From Rhodococcus sp. H36-A4 (lineage in GTDB: Bacteria; Actinomycetota; Actinomycetes; Mycobacteriales; Mycobacteriaceae), in assembly GCF_027158005.1 (NCBI RefSeq), contig NZ_JAPVLQ010000004.1:124001-188000 (forward strand): a stretch of DNA of 64,000 nt, given 5' to 3'. Made by a program: the position numbers and the translations under genes. Shown here one piece after another: positions 1 through 64,000 of the stretch (position 1 is its first letter; every line of letters starts with the position of its first letter). Below the pieces are notes generated by a model. It did not search any database, had not been told where the DNA came from, and saw only the letters and a program-made list of their open reading frames with translations.

Positions 1-1635
1 CGAGCGTCCCGGATCGCCCTGGCGGCCTGCGCGGCCACGAAGTTGATTGTCGAGCCTCTCGGTCGTGTGCCGACCGGTTCCGACCACGAGGAGCCCGCCG
101 AGTTCGGCCACTCGGTCCTTGGCGGCTTTCGTATCGGAACCGGGTCCACCGAGCTTGATATCGGTTCCTCTTCCGGCAATCTGAGTCGACACTGTGACCG
201 CTCCGATCACGCCGGCAGCCGCGATGACGCCGGCTTCCTCGGCGTCGTTCTTCGCGTTCAACACGACGACCGGAACTCCCTGCTTTTGAAGCTGCTCGGC
301 CAGGTCCTCGGATTCGGCAACGTCGTGAGTGCCGATGAGAATCGGTTGTTCTCGCTCGTGAACCTCCTTCACGAAGGCCACCACCGCCGCATTTTTGTTC
401 GAGGCAGTGTCGTAGACACGGTCGGGCTCGTCGATTCGAATGTTCGGCTGGTTGGGCGCAATCAGCGAGACACCAAGCCCGTAGAACTTCTTGAGCTGTT
501 CGCCGGCGGCCAGCGCAGTACCGGTCATTCCGCACACCGTCTGATATCTACCGATCAGAGCCTGCACGGTGATCGTGTCGAGAATCTCCCCAGTCTCCGT
601 CGGCTTCAGTCCTTCCTTGGTCTCCACCGCAGCTTGGAGGCCGTCCGGCCACCGTTGCAACTCGGCAACGCGCCCACGAGAGGCATTGATCAACTGGACC
701 CTCCCGTCCCGGACGATGTAATGCACGTCGCGCTGGACCAGCACCTGAGCGTGCAGCGCCACGTTGACCGCAACCAAGGTGGTCCCGACGTGCTCCTCCG
801 AGTACAGATCGATGTCGCCGAATTCCTTCTCCAACCGGGCTGCGCCCTCGTCGGTGAGAAAGACGTTTCTGCTGTCGGCATCGGTGTCGAAATCGGTGCT
901 CTCCGTCAAACCTCGAATGGCCTCGAACACCTTCGACGTGGGCACATCCTTCTGTACCGATCCTGCAAGGACCAAGGGAACGAGTGCTTCGTCGACGAGT
1001 ACCGAATCGGCCTCGTCTATCAGCGCGACGTCAGGAGTCGGCGCTACCAGATCGGCGATGTCGTCGACCAGATGATCACGAAGAACGTCGAATCCGATCT
1101 CGTTGACCGAGGCGTACGTGACGTCACAGGCATATGCCTTTCGTCGTTCCTCGGACGTCGAGGACTCGGTGACCGACCCGACCGTCAGCCCCAGCATCTC
1201 GTACAACGGTGCCATCCAGGCGGCGTCGCGTCGGGCGAGGAAGTCGTTGATGGAGATGACATGCACACGACGGCCGGAGAGCACATAGCCGCCTGCCGCG
1301 ACCGCGCCCGCAATCGTCTTTCCCTCACCGGTTGCCATCTCGACCACGTCGCCCGCCATCATCCGGACGGCCGCGAGCAGCTGAACGTCGAAAGGCCGCA
1401 GCTCGACGGCACGATCGCTCGCTTCACGAACGAGCGCCAGGTAGCGCGGAGCGTCGAGGTCTTCGCTTCTGTCGACGCGAAGCGATGTCGCCGCCGCGGT
1501 GAGCTCGGAGTCGGTGAGACCACGCGCCCAGTCCTCGTGTTCGGACGCCAGGTCCACCCGACTTCTGGAGCGAGCTTGACCCTTCTGCGCCGAACGGCCG
1601 AGTACTCGCCAGAGTCGATCAGAACCCAATGCCAT
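1..1635 (-). CDS. secA2: Accessory preprotein translocase ATPase SecA2 (partial, C-terminus outside window)
   Basis: The minus strand encodes at least 545 residues with no stop before the window edge, so the gene is cut at its 3' end. SecA proteins are ATP-driven motors that push proteins through SecYEG. Visible motifs are the Walker A stretch MATGEGKT (about residues 105-112), the DEAD-type box IDEADS, and the second-motor signature [13 protein letters not shown] followed by [11 protein letters not shown]. The compact N-terminus and these motif variants look like actinobacterial SecA2, which exports a subset of proteins, rather than housekeeping SecA1; that paralogue assignment is from memory. 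The ATG at 1635 opens MALGSDRLW. Divergent from msrB-msrA. Confidence 0.9.
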
Positions 1636-1809
1636 CTACCAATCCCTACTTGCGAAGAAAAATCAACGGTGCCTCAGTACCTCTTTCTCCCAGCCTACTG
1701 AAGCGACAAGCTGGACCGGATGAACCGGATGACACGGGAATTATGCAAAGAGACAGTTGTTGATTCATTTGGGTTCTTCAGCGAAGAGAACCGCAGGAAG
1801 GACGAGAAG

Positions 1810-2289
1810 ATGTCGCATTCGTACAGCAAGGACGAGCAGTCACTCGATCGGTTGACTCCCGAGCAGTTCCGAGTAACTCAGAAAAACGGCACCGAGCGAG
1901 CTTTCGACAACGAATACTGGGATAACCACGAGCGTGGTCTGTACGTGGACGTCGTAACGGGCGAGCCGTTGTTCTCCTCGGCGGACAAATTCGAATCTCA
2001 CTCTGGGTGGCCGAGCTTCACCAGGCCCGTCGCGCCGCAGAATGTGGTTGCGAAGCGAGATTTCAGCCACCTGATGGTTCGCACCGAAATACGGTCCGCG
2101 AACGGGGACTCTCACCTGGGACACCTTTTCGAAGATGGTCCGAAGGTCGATGGTGGCTTGCGGTACTGCATGAACTCGGCAGCGCTGCGGTTCATCCCCG
2201 TCGATCGCCTCGAGGCCGAGGGTTACGGTGACTATCGCGCACAGGTCGACAGCATCGAAGATAGTTCAGACGAAGGAGCGCAGAAGTGA
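1810..2289 (+). CDS. msrB: Peptide-methionine (R)-S-oxide reductase MsrB
   Basis: A 159-residue SelR-domain protein that reduces methionine-R-sulfoxide in oxidised proteins. The catalytic cysteine is in RYCMN near the C-terminus, with the family motifs [17 protein letters not shown] and DSHLGHLF. It is the only cysteine in the protein: the two zinc-binding CxxC pairs and the resolving cysteine of many MsrBs (GCGWPSF, here HSGWPSF) are absent, so recycling probably depends on an intermolecular partner. The start at 1810 is preceded by AGGAAGG; an in-frame start at 1720 would add a non-conserved extension. The stop overlaps the msrA start by 4 bp (GTGA), so the two are co-translated. Confidence 0.93.
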
Positions 2290-2804
2290 CTACATCTACG
2301 GAGACCGCCATCCTCGCCGGAGGCTGCTTCTGGGGAGCACAAGAACTGATCAGGCATCGGCCGGGTGTTGCCTCTACTCGCGTCGGATACTCCGGGGGTG
2401 ACGTCGCCAACGCGACCTACCGAAATCACGGAACCCACGCCGAGTCCGTGGAAATCGTTTTCGATCCGGAGCAGATCTCCTACCGCGACATCCTGGAGTT
2501 CTTCTTTCAGATCCACGACCCTTCCACGAAGAACCGTCAGGGCAACGATGTCGGCGTCAGCTACCGCTCGGCGATTTATTACACGAGCGAGGAGCAGAAG
2601 CGCGTCGCCCTCGACACGATCGCCGATGTAGATGCGTCGGGTCTGTGGCCGGGCAAGGTCGTCACCGAGGTGGAGTCGGCCGGACCGTTCTGGGAGGCAG
2701 AGCCCGAGCATCAGGACTACCTGCAGAACTACCCGAGTGGCTACACGTGTCACTTCGTTCGTCCCGGCTGGAAGCTTCCACACCGCGAAGCCGCCACCAG
2801 CTGA
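2286..2804 (+). CDS. msrA: Peptide-methionine (S)-S-oxide reductase MsrA
   Basis: A 172-residue MsrA, the stereo-specific partner of MsrB, reducing methionine-S-sulfoxide. The catalytic motif GGCFWG lies at about residues 12-17 and a second cysteine, in GYTCHF near the C-terminus, is a candidate resolving residue. [13 protein letters not shown] and [12 protein letters not shown] are typical family blocks. It starts with GTG at 2286 inside the msrB stop region (GTGA overlap), making a two-gene repair operon closed by the palindrome at 2825-2852. Confidence 0.95.
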
Positions 2805-2824
2805 CGAGCGCATCTTCACGTGTT

Positions 2825-2852
2825 GTGGCCCCGAGCTCGAGCTCGGGGCCAC
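2825..2852 (+). terminator. Perfect 28-bp palindrome downstream of msrA
   Basis: GTGGCCCCGAGCTC is followed directly by its reverse complement, giving a GC-rich 14-bp arm 20 bp after the msrA stop. There is no clear T-run, only a short pyrimidine stretch, so this is terminator-like rather than a textbook intrinsic terminator. Confidence 0.6.
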
Positions 2853-2997
2853 TTCTCGTTCGGGGCAATACTCGAGATCCCGGTGACGGTCCGCTGATTG
2901 CTCGTCCCGTGGGGTGGACCAGTATCGTGGGCGCCAGCAGGCCTCATCGACGATCAACGACCGAGTACCGCCGAAAAGTCGGAGCATTCAACTTCCC

Positions 2998-5124
2998 ATG
3001 CATGTCCAGCCCCAATTTCTCGCCGGCGACGAGAACGAGGCGACGGCCCCACCGCGCCCGACCTCGGCCTCCGAAGTACGGGTAGATCTCAACGGACTCC
3101 GTGGGATCGCTATCGCCCTCGTCGTCGTCTTCCACATCTGGATGGGACGGGTCTCCGGCGGCGTCGACGTCTTCCTGACGTTGAGCGGCTTCTTCTTCAC
3201 TGCCTCGCTCCTTCGCACCGCGCAGTCCGGCGGAAGTATCGATCCGATCACGCGGGTTCGACGAATTCTACGCAGGCTCGGACCCCCACTGATGGTGGTT
3301 CTGGCTGCTGTCGCCCTTGCCGCCCTGGCTCTTCTGCCCCGCACTCGATGGGCAGACGTAGGCGATCAGCTGATATCTGCAGTGTTCTTCTACACGAACT
3401 GGCAACTTGCGTGGACGGCACAGGACTATCTGGCAGCGGACCAGAGTGTCAGCCCGGTTCAACATCTCTGGTCCGTAGCCGTGCAGTTCCAGTTCTATCT
3501 GCTCGCGATGGCTGTCGTCTTCGGCCTCGCTTGGATCGTCCGTCGTTCCAGGGTTGGGCGGCAGATGAGCCCGCCTGCCGGTCTCTACCTCGTGTTGTTC
3601 GCAGGTGCCGCGCTTCTGTCCTTCGTCTACGCCGCAGATGGCACCAGCGAAATGCAGTCGTGGAACTACTACGACACCGGAGCACGCTTGTGGGAGATCC
3701 TGATCGGAGCGGCAATCGCAGCATTGTTCGCGGCCCGCCAAGCCCGCGACCGCCCGGCACACCGATGGCGGGACGGGCAGTCGTGGGTCGGTCGGTGGGC
3801 GCGCACGCTGCTCGCCGTCGCCGGACTGACGGCCATCGCCCTGTGCGGGTTCGTTCTCGACGGCGTCCGGGAGTTCCCTGGCCCGTGGGCGCTGCTGCCC
3901 GTCTCGGCGACCGTCGCGCTGATTCTCGCCGGCCCGGCGACCCCCGTCGCGCAGCTGATGAGCACACGGTTCGGAGTGTGGCTGGGCTCGATTGCCTTCC
4001 CCCTGTACCTGTGGCACTGGCCGATCCTGATCTTCGCGTTGTTCTTGACCGGCGAGCCATCCGCCGGCCCGACTCTGGGATCGGTCATTATCGTCTTGTC
4101 GGTACTTCTCGCAATGGCAACAGTTCACTTGGTCGAAAAGCCATTGCAATCGCCTGACACATCGGCCCCCAAAGTGTTGATCACCGTCGTGTCAACGGTG
4201 ACAGCAGCCGTCGTGGTCTGTGGTTCTCTCGGATGGAACTACTACATCGAACGCTCCGTCGCTGACCTGCAGGCCGGCGGCATCGTCGATACATCTACGC
4301 ATCCGGGCGCACTCGTTCTCACCGACAGCGCACTCGCCGAGGACGCCGAGGTAGTACCCGCATTGTTCTCCGCGCCTGCAGACCTCCCCATCACGACGAT
4401 CGAGGGATGCATCGCGGACTTCGATACCCGTGACGTCATCAGCTGCGAGTACGGGAACAAAGGTTCCGAACGGACCATAGCCCTGGCTGGAGGTTCGCAC
4501 GCCGAGCAGTGGATTACCGCCCTGGACCAACTCGGACGCGAGAAAGGGTTTCGTGTAGTCACCTATCTCAAGATGGGGTGTCCACTCACCGTCGGAAGCA
4601 TGCCGATGCTCGGTGACAGCGAATACCCCGGTTGTCTCGACTGGACCGACTCCGTTCTCGGCGAAATCGAGCGGAACAAACCCGACTACGTCTTCACCAA
4701 CTCCACGCGTCCACATCCCGACGACCACGGCGACGTCACCCCGGATTCGTACGTACAGGTGTGGGCCCAGCTGGCCGATCACGGAGTACCGGTTCTCGGC
4801 GTCCGCGACAATCCATGGCTCGATCGCGACGGCGTTGCGTACCGAGCGGCCGACTGTTTGGCCGAAGGTGGAACCTCTACGTCATGCGGAGTGCCCCGCC
4901 AGAACGCTTTCTCCCCACTCGACCCGGCGCTGGCCGCGTCGTTCCGTTACCCAGGCGTACATCTACTCGACCTTTCCAACGCACTGTGCGACGGTCCGGT
5001 ATGCCGGGTGATTCAGGGCAACGTCCTCGTCTATCGCGACGAGCATCACCTCACCGCAACGTACGTTCGCACTCTGACAACCGAGTTGAGTCGGCAGATT
5101 GCGTCGGCGACCGGTTGGTGGTGA
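2998..5124 (+). CDS. OatA-like membrane acyltransferase (acyltransferase 3 family plus SGNH domain)
   Basis: About 708 residues. The N-terminal half (roughly residues 30-400) is an acyltransferase-3 domain with about ten hydrophobic segments, beginning at LNGLRGIAIALVVVFH with the conserved histidine. The C-terminal half is a predicted extracytoplasmic SGNH-hydrolase-like domain: LAGGSHAEQW holds the block I serine and YRDEHHLTATY carries the Asp-His pair. Such fusions O-acetylate peptidoglycan or other envelope glycans; the substrate here cannot be told. Start chosen at ATG 2998 (GGAG 13 bp upstream); an in-frame GTG at 2914 is possible. Single gene between the msr operon and the trehalose operon. 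Confidence 0.87.
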   Translation: MHVQPQFLAGDENEATAPPRPTSASEVRVDLNGLRGIAIALVVVFHIWMGRVSGGVDVFLTLSGFFFTASLLRTAQSGGSIDPITRVRRILRRLGPPLMVVLAAVALAALALLPRTRWADVGDQLISAVFFYTNWQLAWTAQDYLAADQSVSPVQHLWSVAVQFQFYLLAMAVVFGLAWIVRRSRVGRQMSPPAGLYLVLFAGAALLSFVYAADGTSEMQSWNYYDTGARLWEILIGAAIAALFAARQARDRPAHRWRDGQSWVGRWARTLLAVAGLTAIALCGFVLDGVREFPGPWALLPVSATVALILAGPATPVAQLMSTRFGVWLGSIAFPLYLWHWPILIFALFLTGEPSAGPTLGSVIIVLSVLLAMATVHLVEKPLQSPDTSAPKVLITVVSTVTAAVVVCGSLGWNYYIERSVADLQAGGIVDTSTHPGALVLTDSALAEDAEVVPALFSAPADLPITTIEGCIADFDTRDVISCEYGNKGSERTIALAGGSHAEQWITALDQLGREKGFRVVTYLKMGCPLTVGSMPMLGDSEYPGCLDWTDSVLGEIERNKPDYVFTNSTRPHPDDHGDVTPDSYVQVWAQLADHGVPVLGVRDNPWLDRDGVAYRAADCLAEGGTSTSCGVPRQNAFSPLDPALAASFRYPGVHLLDLSNALCDGPVCRVIQGNVLVYRDEHHLTATYVRTLTTELSRQIASATGWW

Positions 5125-5145
5125 GCCGGCTACACCGGGCCACAG

Positions 5146-5151
5146 TAAGGT
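5146..5151 (+). promoter_or_regulatory. Putative leaderless -10 box of glgX
   Basis: TAAGGT fits the actinobacterial TANNNT -10 pattern and ends 6 bases before the glgX ATG, the spacing expected if transcription begins at the start codon. No good Shine-Dalgarno sequence precedes the ATG. Inference from sequence only. Confidence 0.4.
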
Positions 5152-5157
5152 TGTCCC

Positions 5158-7434
<2,277 letters not shown>

Positions 7435-7437
7435 CCT

Positions 7438-9792
7438 ATGCCGATCCCGTCCAGCACGTATCGACTTCAACTGCGCGGGGATGGATTCACTCTCGACGAC
7501 GCCCGAGACCTCGTCGACTATCTCGACGATCTCGGCGTCACCCATGCGTACCTGTCTCCAATCCTGACAGCTACCGAAGGCTCGACGCACGGGTACGACG
7601 TCGTGGATCCGCAGACGATCTCTGCTGCTCTCGGTGGTCGGGCAGCATTCGAGGCACTCGTGACCGAGCTTCACTCACGGGGAATGGGTGTGATCGTCGA
7701 CATCGTGCCCAATCACGTCGGTGTCGAAGACCCGCAGCAGAACGCGTGGTGGTGGGATGTTCTCGCTCGTGGCAGAGATTCCGAACACGCCGACTGGTTC
7801 GACATCGACTGGCGCAGCGACAACGGCACCGATGGAAAGATCGCCCTCCCGGTACTCGGATCCGAAGAGGACACAAGGGAACTGGCGATCGACCGGTCCG
7901 GTGACAAGCCTCTGCTCGCGTATTACGACCACAGGTTTCCGATCGCCGAGGGAACCGAGGACGGTGACGCCGAGCAGGTACATGCCCGTCAGGCCTACCG
8001 TTTGGTCAGCTGGAAGGCGGGCCTGGTCGGCTACCGACGATTCTTCTCGGTCAATGGCCTTGCCGGACTTCGCCAAGAAGACTATGACGTCTTCACCGCC
8101 TCGCACCAGCAGGTCAGCAGCTGGATGTCGGACGGGCTCGTCGACGGTCTGCGAGTCGATCACCCGGATGGCCTCGCCGATCCGGCCGGTTACCTGACCG
8201 AACTCCGAGAGGTGATCGGTCCGGACCGTTGGCTGGTAGTGGAAAAGATCCTCGCGCGCGGCGAACCCCTGGACGAATCTCTGCCGGTCGACGGAACCAC
8301 CGGATACGACGCTCTAGCCGATCTCGGCGGGGTGTTCATCGACCCGAACGGTGCGGAGGCCCTCGGCGAGCTGTCGCGGGTCTACACGGGTGTAGTCAAC
8401 GATACGAGATGGCTTCACGAGACCGAGCGGGCCTTGAAAGTCTCTGTCGCACAAGGTGATCTGGCGCCCGAGGTTTCTCGCCTGAGCCGTGCGATCGCGC
8501 GGGAGTCCTCAGCGGCCATCTCTCACGAAGGCATTGCTGCCGCGGTGGTCGCACTGGTGTCTCGGATGCCGTACTACAGATCCGATTACGCCCCTCTCGC
8601 CGGCACTGTCGCAAGAGTCGTCGGCGAGGTACGCGCGAACGACCCGGCCCTCGGAGCCGGCCTCGATGCGGTGACAACCGCGCTCATTCGTGGCACCGAA
8701 TCAGCCGCGCGGTTCGAGCAGGTATGCGGGGCCGTGACGGCCAAGGGCGTCGAGGATTGCCTGTTCTATCGCGCGACCCGGCTCATCTCGCTGCAGGAGG
8801 TCGGCGGCGATCCCGCCGAATTCGGCATCAGCCCAGCGCAGTTCCATCTCGCATCCGCGGACCGAGCCGTACGGTGGCCCGCCGCGATGACGACACTGTC
8901 CACTCATGACACCAAGCGCGGCGAGGATGTTCGTGCCCGCATCGGCGTGCTGTCGCAGACGCCCGAACTCTGGGCGCGCTGCCTGACCGACTGGGAACTG
9001 CTCGCGCCGAGCCCGGACGGGGCAACCGGACTATTCCTGTGGCAGAACGTCTTCGGGGTATGGCCCGCTGACGGCACGATCACCGAAGAATTTCGAGCCC
9101 GGCTTCACGCCTATGCCGAGAAAGCCGTCCGCGAAGCCGGTCTCCGCACCGGATGGAACGACGTCGAGACGACGTTCGAATCCTCTGTCCACGATTGGCT
9201 CGACTCCATCACGGCGGGGTCGATCGCTGAATCGGTCAGCATGCTGGTCTCGCGGCTCGATCCCCACGGCCGCAGCGACGCACTCGGACAGAAGCTTCTG
9301 CACCTCGTCGGGCCTGGTGTGCCCGACGTCTACCAAGGCACCGAACTGTGGGAGGACTCGCTCGTCGACCCGGACAACCGGCGCCCCGTCGACTACTCGG
9401 TGCGACGTGAACATCTCGCAGATACCGGCATACCCGTCGTCGACGGCAGCGGTGCGGCGAAATTCCATCTCGTCCGCACTGCGCTCCGACTCCGGCGTGA
9501 ACGGCCGGACAGTTTCGTCGGTGGAACTTACGCGCCCATCTACGCCGTCGGATCCGCTGCGCCGCACGTCCTCGGATTCGCCCGCGGATCGGTACTCGCT
9601 GAACCCGATGTGATAGCCCTTGCCACCCGCCATTCGCTGACGCTCGCATCACAGGGTTGGGGATCGACAGCGGTGGTACTCCCCGACGGACAGTGGCGCG
9701 ATCGTCTGACCGATTCCGTGTTCACGGGCGAGATTTCAGCGGAGGTGCTCTTCGCTTCGTTGCCCGTGGCATTGCTGGTACGCGAGAACTGA
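7438..9792 (+). CDS. treY: Malto-oligosyltrehalose synthase TreY
   Basis: A 784-residue GH13 enzyme that isomerises the reducing-end alpha-1,4 bond of maltodextrins to an alpha,alpha-1,1 bond, making maltooligosyl trehalose. Family blocks: STYRLQL near the start, DIVPNHVG, GLRVDHPDGLADP (nucleophile Asp), VVEKIL (acid Glu) and LSTHDTKRGED. GPGVPDVYQGTELW near residue 625 is typical of TreY. ATG at 7438, nearly abutting glgX. Product passes to TreZ. Confidence 0.96.
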   Translation: MPIPSSTYRLQLRGDGFTLDDARDLVDYLDDLGVTHAYLSPILTATEGSTHGYDVVDPQTISAALGGRAAFEALVTELHSRGMGVIVDIVPNHVGVEDPQQNAWWWDVLARGRDSEHADWFDIDWRSDNGTDGKIALPVLGSEEDTRELAIDRSGDKPLLAYYDHRFPIAEGTEDGDAEQVHARQAYRLVSWKAGLVGYRRFFSVNGLAGLRQEDYDVFTASHQQVSSWMSDGLVDGLRVDHPDGLADPAGYLTELREVIGPDRWLVVEKILARGEPLDESLPVDGTTGYDALADLGGVFIDPNGAEALGELSRVYTGVVNDTRWLHETERALKVSVAQGDLAPEVSRLSRAIARESSAAISHEGIAAAVVALVSRMPYYRSDYAPLAGTVARVVGEVRANDPALGAGLDAVTTALIRGTESAARFEQVCGAVTAKGVEDCLFYRATRLISLQEVGGDPAEFGISPAQFHLASADRAVRWPAAMTTLSTHDTKRGEDVRARIGVLSQTPELWARCLTDWELLAPSPDGATGLFLWQNVFGVWPADGTITEEFRARLHAYAEKAVREAGLRTGWNDVETTFESSVHDWLDSITAGSIAESVSMLVSRLDPHGRSDALGQKLLHLVGPGVPDVYQGTELWEDSLVDPDNRRPVDYSVRREHLADTGIPVVDGSGAAKFHLVRTALRLRRERPDSFVGGTYAPIYAVGSAAPHVLGFARGSVLAEPDVIALATRHSLTLASQGWGSTAVVLPDGQWRDRLTDSVFTGEISAEVLFASLPVALLVREN

Positions 9793-9804
9793 GGAGCTGC
9801 ACCC

Positions 9805-11559
9805 ATGATCCACCGTTTCCAAGTGTGGGCACCGACCCCCGAGAAGGTTCGACTGCATCTGGACGGCGACGTTCATGACATGGATCGTCAGGCCGACGGT
9901 TGGTGGTTCACCGAGAAGGAAGCTCAGCCGGACAGCCGATACGGGTTCCTTGTCGACCAGGACGACACCGTGATTCCGGATCCCCGTTCGCCGCGTCAAC
10001 CGGACGGGGTGCACGCTCCTTCACAGCTGTACAGAGTGGACGAGTCGAAGTGGACCGATTCGACATGGACGGGCCGACAACTGCCAGGTGGCGCACTGTA
10101 CGAGTTGCACATCGGAACCTTCACTCCCGAAGGCACATTCGACGCTGCCATCACCAAGCTCGACCATCTCGTCGACCTCGGTGTCACCTTCGTCGAGGTG
10201 ATGCCGGTCAACGGGTTCAACGGCACCCACAACTGGGGTTACGACGGTGTGCTCTGGTACACCGTTCATGAGCCGTACGGTGGGCCGGAAGGTTTGCAGC
10301 GCTTCGTCGATGCCTGTCACCGACGGGGACTCGGAGTGGTACTCGACGTGGTCTACAACCATTTCGGCCCATCCGGCAACTACCTCGACCGCTTCGGACC
10401 GTATCTCGCTCAGGGGTCCAATTCGTGGGGCCAAGCGATCAACTACTCCGAGGCCGATTCGGGGCCGGTGCGGCGCTACGCAATCGAGAACGCGCTTCGA
10501 TGGTTCTCCGAGTTCCACATCGACGGGCTCCGGCTCGATGCAGTCCATGCCATCGTCGACCACACTGCCGTCCACCTGCTCGAAGAATTGACTGTGGACA
10601 CGCGTCGACTGTCGGCTCATCTAGGACGCCCACTGACTCTGATAGCCGAAAGCGACCTCAACGACCCCAGCCTCATCACTGCGCGGTCCGGCGGCGGATA
10701 TGGCCTGGATGCGCAGTGGGACGACGACATTCACCATGCGATCCATGCTGCGGTGTCCGGTGAAAGACAGGGGTACTACGGAGATTTCGGTTCGCTGCAG
10801 ACGTTGGCGAATACCCTGCGCCACGGATTCTTTCATGCGGGGACATACTCGAGCTTCCGAGGCCGGACGCATGGCCGTCCCATCGACACCCGCCGAATTC
10901 CGGCGAGTTCGTTCGTTACGTACACCACGACGCACGATCAGATCGGCAACCGTGCGACCGGTGACCGACCGGGCTTCTATCTCGATCCCGGTCAGTTGGC
11001 AGTCAAGGCCGCATTGGTGTTGGCCTCCCCCTACACACCGATGTTGTTCATGGGTGAAGAGTGGGGCGCGTCGACACCGTTTCAATTCTTCACCTCACAC
11101 CCCGAACCCGAGCTGGGTAAGGCGACTGCCGATGGCCGCAAAGCGGAGTTCGCCGAGCATGGTTGGGACCGCGCGGACATTCCCGACCCTCAGGATCCGG
11201 AGACATTCCAGCGATCGACACTGGACTGGTCCGAACTCGGCGCCGGCGACCACGCGCAGCTACTCCAGATCTACCGCGATCTACTGTCCTTACGTCGTGA
11301 ATACCCAGAGTTGACCGATCCGTGGCTCGAGAACTTTTCCGTCGACTACGACGAGGACGAGCGCTGGATCGTACTGCACCGCGGATCGCTACGACTGGCC
11401 TGCAACCTTGCACCGGACGAGGTTACGGTCCCGGTCGGCGGCACCCCTCTCCTGTCCTGGAGTCCGCCGACCTCGAACGAAACAGGCTCGGCCACAACCA
11501 TCCCCGGCCATTCGTTCACCATCCTCGCAACCAACGCGCCTGCGGCTACGAAGTCGTGA
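9805..11559 (+). CDS. treZ: Malto-oligosyltrehalose trehalohydrolase TreZ
   Basis: A 584-residue GH13 enzyme that cleaves the bond next to the trehalosyl unit, releasing trehalose and a shortened maltodextrin. An N-terminal E-set domain (FQVWAPTPEKVRLHLDGD) is followed by the barrel with ALYELHIGTFTPEGTF, DVVYNHFGPSGNYL, GLRLDAVHAI (nucleophile Asp), LIAESDLNDP (acid Glu) and TTHDQIGNRA. The start has GAGGAG 9 bp upstream. Last gene of the trehalose operon, convergent with the MFS exporter 30 bp away. Confidence 0.96.
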   Translation: MIHRFQVWAPTPEKVRLHLDGDVHDMDRQADGWWFTEKEAQPDSRYGFLVDQDDTVIPDPRSPRQPDGVHAPSQLYRVDESKWTDSTWTGRQLPGGALYELHIGTFTPEGTFDAAITKLDHLVDLGVTFVEVMPVNGFNGTHNWGYDGVLWYTVHEPYGGPEGLQRFVDACHRRGLGVVLDVVYNHFGPSGNYLDRFGPYLAQGSNSWGQAINYSEADSGPVRRYAIENALRWFSEFHIDGLRLDAVHAIVDHTAVHLLEELTVDTRRLSAHLGRPLTLIAESDLNDPSLITARSGGGYGLDAQWDDDIHHAIHAAVSGERQGYYGDFGSLQTLANTLRHGFFHAGTYSSFRGRTHGRPIDTRRIPASSFVTYTTTHDQIGNRATGDRPGFYLDPGQLAVKAALVLASPYTPMLFMGEEWGASTPFQFFTSHPEPELGKATADGRKAEFAEHGWDRADIPDPQDPETFQRSTLDWSELGAGDHAQLLQIYRDLLSLRREYPELTDPWLENFSVDYDEDERWIVLHRGSLRLACNLAPDEVTVPVGGTPLLSWSPPTSNETGSATTIPGHSFTILATNAPAATKS

Positions 11560-11589
11560 ACGAGACCGCAGACGGTTGAGCCGACCCGG

Positions 11590-13125
11590 TCATGCATCCG
11601 TTGTGGTGCCTCGCAGCTTGACGAATACCGCAATCGAGGTAGCAGCCATGACAACAGCGGTAGCCACCGACGCAACGTGCATGCCGCTGATGAATGCCGC
11701 GTCAGCGGATTCGGACAAAAGTTCAGCGGTTCGAGCAGGAAGCGTGCGGGCGACGGCAACCGATCCGCCGAGCGTTTCCTGGGCGGACAACGCCTGAACC
11801 GGATCGAGGCCGGACACGTCGAGGCCTCGACGGAAGTACGACATGACGACCGTTCCGAGAATCGCAACGCCGAGCGCGATGCCGAGCTCGTACGCTGTCT
11901 CCGATACTGCGGACGCAGCACCTGCACGTTCGGGCTCGACCGCGCTCACGACCAGGTCCGAGGTGAGGGTCAGCGCTGTACCTGCGCCGGCACCGACAAG
12001 GACGAATCCTGCGATGAACAGTCCAGGTCCACCGTCGGCCCGAAGTCCTATCAGCAGAGCCGCGCCTACTGCGGCGACGGCCAACCCGGCTCCGAGCACC
12101 GTCCCCGGTGACCAGATGCGAACCAGGTAGGCCGCGATCAACGAGGTCACGATACTCGAGACAGTGCCGGGTAGTAGCAGCAGACCGGCCTGGAGCGGGC
12201 TGTTGCCCAAGACGAGCTGTAGATATTGAGCGCCGAAGAACAGGACTCCGGCAAGTGCGAACACCGACAGGAAGTTGGTGAACACCGCCGTCGAGAATGC
12301 AGGCTTGGCAAAGAGACGAAGGTCGATCATGGGTGATTCCAACGTTCGCTGACGTCGCACGAATGCGATACCTGCAGCGATGCCAACGGCTGCAGCGACG
12401 GCGTTGACCGTATCGAAACCATGCGTCGCGGTCTCCTTGATTGCGAAAACCAAAGGCACGAGGGCAGCGAGAGACAACGCAGAGCTGACTAGGTCGAATT
12501 TGCCGGGGTTCGGATCCTTCGATTCTGGGATCACCAGCGGTCCCAGCGCAATCAGCACGAGCATGACCGGAATGTTGATGAGGAACACAGATCCCCACCA
12601 GAAGTGCTCCAGAAGCCACCCGCCCACGAGCGGACCAGCGGCAGCACCGCCGCCCGCCATAGCGCCCCAGATCCCGATCGCCATGACCCGTTGACGCGAG
12701 TCGGTGAAGATCGTCCGAATGAGGCCGAGAGTCGCGGGCATCAATGTCGCACCGGATACGCCCTGAAGTATCCGCGCTGCGATGAGCATCTCGGGGCTGA
12801 CGGAGAAGGCAGCGATGATCGATGCGATGCCGAATCCAGCGGCACCGATGAGCAAAAGCCGACGACGGCCGATCCGATCGCCGAGGGTGCCCATCGTGAT
12901 GAGCAGACCTGCCAACACGAACGAATAGACGTCGATGATCCACAGCAGTTGATTACTGGTCGGCGCAAGGTCGGCGCTGATGAACGGCAGCGCAAGGTCG
13001 AGCACGGTGCCGTCGACTGCGATCAGAAGCACCGCGAACGCGAGCACCACCAGGCCGAGCCAGTCCTGTGTGGTGGCCCGGCGGTCAGGGGTGGATTGCA
13101 TGCTGGGCATGCTCGACTCGTTCAC
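11590..13125 (-). CDS. MFS multidrug efflux transporter, DHA2 (14-TM, EmrB/QacA/LfrA-like)
   Basis: A 511-residue proton-driven exporter with about 14 hydrophobic segments. TM1 carries DGTVLDLALPFI, the DHA2 motif with a membrane-embedded Asp; GDRIGRRR between TM2 and TM3 is MFS motif A, and RILQGVSGATLMPATLGLI is motif B-like. The set-up resembles mycobacterial LfrA with its divergent TetR repressor LfrR, but substrates cannot be read from sequence. GTG start at 13125, GAGGAG 7 bp upstream. The intergenic region to the tetR gene carries two operator-like repeats. Confidence 0.9.
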   Translation of the reverse strand: MNESSMPSMQSTPDRRATTQDWLGLVVLAFAVLLIAVDGTVLDLALPFISADLAPTSNQLLWIIDVYSFVLAGLLITMGTLGDRIGRRRLLLIGAAGFGIASIIAAFSVSPEMLIAARILQGVSGATLMPATLGLIRTIFTDSRQRVMAIGIWGAMAGGGAAAGPLVGGWLLEHFWWGSVFLINIPVMLVLIALGPLVIPESKDPNPGKFDLVSSALSLAALVPLVFAIKETATHGFDTVNAVAAAVGIAAGIAFVRRQRTLESPMIDLRLFAKPAFSTAVFTNFLSVFALAGVLFFGAQYLQLVLGNSPLQAGLLLLPGTVSSIVTSLIAAYLVRIWSPGTVLGAGLAVAAVGAALLIGLRADGGPGLFIAGFVLVGAGAGTALTLTSDLVVSAVEPERAGAASAVSETAYELGIALGVAILGTVVMSYFRRGLDVSGLDPVQALSAQETLGGSVAVARTLPARTAELLSESADAAFISGMHVASVATAVVMAATSIAVFVKLRGTTTDA

Positions 13126-13158
13126 GAACTTCTCCTCGGTTCTACAGTCTTCTACTAG

Positions 13159-13209
13159 ACCGTCCAGACGGTACAGTTATCCAGAATAGCAGTTCACCGT
13201 CCAGTCGGT
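13159..13209. promoter_or_regulatory. Two operator-like repeats between the exporter and tetR
   Basis: Site 1 (13159-13172) is the palindrome ACCGTC-CA-GACGGT; site 2 (13196-13209) is the near-copy ACCGTCCAGTCGGT. Both continue as ACAGT, giving nearly identical 19-bp direct repeats 37 bp apart. They sit just upstream of both divergent genes, as expected for autoregulation by a TetR repressor. Site 2 runs into TACAGT (13209-13214), a possible -10 box 7 bases before the tetR ATG. Confidence 0.7.
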
Positions 13210-13221
13210 ACAGTGCTGGAT

Positions 13222-13758
13222 ATGTCGTCTGACACACGTGATCGAATACTCGACGCCCTCGAGATGCTGCTACTCGACGAAGGATCCACGAAAGTGACAC
13301 TCGAGAGTGTCGCCGCGTCGGCGGGGGTTTCGAAAGGAGGATTGCTCTACCACTTCAATACCAAAGACGCGATGATCGCCGCCATGGTCCGCAGACTCGG
13401 CGAGCGTTCGGACACGCAACGGGCCGAAGCCGAACGCGGAGGATCCACCGTCGCCCACTGGTATCTGCAACCACCGGGAACGATCTCCGACAAAGAGACG
13501 GCCCTCTACCGTTCGACCCTCGCCGTACTGCGTAGCGTCGACGGCAAGCCTGGAGAGATACAACAAGCCGTCATCGACATGATGCGACTCTGGGACGAGA
13601 GCCTCCAGGCCGAGATCGAGGACCCGGTGCACGCCGAGATCGTGAGACTCGTCGGCGACGGCATCTACCTGGGCGCGCTATTGAATCTGCCGCCGGTGGA
13701 CCCGACACTGCATCAACAGGTCGTGGAACGGCTACTCGGATCCGATCACGTCAAATAG
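13222..13758 (+). CDS. TetR/AcrR family transcriptional repressor of the divergent exporter
   Basis: About 178 residues. The N-terminal helix-turn-helix spans TRDRILDALEMLL to SVAASAGVSKGGLLYHF (residues 5-50); the rest is a ligand-binding helical domain of the TetR_C type. It is divergent from the MFS exporter with paired operators between, so it most likely represses exporter and itself until a substrate drug binds. ATG at 13222 is preferred because TACAGT lies 7 bases upstream (leaderless); an in-frame GTG at 13213 is the alternative. Its 3' end overlaps the convergent ilvA by 13 bp. Confidence 0.9.
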   Translation: MSSDTRDRILDALEMLLLDEGSTKVTLESVAASAGVSKGGLLYHFNTKDAMIAAMVRRLGERSDTQRAEAERGGSTVAHWYLQPPGTISDKETALYRSTLAVLRSVDGKPGEIQQAVIDMMRLWDESLQAEIEDPVHAEIVRLVGDGIYLGALLNLPPVDPTLHQQVVERLLGSDHVK

Positions 13759-15107
13759 CGATATGCGGGTGTTCCGGGCTCCAACTGCTCAACCTGCAGA
13801 TGAGACGAACGCATACGTTCGAGAAGCGAACCGAGTCCTGACGCGACCCCGAGTTGAATACCGACCAACGCCGCGCCGGTCTCACGGTTGTTTCGCTTCA
13901 CGTACTCGAACAGGGTGATGTCGTCGTCCGGGCCGAGAACGTCGTCGAGAAAACGACGAAGTGCGCCTGGCTCCTGCGGAAAGTCGACGAGAAAGTAGTG
14001 CTTGAGTCCGAGGTGCACGAGGGAACGTTCGAGTATCTCGCCGTATCGCGACACATCATTGTTGCCACCCGAGATCAAGCACACCACAGTACTGCCGGGC
14101 GCAACCGAAATCTGATGCAGCGCAGCGACACTCAATGCGCCGGCCGGCTCGGCAATTACACCCTCGTTCTGGTACAGATCGAGCATGGCCGTGCAGATGG
14201 CCCCCTCGTCGATCTGCGTGACGAGAAACGGACCGGCGTCGAGGGTTCCCGGCCGAAAAGCAGGCATAGCCATGAGCGGCAACGACGCATGCGAGACAAC
14301 CTCGGCGCCCAGGTTCTGCAGAGCCGCGTACGGTACGTCACCGATCCGACGGACTGCAGCGCCGTCGACGAAGGGATCGATCTCCGCCAGCGTCACCGGC
14401 CCGCCTGCGACGAGAGCGGCCGTCATCGATGCGGCTCCGGAGGGCTCCACCCCAACCAATGCGGACGCCGGGGAGCGCTCGCGCAGGTACGTCGAGATGC
14501 CTGCGATACAGCCACCACCACCCACTGGCATGACCACGGTGTCCGGAGCAGCACCGAGCTGCTCGATGATCTCGGCTGCAATTGTTCCCTGCCCTGCTAC
14601 TGTCCGCGCATCGTCGAACGGTGGAACCATCGTTGCGCCTGTTCGCGCGACATCGGCCGCGGCAGAAGCACTGGCAGCGTCGAACGTGTCCCCGGTGACG
14701 ATCAGTTCGACGAACTCACCACCATGGACGCGAATACGGTCACGCTTCTGTTTGGGAGTGTTGGCAGGAACATAGATCCGGCCGTGCACCTGCATCGATC
14801 GACACGCGAACGCCACACCCTGCGCGTGGTTCCCGGCGCTGGCAGTCACTACCCCGACCGCCAACTCCTCAGGGCTCAGCTGCGCCATCAGATTGTAGGC
14901 ACCACGGATCTTGTACGAGCGAACGATCTGCAGGTCCTCGCGTTTGAGATAGACCTGCGCACCGGTAACAGCAGAGAGTCGTTCGCAGTATTGCAGCGGC
15001 GTCGCGGACACCACGCCCGAAATTCGTCGCGCAGCCGTGTCGATATCGTCCGCAGTGACTGCGAACGTGTGACTGTTGGTTACGACTACGTCAGGCGAGT
15101 TGGACAC
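13746..15107 (-). CDS. ilvA: Threonine ammonia-lyase (threonine dehydratase), biosynthetic
   Basis: A PLP enzyme of about 453 residues converting threonine to 2-oxobutanoate, the first committed step to isoleucine. The PLP lysine is in VRSYKIRGAYN; SAGNHAQGVAFAC, the glycine loop VGGGGCIAG and LISGGNNDVSRYGE are the other cofactor motifs. A C-terminal ACT-like regulatory part contains HYFLVDFPQEPGALRRF and DDITLFEYVKRNNRETG. The GTG at 15107 (SNSPDVV) fits homologues; an ATG at 15164 with AGG upstream would add 19 residues including a Trp-Trp pair. Convergent with tetR. Confidence 0.93.
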   Translation of the reverse strand: MSNSPDVVVTNSHTFAVTADDIDTAARRISGVVSATPLQYCERLSAVTGAQVYLKREDLQIVRSYKIRGAYNLMAQLSPEELAVGVVTASAGNHAQGVAFACRSMQVHGRIYVPANTPKQKRDRIRVHGGEFVELIVTGDTFDAASASAAADVARTGATMVPPFDDARTVAGQGTIAAEIIEQLGAAPDTVVMPVGGGGCIAGISTYLRERSPASALVGVEPSGAASMTAALVAGGPVTLAEIDPFVDGAAVRRIGDVPYAALQNLGAEVVSHASLPLMAMPAFRPGTLDAGPFLVTQIDEGAICTAMLDLYQNEGVIAEPAGALSVAALHQISVAPGSTVVCLISGGNNDVSRYGEILERSLVHLGLKHYFLVDFPQEPGALRRFLDDVLGPDDDITLFEYVKRNNRETGAALVGIQLGVASGLGSLLERMRSSHLQVEQLEPGTPAYRYLT

Positions 15108-15174
15108 TCGTTCATGCTGCCACCAGCACAGTTCCCGATTCGAACCGGGCGTGCATTGCGCCATCGAAGACCTG

Positions 15175-15211
15175 CTGCGGCCGACCCCGAGCGTCTCGGA
15201 GTCGGCCGCAG
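15175..15211 (-). terminator. Hairpin between the FadH-like gene and ilvA
   Basis: CTGCGGCCGAC and GTCGGCCGCAG form an 11-bp GC-rich stem around a 15-base loop. It lies 22 bp past the stop of the FadH-like gene and about 68 bp before the preferred ilvA start. No T-run follows. Terminator-like; an attenuator role for ilvA is also possible. Confidence 0.5.
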
Positions 15212-15232
15212 CCTGTGGGCTCAGCCTATGGC

Positions 15233-17347
15233 TTACAGAGCCGTGGCGACCTTCCAGGCCGTATGAATCGCACCCTCGATGTAATCGACCGAGACAGCGT
15301 CACCCACAACCTGCACATCGGCAACTACACCCGCCAGCGCTTCGGCGAGCGGAGCCTGCGCCGAAACACCCGAAGCGACGACGACCATGGCGGCCGGCGC
15401 GGTCAACGTCTGGTCACCTACTCGGAACTCGACGTGGTCCTTGGTGATTCGCTGCACGGTCGCGTTGCGGTGGATCACCACACCGTGCTCCTTCGCATGG
15501 CGAACCGCAGTCCAGCGACGCGGCATCGCCATCGGCACGCCGAGCTGCTGCCCTTCTTCGAGCAACGTCACATTCCGTCCACGCTCGGCCAAGAACTCTG
15601 CGAGCTCGAGCCCCACGAGCGAGCCACCGACCACGACGACGTTCTTGCCCATCGGCAGGAACTTACGTGTCACGGTGCGGATTGCGGCGGGGCTCTTGGT
15701 GATGCCGGAGAGCTTGCCCAGCTTGGCCATGATCCGAAGGAAGGGTGGTACCTGTGAGGTGTCACCGGCACCGGTCATCAAGGCGCGCAGCGTGTCACCG
15801 GTGTGTACGTGCGGCAAGTCGCCACCCGGAACGCTGGGCCGATCACGAACTGCGCCGGTGGCCACCACGACCACATCCGCATCCAACGCCTTGATCGAGG
15901 CGACGGTGGCCTCGGTATTCAACCGGATGTCAACACCCAAACGCTCGACCTCGACCTTCAGCCACTTCAGCAGACGCCCATTGTCCGGAGTCGTAAGGCT
16001 CGAGAACCAGAGTGTGCCGCCGAGACGATCGGACTTGTCCAGCACCGTAACTCGGTGTCCGCGCTCGCTGGCCACGCGAGCAACCTCGAGTCCGCCGGGA
16101 CCCGCGCCGACAACAACAACGTGCTTGGGAGTAGCGGTGCGCACGAGCGGAAGCATTGCTTCATTACCCAGGGCGGGGTTCACCGCACACAGCGGAGTCT
16201 CGTCCCAGAAGTTTTCCTGAACGCACACATAACAATTGATGCAGGGACGGACGCGCTCCGGCGTTCCGGCCTCGAGCTTGTTCACCAAGTCCGGATCAGC
16301 GAGCAGCTGGCGACCCATCGCCGCGAAGTCCGTGCGTCCTTCCGCGATCATCTTCTCGCTGACGTCGGGGAGCATACGTCCGACGGTGATCACGGGGATC
16401 GATATCGCCTGCTTGATTCGCGTTGCATTATCAGTGTAGAAGCCGACCTTGTCGGGCAGGGGCCCGTCGGTGAAGTTGGCGAAAGCGTTCAGTGCGGTAC
16501 CGGTGACGTGGATGGCGTCAGCTCCGGCCTCCTCGAACATCTTTGCGGCCGCAACGGCTTCGTCGACGGTCAGCCCGTCGGTTTCGCCGTACTCTTGACC
16601 GGCCAGACGCACGATGACGGCAAGCGAATCGCCGACCTCCGCCTCGACCGCCCGAATAACTTCACAAGTCAGGCGAGCCCGATTCTCCATGGAACCGCCG
16701 TACTCGTCGCTGCGCTGATTCGTGTACCGACTCAGGAAGGCGCCGAGGACGTAGTTGTGGGCACAGTGAATCTCGACGGCGTCGCCACCCGCGGCCTTCA
16801 CCCGTCCGGCAGCCTCGGCGAACATGCGGACCAGCCAATCCAGATCTTCCTTGGTGGCTTCGTGGTACGTCGCCTTCTTGCCCTCGTTGATGGCACCCAT
16901 CTTGCCCAGTTCTTCGGGTGTGCAATCGATCATCGCACTCATGTCACTCGGCGGCTTCGGCATGGACGGCACCAGCTGCGGTCGGCCGTCGAGGGTGTCG
17001 ATGCGCGCCACCTTGCCGTGGTGCGTCATCTGCACGCACAGCTTGCTGCCAGTGGCGTGCACCGCGTCCGCCAGCGCCTTGATTCCGGGGATGAACCGGT
17101 CTTCCGAGAGCCCCGGTTCCTTGCGGCTGGTGCATCCCACCGGGTAGGCAACAGCGCAGCAACCGGTGATGATCAGCCCTGTGCCACCGGCCGAGCGAGC
17201 AACGAAGTGGTCGATGTCACCCTTTTCGATTTCACCGTCGTGGCATAGGTTCATGTCCATTGCGGGCAGAACGACGCGGTTCGGAACGGTCATAGGGCCG
17301 ATGGTCCCGGGGGCGAGCAGGTGCGGGAAAGTTTGGTTGCGGGTCAC
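15233..17347 (-). CDS. NADH:flavin oxidoreductase / 2,4-dienoyl-CoA reductase-like (FadH family)
   Basis: About 704 residues with the FadH/old-yellow-enzyme architecture: an FMN TIM barrel (residues 1-340; HCAHNYVLGAFLSRYTN), an iron-sulfur segment RPCINCYVC followed by a further cysteine in PLCAVNP, then FAD (VVVGAGPGGLEVARVA) and NAD(P)H (NVVVVGGSLVGLELAEFL) Rossmann motifs. FadH reduces 2,4-dienoyl-CoA during unsaturated fatty-acid oxidation; other members act on different enones, so the substrate is uncertain. GTG at 17347 begins TRNQTFPHLLAPG; a TTG at 17380 is the only longer option. Monocistronic. Confidence 0.85.
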   Translation of the reverse strand: MTRNQTFPHLLAPGTIGPMTVPNRVVLPAMDMNLCHDGEIEKGDIDHFVARSAGGTGLIITGCCAVAYPVGCTSRKEPGLSEDRFIPGIKALADAVHATGSKLCVQMTHHGKVARIDTLDGRPQLVPSMPKPPSDMSAMIDCTPEELGKMGAINEGKKATYHEATKEDLDWLVRMFAEAAGRVKAAGGDAVEIHCAHNYVLGAFLSRYTNQRSDEYGGSMENRARLTCEVIRAVEAEVGDSLAVIVRLAGQEYGETDGLTVDEAVAAAKMFEEAGADAIHVTGTALNAFANFTDGPLPDKVGFYTDNATRIKQAISIPVITVGRMLPDVSEKMIAEGRTDFAAMGRQLLADPDLVNKLEAGTPERVRPCINCYVCVQENFWDETPLCAVNPALGNEAMLPLVRTATPKHVVVVGAGPGGLEVARVASERGHRVTVLDKSDRLGGTLWFSSLTTPDNGRLLKWLKVEVERLGVDIRLNTEATVASIKALDADVVVVATGAVRDRPSVPGGDLPHVHTGDTLRALMTGAGDTSQVPPFLRIMAKLGKLSGITKSPAAIRTVTRKFLPMGKNVVVVGGSLVGLELAEFLAERGRNVTLLEEGQQLGVPMAMPRRWTAVRHAKEHGVVIHRNATVQRITKDHVEFRVGDQTLTAPAAMVVVASGVSAQAPLAEALAGVVADVQVVGDAVSVDYIEGAIHTAWKVATAL

Positions 17348-17438
17348 GAGTAGACGATAATTCGCTTTGCACCGTGACAATGAATCGCTCTCGATGAACG
17401 GGACTCCACGGCGAAATACGAACTGCCACCGGCGCGTT

Positions 17439-17873
17439 TCAGGCTCTGCTCAGCACGAAGACTGGTATTTCGCGATCGGTCTTTTTCTGGTAGTCCGCGT
17501 AGTCGGGATACGCCGCAACAGCGCGCTCCCACCACACCGCTTTGTCCTCGCCGGTGACCTCCCGCGCCACGTAGTCGGCCTTTTCCGTACCGTCCTGCAA
17601 TTCGACATTCGGATCGGCAACCACGTTGTAGTACCACACCGGATGCTTCGGAGCTCCGCCCAAAGAGGCGACGACCGCGTACTCACCGTCGTGCTCGACC
17701 CTCATCAACGGTGTCTTACGAAGCTTGCCCGTCTTGTTCCCCTTGGTGGTCAGCAGAACTACCGGCATCCCATTCATGGATGTGCCTTGCGTGCCCCCCG
17801 ATTCCTCGAGAAGTTCGGCCTGCTTACGGGCCCAGTCGGAGGTGCTCGGTTCGTATTCCCCTGTCAACGGCAT
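17439..17873 (-). CDS. Nitroreductase-family deazaflavin (F420)-dependent protein, Ddn-like
   Basis: A 144-residue single-domain protein of the Ddn/FDOR-A split-barrel type. [20 protein letters not shown] and [20 protein letters not shown] are hallmark blocks for binding coenzyme F420, made by actinobacteria. Members reduce quinones or nitro compounds; the physiological substrate is unknown here. ATG at 17873; the next gene on this strand is 86 bp downstream. Confidence 0.9.
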
Positions 17874-18033
17874 GGCGTCCAGTCAACACCTACTCGGGCC
17901 CCCATGCCACCAGTGCCGACTTTCTTCCCGTTGCGCGATGACACGGAATACCCGACACCGAAGTTCGGTAGCCCGAAACCTTGGGTACGTATAACCTGAA
18001 CAAGAATGCGCTACCTCCGATTGGAGCACCGAG

Positions 18034-18318
18034 ATGACACACGCCGAGACGACAGCCGGTACGCGTACGCGCTTGCGCACAGTGGATATCGCCGGCACAC
18101 CGTGGCCGGTGTACAAGCTCGAAGCTCTCGCCGTAGGCGTTCTGGTGCTGCTCGGCGCATTGGCACTGACTACTTCACTGCAGGTAGCCGTTCTCGGTAG
18201 CGCATGCGCGACGGTCCTCGCCTGGTGGTCCCTGAGGCTCGCGGAAGCGCTCAGCCCGCCAAGCAGCCAGGACCGAACAGTGCCTTCAAATCACCCATCA
18301 ACGCCGACGTCGGGGTAA
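18034..18318 (+). CDS. Small membrane protein of unknown function
   Basis: 94 residues with two hydrophobic helices (about residues 30-46 and 48-70) after a charged N-terminus, and a Ser/Pro-rich tail. No family recognised. The start has GGAG 7 bp upstream, and a TATAAC -10-like box lies about 40 bp before it. Its last 68 bp overlap the 3' end of convergent dnaE1, so both C-termini are encoded on opposite strands of the same DNA. Confidence 0.65.
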
Positions 18319-21300
18319 CCCGCAGACTGTCGTCGAGCTTCATTGCGGTCACCTTGTCTCCGCTCACCAGACGCAGATGCACATCCGAAGTACCCGGGTG
18401 AGACATCAATATCTTCTTCAGTGCACCGACTTTGTCGGCCGTGCACTGACGGGTCGGAAGGCTGACGGCCAATGGCTTCGCAACTCCGACAGCCGAGAGA
18501 TCCGGTACCGCGAGATCGTTGGCGATCAGTGAAATCCGGTCGTCACGCACCGATACTCGACCCTTGACCAGTACCACGGAATCTTCGGTCACATCTGCCC
18601 CGAAGACCGAATACGCCTGCGGGAAGAACAGCACCTCGATGCCGCCGACGAGGTCTTCCAGTTGCGCCGATGCCCAGGTAAGACCGTTCTTGTTGACGCG
18701 CCGGTTGACCGAGGCGAGAATTCCGCCGATGGTGACCTGGGTGCCGTCCTTGACGTCCCCTTCGAGAATCGCCGGAATGTTGGTGTCCGACTGCGCATTC
18801 AGCATGTGCTCGACACCCAGCAGCGGGTGACCGGACACATACAGACCGAGCATTTCTCGTTCGAGTGCCAGACGATGCTTCGAATCCCACTCCTCGTCCG
18901 GAACACGCACATTGAAGACCGCTGAGATCGACTCGTCGGCGTCCTCGCCACCGAAGAGGTCGAACTGCCCGATCGCCTCGGCCTTCTTGGTGCCCATCAC
19001 CGCATCGATAGCGTCGGCGTGAATGAGCATCAACCCTTTTCGAGGGTGGTCCAGTGAATCGAAGGCGCCCGCCTTGATGAGCGACTCGGTGACCTTCTTG
19101 CTACATGCAACAGCATCGATCTTCTGGAGATAGTCGGAGAAGTCGGTGTACTTCGACTTTTCCGCCCTCGCACGAAGGATGGAGGCTACGACGTTGGTTC
19201 CGACGTTGCGCACCGCGCCGAGACCGAAGCGAATATCCGTGCCGACGGAGGCGAAGTTGAGTTCGGATTCGTTGACGTCCGGTGGCAACACGGTGATACC
19301 GAGCTTGCGGCAGTCGGCCAGATACAGCGCAGCCTTGTCCTTGTCGTCGCCGACACTGGTAAGAAGCCCTGCCATGTATTCGGCGGGGTAGTTCGCCTTC
19401 AGATACGCCGTCCAATAGGACACCAGACCGTAACCGGCGGAGTGCGACTTGTTGAACGCGTAACCGGCGAACGGCAAAACCGTATCCCACAGCGCCTTGA
19501 TAGCTGCCTCGGAAAAACTGTTGTCCAGCATGCCCTGCCGGAAACCGGCATACGCCTTCTCCAGCTCCGAAAGTTTCTTCTTACCCATCGCCCGACGCAG
19601 CAGGTCGGCCTGACCGAGCGAGTACCCGGCCACCTTCTGCGCCAACTGCATGATCTGCTCCTGGTACACGACCAGTCCGTAGGTCTCGCCGAGAATCACC
19701 TTGAGGGGTTCTTCGAGTTCGGCGTGGATGGGCTTGACCTCTTGTCGAGCATTCTTACGATCTGCGTAATCGTTGTGCGAGTTCATCCCCATCGGGCCCG
19801 GGCGGTACAACGCGAGAACTGCGACGATGTCCTCGAAACCGGTGGGCTGCATGCGTCGGAGCAAGTCTCGCATTGCACTGCCGTCGAGCTGGAACACGCC
19901 GAGAGTGTCACCGCGCGAGAGCAATTCGAACGTCGCCGGATCATCGAGCGGCAACGCATCGAGGTCGATGTCGATACCCCTGTTGGCCTTGATGTTCTCG
20001 ATTGCATCACCGATGACGGTGAGGTTTCGCAGCCCGAGGAAGTCCATCTTGAGCAGACCGATCGCCTCACACGACGGGTAGTCCCAGCCGGTGATGATCG
20101 CGCCGTCCTGTGCACGTTTCCAGACCGGGATCGCGTCGGTGAGCGGCTCGGAGGACATGATCACCGCGCAGGCGTGCACACCGGCGTTACGGATCAGCCC
20201 TTCGAGACCCTTGGCCGTTTTGTAGATCGTCGCCACGTCGGGATTGGAATCGATGAGCGCACGGACTTCGGTGGCTTCCTTGTACCGCTCGTGCGCCGGA
20301 TCGGTGATCCCGGCAACCGAGATGTCCTTGGCCATGATGGGAGGTGGAAGCGCCTTGGTGATCTGATCGGCGATACCGAACCCCGGCTGCCCGAACTGAA
20401 CACGCGCAGCATCCTTGATCGCGGCCTTCGTCTTGATGGTTCCGAAGGTGATGACCTGAGCGACGCGGTCGCTGCCCCACTTCTCGGTTGCATAACGGAC
20501 CATCTCACCGCGTCGGCGATCATCGAAGTCGATATCGATATCGGGCATCGACACGCGCTCGGGGTTCAGGAACCGCTCGAACAACAGTCCGTGCGGAAGC
20601 GGATCGATGTTGGTGATCCCCATCGAGTACGCCACGAGAGAGCCTGCAGCCGAGCCACGGCCTGGCCCTACTCGGATGCCGACGGCCTTTGCGTGGTTGA
20701 TGAGGTCTCCGACGACGAGGAAGTACGCCGGGAACCCCATTTCGAGAATGACGCCGATCTCGTATTCGGCCCGGGCGAGGTATTCCTCGGTCGGGCCATC
20801 GGGGAAACGGCGGTCCAGCCCGGTCATGACCTCGTGCCGAAGCCACGTTCCCTGGGTGTGTCCTTCGGGAACTGGGAAGATCGGCATGCGGTCACGGTGC
20901 GCCCACACGTCGTCGTAAGGCTGGACGCGCTCGGCGATGGCAAGCGTGCTGTCGCAGGCGCCAGGAACCTGGTCGTCCCATAGTTCGCGCATTTCTGCTG
21001 CCGACTTGAGGTAGTAACCGTCGCCGTCGAACTTGAAGCGGGTGGGATCGCTGAGAGTCTTGCCCGTCTGAATGCACAGCAGCGCCTCGTGATTGACCGC
21101 TGCGTCTTTCGTGACGTAATGGCAGTCGTTCGTGGCGAGTGGCGGGATCGACAGCTTCTTGCTGATCTCGAGCAGCCCTTCGCGGACTCGGCGCTCGATC
21201 GACAGCCCATGGTCCATCAACTCGACGAAGAAGTTCTCCGGGCCCCAGATTTCCTGCCACTTGGCGGCAGCCTCCATCGCCTCGCGATCCTGACCGAGCC

Positions 21301-21787
21301 GAAGTCGCGTCTGCACCTCACCCGACGGACACCCGGTGGTGGCGATGATGCCTTCTGCATGTGTGGCGATGAGCTCTTCGTCCATCCGTGCCCACTTGCC
21401 CAATTGGCCCTCGATGGATGCCAGCGAGGACAACTTGAACAAGTTGCGCAGACCGGTGGCATTCTCGGCGACCATCGTCATGTGGGTGTACGCGCCACTG
21501 CCGGAGACGTCGTCGGACTTCTGACTCCGGTCACCCCAGAGCACACGCTTCTTGTTGAATCTCGACTCGGGCGCGACATATGCCTCGATGCCGATGATCG
21601 GCTTGATGCCCGCCTTCTTGGCCTCGTTGTAGAACTCGCTCGCGCCATACATGTTGCCGTGGTCGGTCATTCCAACCGCGGTCATCCCCAAGCGTCCGGC
21701 CTCGGCGAACATCGGCGCGATCTTCGCGGCCCCGTCGAGCATCGAGTACTCGGTGTGGTTATGCAGATGAACGAACGAGTCAGCCAC
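18251..21787 (-). CDS. dnaE: DNA polymerase III alpha subunit DnaE1
   Basis: About 1178 residues, the replicative polymerase catalytic subunit. The N-terminal PHP domain starts at [16 protein letters not shown] and keeps its metal-binding histidines, as in mycobacterial DnaE1, where PHP is the proofreading exonuclease. The palm aspartates are in [10 protein letters not shown], with [14 protein letters not shown] upstream. Thumb, helix-hairpin-helix and C-terminal OB regions follow ([16 protein letters not shown]). Start at GTG 21787 because AGGAG sits 8 bp upstream; an ATG at 21793 is only 2 bp from that site. Confidence 0.96.
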
Positions 21788-21896
21788 GAACATGTCTCCT
21801 GAAGGTCGAACTGTGTGTGAATCTCGGCCCGAAAGTCTCGGGCAGTGCCAATCGCGCCAGCTGGAAGGATCTATACCGAAGCCCACCCACTCTAAG

Positions 21897-22562
21897 TCAT
21901 CGCGGCGGGGGTACGGGCCCGTCGTCGGGAAGGGGCGCGACGACGGAAACGAATTCGGGAAGCAACACTCGCACTGCGAAGCGACCGGCGATCGCGTCGG
22001 CAGGCAGCGCTTCGACGGCTCGTACTCCCTCGGTGTTCTCGATGGCAAGCAATGCCGACGGAGTGGCACGGAGCACCGCGCCGACGACACAGTCGCAGCC
22101 GGAGCCGAGCCGCGCGGCCGAGGTGGAGTCGATCTGAGATTGACGATCCCACTGCCCGGCGCTCATCCCGAGCCTCGACGCCGCGACGCTTTCGGCCCCC
22201 AGCACCGATTGCTCGCTCCCCGCGACACCGATGTCGATCACCTGGCTTTGCACGCGGTCCATCGGCACTCTCAGAAGTACCCGCGCAATCCGTTCACCGT
22301 CAGCAATTGCGACCAGCCGTTGCGGGGAAAGCGGCGTGTCGAAAGAAACGAGAGCCCAATGCGGATTGCCGTCATCGACACCACGCAGGGTTCCGCGCGC
22401 CCTGTCCAGGTAATCCGACACCATCTCACCGTTGTCCGGCCCGAGTCGATCGGTGTTGACCCCGGGTCGTGGAAGCGGATTCAGAGCACCGACCAACCAG
22501 AGCAGTCCGACAACGACTGCCACCAGCACGCCCGCCTCGAGTGCCCCGCCGAACCGTCTCAT
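21897..22562 (-). CDS. Hypothetical protein with an N-terminal membrane anchor
   Basis: 221 residues, no family recognised. One hydrophobic segment near the N-terminus ([17 protein letters not shown]) suggests a signal anchor with the rest outside the membrane. The start ATG overlaps the rluD stop by 4 bp (ATGA), so it is translated with lspA-rluD. The tail is proline-rich ([10 protein letters not shown]). dnaE1 starts 109 bp downstream. Confidence 0.75.
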
Positions 22563-23485
22563 GCCTTGCGCAATACCTCCATCGCGTGCTGAAGATCGGC
22601 GGGATACTCGCTTTCGATCTCCACCCATCGGCCGTCGGATGGGTGCGTGAACCCCAACGACTTGGCGTGGAGCCACTGACGCTCGAGCCCGAGCCGTGCC
22701 GCGAGTTTCGGGTCCGCCCCGTACGTCAGGTCGCCGCAGCAAGGATGCCGAAGCGCCGAGAAATGCACCCGAATCTGATGAGTGCGACCGGTCTCGAGGT
22801 GCACGTCCAACAGGCTCGCAGCCTGGAATGCCTCGATCGTGTCGTAGTGCGTCACACTGGCTTTGCCGTCGGCGCGTACAGCGAACTTCCAATCGTTGCT
22901 GCCGTGGCGGCCGATCGGGGCATCGATCGTCCCGCTGCTCGGGTCCGGATGTCCTTGCACCAGAGCGTGATACCGCTTGGAGATGGTGCGCTCCTTGAAC
23001 GCGCGTTTGAGGACCGTGTACGCGCGCTCCGACGTAGCAACCATCATCACACCCGATGTACCGACGTCGAGACGATGCACGATGCCCTGACGCTCGTGCG
23101 ACCCGGACGTCGAGATTCGGTACCCTGCGGCGGCCAGTCCACCGATCACGGTAGGTCCGGCCCAACCGACGCTTGCATGCGCAGCCACTCCGACCGGCTT
23201 GTCCACCGCGACAATATCGTCGTCGGCGTAGAGAATGGCCATTCCCGGGACCGGCTGCGCCACGACCGTCAACTCACGGGCGGGCTCAGGCAGTTCGACC
23301 TCGAGCCACGTGCCTGCCGACAGGCGGTCGGACTTACCGACCTTGGCACCGTCGACTACCACCGAGCCCTCTTCTGCGAGCGTCGCCACCACGGTTCTGG
23401 AGTAGCCGAGCAGCCGAGAGACGCCGGCGTCGACACGCATGCCGTCGAGTCCGTCGGGAACCGGCATCGAACGCGATTCCCTCAT
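22559..23485 (-). CDS. rluD: RluA/RluD-family 23S rRNA pseudouridine synthase
   Basis: 308 residues. An S4-like RNA-binding domain ([17 protein letters not shown] onward, about residues 15-75) precedes the catalytic domain with [14 protein letters not shown], whose Asp is the catalytic residue, and [15 protein letters not shown]. Family members isomerise uridines in 23S rRNA; RluD is the closest label by architecture, but the exact site is not proven. ATGA overlaps with lspA upstream and the hypothetical gene downstream indicate one operon, an arrangement common in bacteria (lspA-rluD). Confidence 0.92.
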
Positions 23486-24123
23486 TTCTCCACTGCCTTC
23501 GTCGCTGTGGCGTTTTTCTTCGACTCGGTACGTCGACCGTTCGGTTCGAGCCCGAACAGGCTCAACACGACCAGAAGAATTGCGCCGCACACGATCGAGG
23601 AGTCGGCGACATTGAACACCGGCCACCACCCCACCGACACGAAATCGACTACATGCCCTTGCAACGGCCCTGGGGAACGAAAGAAACGATCGATGAGGTT
23701 TCCGAGCGCACCACCGAGAACGAGACCGAGGCCGAGGGCCCACCATGGCGAACGCAACGTCCGTCCGATCCGAATCACGCCGATCACGACGCACACTGCC
23801 ACGATGGTGAGCAACCAGGTCATGCCGGTCGCCATGGAGAACGCGGCGCCGGGGTTACGCACCAGGCGCAAGGTGACGACGTCGCCGAAAATCTCGACCG
23901 GTCTGCCCGGCGAAATCCAATGGACAACGGCGATCTTGGTAGCGAGGTCGAAGGCGAGCACGACCACCGCGATCACAACGAGCATCCGGGTACGCAGCGG
24001 CTTGTCGGGCACGCCGTCCGACTTCGTGGATTCCGCAGGAATATTCGCGCCTACCTGCGCGGCTTCGGGCTTCTCGGCAGTGCTGTCGGGGCCGGTCGGA
24101 TCGGTCGGGCGGTCTTCACTCAC
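23482..24123 (-). CDS. lspA: Lipoprotein signal peptidase (signal peptidase II)
   Basis: About 213 residues. It cuts signal peptides of lipid-modified prolipoproteins in the inner membrane. A hydrophilic N-terminal extension of about 45 residues, common in actinobacteria, precedes four TM helices. The catalytic aspartates are in GNLIDRF and FNVADSSI, with VRNPGAAFS between TM1 and TM2. Start uncertain: GTG 24123 (SEDRPTDP), ATG 24141 or 24159. CATGAT lies 6 bases before the GTG and could be a leaderless -10. Divergent from two lipoprotein genes. Confidence 0.93.
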
Positions 24124-24200
24124 ACCCCCATCATGTCGCATCGGGACCCCGCACCACACATCCGGACCGGCGGCGACCGCTCTCGCGGGAGCCGTGTCCG

Positions 24201-24206
24201 TAATCT
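24201..24206 (+). promoter_or_regulatory. Putative leaderless -10 box of the lipoprotein gene
   Basis: TAATCT fits TANNNT and lies 7 bases before the GTG at 24214, which has no convincing Shine-Dalgarno sequence. Suggests a leaderless transcript. Confidence 0.4.
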
Positions 24207-24213
24207 GGGTGCC

Positions 24214-25146
24214 GTGATCTCGACTTCCGAAACCTCCGTACGACGTCTACGCGGACTTGCCGCCGCCGCCGCAATCGCCGCTCTCGTGACCGCATGCACC
24301 TCCTCCGGAGAGGACTCGTCGGTGACCGCGACGAGCTCGTCCCCTACCTCCGGCGTTTCGCTGCCCGTCACTCCGGTGACGACAACTCTGCTGGACCCGG
24401 GTGCGGAACCACGATCGACCGTGACCTCTGTGCGCAGCGGCAATCAGTCGGTTCAGCTGTCCACCCGTTCGACGGTGACTCAGCAGATCGACGACCAGGC
24501 TGTGCAGGACTTCTCCACCCCCGAGCTCACCCTGCCGTTGACCGCGACGGACATGGACTCCTCCTCCGACACGGTGAACCTTCGCCTCGGCAAGGCGACA
24601 TCAGCAGACCAACGACTCACCGACGCGTTGGCGCCCGCGGAAGGTTCGGCTGCCGGCTTGACCATGACCGATGCCGGGGCGATCACTGCCCTGACGATCA
24701 CACCGTCGGACGAGACGCAGGATGCAGCGCGTGCGGCTATCGAACAGGCGCTGAACCAGGCCGTATACCGGTCGGTCTCGTATCCGGACGCCGAGATCGG
24801 CGTCGGCGCGGTGTGGACCGTAGAACAGCAGGTCATCAGCGGAGTGACGCTCAACCAGGTGACGACCGCAACGCTGAGATCACGGGACGGCGACCGCCTG
24901 ACCATCGACCTGCGGATAGACCAGACGCCCGAGACGACCACGCTGGAACTGCCCGACAACGCCGGTTCGCTGGCCATCGATTCCTACACCATGACGGGAA
25001 CGGGAACCCTCGAGGTCGACGCCGACAAACCGCTCCCGTTGTCGGGTGAGGTCACCGTCGGTGGCAAACAGCAGTACAGCGACCCCGAAGGGTCGACCGT
25101 GCTGCGTCAGGACATCAGCGACACCGTTCGATGGACCGCGCCATGA
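24214..25146 (+). CDS. Putative lipoprotein (possibly DUF6263-like)
   Basis: 310 residues. An n-region with arginines (VRRLRG) and an alanine-rich h-region end at the lipobox LVTAC, so the mature protein probably begins at a lipidated Cys, followed by a Ser/Thr-rich linker. The rest is a beta-rich extracytoplasmic domain with repeated Thr-rich strands; a resemblance to DUF6263 proteins is a weak recollection. GTG start, apparently leaderless. Overlaps the next lipoprotein gene by 4 bp. Confidence 0.78.
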
Positions 25147-25892
25147 TGTCGCGTCCACTTCTGCTCACCGCTCTGGCCGTCGCGACGGCGTTGTCGGCTG
25201 CCGCGTGCGGTGGGTCCGATACCGCGCCCGATGCCGCACCGAAGGTCGCTCTCGGCCCGTTTGTCGCCGCACCCGATCCCTTGTTGGGATCGCCGATCAC
25301 CGATTCGGCGGCGCTACAGTCCGCGATGCTCAGCATGGATCTATTGCCCGACGGGTTTGCGCCGATTCCCGACCCGGTCCGTGATCTCGGCATGGATCCG
25401 GCGCCCGAGTACGACGCACCGGACCGATCGGGCACCGATCCGGAAGCCTGCGGCGACGTCCTTGCACCGATCGAGCAACAGCTTCCCGGTTCATCTGCTG
25501 GGGCCGAGGTGCGTTACTCGGGTCCGAACTTCTCCTCGCTCGACGAGGACGCGGCGAGCTACCCCGGCCGCGGGGCCGCCGAGGCTTTTACTGCACTTCA
25601 AAACACCCTCGCGAAATGCACCGAGTACACCGGTACCGATGCGGACGGGGTGCGTGTGGACTACCGACTCGAAGGTCGCGAGCAGAACACAATCGGCGAC
25701 GCTTCGATCTCGGTGCGTCTCACCATCGACAGCGGCGGCTACACACTGGTCTCGGACGTCGTCATTGCTGTTGTCGATTCGACGGTCGTACAACTTGTCG
25801 GGACCGGCCAGGATGCGTTCGATCCCACACTCATGACCGAGTTGGCCACGACGGCGGTGGATCGGATCAGAGGCGCCGACCGAGGCGTATAG
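25143..25892 (+). CDS. Putative lipoprotein (PknH-like extracellular domain suspected)
   Basis: 249 residues. The signal sequence RPLLLTALAVATALSAAAC ends in a lipobox cysteine followed by GGSD. The mature part has cysteines in PEACGDVL and AKCTEYTG and an alternating-strand pattern reminiscent of the PknH-type sensor domain; this is tentative. ATG at 25143 overlaps the upstream stop (ATGA), so the two lipoproteins are co-translated and may act together at the cell surface. Confidence 0.8.
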   Translation: MMSRPLLLTALAVATALSAAACGGSDTAPDAAPKVALGPFVAAPDPLLGSPITDSAALQSAMLSMDLLPDGFAPIPDPVRDLGMDPAPEYDAPDRSGTDPEACGDVLAPIEQQLPGSSAGAEVRYSGPNFSSLDEDAASYPGRGAAEAFTALQNTLAKCTEYTGTDADGVRVDYRLEGREQNTIGDASISVRLTIDSGGYTLVSDVVIAVVDSTVVQLVGTGQDAFDPTLMTELATTAVDRIRGADRGV

Positions 25893-25942
25893 AACGACGC
25901 GTGCGCGCTACCTCTTCGACCACCTCACCCCGGACACGCAAA

Positions 25943-25976
25943 TGCCGGTGCCGTCCCAAGAAGGACGACACCGGCA
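25943..25976. terminator. Bidirectional hairpin between convergent lipoprotein genes
   Basis: TGCCGGTGCCGTCC and GGACGACACCGGCA pair over 14 bp with one mismatch around a 6-base loop. It lies 50 bp after the plus-strand lipoprotein stop and 24 bp after the minus-strand one, so it can serve both. Confidence 0.65.
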
Positions 25977-26000
25977 TTGATCCGATCGAGTGCTACGAAA

Positions 26001-26510
26001 TCAAGCGCACGCGGGCGAAGTCAGCTGCGCGAGCTGTACGAGGCCACACGCGTTCTCCTTCGACAGCTTCCACTTTCCGTCTTCGGCGACGAAGGTGAAG
26101 TTACCGGGGTTGGCCTGACCGTTGATGGTCAGCGTTGCGCCTGCGTTGAGCGTGCCGTCACCCAAGTCGTCGACGCTGGTGAGCTGAATCGCTGCACCGT
26201 TCTGTACGGCTGCGGCCGCGACCTGGTTGATGAGGTCGGGATCGGCCTCTGCACCCTGGATCAGTTCGGCCTTCTCCTCCACCGGCACCGCTGGGTCGAG
26301 CCCGCGAAGCAGTTCCGCGTTGAGTTCCTCCGGCGTCGGAACCGGCGGGTAGTCGCCGCTCGCGTCGGGTGCGGCTGAAGCGGAAGATGCCTTGGCAGTG
26401 GTGGTGGTTGCGGCGTCGCCGCCATCGTCCGATCCGCACGCGGTCATCGTGAACGCTGCGGCGATCGCGATGCCTGCAACCATGGCCTTACGGGTGTTAC
26501 GAAGCTTCAA
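26001..26510 (-). CDS. Mtb12-like low-molecular-weight antigen, putative lipoprotein
   Basis: About 169 residues. A signal peptide (KLRNTRK, then a hydrophobic run) ends at MTACGSDDG, a lipobox-like cleavage site. After a Thr/Ala/Ser linker, the mature domain (YPPVPTPEELNAELLRGLDP onward) resembles the secreted Mtb12/CFP-2 antigen fold, whose function is unknown. TTG at 26510 is chosen because AAAAGGA lies 7 bp upstream; the later ATG at 26483 would remove the positive n-region. Convergent with the lipoprotein pair. Confidence 0.82.
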   Translation of the reverse strand: MKLRNTRKAMVAGIAIAAAFTMTACGSDDGGDAATTTTAKASSASAAPDASGDYPPVPTPEELNAELLRGLDPAVPVEEKAELIQGAEADPDLINQVAAAAVQNGAAIQLTSVDDLGDGTLNAGATLTINGQANPGNFTFVAEDGKWKLSKENACGLVQLAQLTSPACA

Positions 26511-26653
26511 GTGCTTGTCCTTTTCACTCTGATCGCCAGCGATCACTGTCGATCACTGAGGGGTCAACTTGTCATCGTTCGTCTCGGGTGCCCCACTATG
26601 CCATTCGAAATCTCACACGGCCAGATTCGGGTACCGACCGGTAGGAAATCGCG

Positions 26654-27991
26654 TCATTGGAGACTGTCGAGCGCATCCGCTAGGCGGAGCATCTCATCCC
26701 ACTCGGCAAAAGTACGAGCCCTACCCGGTCCGGAAGATCGGGTCTCGAAACGAACAGTCACCACGGAATGGCCTGCCCCCTGTATCCATCCGTGTCCGTA
26801 CTCAGGATGCCTTACATCCATCCCGGGGTGCCACCTCGGGCTCGGTTCCGTCGCGGCAGGCGCTGGGTTCGGTGTCATACTCGCATCGTCGAGAACATCG
26901 CCTGAGTGGTAGTCCAGCTCAGGAAAGAGAGAGCCCTGCTGCACGGTCGACAACCCGGCCAAACCCACTCCCACCAAGCGAATAGGGCCAAGTTCCACCG
27001 GGTCGAGCACCAGGCGCTGGGCCGCTGCGACAATGGTCTGCTTGTCGACGGTTGCGTACGGAAGGGTCACAGAGCGCGTGAGGATACTCATGTCTGCTTT
27101 ACGTAATTTCAGAACCACAGTTCGAGCGCCTCGGCCGTCCTTGCACAACCTGCGGTGGGCGGCGTCGCCACTCGATTCCACCGCAGCGCGCAGTTGGGCC
27201 AGCGTCACCAGATCGTGCGCGAACGTCGTCTCGGCGCTGACCTGCTTCGCTTCGGCTCGCTCGGCCACCGCGCGATCGTCGATTCCCCGCGCAAGTCTGT
27301 GCAGGCTCGGCCCGACCGTCGCCCCAAGAATCGAGGCAACCTCCGATTCCGAAGTGGAGACGAAGGTGCCGATCGTGTCGATCCCGAGCCTGCGAAGCTT
27401 CTCCTCCGCCACCGGACCTATCCCCCACAGCTTGCGCACGGGCAATGCCGCCATCAACTCTGTCTGCTCGCGCGGAGTGACGACCTTGACACCATCCGGC
27501 TTGGCCAGCCCGGATGCAATTTTCGCAATCTGCTTTCCGGCACCCGCGCCGATCGACGCAACCAAGCCGGTTTCCTCGCGCACCAGAGTCCTCAGTGACT
27601 CGCAGAAGTCGAGTACCTCCGCCGACGTCGCACCCGCAAGCTCGGACGGCTCCCCGAACGCTTCATCCATGGACAACTGTTCCAAGATCGGCATCGGAGT
27701 ACGCAGAGCGTCGAACACTCGGCGACTGAGCGCCTGATACAAGGAACCCCGAGGGGGCAACACGACGGCACCTCCCCCGACGAGCCGTCGTGCCTGATGC
27801 ATGGGCATGGCCGAACGAGCACCGAAAACTCGCGCCTCGTAGCTGCATCCGGCAACGACCCCGCGGCCACCGGCCCCACCCACCAGGACCGGCCTACCCC
27901 GCAACGTGGGACGGGTCAGCTGCTCGACGGATGCGAAGAACGCATCCATGTCGAGATGCAGGACCCACCGCGCGCTGCGAGAATTCGTCAT
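26654..27991 (-). CDS. dinB: DNA polymerase IV (Y-family translesion polymerase DinB)
   Basis: 445 residues. Catalytic metal ligands are in [14 protein letters not shown] and [24 protein letters not shown] is the finger motif and [15 protein letters not shown] the helix-hairpin-helix region. A beta-clamp-binding motif QGSLFPEL follows the little-finger domain. The last ~60 residues ([19 protein letters not shown]) form a small extra domain found in actinobacterial DinB1-type proteins. Bypasses DNA lesions. Confidence 0.95.
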
Positions 27992-28049
27992 GAGCGATGA
28001 ACCTCGCGCGGATCACGACACTCCACCGTTGTCTCCCCCGGCCGGTCTC

Positions 28050-28697
28050 TCACTCTTGGCTGAGCTCGAAGCCCAACGATGCTGCCGCCCGCTGTGGTGA
28101 CGGATCGCGCCACAGTGCGCCGTAGACCTCGTTCGATGCCAGGGATCTGGTGACGGCCTTGTCGATATATACCGTGCCGTCGAGGTGATCGGTTTCATGC
28201 GCCACGATCCGTGCCGGCCACCCGCGAAAAATCTCGTCGATCTCCATTCCGTTCGAATCGACACATTCGAGCCGAACGGCAGCAGGACGCGAAACCACTG
28301 CTTGATACCCGGGGACCGACAGACACCCCTCGAAGAACGAGCGGCGAGCATCCCCGATAGCGGTGTAAGTAGGATTGACGACAACCCGAAACGGCAGCGG
28401 AGTGCGCTCGCGCGCCTCCGCCATCTCCGGGTCCACCTCGTACATGTCCTCGATCACCGCTATCCGCAGCGGAATACCGATCTGCGGAGCAGCCAATCCC
28501 ACGCCCGGCGCGTCATGCATCGTCGCCCGCATGACCTCGACGAGCAGCTCGAGTGTCCGGACCTCGAGCTGATCGATCAACGGCGCGGCCGGAGCCCGAA
28601 GCACAGGTTCGCCGACGACCACGATCTTCACGACGCCACCGCGAGCCGAAGAGAGAATCTCGCGGACAACGTCTTCCATCGATGGGGCTGCCGTCAT
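28050..28697 (-). CDS. def: Peptide deformylase
   Basis: 215 residues. Removes the formyl group from the N-terminal methionine of new proteins. All three motifs are present: [19 protein letters not shown] (metal-ligand Cys) and HETDHLDG (two metal His and the catalytic Glu). The start overlaps the ileS stop by 4 bp (ATGA), so def is probably translated with ileS. Confidence 0.96.
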
Positions 28698-31600
28698 CGC
28701 GCCCGGCTCACCAACGCGCGCACACCCTCGCCCATCTCGATCGCGTCCGGGCCCGGATCCCCATCGACCAAGGTAAGCGCAAGGACCTCACCCTTGATGA
28801 GTTCCCGGTGGGTGTCGAGCCAGTCGCGTCGATCAGCCGGTACCTCGACGACGATATCGATCCGATCCGACACCTCCAGCCCGAGGTTACGGCGCGCGTC
28901 CTGGAATTCGCGGATACGATCCTTCGCCCAACCCTCGGCTTCGAGTTCGGCTGTGACATTCGAGTCGAGCACGACGAGTCCAGCATTTCCGGGCAACGCA
29001 GCCGTCGAATCCGGTTCGGCAGCAACCAATTTGCGGGTGTATTCGGAGGGCAGCAGCTCGATCCCAGCCGCGCTGACAACTCCGTTGGCGTCCTCGGACC
29101 ATTCCCCGGCCTTGACGGCCTTGATGACCTTCTGAACGTCCTTACCGATGCGAGGACCTGCCGCACGAGCGTTGACCACAAGTTCGAACTTGCCGTGCAC
29201 AGCGACGTCGTCGGTCAGATCCACCTTCTTGACATTGACCTCGTCCGCGATGATGTCGGCGTATGGACGCAACCGCTCCGCGTTCTCGGCAGCGACGGTG
29301 ACCTCGGGCAGCGGCAAGCGCACTCGAAGATTCTGCGCCTTACGTAGACCGAGCACGGTGGAACAGATGGTTCGAACCTCGTCCATGGACTCGACGAGTT
29401 CGGGATCGGAAGGCAGCTCACCCGCGTCAGGCCAGTCCATCAGGTGCACCGAACGCCCGCCGGTAAGGCCACGCCAGACGACTTCACTGATCAACGGCAG
29501 AAGCGGCGCCGCGATCCGCGTCAGAACTTCCAGCACTGTGTGGAGTGTGTCGATCGCATCGACGTTCTCACTCCAGAACCTCGAACGCGAGCGTCGCACA
29601 TACCAATTGGTCAATGCATCACAGAACACGCGAAGCTCGTCGCACGCACCTGCGATGTCGTTTCCCTCCAACGCATCGGTGATCGCATCGCGAGTCGCAG
29701 CCAGCTTCGCAAGCACGTACCGATCGAGAACATGCGGCGAATCGGTACGCCACACGCCCGGCTTTTCCGCGTACAACTGCAAGAAGCTCCACGCGTTCCA
29801 GATCGGCAGCAAGGCCTGACGAACACCCTCGCGGATGCCCTGCTCGGTCACGACGAGATTTCCGCCTCGAAGGATCGGAGAAGACATCAGGAACCACCGC
29901 ATGGCGTCGGAACCGTCCCTGTCGAACACTTCCTTCACATCCGGATAGTTCCCCTTGGACTTGCTCATCTTCAAGCCGTCGTCGCCGAGGACAATCCCGT
30001 GTGCTGCAACGGTTTTGAAGGCCGGCCTATCGAACAGGGCCGTCGCCAACACATGCAGCGTGTAAAACCATCCACGCGTCTGACCGTTGTACTCGACGAT
30101 GAAATCGCCGGGGTTGTGAGTGGCGAACCACTCCTCGTTCTCGAACGGAAAGTGCACCTGCGCATACGGCATCGAACCGGACTCGAACCAGCAGTCCAAC
30201 ACCTCCGGAACACGACGCATGGTCGACTTGCCGGTTGGGTCATCGGGATTCGGCCGCGTCAGATCGTCGATGTAGGGACGATGAAGATCGGTCGGACGCA
30301 CACCGAAATCACGCTCTAGATCATCGAGGCTGCCATAGACGTCGAGTCTCGGGTACGCCGGATCGTCCGAGGTCCACACCGGAATAGGACTGCCCCAGTA
30401 GCGGTTTCGGCTGATGTTCCAGTCACGCGCACCCGCGAGCCACTTACCGAACTGCCCATCCTTGATATGTTCGGGGACCCACGTGATCTCCTGGTTCAAC
30501 TCGACCATGCGATCGCGGAACTTGGTCACCGCCACGAACCACGACGGAACCGCCATGTAGATGAGCGGCTGACCACTTCGCCAGCTATGCGGGTAGGAGT
30601 GCTCGATCGTCTCGTGACGCAGCAACCGTCCCGAGGCCTTCAGATCCTTGATGATGACGGGGTTCGCATCGAACACCATCAGGCCCTCGTACGGCGGCAC
30701 CATCGAGGTGAACTTTCCACCCGGATCGAGCGGTTGCACCACCTCGATACCGTTGGCCGTCGCCACGTCCATGTCCTCTTCACCGAATGCGGGCGCCAAG
30801 TGCACGATTCCGGTACCGGAATCGGTAGTCACGTAGTCGGCGGACAGTACGCGATGCGAGTTGGGATGTCCGATGAAGAAGTCGAAAGGAGGCGTGTACT
30901 TCAGCCCGACGAGATCGGCACCGGTGTGCTCGGACAACACCGTCGGGTTCTCCCCCAGCTCCCGAGCGTAATGAGCCACACGATCACGAGCGAGTACGAC
31001 GCGTCCACCTTCTCCGTCCTCGACCTGTACGTAGTCGATGTCCGGACGCACCGCCATCGCGAGATTCGACGGGATCGTCCACGGTGTCGTCGTCCAGATC
31101 AGTGCATCGGCGCCGTCGAGTGGCGAACCCGGCGCGGAGAGTGCCATTCGGACGGTGACGGCCGGATCCTGACGCATCTTGTATGCGTCGTCGAGGCGCG
31201 TCTCCTGGTTCGACAACGGTGTCTGCTCGTACCAGGAGTACGGAAGCACTCGGAAGCCCTGGTAGATCAGCCCCTTGTCATGGAGCGTCTTGAATGCCCA
31301 CATGACCGACTCCATGAAGTCCAGATCGAGGGTCTTGTAGTCGTTGTCGAAGTCGACCCAGCGAGCCTGACGGGTCACGTAGTCACGCCATTCGTCGGTG
31401 TACTGCAGGACCGACTGCTTGCAGTACGCGTTGAACTTCGCTAGACCCATCTCGTCGATCTCGGACTTGTCCTTGATCCCGAGTTGCTTCTCGGCTTCGA
31501 GTTCGGCCGGCAACCCATGACAGTCCCAGCCGAATCGCCGCTCGACCTTCATACCCCGCATCGTCTGGAAGCGAGGTACAAGATCCTTGACATATCCGGT

Positions 31601-31828
31601 CAGAAGATGGCCGTAGTGCGGCAGTCCGTTTGCGAACGGGGGGCCGTCGTAGAAGACGAATTCCTCGGCGCCTTCACGGTTGTCCACGCTGGCGCGGAAG
31701 GTTCCATCCGCAGCCCAGGCGTCGAGGACCTTCTTCTCGAGATCGGGGAACGATACGCTGCCGGCTTTCGAGCCGTAGATGTCGACGAGCGGGTAGGAAT
31801 CGCGTGTCGATGTGTAATCGTCGGTCAT
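28694..31828 (-). CDS. ileS: Isoleucyl-tRNA synthetase
   Basis: 1044 residues. Class I synthetase charging tRNA-Ile. The HIGH-type motif is in [15 protein letters not shown] and the KMSKS motif in [16 protein letters not shown]. The large CP1 editing domain contains [11 protein letters not shown] and [15 protein letters not shown]. The length matches the long actinobacterial IleS form. ATG at 31828 with GAGGAG 6 bp upstream; the ORF extension to 31921 lies within the T-box leader. Expression is probably controlled by tRNA-Ile charging through that leader. Confidence 0.97.
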
Positions 31829-32070
31829 GGTGACTCCTCGTGCCATCCGCTCGTACGAGCGGAACGTAGTCGGCACGGGGACGATGTCCGACGTGTCTTT
31901 ACGTCGGTACCGCGGTACCACCCCGTTTGCATCGGATTCGCCCGCAAGGGAAACGATCCGATGCCACTCACGCGGGCTGTGACGGGCCCACCCGTTCGGT
32001 TCTACTGAGCAAGCGCGTCAAAGGCTCACCGTTCTTCCGAAGACTCCCCGGTGATTGCCGGATCAACGCC
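31829..32070 (-). promoter_or_regulatory. Translational T-box riboswitch (ileS leader), ultrashort stem I type
   Basis: Read on the minus strand. The conserved T-box core GGGGTGGTACCGCGG is at 31924-31910. About 125 bases upstream, the small hairpin CCGG-CAATCA-CCGG (32061-32048) displays the isoleucine codon ATC (32055-32053) in its loop, as in the ultrashort stem I T-boxes of actinobacterial ileS. Nearer the gene, CCGTGCC can pair with GGCACG, which abuts the GAGGAG ribosome site, around a perfect 16-base hairpin (CCGCTCGT and its complement). Uncharged tRNA-Ile would open the ribosome site. The family is established; the pairings here were made by eye. Confidence 0.88.
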
Positions 32071-32114
32071 TGACTTCTTTCGATCGAACTTCCAGACCAG
32101 CTGGTGCTAGGGAA

Positions 32115-32303
32115 CTAATGCTTGGGCGGGGAGAGAGGATCGGGAGGAGACTTCCTACCGGCCAACGCGCCCACCAGCAACAGAACCGCACCCACTACAC
32201 ATACTCCGATACAGCCCCACGCCCAGATCACCGAGCCGGTCATCAAAGCGATGACCAGCAAGGCAAACCCCACTGCCGCCGCACACAGCGTCAGTACAAG
32301 CAC
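32115..32303 (-). CDS. Small two-helix membrane protein (Rv2144c-like)
   Basis: 62 residues: two hydrophobic helices (about residues 2-22 and 26-48) and a short basic, proline-rich tail. It sits just downstream of wag31, where mycobacteria carry the small membrane protein Rv2144c; homology is inferred from position and hydropathy. Function unknown. Confidence 0.62.
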   Translation of the reverse strand: MLVLTLCAAAVGFALLVIALMTGSVIWAWGCIGVCVVGAVLLLVGALAGRKSPPDPLSPPKH

Positions 32304-32387
32304 AACACACCTCGTTCCGGATGCGCCGGCAAGCGATCGTCAGATCCGGAGCGAGCCGTCGCGCGCCATGCGTGAAGCAAACAACCT

Positions 32388-33254
32388 CTAGTTGTTGCCT
32401 TTGGCGTACGACTGGCTGTAACCGGAGGACTGTCCCTCTTGGCTGAAGCCGTCCTTGCCATTGTCCACAGGTAAGGCCGAGGAGCGATTCTCCAACTCTT
32501 CGAGCTGCGACTCCAGGTACGACTTGAGACGGACCCGGTACTCGCGCTCGAACGTCTTGAGCTGCTCGATGCGACCTTCCAGCACAGACCGCTGCTCGTT
32601 GATCGTCGCCATGATCTCGGTGTGCTTGCGTTCGGCATCGGCCTGAAGTGCGTCGGCCTTCTCCTTCGCCTGCCTGAGCTGCGTCTCCGACCGTGTCTGT
32701 GCATCCGACAGTAGCGACTCGGATTTCTGACGAGCATCCGTGACCATTGCCTCCGAGCGCGTACGCGCATCGGTGACGAGGCGCTCGGCGTTGGTCCGCG
32801 CGTTGCCGAGCAACTGCTCCGACTCGGATTTGGCATCGCTCGTCAGACGATCTGCCATTTCCTGAGCGAGGCCCAGGATCTTGGCTGCCTGCATGTTGGA
32901 ATCGGCGCTCGGCGACGCAGCAACGGGAGCCGGAGCCGGGGCCACCACAGGTGCAGGCTTGGGAGGCTCGACCGGGCGTTGCGGCTCCGGAGTTCGCTGC
33001 GGCTCTGGCGCCTTCTGCTGAACGGGTGCAGATTGGCCGGGGCCGGATTGGCGCGCAGAGCTCTTGGAGTCGGACAGCTCCTGATCGAGCTCGCCCACTC
33101 GCTGGCGCAGATCAGCATTTTCTTCGATCAGTCGCGACAACTCTTGCTCGACGAGATCGAGGAATGCATCTACCTCGTCTTCGTTGTAGCCGCGCTTTCC
33201 GATCGGCGGCTTACTGAACGCGACATTGTGCACATCAGCTGGAGTCAGCGGCAT
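32388..33254 (-). CDS. wag31: DivIVA-family polar growth scaffold Wag31
   Basis: 288 residues. The N-terminal DivIVA domain ([21 protein letters not shown]) senses curved membrane; a Pro/Ala/Glu linker (about residues 75-115) separates it from a long coiled coil (residues 118-262) that oligomerises. Wag31 marks cell poles in Corynebacteriales and directs polar wall synthesis. The linker and tail ([18 protein letters not shown]) are variable parts. A TATAAC box at 33305-33300 may be its -10 element. Confidence 0.96.
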
Positions 33255-33299
33255 GGAAGGATCCCTTCACGCGTCTTGAGGCGGTAGAGCAAGCATTCA

Positions 33300-33305
33300 G
33301 TTATA
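33300..33305 (-). promoter_or_regulatory. Possible -10 box of wag31
   Basis: TATAAC on the minus strand, about 46 bases before the wag31 ATG. No matching -35 at the standard distance was found, so confidence is low. Confidence 0.3.
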
Positions 33306-33414
33306 TCCCATTCCATACGGTCCGGAACAATCAAACTGTAACTGGCGTCCATTCTGTCACATCGGTCGCGCTGGTCGCCCGCGTCCCCGAAGTCTTGTAC
33401 CAACGTATCGAACC

Positions 33415-33702
33415 CTACGACCCCAGCCCTCTCACGACAGTCATCAGGATGAATACCCCGAAGAGCAACACCATGATCGACAAATCGAGTCGAACTCCGC
33501 CGAGATTCACCGGCGGTATCAGTCTGCGAAGCAGCTTGACCGGCGGGTCGGTCACCGTGAAAATCGCTTCTAGCAAGATCACCACAATTCCAGTGGGACG
33601 CCAGTCGCGGGCGAACGTTCTGATGAATTCGACGATGATGCGGCCGATGAGAAGCAGCCAGAACATGAAGAGTACGAAATAGAGAACCGCAAACAAGGCC
33701 AC
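33415..33702 (-). CDS. yggT: YggT family membrane protein
   Basis: 95 residues with two TM helices (residues 2-25 and 70-90) and the family motif IIVEFIRTFARDWRP followed by VTDPPVKLLRRLIPP. YggT genes sit in the dcw-wag31 neighbourhood of many Gram-positives and are linked to envelope growth or osmotic tolerance; mechanism unknown. A strong terminator at 33720-33778 separates it from sepF, so it needs its own promoter or read-through. Confidence 0.93.
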   Translation of the reverse strand: MALFAVLYFVLFMFWLLLIGRIIVEFIRTFARDWRPTGIVVILLEAIFTVTDPPVKLLRRLIPPVNLGGVRLDLSIMVLLFGVFILMTVVRGLGS

Positions 33703-33719
33703 GTCTCATACTGTGCCCG

Positions 33720-33778
33720 AAAAAAGCGGCTCGATCAAAGCGAGCAGGTCAGAGACCCCCGACGCTCGATCGAGCCGC
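33720..33778 (-). terminator. Strong intrinsic terminator after sepF
   Basis: On the minus strand GCGGCTCGATC pairs with GATCGAGCCGC (11 bp), extended inward by AGCG/CGCT, and is followed at once by six T residues. It ends the dcw-sepF transcript 26 bp past the sepF stop. Confidence 0.85.
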
Positions 33779-33803
33779 GGACTTATCGCACAACTCGTCC
33801 GAG

Positions 33804-34475
33804 TCATTGCTGACTGTAGAAGCCGGTTTCGGCGATCCGGCGACGCTCCTGAGGCGATACGTCGACATCAGCGGGCGAGAGCAGAAACACTTTCGTCGCA
33901 ACCTTGTCGAAGGAACCACGCAGTGCGAACGCCAGTCCCGCTGCGAAGTCGACCAACCGCTTCGCGTCGGCATTGCTCATCTCGACGAGATCCATGATGA
34001 CGGGAGTTCCGTCACGAAAGCGCTCACCGATGGTGCGCGCCTCGCTGTAGTCGCGCGGGCGCAACGTGGTGATTTTGGACAAGGGGCCTCCGTCGTCGAC
34101 AATCGGGCTTCGACGAGTCTCCGCACGGACATCCATCCTGGTATCGACGGCGAGGTTTCCGCGAGTCGCCGTCGGCCGAGTACCGCCGCCGGATGCGCCG
34201 CGTGAACTCCTGCCCCCGATCGGTGCCAGAGTCGGAGCCGAGCGAGGCGCATCGAAGTCGTCGTAATCTTCGGCGTCGTCCAGATTGGCATGCGCGGGCC
34301 GTCGAGACGTAAAGCTAGGGCCGCCGAATTCACGGTCGCCGCGCTCGTCGAGTTCGGCATATGGGTCGCGCCCCCGCGAAACCCGATGACTGTCAGGTTC
34401 GTCGAGGTAGTCGTCTTCGTAGTCCGCGAGTGGAACCATGCCGAAGTACGCCTTGAACTTGTGCAGGGTGCTCAT
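33804..34475 (-). CDS. sepF: Cell division protein SepF
   Basis: 223 residues. SepF binds membrane and FtsZ tails and is the essential FtsZ anchor in actinobacteria lacking FtsA and ZipA. A short N-terminal amphipathic helix ([16 protein letters not shown]) and a charged, arginine-rich linker lead to the C-terminal domain ([36 protein letters not shown]). ATG at 34475 has AAGGAAGG upstream; the ORF extension to 34505 is not conserved-looking. Confidence 0.95.
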
Positions 34476-34590
34476 CGATCCTTGCCTTCCTTCAAAACTG
34501 GCCATTCGGGCTTCACTCCCGGGCGGGTGTTCAGCGTGTCGTCACCAGGTTTCACATTGGGTCAGTTGTTACTGATGTGAACCGTGGTCT

Positions 34591-35328
34591 CTATTGCGAG
34601 GTTATCGGCCGCGAACCGAGTATTGCGGTACCGACACGCACGCACGTCGATCCGTGTCGCACAGCGGCTTCCAGGTCGCCAGTCATGCCCGCAGACAGTT
34701 CGACGGCCTCGGGATGATCGACGAGAACACGCCGGTGCAATTCGGCAAGATCGGCGAACGAACTATCGGGGTCGGCTTCGATCGGCGGGACCGCCATCAA
34801 ACCCGCAAGAGAGAGATCCTCTGCTGATGCGACGAGGTCGACCAGTTCGTCCAGCTGTTCGCGTTCGATGCCGGCCCGGTGAACATCGCCATCGAGACTC
34901 ACTTGAATCAGCACCCGCAGAGGGCTTGTCCGCTCGCCCTCGCCCAGCGCACGCTGTACTGCGTTCTGAAGCGACTGAACCAATCGCGCACTGTCCACCG
35001 AATGAATCGAATAGGCCCACTTCGCAACCGACTTCGCCTTGTTTCTCTGCAGATGCCCGATCATGTGCCATTTCGCGGGAGAGTCGGCGAAGTGCTCGGT
35101 CGTCTCCTGAGCCTTCACCGTTGCTTCCTGCTCCCGCGACTCACCGAACTCACGGCAGCCCAGTCGATAGAGAGTTTCGACGTCACTCGAGGGGAAGAAC
35201 TTGGTGACCGGAAGCAACGTCACGTCCTCTTCGGCACGGCCGGCGGAGATACACGCCGCACGCAGCCGATCGCGCACCGACTGCAGTGCGTGCTCTATGT
35301 CTACGGCTCTGTCACTTGCAATAGTCAT
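34591..35328 (-). CDS. yggS: YggS/PLPBP family PLP homeostasis protein
   Basis: About 245 residues, a single-domain fold type III PLP-binding protein that balances pyridoxal phosphate and amino/keto acids. The PLP lysine is in LPVTKFFP; FGESREQE, WHMIGHLQRNKAK and STCVRVGTAILGSRP are family blocks. ATG 35328 is chosen; a TTG at 35340 overlapping the pgeF stop (TTGA) is an equal alternative. Lies between pgeF and sepF as in mycobacteria. Confidence 0.93.
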   Translation of the reverse strand: MTIASDRAVDIEHALQSVRDRLRAACISAGRAEEDVTLLPVTKFFPSSDVETLYRLGCREFGESREQEATVKAQETTEHFADSPAKWHMIGHLQRNKAKSVAKWAYSIHSVDSARLVQSLQNAVQRALGEGERTSPLRVLIQVSLDGDVHRAGIEREQLDELVDLVASAEDLSLAGLMAVPPIEADPDSSFADLAELHRRVLVDHPEAVELSAGMTGDLEAAVRHGSTCVRVGTAILGSRPITSQ

Positions 35329-35336
35329 GGCACCAG

Positions 35337-36056
35337 TCAAGCAGGCTCGGTGTCCATCCAGATCACGCTGGCGAACCTACCGGTCGGTGCTCCCCGCCGA
35401 TGGCTGAACAGGGTTCTGTCCTCGATGGTGCACCGAGGATCGACCACCACCGCCGACACACCGGAAGACTCGAGTTGCCTCCGAATACCCGCTCGGATAT
35501 CGAGGCCCGGCGTATTACGAACCGTGGTCGTCGCACTACCGGGTAGATGACGCTCGACGTCGGCCCGCATATGCGCAGGCACTTCGTACTGACGGCCACT
35601 TGCTGCCGGACCCAGAAAAGCACCGATACGTGAGACGTCCGCCCCGAGCGAAACCATCTTTTCCAGCACCTTGGGCACGATGCCGATTCGGGCTCCTACC
35701 CGCCCTGCGTGGACGGCAGCGATCACACCTGCCTCGTCGTCGGACAGCAGAAGCGGAACACAATCTGCAGTCAGTACCACCAGGCCGAGATTGCGAGCGG
35801 TCGTCACGAGTGCGTCGGTGACCGGTACGGGCTCGGAGACCGGGCCGTCCACCACCGTGACGGTACGACCGTGTACCTGCTCCATCCACACCAGGCCGTC
35901 GACGCCCAGGCCCAGTTCCCGACCCAACCGTTCTCGGTTCGCCGCAACGGCCGCCGGAGCGTCCCCCACGTGGTCGCCGAGATTGAAAGTGTCGAACGGC
36001 GGCGCCGACACCCCACCTGCTCTGGTGGTGGTAACCCTGCGGACTTTGCCGTTCAG
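35337..36056 (-). CDS. pgeF: Peptidoglycan editing factor PgeF (YfiH, multicopper-polyphenol-oxidase fold)
   Basis: About 239 residues. In E. coli PgeF hydrolyses wrongly built muropeptide precursors. Metal-site motifs: WMEQVHG, VVLTADCVPLLL and AVHAGRVGA; the C-terminus has DPRCTIEDRTLFSHRRGAP. The first usual start codon is GTG 36011, but the conserved stretch VRRVTTTRAGG is encoded just before it in frame. Upstream the only plausible start is CTG 36056, which has GAGAGGA (36071-36065) exactly 8 bp before it. I therefore propose a CTG start. Follows ftsZ by 46 bp. Confidence 0.85.
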   Translation of the reverse strand: MNGKVRRVTTTRAGGVSAPPFDTFNLGDHVGDAPAAVAANRERLGRELGLGVDGLVWMEQVHGRTVTVVDGPVSEPVPVTDALVTTARNLGLVVLTADCVPLLLSDDEAGVIAAVHAGRVGARIGIVPKVLEKMVSLGADVSRIGAFLGPAASGRQYEVPAHMRADVERHLPGSATTTVRNTPGLDIRAGIRRQLESSGVSAVVVDPRCTIEDRTLFSHRRGAPTGRFASVIWMDTEPA

Positions 36057-36102
36057 CGCGACATTCCTCTCGGTAGGTGCAATCCTTCTCGGGATGGTCG
36101 GA

Positions 36103-37335
36103 TCAGCGACGCATGAACGACGGTACGTCTACCTCGTCTTCGCCCTCTTCTTCGGACACCGGGACACGTCGCCCGGTCCCGGGCACACTGTTGGACGGCG
36201 CACTGCGCGACTCCGAATTCGGCAGCGGCGGAAGACTACTTCCACTCGGAGTGCCCGCGGAATCACGAAAGACTCCCGCCGAACTGGTCGAATCCGTTGG
36301 CCTCGACGAGGACACTTCGCCGGACCGGGCCGATCCGACGGATCCGCGTGCATTTCCGGGCGCAGCTTCCACAGGTCGACGGGTCGGGGTGCCACCGTCG
36401 AACCCGGCGGCGATGACGGTGACCCGCACCTCGTCACCGAGCGAATCGTCGATGACCGTGCCGAAGATGATGTTGGCGTCGATGTGAGCAGCTTCTTGCA
36501 CCAGCGATGCAGCCTCGTTGATCTCGAACAGGCCCAGGTCTGATCCGCCGGCGATCGACAGGAGTACACCTCGGGCGCCTTCCATCGACGCTTCCAGCAA
36601 CGGCGAATTGATGGCAGATTCCGCAGCCTTGATGGCCCGCCCCTCACCGCGTGAGGAGCCGATTCCCATCAGAGCACTACCCGCGCCGGACATGACACCC
36701 TTGACATCTGCGAAGTCGACGTTGATCAACCCTGGAGTCGTGATCAGATCCGTGATTCCCTGGACGCCGTTGAGCAGCACCTCGTCGGCACTTCGGAATG
36801 CATCCATCAAACTGACGGCCGCATCTCCCAACTGCAGCAGCCGATCATTGGGGATCACTATCAGCGTGTCGCAGGATTCACGAAGCTGCTGAATTCCGGT
36901 GTCGGCCTGGCCGCCGCGACGCTTGCCCTCGAACGAGAACGGTCGCGTGACGACTCCGACAGTCAGAGCACCGAGTTTGCGGGCGATATTCGCGACGACG
37001 GGCGCGCCACCGGTGCCGGTGCCACCGCCTTCACCCGCGGTGACGAAAACCATGTCGGCCCCCTTGAGGACCTCCTCGATCTCGTCTTTGTGATCGTCTG
37101 CCGCGCGGCGACCCACTTCGGGATCCGCTCCGGCACCGAGTCCGCGAGTCAGCTCGCGACCTACATCGAGTTTGACGTCGGCGTCGCTCATGAGAAGTGC
37201 TTGAGCATCGGTGTTGACCGCGATGAACTCGACTCCTTTGAGTCCCTGTTCGATCATTCGGTTGACCGCGTTAACGCCGCCGCCGCCGATGCCGACGACC
37301 TTGATTACGGCGAGGTAGTTGTGCGGGGGCGTCAT
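36103..37335 (-). CDS. ftsZ: Cell division GTPase FtsZ
   Basis: 410 residues. The tubulin-like protein that forms the division ring. GTP-binding motifs are [13 protein letters not shown] and the signature [13 protein letters not shown]; the T7 loop region [10 protein letters not shown] follows. An acidic linker ends in the conserved tail [10 protein letters not shown], which binds SepF and FtsW. ATG at 37335 with GGAAGG upstream. The 194-bp gap to ftsQ contains promoter-like sequence, as expected for an independently transcribed ftsZ. Confidence 0.98.
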
Positions 37336-37396
37336 GGGCTCTCGCCTTCCGTGGTTGTTTGTCTGGGCTGTCGGGTGCGGGATAGTCTCAACCTGA

Positions 37397-37420
37397 ACCA
37401 TAGGCTTAGAGTTATGTCAA
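37397..37420 (-). promoter_or_regulatory. Promoter-like elements upstream of ftsZ
   Basis: TTGACA (37420-37415) matches a -35 box and TATGGT (37402-37397) a -10 box, but they are only 12 bases apart, so at least one may belong to a different promoter. The position in the ftsQ-ftsZ gap makes an ftsZ promoter likely. Confidence 0.35.
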
Positions 37421-37529
37421 GTACCCGACTTGATGAACGCTATTGATCGGTGCAACCTTCTGCCATTAGGCGCGCCGGGCACCGCGAAAAGATTTTGCTT
37501 CAGACCGTACCTGCCGGTCACTCGAACAG

Positions 37530-38402
37530 CTACTTGATGGTCGGTAGATCTGGGCTCGATACATCCAGAACCTGTCCAGGCTGAGACAACAATGTAAGCG
37601 CCACAGCGGATTTGCGCTCCGAATTGTCGCTACTCCCCCACACGAGTGTCCTTCCGTCGAGCAACGAAAGGGAGACCTCCGATATCGAGCTCGCGCGAAC
37701 CTCGCCGACCTGACCACGCAGAGCGTCAGGCATCGAATCCAGAACGGCGAGTCCGCTTGTCGTAGCTGCATCCCCTGGACCGGGTGTATCGGTCACCAAG
37801 CGCACAACTCCCGGCGGGGGCGTACCGACCGCAAAGTCGACGCCGTCCTTGTCGAGCAGGTGAGTTCCGTCCGGCTCGTCCACGAACGCCACAGGCACTC
37901 GTTCCGTCACCGTCACCCGCACGGTCGACGGATACATCCGTTGAACGCGAACCGAAGCCACTGCCGGGATAACCGCCACACGCTGTGCAGCTGATCCGAC
38001 ATCGACCCGAACGAGCTTCTCCCCCAGCAGAATGCCGAGGTCCGTGACAATTTCTTCCTCGGAAACCGTCACGTTTCCGGTGACCTCGATCTGGCGGACC
38101 GACAACACTGGAGTGAGGTACACCAGTGCAAATCCCGCCACGATCACGGCCACCACCGCCGCCGCGATCAGTCCCAGTTTGCGACGCGACCGTGAGACAC
38201 GCAGACGTTCCGCTTCTCGAGCCTCGCGCCTGCGCTCACGGTCCTTCGCCTCGTGCGATGCGGCCGCCGAATTCACACCGGTATTCGACCTACCATCGAA
38301 TTCGGCGTTCTTCGGTGTGACCACGGATTTCGGTCTTGTCTTGGACGTGCGGTCGGGCTTGGCGGCCCGGCGTCTACTCCCCCGCTCGGGCCGACCGGTC
38401 AC
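37530..38402 (-). CDS. ftsQ: Cell division protein FtsQ (POTRA domain)
   Basis: 290 residues. A long basic cytoplasmic N-terminus (~90 residues), one TM helix ([19 protein letters not shown]) and an extracytoplasmic POTRA domain starting at [20 protein letters not shown]. FtsQ links early and late divisome proteins. GTG start overlaps the murC stop by 4 bp (GTGA). Confidence 0.95.
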
Positions 38403-39883
38403 TCCGATGCCCGACCTTGCCCGATCCTGAAGTCGGTCTTCGACCGCAACGCATCGAGAATCGGTCCGGCCAACATCGTGACGTCGCCTGCTCCCATGGT
38501 GATGACCACATCTCCGGGGCCGGCCAGCGCGGCAACCTGCTTGGCCACCAAAGACAGATCCGGCTGATAGTTCACCGGAACGGTCACCGCCGCTGCCACC
38601 AGCGCGCCGGTCACCCCGGGGAGCGGTTCTTCGCGCGCGCCGTACACATCGAGTACAACCACTTCGTCGGCAAGGCTCAGCGTCGTACCGAACTCGGAAG
38701 CGAAAGTTTCGGTCCGCGAATACAGGTGAGGTTGGAAGACCACGATCACCCGTCCACGCTCGGCTGGGCCCGCGACTCCAGCGACGAGTTGCTGTGCCGC
38801 AGTCAGTACTGCACGGACCTCCGTCGGGTGGTGCGCATAGTCGTCGAATACACGAACGCCGTGTTCGCGACCACGGAGCTGGAAGCGGCGATGAACGCCA
38901 CCGAATCCGGCGAGTCCGGCCAGTAGTTCATCGACCCCGGCCCCTACCTGACATCCTGCACTGAACGCGGCAAGAGCATTGAGCGCTGTATGACGACCGG
39001 GAACCCCAAGACGCAACGTCCGAGGTTTCTCCTCACCCTCGACCAACAACTGGGCCACACCCCCGACATCCTCGGGTTCCCAATTCAGAAGACGGACCGC
39101 CATCTCGACCTCGCCCGCATCGACGTTCGCCGATCCGTAGCCGAGCACCCGAACCCCTGACAGAGCGCGTGCGTGAATTCGCTGAGCGAGGGCAGCGGAC
39201 CCCGGGTCGTCCATGCAGGCGATCAACACCCCTCCGGGTTCGAGCAAAGCCGCGAAATCGTCGAATACCTGTACGTAGGCCTCGGTCGTGCCGAAGTAGT
39301 CGAGATGATCGGCCTCGATATTGGTGACGATCACGACGTTCGGGCTGTACTGCAGCAGGGATCCGTCGCTCTCGTCCGCTTCGGCTACGAACACGTCGCC
39401 GCTGCCGTGGTGCGCGTTGGTACCGGCCTCGTTGAGCTCACCGCCGACGGCGAAAGAGGGATCGAATCCGCAATGTTGCAGCGCAACCACGAGCATCGAC
39501 GTCGTAGAGGTCTTTCCATGGGTCCCGGACACCAGCAGGGCCCGATACCCGTCCATCAACGAGGACAACACCGCAGGCCGCAGCACGATCGGAATACCCC
39601 GCTCCTCGGCCGCGACGAGTTCGGGGTTGTCTTTCGGAATCGCAGCGAGCGTCGTGACGACGACTGTGGGTCCACCCGGCAGCATGTCCAACGCTGAACT
39701 GTCGTGCCCTACCCGGACTTGGGCACCACGTGCACGAAGCGCAAGAACACCGCGGCTCTCCTTGGCATCGGATCCAGAGACCTGGCCGCCACGAGCCAGC
39801 AGAATCCGTGCGATGCCCGACATACCGGCACCGCCGATACCGACCATGTGCACTCTCGCGAGCTCGGCTGGAAGCTCGGACAT
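38399..39883 (-). CDS. murC: UDP-N-acetylmuramate--L-alanine ligase
   Basis: 494 residues, the same length as the mycobacterial enzyme. Adds L-Ala to UDP-MurNAc. [18 protein letters not shown] binds UDP-MurNAc, [13 protein letters not shown] is the ATP P-loop, and [12 protein letters not shown] is a Mur ligase block. ATG 39883 is preferred because AAAGGACG lies 6 bp upstream; the GTG at 39904 overlapping murG is the alternative. Confidence 0.97.
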
Positions 39884-39900
39884 GTCCGTCCTTTCACCCG

Positions 39901-41070
39901 TCACGACAGTGACGATTCGTTTGGTCGAGCCGAGGCGACGTCGACCACGATCTCGGCAACCGTAGCTGCAGCGTCGCGATGACCCGCACTCCCCGCTGCG
40001 ATGGACATGGCAGCGATCCGCTCGGTGTCGGTGATCAAGTCCACGATCACGCTACCGACGTAGGAGGCGTCGATCTGCGCGTCCTGCACCAGTATCCCGC
40101 CCCCCGCATCCACGACAGGCCGAGCATTCAGTTCTTGCTCGCCGTTGCCGTGCGGCAACGGTACATACACAGCGGGCAGCCCCGTCGCCGACACCTCGGC
40201 CACGGTCATGGCACCGGAGCGGCACATCGCCAGATCCGCGGCCGCGTAAGCCAGATCCATGCGGGTGAGGTACGGAACCGCAATATACGCAGTCGTTGCT
40301 CCTTCGATCGACTCGACGTCGACGGTGTTCTTCGGGCCGTGTGCATGCAGGACCGAGACCCCCGCGGCGGCGAGTTCGGCTGCGGCGCCGGACACTGCGT
40401 CGTTCAGCGAGCGTGCACCTTGCGATCCGCCGAACACCAGTAGCACGGGGCCGTCCGCAGGCAACCCGAAGTGGGCTCGCGCTTCTCCACGGCGAGACGC
40501 TCTGTTCAGCCCGGTGATCGTGGGTCGGACAGGTATTCCGACTATCTCTGCATCCTGCGCGCCGCGAGCGGATACGCCCGATCCCGGCACTGCCGCCAGC
40601 ACCCGAGTAGCCAGACGGGCACCGACCTTGTTGGCAATCCCTGCACTGGCGTTGGCCTCGTGCAGAACGATCGGTATGCGTCGACTGTCACGAGCGCACC
40701 GCGCCGCGATGTAGGCGGGGAGAGCGACGTATCCGCCGAATCCCACGAGCACATCCGCTTCGGTCTCGGAGAACACTTTCTTGGTCCTACGGACCGATCG
40801 AACGAGTTTTCCCGGCAATCGCAGCAAATCGAGTGTCGGTTTGCGCGGAAGCGGAACAGGAGGAATCAGTGCAAGCGGATATCCACGCGCCGGCACGAGG
40901 GTGGTCTCGAGTCCACGTTCGGTTCCGAGCGCGGTGATCCGCATCTCGGGATCGAGGGCGCGTAGTGCGTCGGCGACGGCAAGGGCAGGCTCGATGTGTC
41001 CTGCAGTCCCTCCGCCCGCTACGACTACGGACAGTGCTCTGGTGACCGGCGGTCGAGTTCGTGCATTCAC
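39901..41070 (-). CDS. murG: Lipid II synthase MurG (UDP-GlcNAc transferase)
   Basis: 389 residues, GT-B fold family 28. Transfers GlcNAc to lipid I at the inner membrane face. [20 protein letters not shown] is the first glycine loop; [15 protein letters not shown] and [20 protein letters not shown] are the second and the donor site. GTG start overlaps the ftsW stop by 4 bp. Confidence 0.97.
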
Positions 41071-42569
41071 CGTCGATATCCTTGCCCATCGGGGTGGTTG
41101 CGCCGCGCGCCGGGTTGCCTCGGGACCCGACGGCGAGGATCGGACCGTTGTTCACCTGGGGCCCCACGACGTGCTCGATTCGCTGCCCCGCCTACCTGCG
41201 CGTGTTCACGCGCGGCCGAACGACCGCTCTCTGCACGTGCCGCAAGCCGACGGCGGTCCTCCTGGTCGAGGGCAGGCCTGGTCGATTTGGATCGAGCGGC
41301 GGCTGCGCGCAGAGGCGAGAACGATGCGGGCATCGGAAGCCGGAGCACTCGATCGAGCCGGCTGTCCCTGCCTGCGTGCAACGCCGCGATCGCTTCGGGT
41401 TCGTGTCTCGCAGCGTTGGCGATGATACCGAACATGAGCAGCGTGATCGCGGTAGAAGATCCACCGTAGGACACCAGCGGCAGCTGCAGACCCGTCACCG
41501 GAAGCAGCCCGACGACATAGCAGATATTGATCATCGCCTGGGCGAAGATCCAGGTCGTCGAACCGGCCGCCAGAAGACGAAGGAACGGATCGACGGATCG
41601 CATGGCAATGCGGAGGCCGGTGTATACGAACAGGGCGAAAAGACCCAATACTGCCAGGCACCCGATGAAGCCGAGCTCCTCGCCGATGATCGCGAAGATG
41701 AAGTCGTTGTGCGCGTTGGGAAGATAGCTCCACTTGGCGCGGCTCTGACCGAGGCCGACACCGAAGGGTCCACCGTCGGCCAGGGAATACCGCGCTTGCT
41801 TGGACTGATATCCCAGACCCTGCGGATCGTCCCCCGGGTTGAGCCATCCCTTGATCCGGTCCGAGCGATAGCCCGCAGTGAATGCCAGCACGGTCGCGGC
41901 GCCGATTCCGCCGACCACCAGGATTCCGAACAACCGAGCATTGAGCCCGGCGAACCACAAGAGCGAGACGAGGATGATGCCGATGGCAATGGCCGTACTC
42001 AAGTTCGGCTGCAGCACAACCAGCGCGCACATCAACAACGATGCAGGTACCAATGGGATGAGTAGCGACTTCAAGCTGGCATGCTCGCTGCGCCGCGAGG
42101 CCAGCAGATGTGCACCCCACAAGACGAGCGTGACTTTGGCTAGTTCGGAGGGCTGGAACGAGACTCCAGCGATGTTGAACCATCGACGCGCACCGTCCGC
42201 GCCTTCGGATCCCACACCCGGAATCAAGACGAGCATCAGCATGACCACCGAGATGCAGAACAGCGGGAACGACAGCTTTCGAAGCATCCGAACCGACATA
42301 CGCAGCGCAATGTAGAACGCAACGACACCGAGTGCGACGCCGATCAGCTGCTGTGTGAAGAGTGAATAGGCGGAGCCGTCCGTCGCATAGGCCTCGGCAG
42401 CGGAAGAGGACAGCACCATGACCAGCCCGAGGATGGTGAGCAGGGCCGCAATGGTGACGATCAGATGGAACGACGCAAGCGGTCGGCGCATCCACAAGCC
42501 GATTCTGGTCCGTGGTCCGGCGTTGGACGGGCCGGAGCCGGGTCGAGATCGACCGGTAGCGGTACTCAC
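41067..42569 (-). CDS. ftsW: Septal peptidoglycan polymerase FtsW (SEDS family)
   Basis: 500 residues with about ten TM helices. SEDS glycosyltransferase that polymerises lipid II with PbpB. Motifs: [55 protein letters not shown] and [16 protein letters not shown]. After TM10 it has a charged, arginine-rich cytoplasmic tail of about 110 residues; in mycobacteria the tail contacts FtsZ. GTG start overlaps the murD stop by 4 bp. Confidence 0.96.
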
Positions 42570-44053
42570 GTTACCGGCCCGACGCCGCGACCGATATCCG
42601 CGGAGTCGAGATCGACTACGGCCTCGGCGAAGCTGCGACCGCGATGCCCATAGTCGACGAACATGTCGAGAGACGCCGCTGCCGGGGCCAGCAACACGGC
42701 GTCGCCCGGCCGCGCTCGACGTGCTGCCTCCTGGACGACCGCCCGCATCACTACGTCAGCATCTTCAGCAACATGAGTCACATCAGCATCGTCTCCCGCC
42801 GGATACCGCACAACTGGAACATCCGGCGCGTGTCGCGCCACCGCCTCTGCGATCTGCGTCCCATCGCGGCCGATGACAAGTGCGGCGACGAGACGCGGAG
42901 CAATCTCGACGACGAGTTCGTCGATGGCAGCGCCCTTCAGCAGCCCCCCTGCGATCCACACGACGCGGGGATACGCGAGGAGCGAAGACCGCGCAGCATG
43001 CGGGTTCGTGGCCTTCGAATCGTCCACGAACTTCACTTCGTTCGTCGTGCGAACCACGGCGCCGCGATGGGGCCCGACCTCGTAAGTACGAATACCGTCG
43101 GCCACATGCTCCGCACCGACGCCGATCGCGCGGGCCAGAGCAGAGGCTGCGAGCGCGTTCATCCACCCGGCGGGACCTGCGGGCAGCACTGCCGTCACCG
43201 GCACGATCTGCTCACGATCGGCGAACGCGTTGTCCACCAAGTGATCACCGATGATGCCGAACTCGCCGGCCGCAGGCTCGGACAGTCGGAATCCGATCAC
43301 ACGGTCCGCCGTCGATGTCGCCGAGAGCGCGGCGGCGCGGGCGTCGTCGAGACCGACCACAGCGATATCACCGTTCAGCGCCCGGGCCTTGGACTCGACG
43401 TAACCATCCATGCCACCGTGCCAATCGAGATGGTCTTCCGCGATATTGAGCACTGTCCCCGCGGCGGGACGCACCGATGGCGCCCAGAACAACTGGAACG
43501 ACGACAGTTCGACTGCCAACACCTGCGGATGCGGCGAGAGCCGAAGGGCATCGAGTATCGGCAGACCGATGTTCCCGCACGCGACGCTGTCGATCCCTGC
43601 GGACTTCAAGATCGACGCCAGCATCGACGTTGTCGTAGTTTTGCCGTTGGTACCGGTGACGACCAGCCATCGCGTCGGCGGGCCGTAGATTCCGGCACGA
43701 TCGATCCGCCACGACAACTCCACGTCGCCCCAGATGGGAATACTGTGGTTCGCCGCCGCCGCCAACACCGGCGAATCAGCTCGTAATCCAGGGCTCGTCA
43801 CCACCAGTGCGACGGCACCGATTCGGTCGGTGTCTGCGAGTAGCTCGTCCTGCAACACGACGCTCGCTCCGAGTGCGCGAGCGTTGTCCAGCGCACCCGG
43901 ATCCGAGTCGGTGACCAGAACCGCCGCTCCCAACTCGAGAAGCGGCGGCACCGTCGCCAAGCCGGACACGCGAGAGCCGGCGACAAGGACGGTCCGTCCC
44001 CGTAGCCACGAAAGATCTTCGTCGTATCCGGTCGCGTCGGCAGTCTCGGACAC
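42566..44053 (-). CDS. murD: UDP-N-acetylmuramoyl-L-alanine--D-glutamate ligase
   Basis: 495 residues. Adds D-Glu to UDP-MurNAc-L-Ala. VLVAGSRVSGLATVPPLLEL is the N-terminal Rossmann loop, VVTGTNGKTTTTSML the P-loop, and VKFVDDSKATNPHA a Mur ligase block. GTG start; its ribosome site GGAGGG forms the last codons of mraY just before the TAG stop, so translation of the two is probably coupled. Confidence 0.97.
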   Translation of the reverse strand: MSETADATGYDEDLSWLRGRTVLVAGSRVSGLATVPPLLELGAAVLVTDSDPGALDNARALGASVVLQDELLADTDRIGAVALVVTSPGLRADSPVLAAAANHSIPIWGDVELSWRIDRAGIYGPPTRWLVVTGTNGKTTTTSMLASILKSAGIDSVACGNIGLPILDALRLSPHPQVLAVELSSFQLFWAPSVRPAAGTVLNIAEDHLDWHGGMDGYVESKARALNGDIAVVGLDDARAAALSATSTADRVIGFRLSEPAAGEFGIIGDHLVDNAFADREQIVPVTAVLPAGPAGWMNALAASALARAIGVGAEHVADGIRTYEVGPHRGAVVRTTNEVKFVDDSKATNPHAARSSLLAYPRVVWIAGGLLKGAAIDELVVEIAPRLVAALVIGRDGTQIAEAVARHAPDVPVVRYPAGDDADVTHVAEDADVVMRAVVQEAARRARPGDAVLLAPAAASLDMFVDYGHRGRSFAEAVVDLDSADIGRGVGPVT

Positions 44054-44059
44054 GTGTAT

Positions 44060-45139
44060 CTACCCTCCGATTGCAGCGAGATATTCGCTGTAGAACAGCG
44101 CCAACCCGACGGCCGACGCGATGGCGGCCAGAAGCCAGAATCTGATGATTACCGTGGTTTCCGCCCACCCGGCGAGCTCGAAGTGATGATGGAACGGGGC
44201 CATTCGGAACACTCGTCGTCGACTGGAGCGGAAGACTGCAACCTGGATCACGACCGACGCTGCCTCGGCAACGAACAGTGCAGCGATGACCACCATGATC
44301 AGCTCGGTCCTCGTCACGATGGACAATCCGGCAAGCAGACCGCCCAACGCCAAGGACCCGGTGTCACCCATGAATATCTTTGCGGGCGCGGCATTCCACC
44401 ACAGGAATCCGATACACGCACCCGCCGCCGCCGCGCAGATCAGTGCAAGGTCGAGCGGATCGCGAACGTCGTAGCAACCGGGCCCGGGGTTCGTGGAACA
44501 TGCCTGGCGGTACTGCCAGAACGTGATGACCGTGTACGCACCGAGAACCAACGTCATCGAACCCGCCGCCAGACCGTCGAGTCCGTCGGTCAGATTGACC
44601 GCATTGGACCAGGCCGTCACCAGGAAGTAGCACCACACGATGAAGACGATCGAACCCATGCTGACGGTGGCGATGTCACGCACGTAGGACAGTTGGGTAC
44701 TTCCGGGGGTGAGCCCGTTCGGCCCTCGGAACTGCAGGGCAAGGACGCCGAAAATTACTGCGGCAAAAAGTTGACCCACCAGCTTGGCAGTCTTGTTCAG
44801 GCCGAGATTTCGCTGCTTACGAATCTTGATGAAGTCGTCGAGGAAACCCACCAGGCCCAGCACCGTGGTCAAACCCAGAACCAGAAGGGCCGAAGCCGAC
44901 GGCCCGTCCGCTTCGTAACCGATACCGATGAGATGCGAACCCCAGTACCCGGCCCACAGCCCGGCGAGGATCGCAACACCGCCCATCGTGGGAGTCCCGC
45001 GCTTGGACTGGTGACTTGCGGGCCCCTCGACCCGAATCTCCTGCCCGAATCCTTGCTTCGAAAACGCCTTGATCAGCACAGGCGTGAGCAGGATCGCCAC
45101 AGCGAGTGCAATGCCTCCGGCGAAGAGGATCTGTCTCAC
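44060..45139 (-). CDS. mraY: Phospho-N-acetylmuramoyl-pentapeptide transferase MraY (MurX)
   Basis: 359 residues, ten TM helices. Transfers phospho-MurNAc-pentapeptide to decaprenyl phosphate, making lipid I. Catalytic motifs: VGFLDDFIK (first Asp pair), [26 protein letters not shown] and the HHH loop [15 protein letters not shown] at 45139 overlaps the murF stop (GTGA); the ORF runs further upstream only inside murF. Confidence 0.97.
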
Positions 45140-46665
45140 TGCGATTCCTCCGGTGTCATCGTCTCGTTCTCTCCATCTGCCTCGTTCGGCGCTTCCAGCA
45201 ACGCATCGGCCACCGACCACAACGCGACCGACTGCGAAGCCTTCACCAGCACGATGTCACCGGGCAACACCTCTCGTCGCAAAACCGCGATTGCCTCCGC
45301 ATCGCTGGACACGAGCATCGACTCCTCACCCCACGACCCTTCCATCACCGCGCCCTGGTGGAGCGCTCGTGTCGGACGACCGGAGTCGACGATCACCAGA
45401 CGACTCACATCGAGTCGCACGGCAAGCCTGCCGATCGCGTCGTGCTCGATGACAGATTCTGGACCCAGTTCACCCATTTCACCCAATACGGCCCACGTCC
45501 GTCGACGCGGCCCGCTGCCCGAGCGCGACATCGACACCAGTGCCTTGAGCGCCGCCCGCATCGAGTCGGGATTGGCGTTGTACGAATCGTTGACGACGGT
45601 CACCCCGTCGGGACGGGTACGAACATCCATTCGGCGAACCGAGGTGGCATTGGAACCGGCAAGCGCGGTTGCGATCGTCTCCAGGCTCGCGCCGCATTCG
45701 AGGGCCACGGCGGCCGCGGCCAGCGCGTTGCCTACCTGATGTTCACCGTGGACGGCGAGAGCGATGCCGACGCTCCCGGTAGAGGTAACGAGAGTGAAGC
45801 TCGCACGGGCGTCGGCGTCGAGCTCGACGTCCGTTGCTCGAACATCGGCTTCTGCCGAATGCCCGACAGTGACCACTCGAGCCGACGTCCGTGACCTCAT
45901 CGACAACACCAGCGGATCATCCGCGTTGAGAATCGCCACTCCGCCGTTCGCGGCATCCGGAAGCGCTTCGATCAATTCGCCCTTGGCAAGCGCGATCTTC
46001 TCTCTCGATCCGAACTCGCCGAGATGGGCCGTTCCCACGTTCAGTACGACGCCGATTCGCGGAGGCGCGATCGAGGCCAAAGCGGCCACGTGCCCCACAC
46101 CACGCGCGGACAACTCGAGCACCAGGAACTTCGTGGATTCGTCGGCCCGAAGGGCCGTCCACGGATGGCCCAGTTCGTTGTTGAACGACCCGGGCGGCGC
46201 AACAACGGAACCCAGCGGTGCCAGTACCGAGGCGAGTAGATCCTTCGTCGATGTCTTTCCCGAGGATCCGGTCACGCCGACGACCGTCAGAGACGTCGTA
46301 TTCGCCAGGTCGACAACAGAGGCACGAGCCAATGCAGCCAACGCGCCGAGAACCGCGGCTCCTGATCCATCGCTATCGTGCTCGAGAGCCATGGCTCGAC
46401 CGTCGTGCGCAACGCGTTCGACCACGATTGCGGGCACCCCGACGGGACGGGCAGCCAGGACTGCTACGGCACCCGCGGCCACTGCTGCGGCTGCGTGGTC
46501 GTGTCCATCGACCTTTGCTCCCGGCAACGCCAAGAACAGACCTCCCGGGGTTACCTTGCGGGAATCGAACTCGACCGACCCGTCGACGATCCGCGACGGG
46601 TCCGGCACCTCGTGCAGGGTTCCGCCGACGATGGTCGCGATCTGGTCGAGTGTCAACGCTTTCAC
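45136..46665 (-). CDS. murF: UDP-MurNAc-tripeptide--D-Ala-D-Ala ligase
   Basis: 509 residues. Adds D-Ala-D-Ala, completing the pentapeptide. [19 protein letters not shown] is the N-terminal substrate domain, [15 protein letters not shown] the P-loop and [17 protein letters not shown] the central-domain block. GTG start overlaps the murE stop by 4 bp. Confidence 0.97.
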
Positions 46666-48263
46666 GATGGATCTCCTGCTTCTGCGTCGATCCTGCTGTC
46701 GATGGCGGCAGCAAGAACCACCCGATCATCGAATGGATACTTCACACCCGCGATGTCCTGTCCGGTTTCGTGGCCCTTTCCCGCGACCAGAACGACGTCG
46801 CCCGCCCTGGCCCACTTCACAGCCTCGGTGATGGCGGATTCTCGACCGGCTACGTTTCGGACCTCCCCGCGCGACTGCGGGTCGACGGCCAGCGCCCCGT
46901 CGAACATCGCGTCTCGGATCGCCGACGGGTCCTCCGAGCGTGGATTGTCGTCGGTGATCACCAGCAGGTCCGCCCCGCGCGCTCCGGCGGCGCCCATCAA
47001 CGGGCGCTTCGCTTTGTCTCGATCACCGCCTGCACCGAGGACCACCGCAATTCGCCCCGAGGTCTGTTCTCGCAATGTCTCGATGACGGCTTCCACTGCG
47101 GCCGGCTTGTGTGCGTAGTCGACCACCGCCAGAAAGTCCTGGCCGCGAACGATGCGTTGCACCCTGCCGGGGACGTCGACCTCGGACATACCGCGGATCG
47201 CGCGGCGGACATCTACCCCTGCCGCCGAACATGCTGCAGCGGCAAGTACCGCATTGGCAATGTTGTATCGGCCGGGTAGCCGAATTTCGGCGGGGTAGCT
47301 CGCGCCGCCCGGTTCGACGATCGAAAAAGTCTGCGTTCCGTTGGCTTCCTTCGACCAGTTTGAGATCGTCCAATCGGAGTGCGCAGCGACCGAGGCTGTC
47401 ACGACGCTCGTGCCGGCCGCACGAGCTATCTCGGCCATCCGCTTTCCCCAATCGTCGTCGATACACACGACGGCCGAGCGGCTTCGGACACGCGACTCAG
47501 CGGTGAACAGTCGACTCTTCGCCTGGAAGTAGTCCTCGAGGGAACCGTGGAAGTCCAGATGATCCTGTGACAGGTTGGTGAAAGCGCCGACCGAGAACAC
47601 CGTGCCGTCGACGCGGCCCAGCGCCAAGGCATGACTGGACACCTCCATGACCACCGTGTCGATGCCGCGTTCGAGCATCACCGCGAACAACGCGTGCAAT
47701 TGAGGGGCTTCCGGAGTGGTGAGGGCACTCGGGACCCTGGAGCCGGCCATCTTCGTCTCGATGGTCCCGATCAACCCCGTCACCCTGCCTGCAGCGACCA
47801 AGGCGGCCTCGAGAAGATACGCCGTCGTCGTCTTTCCGGACGTGCCGGTAATACCGATGACCGTCATGTTCTCGGAAGGATTGCCGTAGACGAGTGCCGA
47901 GACGGTTCCGAGGATCATCCTCGGACTCTCGTGAAGCAAGACCGGCACCGGCAACTGCGGATACTTGCCACGCACGATGCCCATGCCCTCGGAATCGGTG
48001 AGGATCGCGACGGCACCCCGGTCCAGCGCGTCCTCGACGAACGTCGCACCATGTACGGACGATCCAGGAAGCGCCGCGAAAAGGTCGCCGCGCTCGATGC
48101 CCTGAGCGCGCAGGTCGATGCCGGTGACAGGAATTCGCTGCGTCACCTCACCGTCTACGACCACCGCGTTCGACGCGTCGGCAAGGTCCTCGACCGACGT
48201 GTGGGGCGGCTTCGACGGGCGAAACGCCGTCGGAGCAGGCTGCGGCACTTCTGGCACGGTCAC
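46662..48263 (-). CDS. murE: UDP-MurNAc-L-Ala-D-Glu--meso-diaminopimelate ligase
   Basis: About 533 residues. Adds the third residue of the stem peptide. GITGTSGKTTTAYLL is the P-loop, and the motif DDNPRSEDP marks the meso-DAP-specific type, agreeing with DAP-type walls of Corynebacteriales. GTG 48263 has AAAGGAG 4 bp upstream; the ORF extends to 48335 without a better start. The 188 bp to pbpB hold no gene or clear signal. Confidence 0.96.
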   Translation of the reverse strand: MTVPEVPQPAPTAFRPSKPPHTSVEDLADASNAVVVDGEVTQRIPVTGIDLRAQGIERGDLFAALPGSSVHGATFVEDALDRGAVAILTDSEGMGIVRGKYPQLPVPVLLHESPRMILGTVSALVYGNPSENMTVIGITGTSGKTTTAYLLEAALVAAGRVTGLIGTIETKMAGSRVPSALTTPEAPQLHALFAVMLERGIDTVVMEVSSHALALGRVDGTVFSVGAFTNLSQDHLDFHGSLEDYFQAKSRLFTAESRVRSRSAVVCIDDDWGKRMAEIARAAGTSVVTASVAAHSDWTISNWSKEANGTQTFSIVEPGGASYPAEIRLPGRYNIANAVLAAAACSAAGVDVRRAIRGMSEVDVPGRVQRIVRGQDFLAVVDYAHKPAAVEAVIETLREQTSGRIAVVLGAGGDRDKAKRPLMGAAGARGADLLVITDDNPRSEDPSAIRDAMFDGALAVDPQSRGEVRNVAGRESAITEAVKWARAGDVVLVAGKGHETGQDIAGVKYPFDDRVVLAAAIDSRIDAEAGDPS

Positions 48264-48451
48264 TGTGCTCCTTTCTGCCCGGCTGCGAGGATGTCTCGGT
48301 TCCGCCGGGGGCGCGGTCGTCGACACTGATATCAAAACCCCCGAATGTGTGGAAGAGGCCGACGAGTCAGGTTACCGGCGAGTGCACCCGGACCCGAATC
48401 GGGAGCTGGCCCGATTCGTCGATCGCGATCACAGACCAGACGCTAATCATG

Positions 48452-50401
48452 TCAGTCGGCCTGCAGAACCAGTTTGCGTCCGGGATCGGCCGACAGTGGC
48501 ACGCTGTCGCGCTGAAGCATCCAGCTAGCGATGTTGTGGAATAGCGGCGCGGCAGACTGACCACCCGATCCGTCGGCACTCCGCGACGGTGCGTCGAGCA
48601 TTATTCCAATCACGTACCGCGGATCGTCGGCGGGCGCGATCCCCGCGAACGTGATCCAGTAGTTCGAGTTCGAGTAGCACTTGCACTCCGGGTCGACCTG
48701 CTGCGCTGTACCGGTCTTGCCGCTGATTTGGTAGCCGGGCACACCGGCCGCAACTCCGGTTCCCCGTTGATTACCGGTGTCGTCCTGAGTGACGGAGCGA
48801 AACATGTCACGGACGGTCGAGGCAGTCTGCGGGCTGACGACGTATACACCCTCCGGCTGCTCGGTCTCGGTCGTATCTCCGCTCGGACCCGTCGTCGAAC
48901 GAATGATCCGTGGTGGAATCCGAACACCGTCGTTGGCGATGGCCTGGTACATGGCCGTCATCTGGAGCAGTGTCATCGACAAACCCTGCCCGATAGGAAG
49001 GTTGGCGAATGTGCCGCCCGACCATTGGTCGCGGCTCGGGACGCTGCCGGCACTCTCACCCGGCAGACCGACGTCACTACGCTGACCGAGCCCGAAACGG
49101 GACAACATGTCGGAGTATCGATCCTCGCCCACACGCTGGGCGAGCATCAGAGTCCCGACGTTGGAGGACTTTCCGAACACTCCCGTCGTCGTGTACGGAG
49201 CCACGCCGTGCTCCCATGCGTCCTTGACCGAAACGCCGGACATGAAGATATTTCCAGGTACTTGCAGAACCTCGTCGGGTGTGGTCAGACCGTATTCGAT
49301 CGCGGCTGCCGCGGTGATGATCTTGTTCACCGAACCGGGCTCGAAGGGGGTCGTGACAGGGAGGTTGCCCATCTGCTTGTTCTTGTCGTTGTTGCCGACC
49401 CCTATACCTGGGTTGAAGGTGTTGTCGTTCGACATGGCGAGAACCTCGCCGGTGTGCACATCCTGCACAAAAGCGGAAGCATCCTTCGCGCCGGACAGAT
49501 CTTTTGCCAACTGCACCTGCTGCTGCACGTAGTACTGGAGATCGGCGTCGATCGTCAATTCGACACTCGAGCCGTTGACGGCGGGTTGCTTGTCACGCCA
49601 GCTACCCGGAATGACCGCGCCGTCGGACCCGCGGTCGTACGTCTGAGATCCGTCGGTTCCTGCGAGTGTGGAATCGAGCGAATCTTCCAGCCCCAGCAGA
49701 CCGTGTCCGTCGTAACCCGTTGCTCCCACCATGTTCGCGGCGAGCGATCCACCCGGGTATTCGCGGATGTCCTGTCTTTCCAGTCCTACTTCTTCGAATT
49801 CCTCGCTGATCTTGGTTGCGACCGTCGAATCGACTCCACGCACGAGGTAGGTGAATTCTTCGTTGCTCTTCAGCTTCGCGAGGATGTCCTTTTCGCTCGC
49901 GATATCACCGAGTTCATCGTGAAGTCCGGCAGCAATGGCCTTCAGACGATCGTCGGTTCCCGGCTTGGTCGGATCCTTGGCTCGCGCCTCGTCCAACTCT
50001 TTACGAACACGGACCGGCTGGAACGTCAGCGCTTTGGCCTCCATCGTGAACGCGATCGGCTTGCCGTTGCGATCGGTGATAGCGCCTCGGGTAGCAGGAT
50101 CGACCAGCGTGGTCGTGCGTTGCGACGCCGCCTCTGCCGACAGCCGAGACCCATCGATCCCCATGATCCACAAGAGCTGCAACGCAACGACTGCGAGCAC
50201 ACCGAACATCAGAACTCGGCCGAAGCCGCTCCGGAAGCCGAACGACGACGCGTCGAACCGCCCTCGGCGAGGGTTTCGAGGCGGCAGGGACGATCCTGAT
50301 GGTCGAGTCGCGGGCCTCCTGGCGCCGTCTCGCGCGCCGACCCCCGGTGCTCGACGTGTCGACCGTGGACGTCCAGCTGTTCCGGTGGTCGGCCGTGTCA
50401 C
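48452..50401 (-). CDS. pbpB: Septal penicillin-binding protein PbpB (FtsI/PBP3)
   Basis: 649 residues. Class B transpeptidase of the septum. A basic N-terminus and one TM helix (residues 64-84) precede the pedestal domain and the transpeptidase domain with SxxK (EPGSVNKI), SxN (GKSSNVGT) and KTG (SGKTGTAQQ). GTG start overlaps the ftsL-like stop by 4 bp. Confidence 0.96.
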   Translation of the reverse strand: MTRPTTGTAGRPRSTRRAPGVGARDGARRPATRPSGSSLPPRNPRRGRFDASSFGFRSGFGRVLMFGVLAVVALQLLWIMGIDGSRLSAEAASQRTTTLVDPATRGAITDRNGKPIAFTMEAKALTFQPVRVRKELDEARAKDPTKPGTDDRLKAIAAGLHDELGDIASEKDILAKLKSNEEFTYLVRGVDSTVATKISEEFEEVGLERQDIREYPGGSLAANMVGATGYDGHGLLGLEDSLDSTLAGTDGSQTYDRGSDGAVIPGSWRDKQPAVNGSSVELTIDADLQYYVQQQVQLAKDLSGAKDASAFVQDVHTGEVLAMSNDNTFNPGIGVGNNDKNKQMGNLPVTTPFEPGSVNKIITAAAAIEYGLTTPDEVLQVPGNIFMSGVSVKDAWEHGVAPYTTTGVFGKSSNVGTLMLAQRVGEDRYSDMLSRFGLGQRSDVGLPGESAGSVPSRDQWSGGTFANLPIGQGLSMTLLQMTAMYQAIANDGVRIPPRIIRSTTGPSGDTTETEQPEGVYVVSPQTASTVRDMFRSVTQDDTGNQRGTGVAAGVPGYQISGKTGTAQQVDPECKCYSNSNYWITFAGIAPADDPRYVIGIMLDAPSRSADGSGGQSAAPLFHNIASWMLQRDSVPLSADPGRKLVLQAD

Positions 50402-51126
50402 TGCCGACTACCCGACGCGCTCTCCGGCGACGGACTTTCCGACTGGGTACTCATGGGAACCAATTGTTCACCGAGAGACCCGGCACGAGCGTCAATGGAA
50501 GTGTTCGGCGTGGCGGGTGTTGGACGTGTGGGAGAGGAAGCGGAGCGCGGAGTGACCGATAGGGATGACTGTGTCGGCGAAACACTCTGCGAATCCGGAG
50601 GATCCAAGGGCGCGACCGGCTTGCCTTCCGCGGGAGCCGGCGTCCCGATCACCTGCACGGAACCATCGGGCGCGACGACGAGACGCGCAACATTCGCTGC
50701 GGGTACCATCCCCATTTCAGCGGCACGCCTCGCGAGTTCTGGTGCCGAGTCGGCTAATTCGACGTCGCGTTGAAGCGAGGCACGTTCCTGAACAAGTCCC
50801 TCGTTGTATGCCTTGGCGTCGGACAGGTCGTAAGAATCCCCCGCCGATCGAGTCGTCAGCAGCAGCGTCAGACCGAGCCCGAGGGACAACAGCCCGATGA
50901 TCAGAGCGACGAACGGGATACGGGCCGTCATCGACGCCCCGGACAGCGATAAGCGAGCAGCACCGTGACTGGTGGCCGTTCCGTCCCCGGAGTGCACCGT
51001 GGCTCGCTGCTGACGACGCTCGTAGGCGCGCAGCGCAGCACCGGAGCGTGCAGCGCCAGTCTCCGTCGAGGTCGCTCGTGTTCGACGCGTGCGCCGAGTT
51101 CCTGCCGAACCCGCGGTGATTGTCAT
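50398..51126 (-). CDS. FtsL-like divisome membrane protein (Rv2164c-type)
   Basis: 242 residues. A basic cytoplasmic part, one TM helix (about residues 70-90), a short coiled coil ([20 protein letters not shown]) and a long Pro/Ser/Thr-rich external tail. Position between rsmH and pbpB and the topology match actinobacterial FtsL-like proteins. Overlaps both neighbours by 4 bp. Confidence 0.87.
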
Positions 51127-52196
51127 GCCGCTCTCCTTGCGATGCGCTCGGCTGCACGCAGGCGCACAGGCGCCGAACGCGGGTTGTCTTCGATTTCTTG
51201 ATCCGAAGCGCGTTCGGCCCCTCGGGTAAGCAGGGCGAACTCAGGACCCATCCCGGGGAGCTCGACCGGAAGGCCCTCCGGGCTGCGCGATTTGACGCGC
51301 GGAGCCAGTTCCTTCTTGACTACTCGATCCTCGAGCGACTGGTAGGACATGAACACCACTCGTCCGCCGATCGAGAGTGCATCCAGACCGGCAGGCACTG
51401 CCTTCTCCAGCGAATCGAGCTCACCGTTCACCTCGACGCGCAGAGCTTGAAAAGTACGCTTCGCCGGATGTCCGCCCGTGCGGCGCGTCGCTGCCGGAAT
51501 CGACTCGTAGAGAAGTTCCACCAGGGCACCGCTCGTGGTGAAGGGTGTGATCGCTCGACGACGAAGTATCGCCGATGCGATACGACCCGCGAACCGCTCT
51601 TCGCCATAGGTACTGAGCACCCGCGCGATGTCGCCATGACTGTAGGTATTGAGGATGTCCGCGGCAGTAATTCCCACCGTCGAGTCCATCCGCATGTCCA
51701 GAGGCGCGTCTATCGAATAGGCGAATCCACGTTCGGCCTCGTCCAACTGCATCGACGAAACACCGAGGTCGAACAGAATCGCATGTACCGACTCGTACTC
51801 GGGCAGACCTGCCTCTTCGAGCGCGGCACCGATTCCGTCGTATGTCGTATGCACGAAGGTTGTCCTGTCGGAGAATTCGGACAGGCGCCGACTCGCGAGA
51901 TCGAGAGCGGCCGGATCCCGATCGAGACCGATCAGACGGACACCGGGGTAGGTGCGCAAAAAGTGTTCGGAGTGGCCCCCGAGCCCGAGGGTGGCGTCGA
52001 TCATGACGCTGCCTTCTCCACCGGGGCCTACTGCGGTCAACGCGGGACCGAGCAGTTCGTCGGCTCGGCCTAACCGAACCGGAATATGCTTGGCACGTGG
52101 GGTATTCGATGCATTGGATCCCTGCGACGGTCCTACGGTATTTCCAGGACGGTCAGGAGGGTTGTCCGGGACGGGCGGCTGAGACTCGCCTTCCAC
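51123..52196 (-). CDS. rsmH: 16S rRNA (cytosine(1402)-N4)-methyltransferase RsmH
   Basis: About 357 residues. Methylates C1402 of 16S r[16 protein letters not shown] opens the domain, [15 protein letters not shown] is the SAM-binding loop, and [19 protein letters not shown] and [15 protein letters not shown] are family blocks. The conserved HP(V)xL uses Arg where many have Met or Leu. GTG 52196 is preceded by GGGAGGA; an ORF start at 52226 is less likely. Second gene of the dcw cluster. Confidence 0.95.
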
Positions 52197-52285
52197 AATG
52201 ATTCCTCCCGGTCTTGCTTGGCGCACCTTGTGCTCGGCGAGCGGATGGAAGAGATGAACGGTGTCGAATGCTTCGAGGTCCCTGT

Positions 52286-52373
52286 CCGATAGGGATCCTG
52301 GCGTTGGGGAAGAACGTCAGGTTCCTGATCTGTGAAACCTGGCGTTGGGGAAGAACGTCAGGGTTCTGATCGG
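52286..52373 (-). repeat. Tandem duplicated hairpin in the mraZ-rsmH gap
   Basis: Two exact 25-bp copies (52297-52321 and 52338-52362) lie 41 bp apart. On the minus strand each reads CCTGACGTT-CTTCCCC-AACGCCAGG, a hairpin of eight pairs with one mismatch. CCGAT and ATCGG flank the pair and can close an outer stem. The element lies in the untranslated stretch between mraZ and rsmH, so it would be in the dcw mRNA. Function unknown. Confidence 0.75.
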
Positions 52374-52410
52374 GCAGAGGCCTCGCGGCACTCGGCGGTG
52401 ATTCGAAGGG

Positions 52411-52842
52411 CTACATAATCCCTCCGAGGGATTCGTCGAAGGCGTCGGAGAAACTCTGCTCGCTTTCCGCCGAGTAGCGAGTCCAGGACTCTTGGTTCCA
52501 GATCTCGATGAACTCGATGGAGCCGTTGACGACGACTTCGCGTCCAAGATTCGCATAGCGCCGATGGTCGGCGCTGATCATGATCCGCCCCTGCCCGTCG
52601 AGCTGCTGCTCGTCGGTGCCGGCACCCAACTGCCTGATGTATGCACGTGCGACGGGATTCGACCGCGAGGCTTCGGTGAGCTTGCGAACCCGCTCGGCAA
52701 ACTCTTCCGGGGTGTAGACAGCGAGGCTGTGATCCTGCCCTTTGCTCACCATCACACCTCCAGAAAGCGCTTCGCGGAACTTCGCCGGCAACGTCAACCG
52801 ACCCTTGTCGTCGAGCTTTGGCGTGTAAGTACCGAGGAACAC
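52411..52842 (-). CDS. mraZ: Transcriptional regulator MraZ
   Basis: 143 residues with two SpoVT/AbrB-like half-domains: [15 protein letters not shown] and [14 protein letters not shown], each with the DxxGR motif. MraZ forms rings that bind repeated TGGG boxes before its own gene and regulates the dcw cluster. GTG start with a strong AGGAGG 7 bp upstream. First gene of the cluster, with matching boxes at 52871-52900. Confidence 0.96.
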
Positions 52843-52870
52843 TCGACACCTCCTACCTCAACCCTTCGCT

Positions 52871-52900
52871 GTCCACCACTTTACCCCACTTCCCCCCACT
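52871..52900 (-). promoter_or_regulatory. MraZ box array upstream of mraZ
   Basis: On the minus strand GTGGGGGGAA, GTGGGGTAAA and GTGGTGGACA follow one another with exactly 10-bp spacing, starting 58 bases before mraZ. This matches the known MraZ operator pattern of TGGG-type boxes one helical turn apart; the third box is degenerate. Confidence 0.75.
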
Positions 52901-53155
52901 ATCAATCCCAAGCGAGGATTCATTTCCTGTCTTCTTCAGAAAAACCCAGCTCAAAGCGGTGGAAGACTGTGGGGAGGATTTCTGCCTGCGGCGCGCCCAG
53001 CTCGGGTCCCGGACTCTGATCAGTGAGCAGAGGCCAAGAAACTGAAGATCGGATCCCCGTCACGAGCACTACAGATCGTCGAACGATCGGTGGTGGGTCC
53101 AAGTGGGGATTCCCCGGTTCAGCGTCGGCCCGTTGGCGAAAGCGATGTAGACAGC
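52901..53155. other. Intergenic stretch with no gene seen
   Basis: Between the MraZ boxes and the DUF3040 terminator I see no supported gene. Open frames here are short or lack ribosome sites. It probably holds the mraZ promoter, but no convincing -35/-10 pair was picked out. Confidence 0.5.
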
Positions 53156-53191
53156 AAAAAAGCGGCGCCCCACCTTTCGGTGGAACACCGC
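53156..53191 (-). terminator. Intrinsic terminator of the DUF3040 gene
   Basis: On the minus strand GCGGTGTTCCACC pairs with GGTGGGGCGCCGC over 13 positions (three G-U pairs) around a GAAA tetraloop and is followed by six T residues. It lies about 105 bp past the DUF3040 stop. Confidence 0.88.
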
Positions 53192-53296
53192 TTTCGCGTT
53201 CTTCAGCATCGCGCGTTGCTAGTGCCGCGCGATCTCTGTCGTCAACCGCTGCGGGCGACGATCACGTCCATCGGACTGCAATCGCGCGCACAGTGT

Positions 53297-53737
53297 TCAC
53301 TCCTGCTCGAACCGCCGACGGAACCGATCTTCCATGCGCGACGCGAAGCCTCCGCCTTTACGGGCAGACTTGGACTTCTGCCCCGAGCTTCTCGGACCGG
53401 ACCCGGAATTGGATCCGCTCACACTCGATGCGTCGCCGTCGGACGGCGTTGCAGCTTTGCGTGATCCGCCGAGAAGAAACAGCACGCCTGCCCCGAACAT
53501 CAGGACGAAGCCAACGAGACTTATCACAGGAAAACCGCCGGGCTTGAATGGCAGAGCCACCCCGGCGATCAGAAGAACAAGCCCCAACGCGAACAATGCG
53601 GCCGCTTGAAAACGGCGTTTGCTCGATGCCGTACGCATGCGTCCGCTTCGTACGTGCGAGGCGAATTTGGGATCCTCGGCGTAGAGAGCGCTCTCGATTT
53701 GATCGAGCATGCGCTGCTCGTGCTCGGAGAGTGGCAC
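53297..53737 (-). CDS. DUF3040 membrane protein
   Basis: 146 residues. Starts with the DUF3040 signature PLSEHEQRMLDQIESALYAE, then two TM helices (residues 43-63 and 67-88) and a Ser/Gly- and Lys/Arg-rich tail (GGFASRMEDRFRRRFEQE). Conserved beside the dcw cluster of actinobacteria (Rv2169c in mycobacteria) with unknown function. GTG 53737 has GGAGG 4-5 bp upstream. Confidence 0.9.
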   Translation of the reverse strand: MPLSEHEQRMLDQIESALYAEDPKFASHVRSGRMRTASSKRRFQAAALFALGLVLLIAGVALPFKPGGFPVISLVGFVLMFGAGVLFLLGGSRKAATPSDGDASSVSGSNSGSGPRSSGQKSKSARKGGGFASRMEDRFRRRFEQE

Positions 53738-53980
53738 GGTACCTCCCCCTGAACAGAAATTGAAAGTCATTTCGGGTGCGAAACGACGGGAAGCTGACCT
53801 TGGCGGCTACCTACTGTCGATAATACGAGCAGAATCGCCTGCTTACCACCTACTCGCGATATGCGTTCCTGAGAATGTCCAAAGTTTCCCAGCCCAACGC
53901 CACAATCTGCACTCGGAAGTCGCTGATCTGCAGCAGCTGCCACAGGCATCGGGACGCCTACCGGCGACCGAACACGGCGC

Positions 53981-54430
53981 TCAAGCAGATATCGGATGCG
54001 GGCCGACTCCCAGTCTGTCGAGTCGCGAATCGGCTCCGATGTACTCCTCCACCACCTGAAGGAATCGACCTACTTCGCGGTAGAACTCATCAGCATCGTT
54101 CTCGTCGATCGGTCGGGACAGGCCCGCCTGGACCGCCGCTCTGGTCGCCGAGAAGCCAGAGAAGTACTCGGCCCAGCAATCGAGCACGGGGGCCGCCTTG
54201 GCCATCAACACCCAAGCGCTTCGCGAGCGCGCTCGCGAAGCGGCGATCGGCGTCGCCTCCAGGACCGATGCCGCGCCGCGCAGAGCCGCCATGTAGCAGT
54301 CGAGAAACATCTCAGCGGCATCCGCGGCGCCGACCGACCGAGACAGCAGAGCATCCGCTCGGCCGAGCAACGCTCTGGCGCGAGGCGATACCGGCGGACG
54401 CACGTCAGCACGAAGAACTTTGGTAGCCAT
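53981..54430 (-). CDS. SAV_6107-family HEPN-domain protein
   Basis: 149 residues, mostly helical, with RARALLGRADALLSRS and AEMFLDCYMAALRGAASVLE as the HEPN-like helices. The family is small, actinobacterial and of unknown function. No toxin-type RxxxxH motif is seen, so it need not be an RNase. Divergent from the GNAT gene across a 227-bp gap containing AT-rich TATAAC (54623-54628) that may be a promoter. Confidence 0.82.
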   Translation of the reverse strand: MATKVLRADVRPPVSPRARALLGRADALLSRSVGAADAAEMFLDCYMAALRGAASVLEATPIAASRARSRSAWVLMAKAAPVLDCWAEYFSGFSATRAAVQAGLSRPIDENDADEFYREVGRFLQVVEEYIGADSRLDRLGVGPHPISA

Positions 54431-54657
54431 ACTCGAACACCTCCCGTTCGATTCGCCTCACGTGGTCGTCCGATCTGACACTTCGGATTCGGTGGTACGG
54501 ATTAGGTACTACCGACACGCCCGGACAACGATGAAGCTCTAAAGTCGGAACCCGGCGAGTCTCGCTTCCCTCGAGCTCTTCGCCGGATCGCCGACATCGA
54601 ACATTCGTTCGACATATTCAATATAACTGCGCCCACCGACAAGTAGTCAAGGAAAGG

Positions 54658-55251
54658 TTGAGAACAGTCGCTACCGATGCGGAAACGACCCCTTATCTCG
54701 TCGACCTTTCCTCTCAGGAAATTCGTCGCCGCCTCCCCGAAGCTCTGGCTATCTACGTCGAGGCCATGGGTTACCCCAAGGGCACCGAGTACCACCGCGC
54801 ACCCATGTGGATCGAGCATGTGTCGCGGCCAGGCTGGCGGGGAGTCGGAGCAGTGCTCCCCACCCCCGATGCACCCCTGGTCGCCGTGGCGTACGGCTAT
54901 CACGGTGCCCGCAGTCACTGGTGGTACCAGCAGGTGCGCGACGGGTTGCGCAGGTCCGGACACACCGGCGAGTACATCGACGGAGTACTCGACGACTACT
55001 TCGAGTTGACGGAGCTGCACGTCACACCGAGCGCCCAGGGCCATGGACTCGGCAGAGCACTCACTCGCAGACTGCTACTGGATCGACCCGAAAAAAGCGT
55101 GCTGCTGTCCACCCCCGAGGTCGAGCACGAGGAAAATCGCGCCTGGCGGTTGTACCGCCGACTCGGATTCGAGGACGTGCTGCGCAACTTCACGTTTTCT
55201 GGCGATCGACGGCCCTTCGCCGTGCTGGGTCACGCGCTGCCGTTCGAATGA
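54658..55251 (+). CDS. GNAT-family N-acetyltransferase (Rv2170-like)
   Basis: 197 residues. The acetyl-CoA binding motif is ELHVTPSAQGHGLGRALTRRLL (about residues 121-142), followed by the C-terminal block RAWRLYRRLGFEDV. Rv2170 occupies the same place in mycobacteria and acetylates an enzyme; the target here is unknown. TTG start with AAGGAAAGG just upstream. Confidence 0.88.
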   Translation: MRTVATDAETTPYLVDLSSQEIRRRLPEALAIYVEAMGYPKGTEYHRAPMWIEHVSRPGWRGVGAVLPTPDAPLVAVAYGYHGARSHWWYQQVRDGLRRSGHTGEYIDGVLDDYFELTELHVTPSAQGHGLGRALTRRLLLDRPEKSVLLSTPEVEHEENRAWRLYRRLGFEDVLRNFTFSGDRRPFAVLGHALPFE

Positions 55252-55262
55252 AGAACGACCTA

Positions 55263-55268
55263 TAGCCT
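55263..55268 (+). promoter_or_regulatory. Putative leaderless -10 box of crtO
   Basis: TAGCCT fits TANNNT, ends 6 bases before the crtO GTG, and no ribosome site is visible. Located in the 23-bp gap after the GNAT gene. Confidence 0.35.
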
Positions 55269-55274
55269 GGACCG

Positions 55275-56885
55275 GTGATCGACGCTGTGGTAGTCGGCTC
55301 CGGCCATAATGCTCTGACTTCGGCTTGCTATCTAGCTGCAGCTGGACTGTCCGTCGAGGTGCTCGAACGAGACACCATCGCCGGCGGCGCGGTCTCGTCC
55401 GTGGAGAGATTCCCAGGACACCGCGTGGATCGCGGGTCGTCTGCGCACATCATGGTGCGTCATACGGGAGTGATCGAAGAACTCGAGCTCCCCAGTTACG
55501 GACTGCGCTATGCGGAGTGTGATCCGTGGGCTTTCGCGCCAGGAGCTCCGAACTCCACCGAGGAAGCCCTGGTGTTCCACCGCGACCTGGATCGAACATG
55601 CGAGTCGATCGCGCGGTCCTGCGGGAGCGCCGATGCGATCGCTTATCGGCAGTTCGTTGCGGTGTGGGGCCCACGAAGTGCAAGGACGATGCGGGCGTTC
55701 TCCTCCGCACCCACCGGCCCGGGCTTGCTTCGCTCCTTCTGGGGTCTCGACGCCCCCGACGGCGGAAGCGCATTGTCCCGGGAATTCCTCACTACCGGCG
55801 ACGCACTGCTCGATTCGTTGTTCACGAGTGAGCGCCTGAAAGCTGCACTGGCGTGGTTCGGCGCGCAATCGGGACCACCCATGTCCGAGCCGGGCACTGC
55901 CCCCATGGTCGGCTTCGCGGCGTTGATGCACACGCTTCCGCCCGGGCGTGCGATCGGTGGAAGTGGTGCACTCACCGAGGCCCTCGTTGCTCGGCTGACG
56001 GCTACGGGCGGGTCGGTTTCCCTTGGCGACGCGGTCGAAGCAGTCTCGCCGAGAGATGGACAGTGGACGACCACGACGTCTTCTGGACGATCGATCCGTA
56101 GCCGAATGGTCATTGCAGGCTGTCACATTCTGACCACTCTCGATCTTCTCGCGGCAGGCGGCCACGATCCTCGCGCGATCGAAGCCTGGCGCCGACATAT
56201 TCGGGTCGGCCCCGGTATCGGGATGGCAGTTCGTCTGGCCACCGACTCGCTGCCGCAGTATTCGAGCGCAGCGGACGCTTCAGACGCGACGACGGGTCTA
56301 CAGATGTTGGTTCGCGACCGTGCACATCTTCGTCTGGCCCATGGGTCCGCGTCTGCAGGTGAACTCCCACCGAGGCCGGCGGTACTCGGCATGTCGTTCA
56401 CCGCGATCGATCCCACCGTTGCACCCGCAGGCCAACATCAGATTTCACTGTGGTCGCAGTGGCAGCCCCACACCCTGTCCGGAGGACGCCAGTGGCGTGA
56501 ATCGGACCAGGTACGCGCCGACGATCTCGCTGAGCTCGAGGCGGACCGAATTGTTGCCGAGCTCGAGTCCTACGCACCGGGCTTCGGTGCGTCTGTGCTC
56601 GAGCGACATGTCCAGTCACCCGTCGATATCGAACGCGAGCTCGGCTTGATCGGGGGAAATATCATGCACGTAGAGATGTCACTCGATCAGATGATGATGT
56701 GGCGACCAGTCCCCCAACTCGCCGGATATCGAGTACCTGGAGCTCCAGGAATGTACTTGACGGGCGCCTCGACCCACCCGGGTGGCGGAGTGTCCGCGGC
56801 GAGTGGGCGCAGCGCGGCGCGAATCGCGCTGGCCGATGCGCGAGCAGGCAGACTCCGCCGTTGGATCGGGAACCGCAGACGATGA
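55275..56885 (+). CDS. crtO: CrtO-type carotenoid (beta-carotene) ketolase
   Basis: 536 residues, FAD-dependent, related to CrtI. The dinucleotide fold is AVVVGSGHNALTSACYLA; DRGSSAHIMVRHTG, AALAWFGAQSGPPMSEPGTA and the C-terminal FAD block YLTGASTHPGGGVSAASGR match the CrtO ketolase described from Rhodococcus. CrtO adds a 4-keto group to beta- or gamma-carotene rings. GTG start, likely leaderless. The stop overlaps the CruF-like start by 4 bp (ATGA), so the two act in one pathway. Confidence 0.9.
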   Translation: MIDAVVVGSGHNALTSACYLAAAGLSVEVLERDTIAGGAVSSVERFPGHRVDRGSSAHIMVRHTGVIEELELPSYGLRYAECDPWAFAPGAPNSTEEALVFHRDLDRTCESIARSCGSADAIAYRQFVAVWGPRSARTMRAFSSAPTGPGLLRSFWGLDAPDGGSALSREFLTTGDALLDSLFTSERLKAALAWFGAQSGPPMSEPGTAPMVGFAALMHTLPPGRAIGGSGALTEALVARLTATGGSVSLGDAVEAVSPRDGQWTTTTSSGRSIRSRMVIAGCHILTTLDLLAAGGHDPRAIEAWRRHIRVGPGIGMAVRLATDSLPQYSSAADASDATTGLQMLVRDRAHLRLAHGSASAGELPPRPAVLGMSFTAIDPTVAPAGQHQISLWSQWQPHTLSGGRQWRESDQVRADDLAELEADRIVAELESYAPGFGASVLERHVQSPVDIERELGLIGGNIMHVEMSLDQMMMWRPVPQLAGYRVPGAPGMYLTGASTHPGGGVSAASGRSAARIALADARAGRLRRWIGNRRR

Positions 56886-57733
56886 ACAGGTTGGTCATGG
56901 CACTCGTGGGTGCCGCAATACTGGCCCAGATTTCGTACCCCCTCGTGACCGGTTCGCGACGCGATATCGTCACCGTCGCAGTCGTCGTTCTCCTCGCGTT
57001 GTCCGCGCTCGTACACGCCGCCTTGTCCCGCGGTGTCGGGTGGGCTCTGATGCTGTTCGTGACGACTGCCGGACTCGGCCTGATCGCCGAAATAGTCGGG
57101 ACCGCAACGGGGTTCCCTTTTGGAAGCTACGGATATGCAGCTGATCGACTCGGCCCCGACATCCTGGGCGTGCCCGCGGTGGTCCCACTTGCGTGGACCG
57201 CAGGGTTTTATCCGATCTGGTGCGCAGTCTCCTATGTGTTGCAACGATCCTCGACCTCCCCGGAGTGTCGAAGAATCCACCGCGTCGTGATCACCGCGGT
57301 CGGGATGGTCGGATGGGATCTCTACCTCGACACACAGATGGTGACAGATGGGCAGTGGACCTGGACGTCGCCGATCGCTGGACTACCCGGAATTCCTTCG
57401 ATTCCGGTGAGCAACTATCTGGGGTGGTTCGTCACCGCAGCCATTATGGCGCTGATCGTCGATACTCTGGGGCGCCGGTTCCAAACTGAGCGCACCACGC
57501 TGTCGCCGATTTCCGACACCGCTCCTCTGGTGCTGTTCACCTGGACGTGGCTCGGCTCGGCGCTTGCTCACGCCGCGCTTCTGACCGGACCGGAACTCAG
57601 ATACTCGGCCGTCTACGGATTTTTCGCGATGGCGGTCGTCGGAGTTCCGCTCGCATGGACTTGGGCGACGTCGAGATGGACCACTTCGGGAAAACCGACC
57701 GCTGAACCGCGAGGACGCACGCGGACTCGGTGA
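56882..57733 (+). CDS. cruF: CruF-like carotenoid 1',2'-hydratase (DUF422 membrane protein)
   Basis: 283 residues, about seven TM helices. TATGFPFGSYGYAADRLGP, VVPLAWTAGFYPIWCAVSYV and VGWDLYLDTQMV are blocks of the DUF422/CruF family. CruF adds water to the psi-end of monocyclic carotenoids, giving the 1'-OH used for glycosylation. Substrate inferred from neighbours. ATG start in the ATGA overlap with crtO. Confidence 0.85.
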   Translation: MNRLVMALVGAAILAQISYPLVTGSRRDIVTVAVVVLLALSALVHAALSRGVGWALMLFVTTAGLGLIAEIVGTATGFPFGSYGYAADRLGPDILGVPAVVPLAWTAGFYPIWCAVSYVLQRSSTSPECRRIHRVVITAVGMVGWDLYLDTQMVTDGQWTWTSPIAGLPGIPSIPVSNYLGWFVTAAIMALIVDTLGRRFQTERTTLSPISDTAPLVLFTWTWLGSALAHAALLTGPELRYSAVYGFFAMAVVGVPLAWTWATSRWTTSGKPTAEPRGRTRTR

Positions 57734-57779
57734 CGTTCTTTCGGCTCCCTGGCACAGACGGTGTCCTACGTCTGGCACG

Positions 57780-58481
57780 ATGTCGAACGTGCAGTCGACA
57801 TTCCGTGCAGGAACCCGTAACCGTCGAATTATGTCCGCTCTTGCATTAGCGCTGTTCGTAGCGCCGATGTTGGCCGGTTGCCTTCGGGTACAGGTGTCTA
57901 TGGGTGTCTCTGCAGACGACCGAGTGTCGGGGCAGATCGTGGCCGCGACCATACCGACGTCCGATACCGACACCGGCCCGGTGCTCACGCCTCCGTCTTC
58001 GCTCGCCAGCAAGATCCGTGTAGCGGAATACAGGCAGGACGGATATGTCGGCACCCAAGCACGTTTCAGCGATCTCTCCTTCGGCGACCTTCAAACCCTC
58101 GGTTCCATGTCGGATCAGGCGACCGGGAGCTACCAGCTCGTGATGCAGCGAGCGGGCGACACCGTAACGCTCGAAGGTAAGGCCGATTTACAGACGGTCC
58201 CCGAGCAGGGCACCGATGTTCAGTTCACCATCGCATTCCCCGCTCGAATCGGGACGACCAACGGTACCCGTGAAGGGGACAACATCATCACTTGGAAGTT
58301 GCCCGCGGGCGAGGTGACGAGCATGCGAGCCGAGGTCAACTATCCCGATCCCAACACCCGAAGTTTCGCGGGCTGGGCCGGCATAGTCGGCGGTGTCACT
58401 GTAGGTATTGCGGCGATCGTCGGAGCCATGGCCTGGGTGACCAGAAACCCGCCGGTGCGCCTCGTCGAGTCGAAGAAGTAG
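57780..58481 (+). CDS. lppM: LppM-family lipoprotein (DUF3153)
   Basis: 233 residues. The signal sequence (RNRRIMSALALALFVAPMLAGC) ends in a lipobox Cys; the external domain (RVQVSMGVSADDRVSGQIV) is the LppM beta-barrel-like fold, and a C-terminal TM helix (GIVGGVTVGIAAIVGAMAWV) ends in a short basic tail. Mycobacterial LppM (Rv2171) affects phosphoinositol mannosides and phagosome maturation. The stop codon is inside an 18-bp tandem duplication. An internal ATG at 57831 could be the start. Confidence 0.9.
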   Translation: MSNVQSTFRAGTRNRRIMSALALALFVAPMLAGCLRVQVSMGVSADDRVSGQIVAATIPTSDTDTGPVLTPPSSLASKIRVAEYRQDGYVGTQARFSDLSFGDLQTLGSMSDQATGSYQLVMQRAGDTVTLEGKADLQTVPEQGTDVQFTIAFPARIGTTNGTREGDNIITWKLPAGEVTSMRAEVNYPDPNTRSFAGWAGIVGGVTVGIAAIVGAMAWVTRNPPVRLVESKK

Positions 58482-58499
58482 GTCGAGTCGAAGAAGTAG
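58464..58499 (+). repeat. 18-bp tandem duplication across the lppM stop
   Basis: GTCGAGTCGAAGAAGTAG occurs twice in direct succession (58464-58481, 58482-58499). It encodes VESKK-stop, so the stop codon is doubled. Probably a slippage duplication. Confidence 0.9.
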
Positions 58500-58523
58500 A
58501 CCGCAGACGCTGAACGCCACACC

Positions 58524-59771
58524 GTGAGCATCTTCGTCAGCAAGGAATCGATCGTGACTACCGCCGGCCGAGTGATCGCCGGGGTGACTGCTGCCGGTGC
58601 GGTGCTGTCGGTATCGACGGCGGCCATCTCTATCTTCAACGCCGTCACAGTGCCTCGCCTGTCCCGCGCAACCGATTCCGACGTCCACGACTCGATCGTG
58701 GTCTGCGTTCCCGCCCGCAACGAACAAGAACAACTCCCCTTGCTCATTGCCGACCTTCGAGCTCAGCGTCGGTGCCGTGATCTTAGGATTCTGATACTCG
58801 ACGACGGTTCGTCGGATGACACCCTCGCGGCGGCCCAAGCAGCTGCCGGCGACGACGCCCGCGTCAGCATCGTCGAATCGCGCGCCGAGCCACCTCCAGG
58901 TTGGACAGGCAAGGCAGCAGCGTGCCGGACCCTTGCCGGTCTCGCGTTCGAGATGAACGATCACCTCGACGCAATCGTGTTCGTCGACGCCGACGTTCGT
59001 CTCGCCCAGGACGCGATCGCAGCAGCAGCGTCGGCACTGCGCGGCCTCGATGCTGCATTGGTGTGTCCATGGCCGAAGCAGATCAGCGGAAGCGTCGTAG
59101 AACACCTGGTACAACCGCTACTTGGCTTCTCGTGGATGTCGACGCTACCGATTCGGCTGGCCAACGGTTCGCTCCGTCCGTCGACTACCGTCTCGTGCGG
59201 TCAATTCATGATGTTCGACGCGGCGGCGTACCGCGACATCGGTGGGCACGAGTCGGTGGCAGCCAGCGTGACCGAGGATCTCGACATTGCCCGCACCTTG
59301 CGTCGTAGTGGTCGGCGCACGATTCTCGTCTCGGGGGCCGGTCTGGTCGAATGCCGTATGTACGACGGTGTGAACGATCTACGCGCAGGATATTCGCGCT
59401 GGTTGTGGAACGCTTTCGGCGGTACCGGGGGTTCGATCGGTGTGTTGTCCGCCGTCTCGGTGATGTATTTGCTTCCACCCGTCGCAGCCCTGGTGGGATC
59501 TGGTTCCGTCCGAAGGTGGGGCCGGATCGGCTACGTCGCAGCCGTGGTGTCGAGATTCGCTGCAGCGCAAGCCGAATATGCAGACATGCCCGGTCGATCG
59601 ACCGACGTTCTTCGCTGTGCTGTCGAGTCGAGCGCCCAACCGCTGTCCGTGGCCACCTACATCTGGCTCATGATCGATTCGCATCGGTCGCACGCCCGCG
59701 GAAACCTGATGTGGAAGCAGCGCCCACTGATCGCCGAGGACCAATCCCAAGCGGTCGAAGGACGTTCCTAG
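58524..59771 (+). CDS. Family 2 glycosyltransferase, probable carotenoid glycosyltransferase (CruC-like)
   Basis: 415 residues. An N-terminal TM helix, then a GT2 domain with VVCVPARNEQEQLPLLI, LILDDGSSDDT, the metal-site DxD FVDADVRLA and acceptor motif VTEDLDIARTLRRSG followed by SRWLWNAFGG. C-terminal TM helices suggest a membrane acceptor. Neighbours crtO and cruF suggest it glycosylates a hydroxy-carotenoid, but another polyprenyl-linked acceptor is possible. GTG 58524 chosen; GTG 58554 possible. Confidence 0.82.
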   Translation: MSIFVSKESIVTTAGRVIAGVTAAGAVLSVSTAAISIFNAVTVPRLSRATDSDVHDSIVVCVPARNEQEQLPLLIADLRAQRRCRDLRILILDDGSSDDTLAAAQAAAGDDARVSIVESRAEPPPGWTGKAAACRTLAGLAFEMNDHLDAIVFVDADVRLAQDAIAAAASALRGLDAALVCPWPKQISGSVVEHLVQPLLGFSWMSTLPIRLANGSLRPSTTVSCGQFMMFDAAAYRDIGGHESVAASVTEDLDIARTLRRSGRRTILVSGAGLVECRMYDGVNDLRAGYSRWLWNAFGGTGGSIGVLSAVSVMYLLPPVAALVGSGSVRRWGRIGYVAAVVSRFAAAQAEYADMPGRSTDVLRCAVESSAQPLSVATYIWLMIDSHRSHARGNLMWKQRPLIAEDQSQAVEGRS

Positions 59772-59795
59772 ACGCTCACCGGTTTCAGGTCCAGA

Positions 59796-60764
59796 TCACA
59801 CGCGTGCTGCGCAGAGTCCCAGATTGGTCAGCACTTCCCGCGTCGCACGCGCGAAGTTCAGGGTGATGAAGTGCAGTGCCGGCGCGCCCTCGGCGATGAG
59901 ACGCTCGCATGTCGACGTCGCCAATTCGATTCCGACTTCGCGAACCGCAGCTCGGTCTTCTTCGGCCCCGGTCCCGGCCGCTCTGGTGAAGCGCTCGTCG
60001 ATCTCGCTGGGAAGCGCCGAGCCCGACAGCGACAGAGCCCTACGAACCGTACGGAGCGAGGTGATCGGCATGATCTCGGGAATGATGGGCTTGCACGCCT
60101 GCTCGGGGTCGAACGCCGCAACGCGGTCGCGCAACCGCAGATAGTCTTCGACGTCGAAGAACATCTGCGTTATCGAGTATTCGGCTCCGGCACGAAGTTT
60201 GTTCACCAGAACACGGGTGTCCTGTTCGAGATCGACTGCCCGGTAGTGCCCCTCGGGGAACGATGCGACGCCGACGTGAAAGTCTCCGAGCTCTCGAACG
60301 AGGCTGACGAGCTCCTCTGCATATTCGACACCCTCGGGGTGCTTGGTCCAGTCGCCGAGCGGATCGCCCGGCGGATCGCCGCGAAGCACCAGAATGTTGG
60401 AGATCCCGCGGTCTGCGTATGCGCCGACCATGGATCGAAGCTCATCGATGCTATGAGACACCGCGGTCAGGTGCGCCACCGGCAGCAACGTCGTGTTTTC
60501 GGAGATCTCTCCCGTTACTCGGACTGTCCGGTCTCGGGTCGAGCCGCCTGCGCCGTACGTCATGGACACGAATGCCGGCTGCATCTGCTCGAATTCGCGG
60601 ACAGCACGCCACAGCCTCGCTTCCGCGGCCTCGTCCCGTGGTGGAGAAAACTCGACCGAGAATGGAATCTTCGACTCCGTCGATGTCCTCAGACGATCGA
60701 CTATCGATGGGGTTCGGGTGACCCACCCCTCACTAGACCGCCCCCTGACGGCATCTGATGTCAC
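59796..60764 (-). CDS. metF: 5,10-methylenetetrahydrofolate reductase
   Basis: About 322 residues, a TIM-barrel MetF making 5-methyl-THF for methionine synthesis. FSVEFSPPRDEAAE carries the Glu at the folate site; AFVSMTYGAGGSTRDRT, VLRGDPPGD and YSITQMFFDVEDYLRLRDR are family blocks. It sits where mycobacteria have Rv2172c, also reported as an MTHFR. Two GTG starts exist; 60764 is preferred because TATGAT lies exactly 6 bases upstream. Reads against its neighbours. Confidence 0.92.
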   Translation of the reverse strand: MTSDAVRGRSSEGWVTRTPSIVDRLRTSTESKIPFSVEFSPPRDEAAEARLWRAVREFEQMQPAFVSMTYGAGGSTRDRTVRVTGEISENTTLLPVAHLTAVSHSIDELRSMVGAYADRGISNILVLRGDPPGDPLGDWTKHPEGVEYAEELVSLVRELGDFHVGVASFPEGHYRAVDLEQDTRVLVNKLRAGAEYSITQMFFDVEDYLRLRDRVAAFDPEQACKPIIPEIMPITSLRTVRRALSLSGSALPSEIDERFTRAAGTGAEEDRAAVREVGIELATSTCERLIAEGAPALHFITLNFARATREVLTNLGLCAARV

Positions 60765-60770
60765 GGGCAC

Positions 60771-60776
60771 ATCATA
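60771..60776 (-). promoter_or_regulatory. Putative leaderless -10 box of metF
   Basis: TATGAT on the minus strand is a strong -10 match and ends 6 bases before the GTG at 60764, with no ribosome site visible. Confidence 0.5.
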
Positions 60777-60886
60777 GTTTCGTGCGAAACTCCGGTGACA
60801 GGAGGCTCACGATAGCGGGATCGATCAGCGGTGACGGCTAGTGTGAAAGTGATACATCCCCACCCCGCACTCGACTGGAGGATCCC

Positions 60887-62026
60887 CTGTCCAGAGACTC
60901 GACTCTTCCCGCTCCCCGTCGAACGAGTGACCCCGACCCAGCCCTACGAGAAGCGATCACTGCGCCGGTTGCACTCGTCGAGTCCGCGTTGGCCGAGTTC
61001 TTCCATTCCCGACGCGACCAGGTGGCCCGGGTCGGCGGCGGTTACCGTTCTGCCGTCGCAGACCTCGAAGACTTCGTATTGCGTGGTGGAAAGCGAATCC
61101 GGCCCTCGTTCGGCTGGATGGCCTGGCTCGGAGCAGGCGGCGATCACCGTAGCCCGCAGGCCGCATCCGTGCTCCGTGCCTGCGCATCTCTGGAATTGAT
61201 ACAAGCGTGCGCGCTCATTCACGACGACATCATCGACGCTTCGCTCACCCGCCGCGGCTTTCCCACCGTGCACGTCGGTTTCACCGAGAGGCATCGTGCG
61301 GCGGGCTGGTCCGGCTCCTCAGAGCGCTTCGGTGAATCTGCCGCGATCTTGCTCGGCGATCTGGCATTGTGCTGGGCCGACGACATGCTTCGAGAATCCG
61401 GAATCGGACACGACGCGATGGGGCGAGTGTCTCCGGTGTGGTCGGCTATGCGCACCGAAGTGCTCGGCGGTCAGTTGCTCGACATCGAAGCCGAAGCCGG
61501 TCTCGACGAATCCGTGGAGGCAGCGATGCAGGTCAATCGCTACAAAACTGCGGCGTACACCGTCGAACGCCCGCTCCAGCTGGGTGCCGTGTTGGCCGGG
61601 GCACCGGAGAGCCTCGTCGACGCATATCGATCCTTCGGAACCGATATCGGCCTCGCCTTCCAGCTTCGTGACGACCTCCTCGGTGTCTTCGGCGATCCGG
61701 CAGTCACCGGCAAGCCATCCGGCGACGACATCCGAGAAGGCAAACGCACAGTCCTGATGGCAGTGGCGTTACAGCTCGCCGACCGAGACAGGCCGGAGGC
61801 GGGATCACTGCTCAGGTCGAGCCTCGGAGTAGTCGATCTGACCGAGGACACGATCGCGATCATCCGTACGTTGCTGATCGAACTGGGAGCAGTCGCGGAC
61901 GTCGAACGCCGAATTTCCGAACTCACCGACCGCGCACTCGACACGCTGAAGGCGAGTGCAGTCGAACCGCACGCCGCCGCGCAATTACGCGCAATGTCCA
62001 TAGCCGCCACGCAGCGCACCTACTAG
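60887..62026 (+). CDS. idsA: Geranylgeranyl/polyprenyl diphosphate synthase (IdsA2/CrtE-like)
   Basis: Up to 379 residues. Condenses IPP with allylic diphosphates, giving the GGPP precursor of carotenoids. The first aspartate motif is LIHDDIIDASLTRRG; the second, QLRDDLLGVFGDP, has the variant DDLLG shared with mycobacterial IdsA2. GKRIRPSF holds the substrate lysine-arginine. The only usual start, TTG 60989, removes part of the first helix (TAPVALVESALAEFF). CTG 60887 has GGAGG 5 bp before it, no other usual start lies between, and a stop precedes at 60839, so I place the start there. Confidence 0.88.
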   Translation: MSRDSTLPAPRRTSDPDPALREAITAPVALVESALAEFFHSRRDQVARVGGGYRSAVADLEDFVLRGGKRIRPSFGWMAWLGAGGDHRSPQAASVLRACASLELIQACALIHDDIIDASLTRRGFPTVHVGFTERHRAAGWSGSSERFGESAAILLGDLALCWADDMLRESGIGHDAMGRVSPVWSAMRTEVLGGQLLDIEAEAGLDESVEAAMQVNRYKTAAYTVERPLQLGAVLAGAPESLVDAYRSFGTDIGLAFQLRDDLLGVFGDPAVTGKPSGDDIREGKRTVLMAVALQLADRDRPEAGSLLRSSLGVVDLTEDTIAIIRTLLIELGAVADVERRISELTDRALDTLKASAVEPHAAAQLRAMSIAATQRTY

Positions 62027-62040
62027 ATCGGTAGAGAACA

Positions 62041-63696
62041 TTGTCTCAGCAGCCACGCAACCGAAATCGCCTCCGGACCGTACCGGGTCAAATCGAGACC
62101 GTCGTGGTGGTCGGTGCAGGACTTGCGGGGTTGTCTGCTGCTCTGCATCTCGCCGGCGCAGGCAAACAGGTGATGGTCTTGGAACGCGAAGACTCGGTCG
62201 GGGGTCGAGTGGGAACCTATACGGTCCGCGACACCGACGGGAGTCGTCTCTACGACATCGACAATGGTGCGAGTGTCCTGACGATGCCCAACCTCATCGA
62301 GAACGCGCTGGCGGCAGTCGGTGAGTCCTTCCAATCGACAACACCGGCAATCCAGCTGAGCGCGCTGTCTCCGAGCTACCACTCCCGCTACGCCGATGGC
62401 ACCGCTATCGACGTGTTTGCCGATCCGAGCGCAATGGCAGCAGAAGTCGAGCGCACGTGCGGATCGACGGAAGCCGCTGGCTACCTGCGACTCCGAGAGT
62501 GGCTCGCCTCCATCTTCGAGGCCGAATTCGACCGGTTCATCGACTCCAACTTCGATTCGCCGCTCGATCTGGTGTCCTCGCGTGCAGCGCTCCGCGACAC
62601 GGCCACTCTCACCAGGCTCGGTGGATTCGGCCGACTCGGACCCCGCGTCGAATCGTTCCTGAAAGACGAGCGACTTCGACGGGTGTTCACTTTCCAGGCA
62701 CTCTATGCAGGCATGGCGCCGGCGAAGGCTCTCGCTGTCTACGGCGCGATCGCACATATGGATACCTCGCTCGGCGTCTACTTCCCGGTCGGTGGGATGT
62801 CCACGATCGCCGCGTCGATGGCCGATGCACTTTCCCGGAACGGTGGTTCGGTTCGCACCGGCGCAGAAGTATCGACTCTGATCGTCGCCGGCAATCGAGT
62901 CACCGGCGTCGCGACTGCGGACGGTGAAACCTACGAGTGCGACGCGGTGGTTCTCACACCGGATCTACCGGTAGTGGACGCACTGCTGGATCGAGCGGGA
63001 GTTACCTCCAAGGGAAGATCACGCGGCTACGGTGTCGTGTCACCCTCGGCGGTCGTTTTTCACGGCACCGTCCCGATCTCGTCCACCGCGTCGTGGCCGA
63101 GTAGGTCACATCACACGATCGATTTCGGAGCCCAGTGGGCGAGCACGTTCCAACGAATCACCGCGCGCAGTGGACGCGGAAAGCTGATGGAGGATCCGTC
63201 ACTGCTCATCACCCGTCCGGGGGTCAGCGACCCATCACTACAGCTGGTCCGTGACGGCGTGCAGTGCGAACCGGTGTCGATACTGGCACCGTGCCCGAAC
63301 CTCGACGGAGCGCCGTTGGACTGGGCGGCGTTGGCTATGCCGTACGTGCGCGAATTGCAGGGCGAATTGGAACAACGTGGCTATCACGGTCTCACCGCCG
63401 ATATGACGATCGACCATGTCGACACTCCGCAGACGTGGGCCGATAAAGGCATGCTGCACGGCAGTCCGTTTTCCTCGGCACACGTGTTCAGGCAGACGGG
63501 CCCGTTCCGACGGAAGAATCTCGTGGCAGGGCTCGACAACGTGGTGCTGGCCGGGTCGGGAACCACCCCGGGTGTCGGAGTGCCCACAGTTCTCGTTTCA
63601 GGCAAACTTGCGGCCGAACGCATCCTCGGAACCCCCGCTGACGCGTCGGCTGGATCGGCCGTAGTTCGGAGCACGGCCGCCGACGCTCTAAACTGA
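62041..63696 (+). CDS. crtI: Phytoene desaturase CrtI-family
   Basis: 551 residues, FAD-dependent. VVVVGAGLAGLSAALHLAGAG is the dinucleotide fold with VLEREDSVGGR; GASVLTMPNLIENAL and AVYGAIAHMDTSLGVYFPVGG are the substrate region, and NVVLAGSGTTPGVGVPTVL the C-terminal FAD block. CrtI desaturates phytoene to lycopene or neurosporene. TTG 62041 starts 14 bp after the idsA stop, so the two are an operon. crtB, its usual partner, is not in the window. Confidence 0.88.
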   Translation: MSQQPRNRNRLRTVPGQIETVVVVGAGLAGLSAALHLAGAGKQVMVLEREDSVGGRVGTYTVRDTDGSRLYDIDNGASVLTMPNLIENALAAVGESFQSTTPAIQLSALSPSYHSRYADGTAIDVFADPSAMAAEVERTCGSTEAAGYLRLREWLASIFEAEFDRFIDSNFDSPLDLVSSRAALRDTATLTRLGGFGRLGPRVESFLKDERLRRVFTFQALYAGMAPAKALAVYGAIAHMDTSLGVYFPVGGMSTIAASMADALSRNGGSVRTGAEVSTLIVAGNRVTGVATADGETYECDAVVLTPDLPVVDALLDRAGVTSKGRSRGYGVVSPSAVVFHGTVPISSTASWPSRSHHTIDFGAQWASTFQRITARSGRGKLMEDPSLLITRPGVSDPSLQLVRDGVQCEPVSILAPCPNLDGAPLDWAALAMPYVRELQGELEQRGYHGLTADMTIDHVDTPQTWADKGMLHGSPFSSAHVFRQTGPFRRKNLVAGLDNVVLAGSGTTPGVGVPTVLVSGKLAAERILGTPADASAGSAVVRSTAADALN

Positions 63697-63773
63697 CTCC
63701 GGTCCAGCGCGGATTCAGCGTTCGCACCCGCCACGCCAGCAACTTAGTCCCCGAGAGGAGAGTGACCCGACTT

Positions 63774-64000
63774 ATGTCTTCGGTCTCGTCGAGTTCCACC
63801 GCCTCGGGTACCGCGGGAGAAGATCCCGCAGCAACTGGGCAATCTTCAGCCGATACCGTCCGTGTCGGCACCGGACTGCATGCCTCTCGCTTTCACACGG
63901 TGATGCTGTTCCTTCGGAGTCCAGAAGGACACTCGGCCATCCTGGGTTTGGTCGGTTCCGTGCTCATCACGTTCGGTGGATTCGGTGCAGGCAGTGTGCG
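63774..64000 (+). CDS. mptA: Alpha-(1->6)-mannopyranosyltransferase MptA (partial, 5' end only)
   Basis: The first 75 residues are present, then the window ends. A Ser/Thr-rich N-terminus precedes FLRSPEGHSAILGLVGSVLITFGGFGAGSV, the first TM region typical of MptA, a GT-C polyprenyl-mannose transferase that extends lipomannan. Position after idsA agrees with mycobacteria (Rv2173-Rv2174). ATG 63774 is used; an in-frame GTG at 63762 is nearly as good, both with GAGGAG upstream. Confidence 0.82.
   Translation, partial: MSSVSSSSTASGTAGEDPAATGQSSADTVRVGTGLHASRFHTVMLFLRSPEGHSAILGLVGSVLITFGGFGAGSV

Follow-up and report, generated by a model that had tools for sequence, protein, structure and literature searches.

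A probable short-stem I T-box riboswitch acting on ileS translation in Rhodococcus sp. H36-A4

What controls the isoleucyl-tRNA synthetase gene ileS of Rhodococcus sp. H36-A4, and does this control extend to the gene that overlaps its end? The question is raised by a 64,000-nucleotide stretch of DNA (NZ_JAPVLQ010000004.1, positions 124,001 to 188,000), which is called the window here. The genes concerned are the following:

28694..31828, minus strand: ileS, isoleucyl-tRNA synthetase, 1044 aa (PF00133, PF08264, PF19302, and PF09334)
28050..28697, minus strand: def, peptide deformylase, 215 aa (PF01327)
32388-33254: DivIVA-like gene, beyond a small hydrophobic frame, on the far side from the leader

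The ATG of ileS lies at 31828-31826 (minus strand). The genome contains a single full-length ileS match (four others are partial and 26-37% identical) and two deformylase matches, including the def behind ileS. Upstream of the leader, before the DivIVA-like gene, there is also a frame for a 62-aa hydrophobic protein with a GTG start (32115-32303).

We read the ileS leader (about 32075-31829, minus strand) as a T-box riboswitch that has a short stem I and acts on translation, with a probability of about 0.95. Sequence inspection of the leader found the T-box core GGGTGGTACCGCG, the universal core that an earlier note had claimed for this strand, and the Rfam T-box model RF00230 matched 32075-31874 over its full length (model positions 1-219, 49.0 bits, E 9.9e-10 with 601 bases searched). 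The same note had placed the element at 31829..32070; the T-box is indeed there, but its upstream edge has to be moved, as the Rfam match starts at 32075. Across the Rhodococcus genome, the leader was the sole RF00230 match at E <= 0.001 (E 1.9e-9). A default Rfam scan of the window, run at the gathering score of 93, listed nothing, because the leader scores 49 bits; since a scan by E-value detects the T-box, this blank reflects the cut-off. Although the model is matched end to end, most of its long stem I has no counterpart in the leader, where 74 model positions face 4 bases. We assigned the following parts to the leader:

32061..32048, minus strand: stem I specifier hairpin CCGG-CAATCA-CCGG, 14 bases, with the specifier ATC at 32055-32053
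31991..32044, minus strand: stem II, with conserved columns, covarying pairs, and a putative S-turn-like AGTAGAA at 32006-32000
31974..31995, minus strand: stem IIA/B region, GGGC 31989-31986 with GCCC 31977-31974, covarying pairs
31929..31964, minus strand: stem III hairpin GCATCGGAT...ATCCGATGC, from predicted folds, covarying pairs
31875..31926, minus strand: antisequestrator (ON), ACGGGG 31926-31921 with CCCCGT 31880-31875, from a forced-state fold
31920-31917, minus strand: T-box TGGT, putative partner of the tRNA-Ile ACCA end
31835..31881, minus strand: sequestrator (OFF), 31881-31871 with 31845-31835, covering GAGGA of the ribosome site
31847..31862, minus strand: perfect palindromic hairpin of 16 bases that caps the sequestrator and varies or is missing in relatives
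31834..31839, minus strand: Shine-Dalgarno-like GAGGAG of ileS, 5 nt before the ATG

To place these parts among relatives, we used a survey of 61 genomes (the genome itself and 60 relatives) and a set of named ileS loci, the best 80 of 587 confirmed stretches from a contig search. The 14-base hairpin with ATC in its loop, as described in the earlier note, is present in the window, where the hexanucleotide CAATCA, closed by CCGG/CCGG, is the apical loop on a short stem I. The pattern GG-N(1-3)-ATCACCGG occurs in the window and in 79 of the best 80 of 587 ileS loci, the remaining one (L095) being masked there. The base preceding ATC is C, A, G, or T among these best 80 of 587 loci, three of which have loops one base shorter, and two genomes (G004 and G028) carry ATCC where others have ATCA; ATC is thus the constant triplet. 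Other readings of the loop were rejected, CAA and AAT because the base before ATC varies and TCA because of the ATCC in G004 and G028, and an apparent ATCT loop among the leaders proved to be a spurious match of the search expression. With one mismatch allowed, the stem I pattern was found in 36 of the 61 genomes (backwards control pattern, 0). Of the 46 tRNA matches in the Rhodococcus genome, 30 had their loci scanned, and these include a tRNA-Ile with anticodon GAT, so that specifier, anticodon, and downstream gene agree. The tRNA-Ile(GAT) gene ends in discriminator A, which fits the TGGT of the T-box, and does not encode the CCA. Since the stem I arms and the T-box core are invariant, neither provides evidence from covariation.

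Covariation was instead found further along the leader, in an alignment of 37 leaders (the window and 36 of the best 80 of 587 named leaders, hand-picked and with mycobacteria thinned). RNAalifold predicted 32 pairs, 14 of which changed on both sides in at least one sequence: in stem II (columns 28-29 and 40-43), in stem IIA/B (columns 96-98), and in stem III (columns 147-151). AGTAGA is nearly invariant in this alignment, CCG and the A that follows it are invariant, and the window leader retains the invariant columns. We call AGTAGAA S-turn-like after the term used in PMC7778990 and PMC10651847, and its position in stem II is our own tentative assignment. On the model of the Nocardia farcinica ileS T-box, ACGGG (31995-31991) with CCCGT (31986-31982) would be a candidate for the other helix of a pseudoknot. 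Four rows of the alignment (L031, L032, L060, and L108) were cut at a spurious or early end, and the 3' side of the antisequestrator was left unused in it for this reason; we do not believe two of the RNAalifold pairings (columns 4-6/243-245 and 192-197/201-206). Folded as a single sequence, the whole leader did only modestly better than its shuffles (z -2.02), of which 11 of 200 were equally good. Its minimum-energy fold is without the stem I hairpin, which a slightly shorter leader draws, and the consensus stem II is missing from both folds.

The element that would decide whether ileS is translated is the pair of competing hairpins at the 3' end. Forced folds of the 104-nt switch region gave -41.7 kcal/mol for the antisequestrator and -44.6 kcal/mol for the sequestrator, about 3 kcal/mol apart, the latter being the free minimum of the region; its helix includes one C-A mismatch (31878/31838). 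The two are mutually exclusive in the predicted folds, with covariation. As the earlier note had proposed, the pairing would hide GAGGAG: when the 3' region was folded by itself, the GG within the ribosome site was paired at 0.998 in the window. Seven leaders have two candidate ribosome sites, and we therefore give both choices for the 81 leaders (the window and the best 80 of 587). The GG was mostly paired in 80 of 81 with the last site and in 79 of 81 with the first; L099 leaves its site unburied under either choice, and L092 is low only with the first. The pairing was also stronger between a leader's own strands (mean -13.7 kcal/mol) than between swapped strands (-12.3 kcal/mol) with the last site, and likewise with the first (-13.5 vs -12.1 kcal/mol), and none of 2000 strand-swap permutations was as low as the own pairs. 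Own pairing was better than the mean swap in only 52 (first site, 54) of the 81 leaders, because many leaders share identical strands. Start codons of relatives were set by rule, which two leaders failed (L065 and L102) and by which a third (L044) took a downstream start.

We scored the sequestrator helix on 49 sequences (the window and 48 of the best 80 of 587 named leaders, again hand-picked with mycobacteria thinned). Here, 90.7% of the cells were paired, compared with 84.5 +- 0.9 in shuffles and at most 58.2% at slid registers. The covariation score was 0.155, against 0.092 +- 0.012 in shuffles (reached by 0 of 500) and at most 0.056 at slid registers. Three pairs changed on both sides; 26 of 500 shuffles had as many, and two slid registers gave 4. 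This count does not stand out, and only the other four measures do. Together, these comparisons suggest that the sequestering helix covaries modestly. The earlier note had also considered the pairing to be built around the 16-base hairpin. A perfect hairpin is present, but it is a variable tip rather than the heart of the pairing: the fold runs from the sequestrator helix through a 7-nt bulge to the 16-base hairpin, which gains one extra U-A pair. At this position, several Nocardia leaders have different hairpins, and L033, L034, and L098 carry linkers of about 6 to 10 nt, which rules out the palindrome as a conserved functional part.

Termination of transcription is common among T-boxes of Class I and II (PMC10482949), and the leader might act in this way rather than on translation. 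We consider this very improbable, since the region 31800-32420 contains no terminator-like hairpin with a T run, and the competing hairpin ends on the ribosome site, with a helix that appears to covary. Our preferred reading is thus translational control, for which tRNA binding, the sensing of charging, and the direction of control would follow the known family. The anticodon of uncharged tRNA-Ile(GAU) would pair with AUC in the stem I hairpin loop, and stem II would reinforce this pairing. The free ACCA end of the tRNA would pair with UGGU in the antisequestrator bulge and hold the antisequestrator GGGG against CCCC, which would leave GAGGAG open and allow ileS to be translated. With charged tRNA-Ile, the antisequestrator would not be stabilized, the same CCCC stretch would pair with the ribosome site as part of the sequestrator, and translation of ileS would fall. 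Translation of def would probably be carried along by coupling through a 4-nt overlap, a lineage-specific addition.

In the genome survey, RF00230 matched 49 of the 61 genomes at E <= 0.001, and in none of the 61 did a match rise above the gathering score. Not all of these matches lie on ileS, and downstream genes were read only at plus-strand loci. Among the 12 genomes without a match, seven have the exact core GGGGTGGTACCGCG, at least one copy of which precedes an ileS-like frame in each of the seven (read by eye). One of them (G005) has an extra core (L148) that is not before an ileS-like frame and is probably a chance occurrence; the backwards control pattern also matches there. Neither an RF00230 match nor the exact core was found in G040, G041, G051, G058, and G060, and G040 has the stem I pattern despite this. 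All 37 genomes of the same genus have either a T-box match (33) or a core that precedes a frame resembling ileS (4). The best 80 of 587 loci come from Rhodococcus, Nocardia, Gordonia, Williamsia, Dietzia, mycobacteria, Pseudonocardia, Saccharothrix, and others, and all of them carry GGGTGGTACCGCG, 50-260 nt before the match start. The closest among the matches listed is a Rhodococcus sp. metagenome assembly (L031, 91% identity). Of five named ileS loci searched with RF00230, four matched at 31-49 bits and one (L100) gave no match at E 0.01. Given these scores and the count of 0 out of 61, a score under the gathering threshold is usual in the genomes and loci searched.

Three further loci were noted in the course of the survey. 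A T-box with the core TGGTGGCACCGCG (L007, G050:C1:6178256-6178494, same order) lies before an aspS-like frame, as read by eye. Its UGGC would presumably fit the G discriminator of tRNA-Asp. In G046, a genome that is 86% complete, two T-box cores with stem I hairpins lie 1.7 kb apart (L154 and L156, at G046:C11:11182 and 12902), one with an ATCA and one with an ATCC loop; reading by eye recognized no ileS-like frame behind the second core (L156). Downstream of ileS in Saccharothrix obliqua, there is a SAM-IV riboswitch (L100, 10593-10707, 98.7 bits).

A separate question is whether the leader is still in use, as it could be a decayed or unexpressed relic. The region 31800-32420 yielded neither a sigma-70-like promoter nor a terminator-like site. 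Of 81 leaders (the window and the best 80 of 587), 61 have a -10-like hexamer upstream of stem I, and two control stretches show one in 1 of 81 leaders each; the list of hexamers was picked after viewing the sequences, and the controls use the same list. In 41 of the 61, the hexamer sits 24-25 nt before CCGG. It is absent from the window leader and, among the leaders examined, also from L031, L032, and L100. Just upstream of stem I, at 32067-32089, the window has the sequence GTTCGATCGAAAGAAGTCAGGCG, which contains the 10-base palindrome TTCGATCGAA. Four of the seven same-genus loci examined (L006, L008, L009, and L011) share GTTCGATCGAAAGAAGTCAGGCG with the window before stem I, where other leaders carry the -10-like hexamer. 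The lack of a promoter-like site in the window and the Rfam score under gathering would fit a relic, but the shared GTTCGATCGAAAGAAGTCAGGCG and the columns invariant in the 37 aligned leaders, which are all intact in the window, speak against decay and leave this reading even less probable than termination. Overall, the leader contains the parts of a T-box, with conservation, several covarying helices, two competing predicted folds, and a cognate tRNA gene in the genome. The earlier suggestion of a compact actinobacterial ileS design is supported by the agreement between RF00230, the cognate tRNA, the conserved specifier, the competing pairings, and covariation, and the covariance search that the note had proposed gave its match, under gathering, with ATC in the specifier loop.

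We then turn to def. The overlap of the two genes pointed out in the earlier note is real: it consists of the 4 nt ATGA, with the def ATG starting at 28697 and the ileS stop ending at 28694. A T-box match is present in 33 same-genus genomes; in 30 of these, a deformylase match follows at a distance of 3243-3363 nt, on the same strand of the same contig, and three (G022, G035, and G036) have no deformylase match downstream. In the four genomes with a core only (G002, G005, G015, and G034), the single deformylase is on a different contig from the core before ileS, so that def lies behind ileS in 30 of the 37 same-genus genomes overall. The ileS stop falls within [AG]TGA in the window and in 20 fetched junctions, and the def-frame start codon lies inside the 4-nt overlap in 20 of these 21 sequences (in L165, the def reading soon stopped). 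Outside this group of genomes, we checked the best 80 of 587 loci, which were not sorted by genus, and found def behind ileS only in L031; the check used tblastn with the def of the window, which a very divergent def could escape, and the sequence behind ileS was 211 nt in L054 and under 900 in L058 and L090. In many of the best 80 of 587 loci, dinB lies directly or nearby behind ileS. From this gene order, def appears to have been inserted or retained between ileS and dinB in a single lineage.

The T-box may control ileS only, with def translated independently, for example because it has an internal promoter or a ribosome site to itself. We regard this as a real possibility, a little short of even odds: def is found in only one of the best 80 of 587 loci and a second def is present elsewhere in the genome, which puts def outside the conserved design, but nearly all junctions examined place the start codon of def within the overlap. 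A 4-nt overlap of start and stop is a common arrangement in coupled genes. Control of def by the ileS T-box through translational coupling is therefore plausible, from an overlap in one lineage, and we tentatively suggest, at odds somewhat lower still, that in the Rhodococcus-like lineage the T-box also governs how much of a second peptide deformylase is made in this way.

How does this leader relate to known systems? Seliverstov et al. (2005; PMC1262725) predicted ileS T-boxes with hairpins that sequester the Shine-Dalgarno site in several Actinobacteria, with Nocardia farcinica among the genomes. A review (PMC7583486) covers T-boxes that act on translation and have an ultrashort stem I, and names structures 6UFM, from N. 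farcinica, and 6UFG. Class III, which the N. farcinica ileS T-box represents, is defined as having a short stem I whose penta- or hexanucleotide apical loop holds the specifier (PMC10482949). PMC10651847 and PMC7778990 agree with this short-stem I ileS class, and the latter scanned actinobacterial reference genomes that may include relatives of this one. Like the T-boxes of Seliverstov et al., the leader has a hairpin that sequesters the ribosome site and no terminator; it comes from another species, and we saw no further difference of substance. It shares with the N. farcinica T-box the gene, a hexanucleotide apical loop that holds the specifier, stem II, stem IIA/B, stem III, and the antisequestrator, and its sequestrator matches the one proposed for Class III. 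In this comparison by description, what is local to the present leader is its palindromic tip and the def gene that follows ileS. In the open-licence literature, we found no paper that joins T-box, Rhodococcus, and ileS, and none among the matches listed that joins a T-box riboswitch with peptide deformylase.

In summary, the leader is an ordinary, conserved regulatory RNA for this bacterial group, and it adds one instance to a class that was predicted in 2005 and has a crystal structure solved in a neighbouring genus. What is new is limited to the lineage-specific def passenger and the miss at the Rfam gathering score. The latter is of practical relevance, as this score missed the window leader and those of all genomes in the survey. 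Only the def passenger would merit a small experiment. If def is indeed under T-box control, isoleucine starvation would alter the capacity for N-terminal deformylation.
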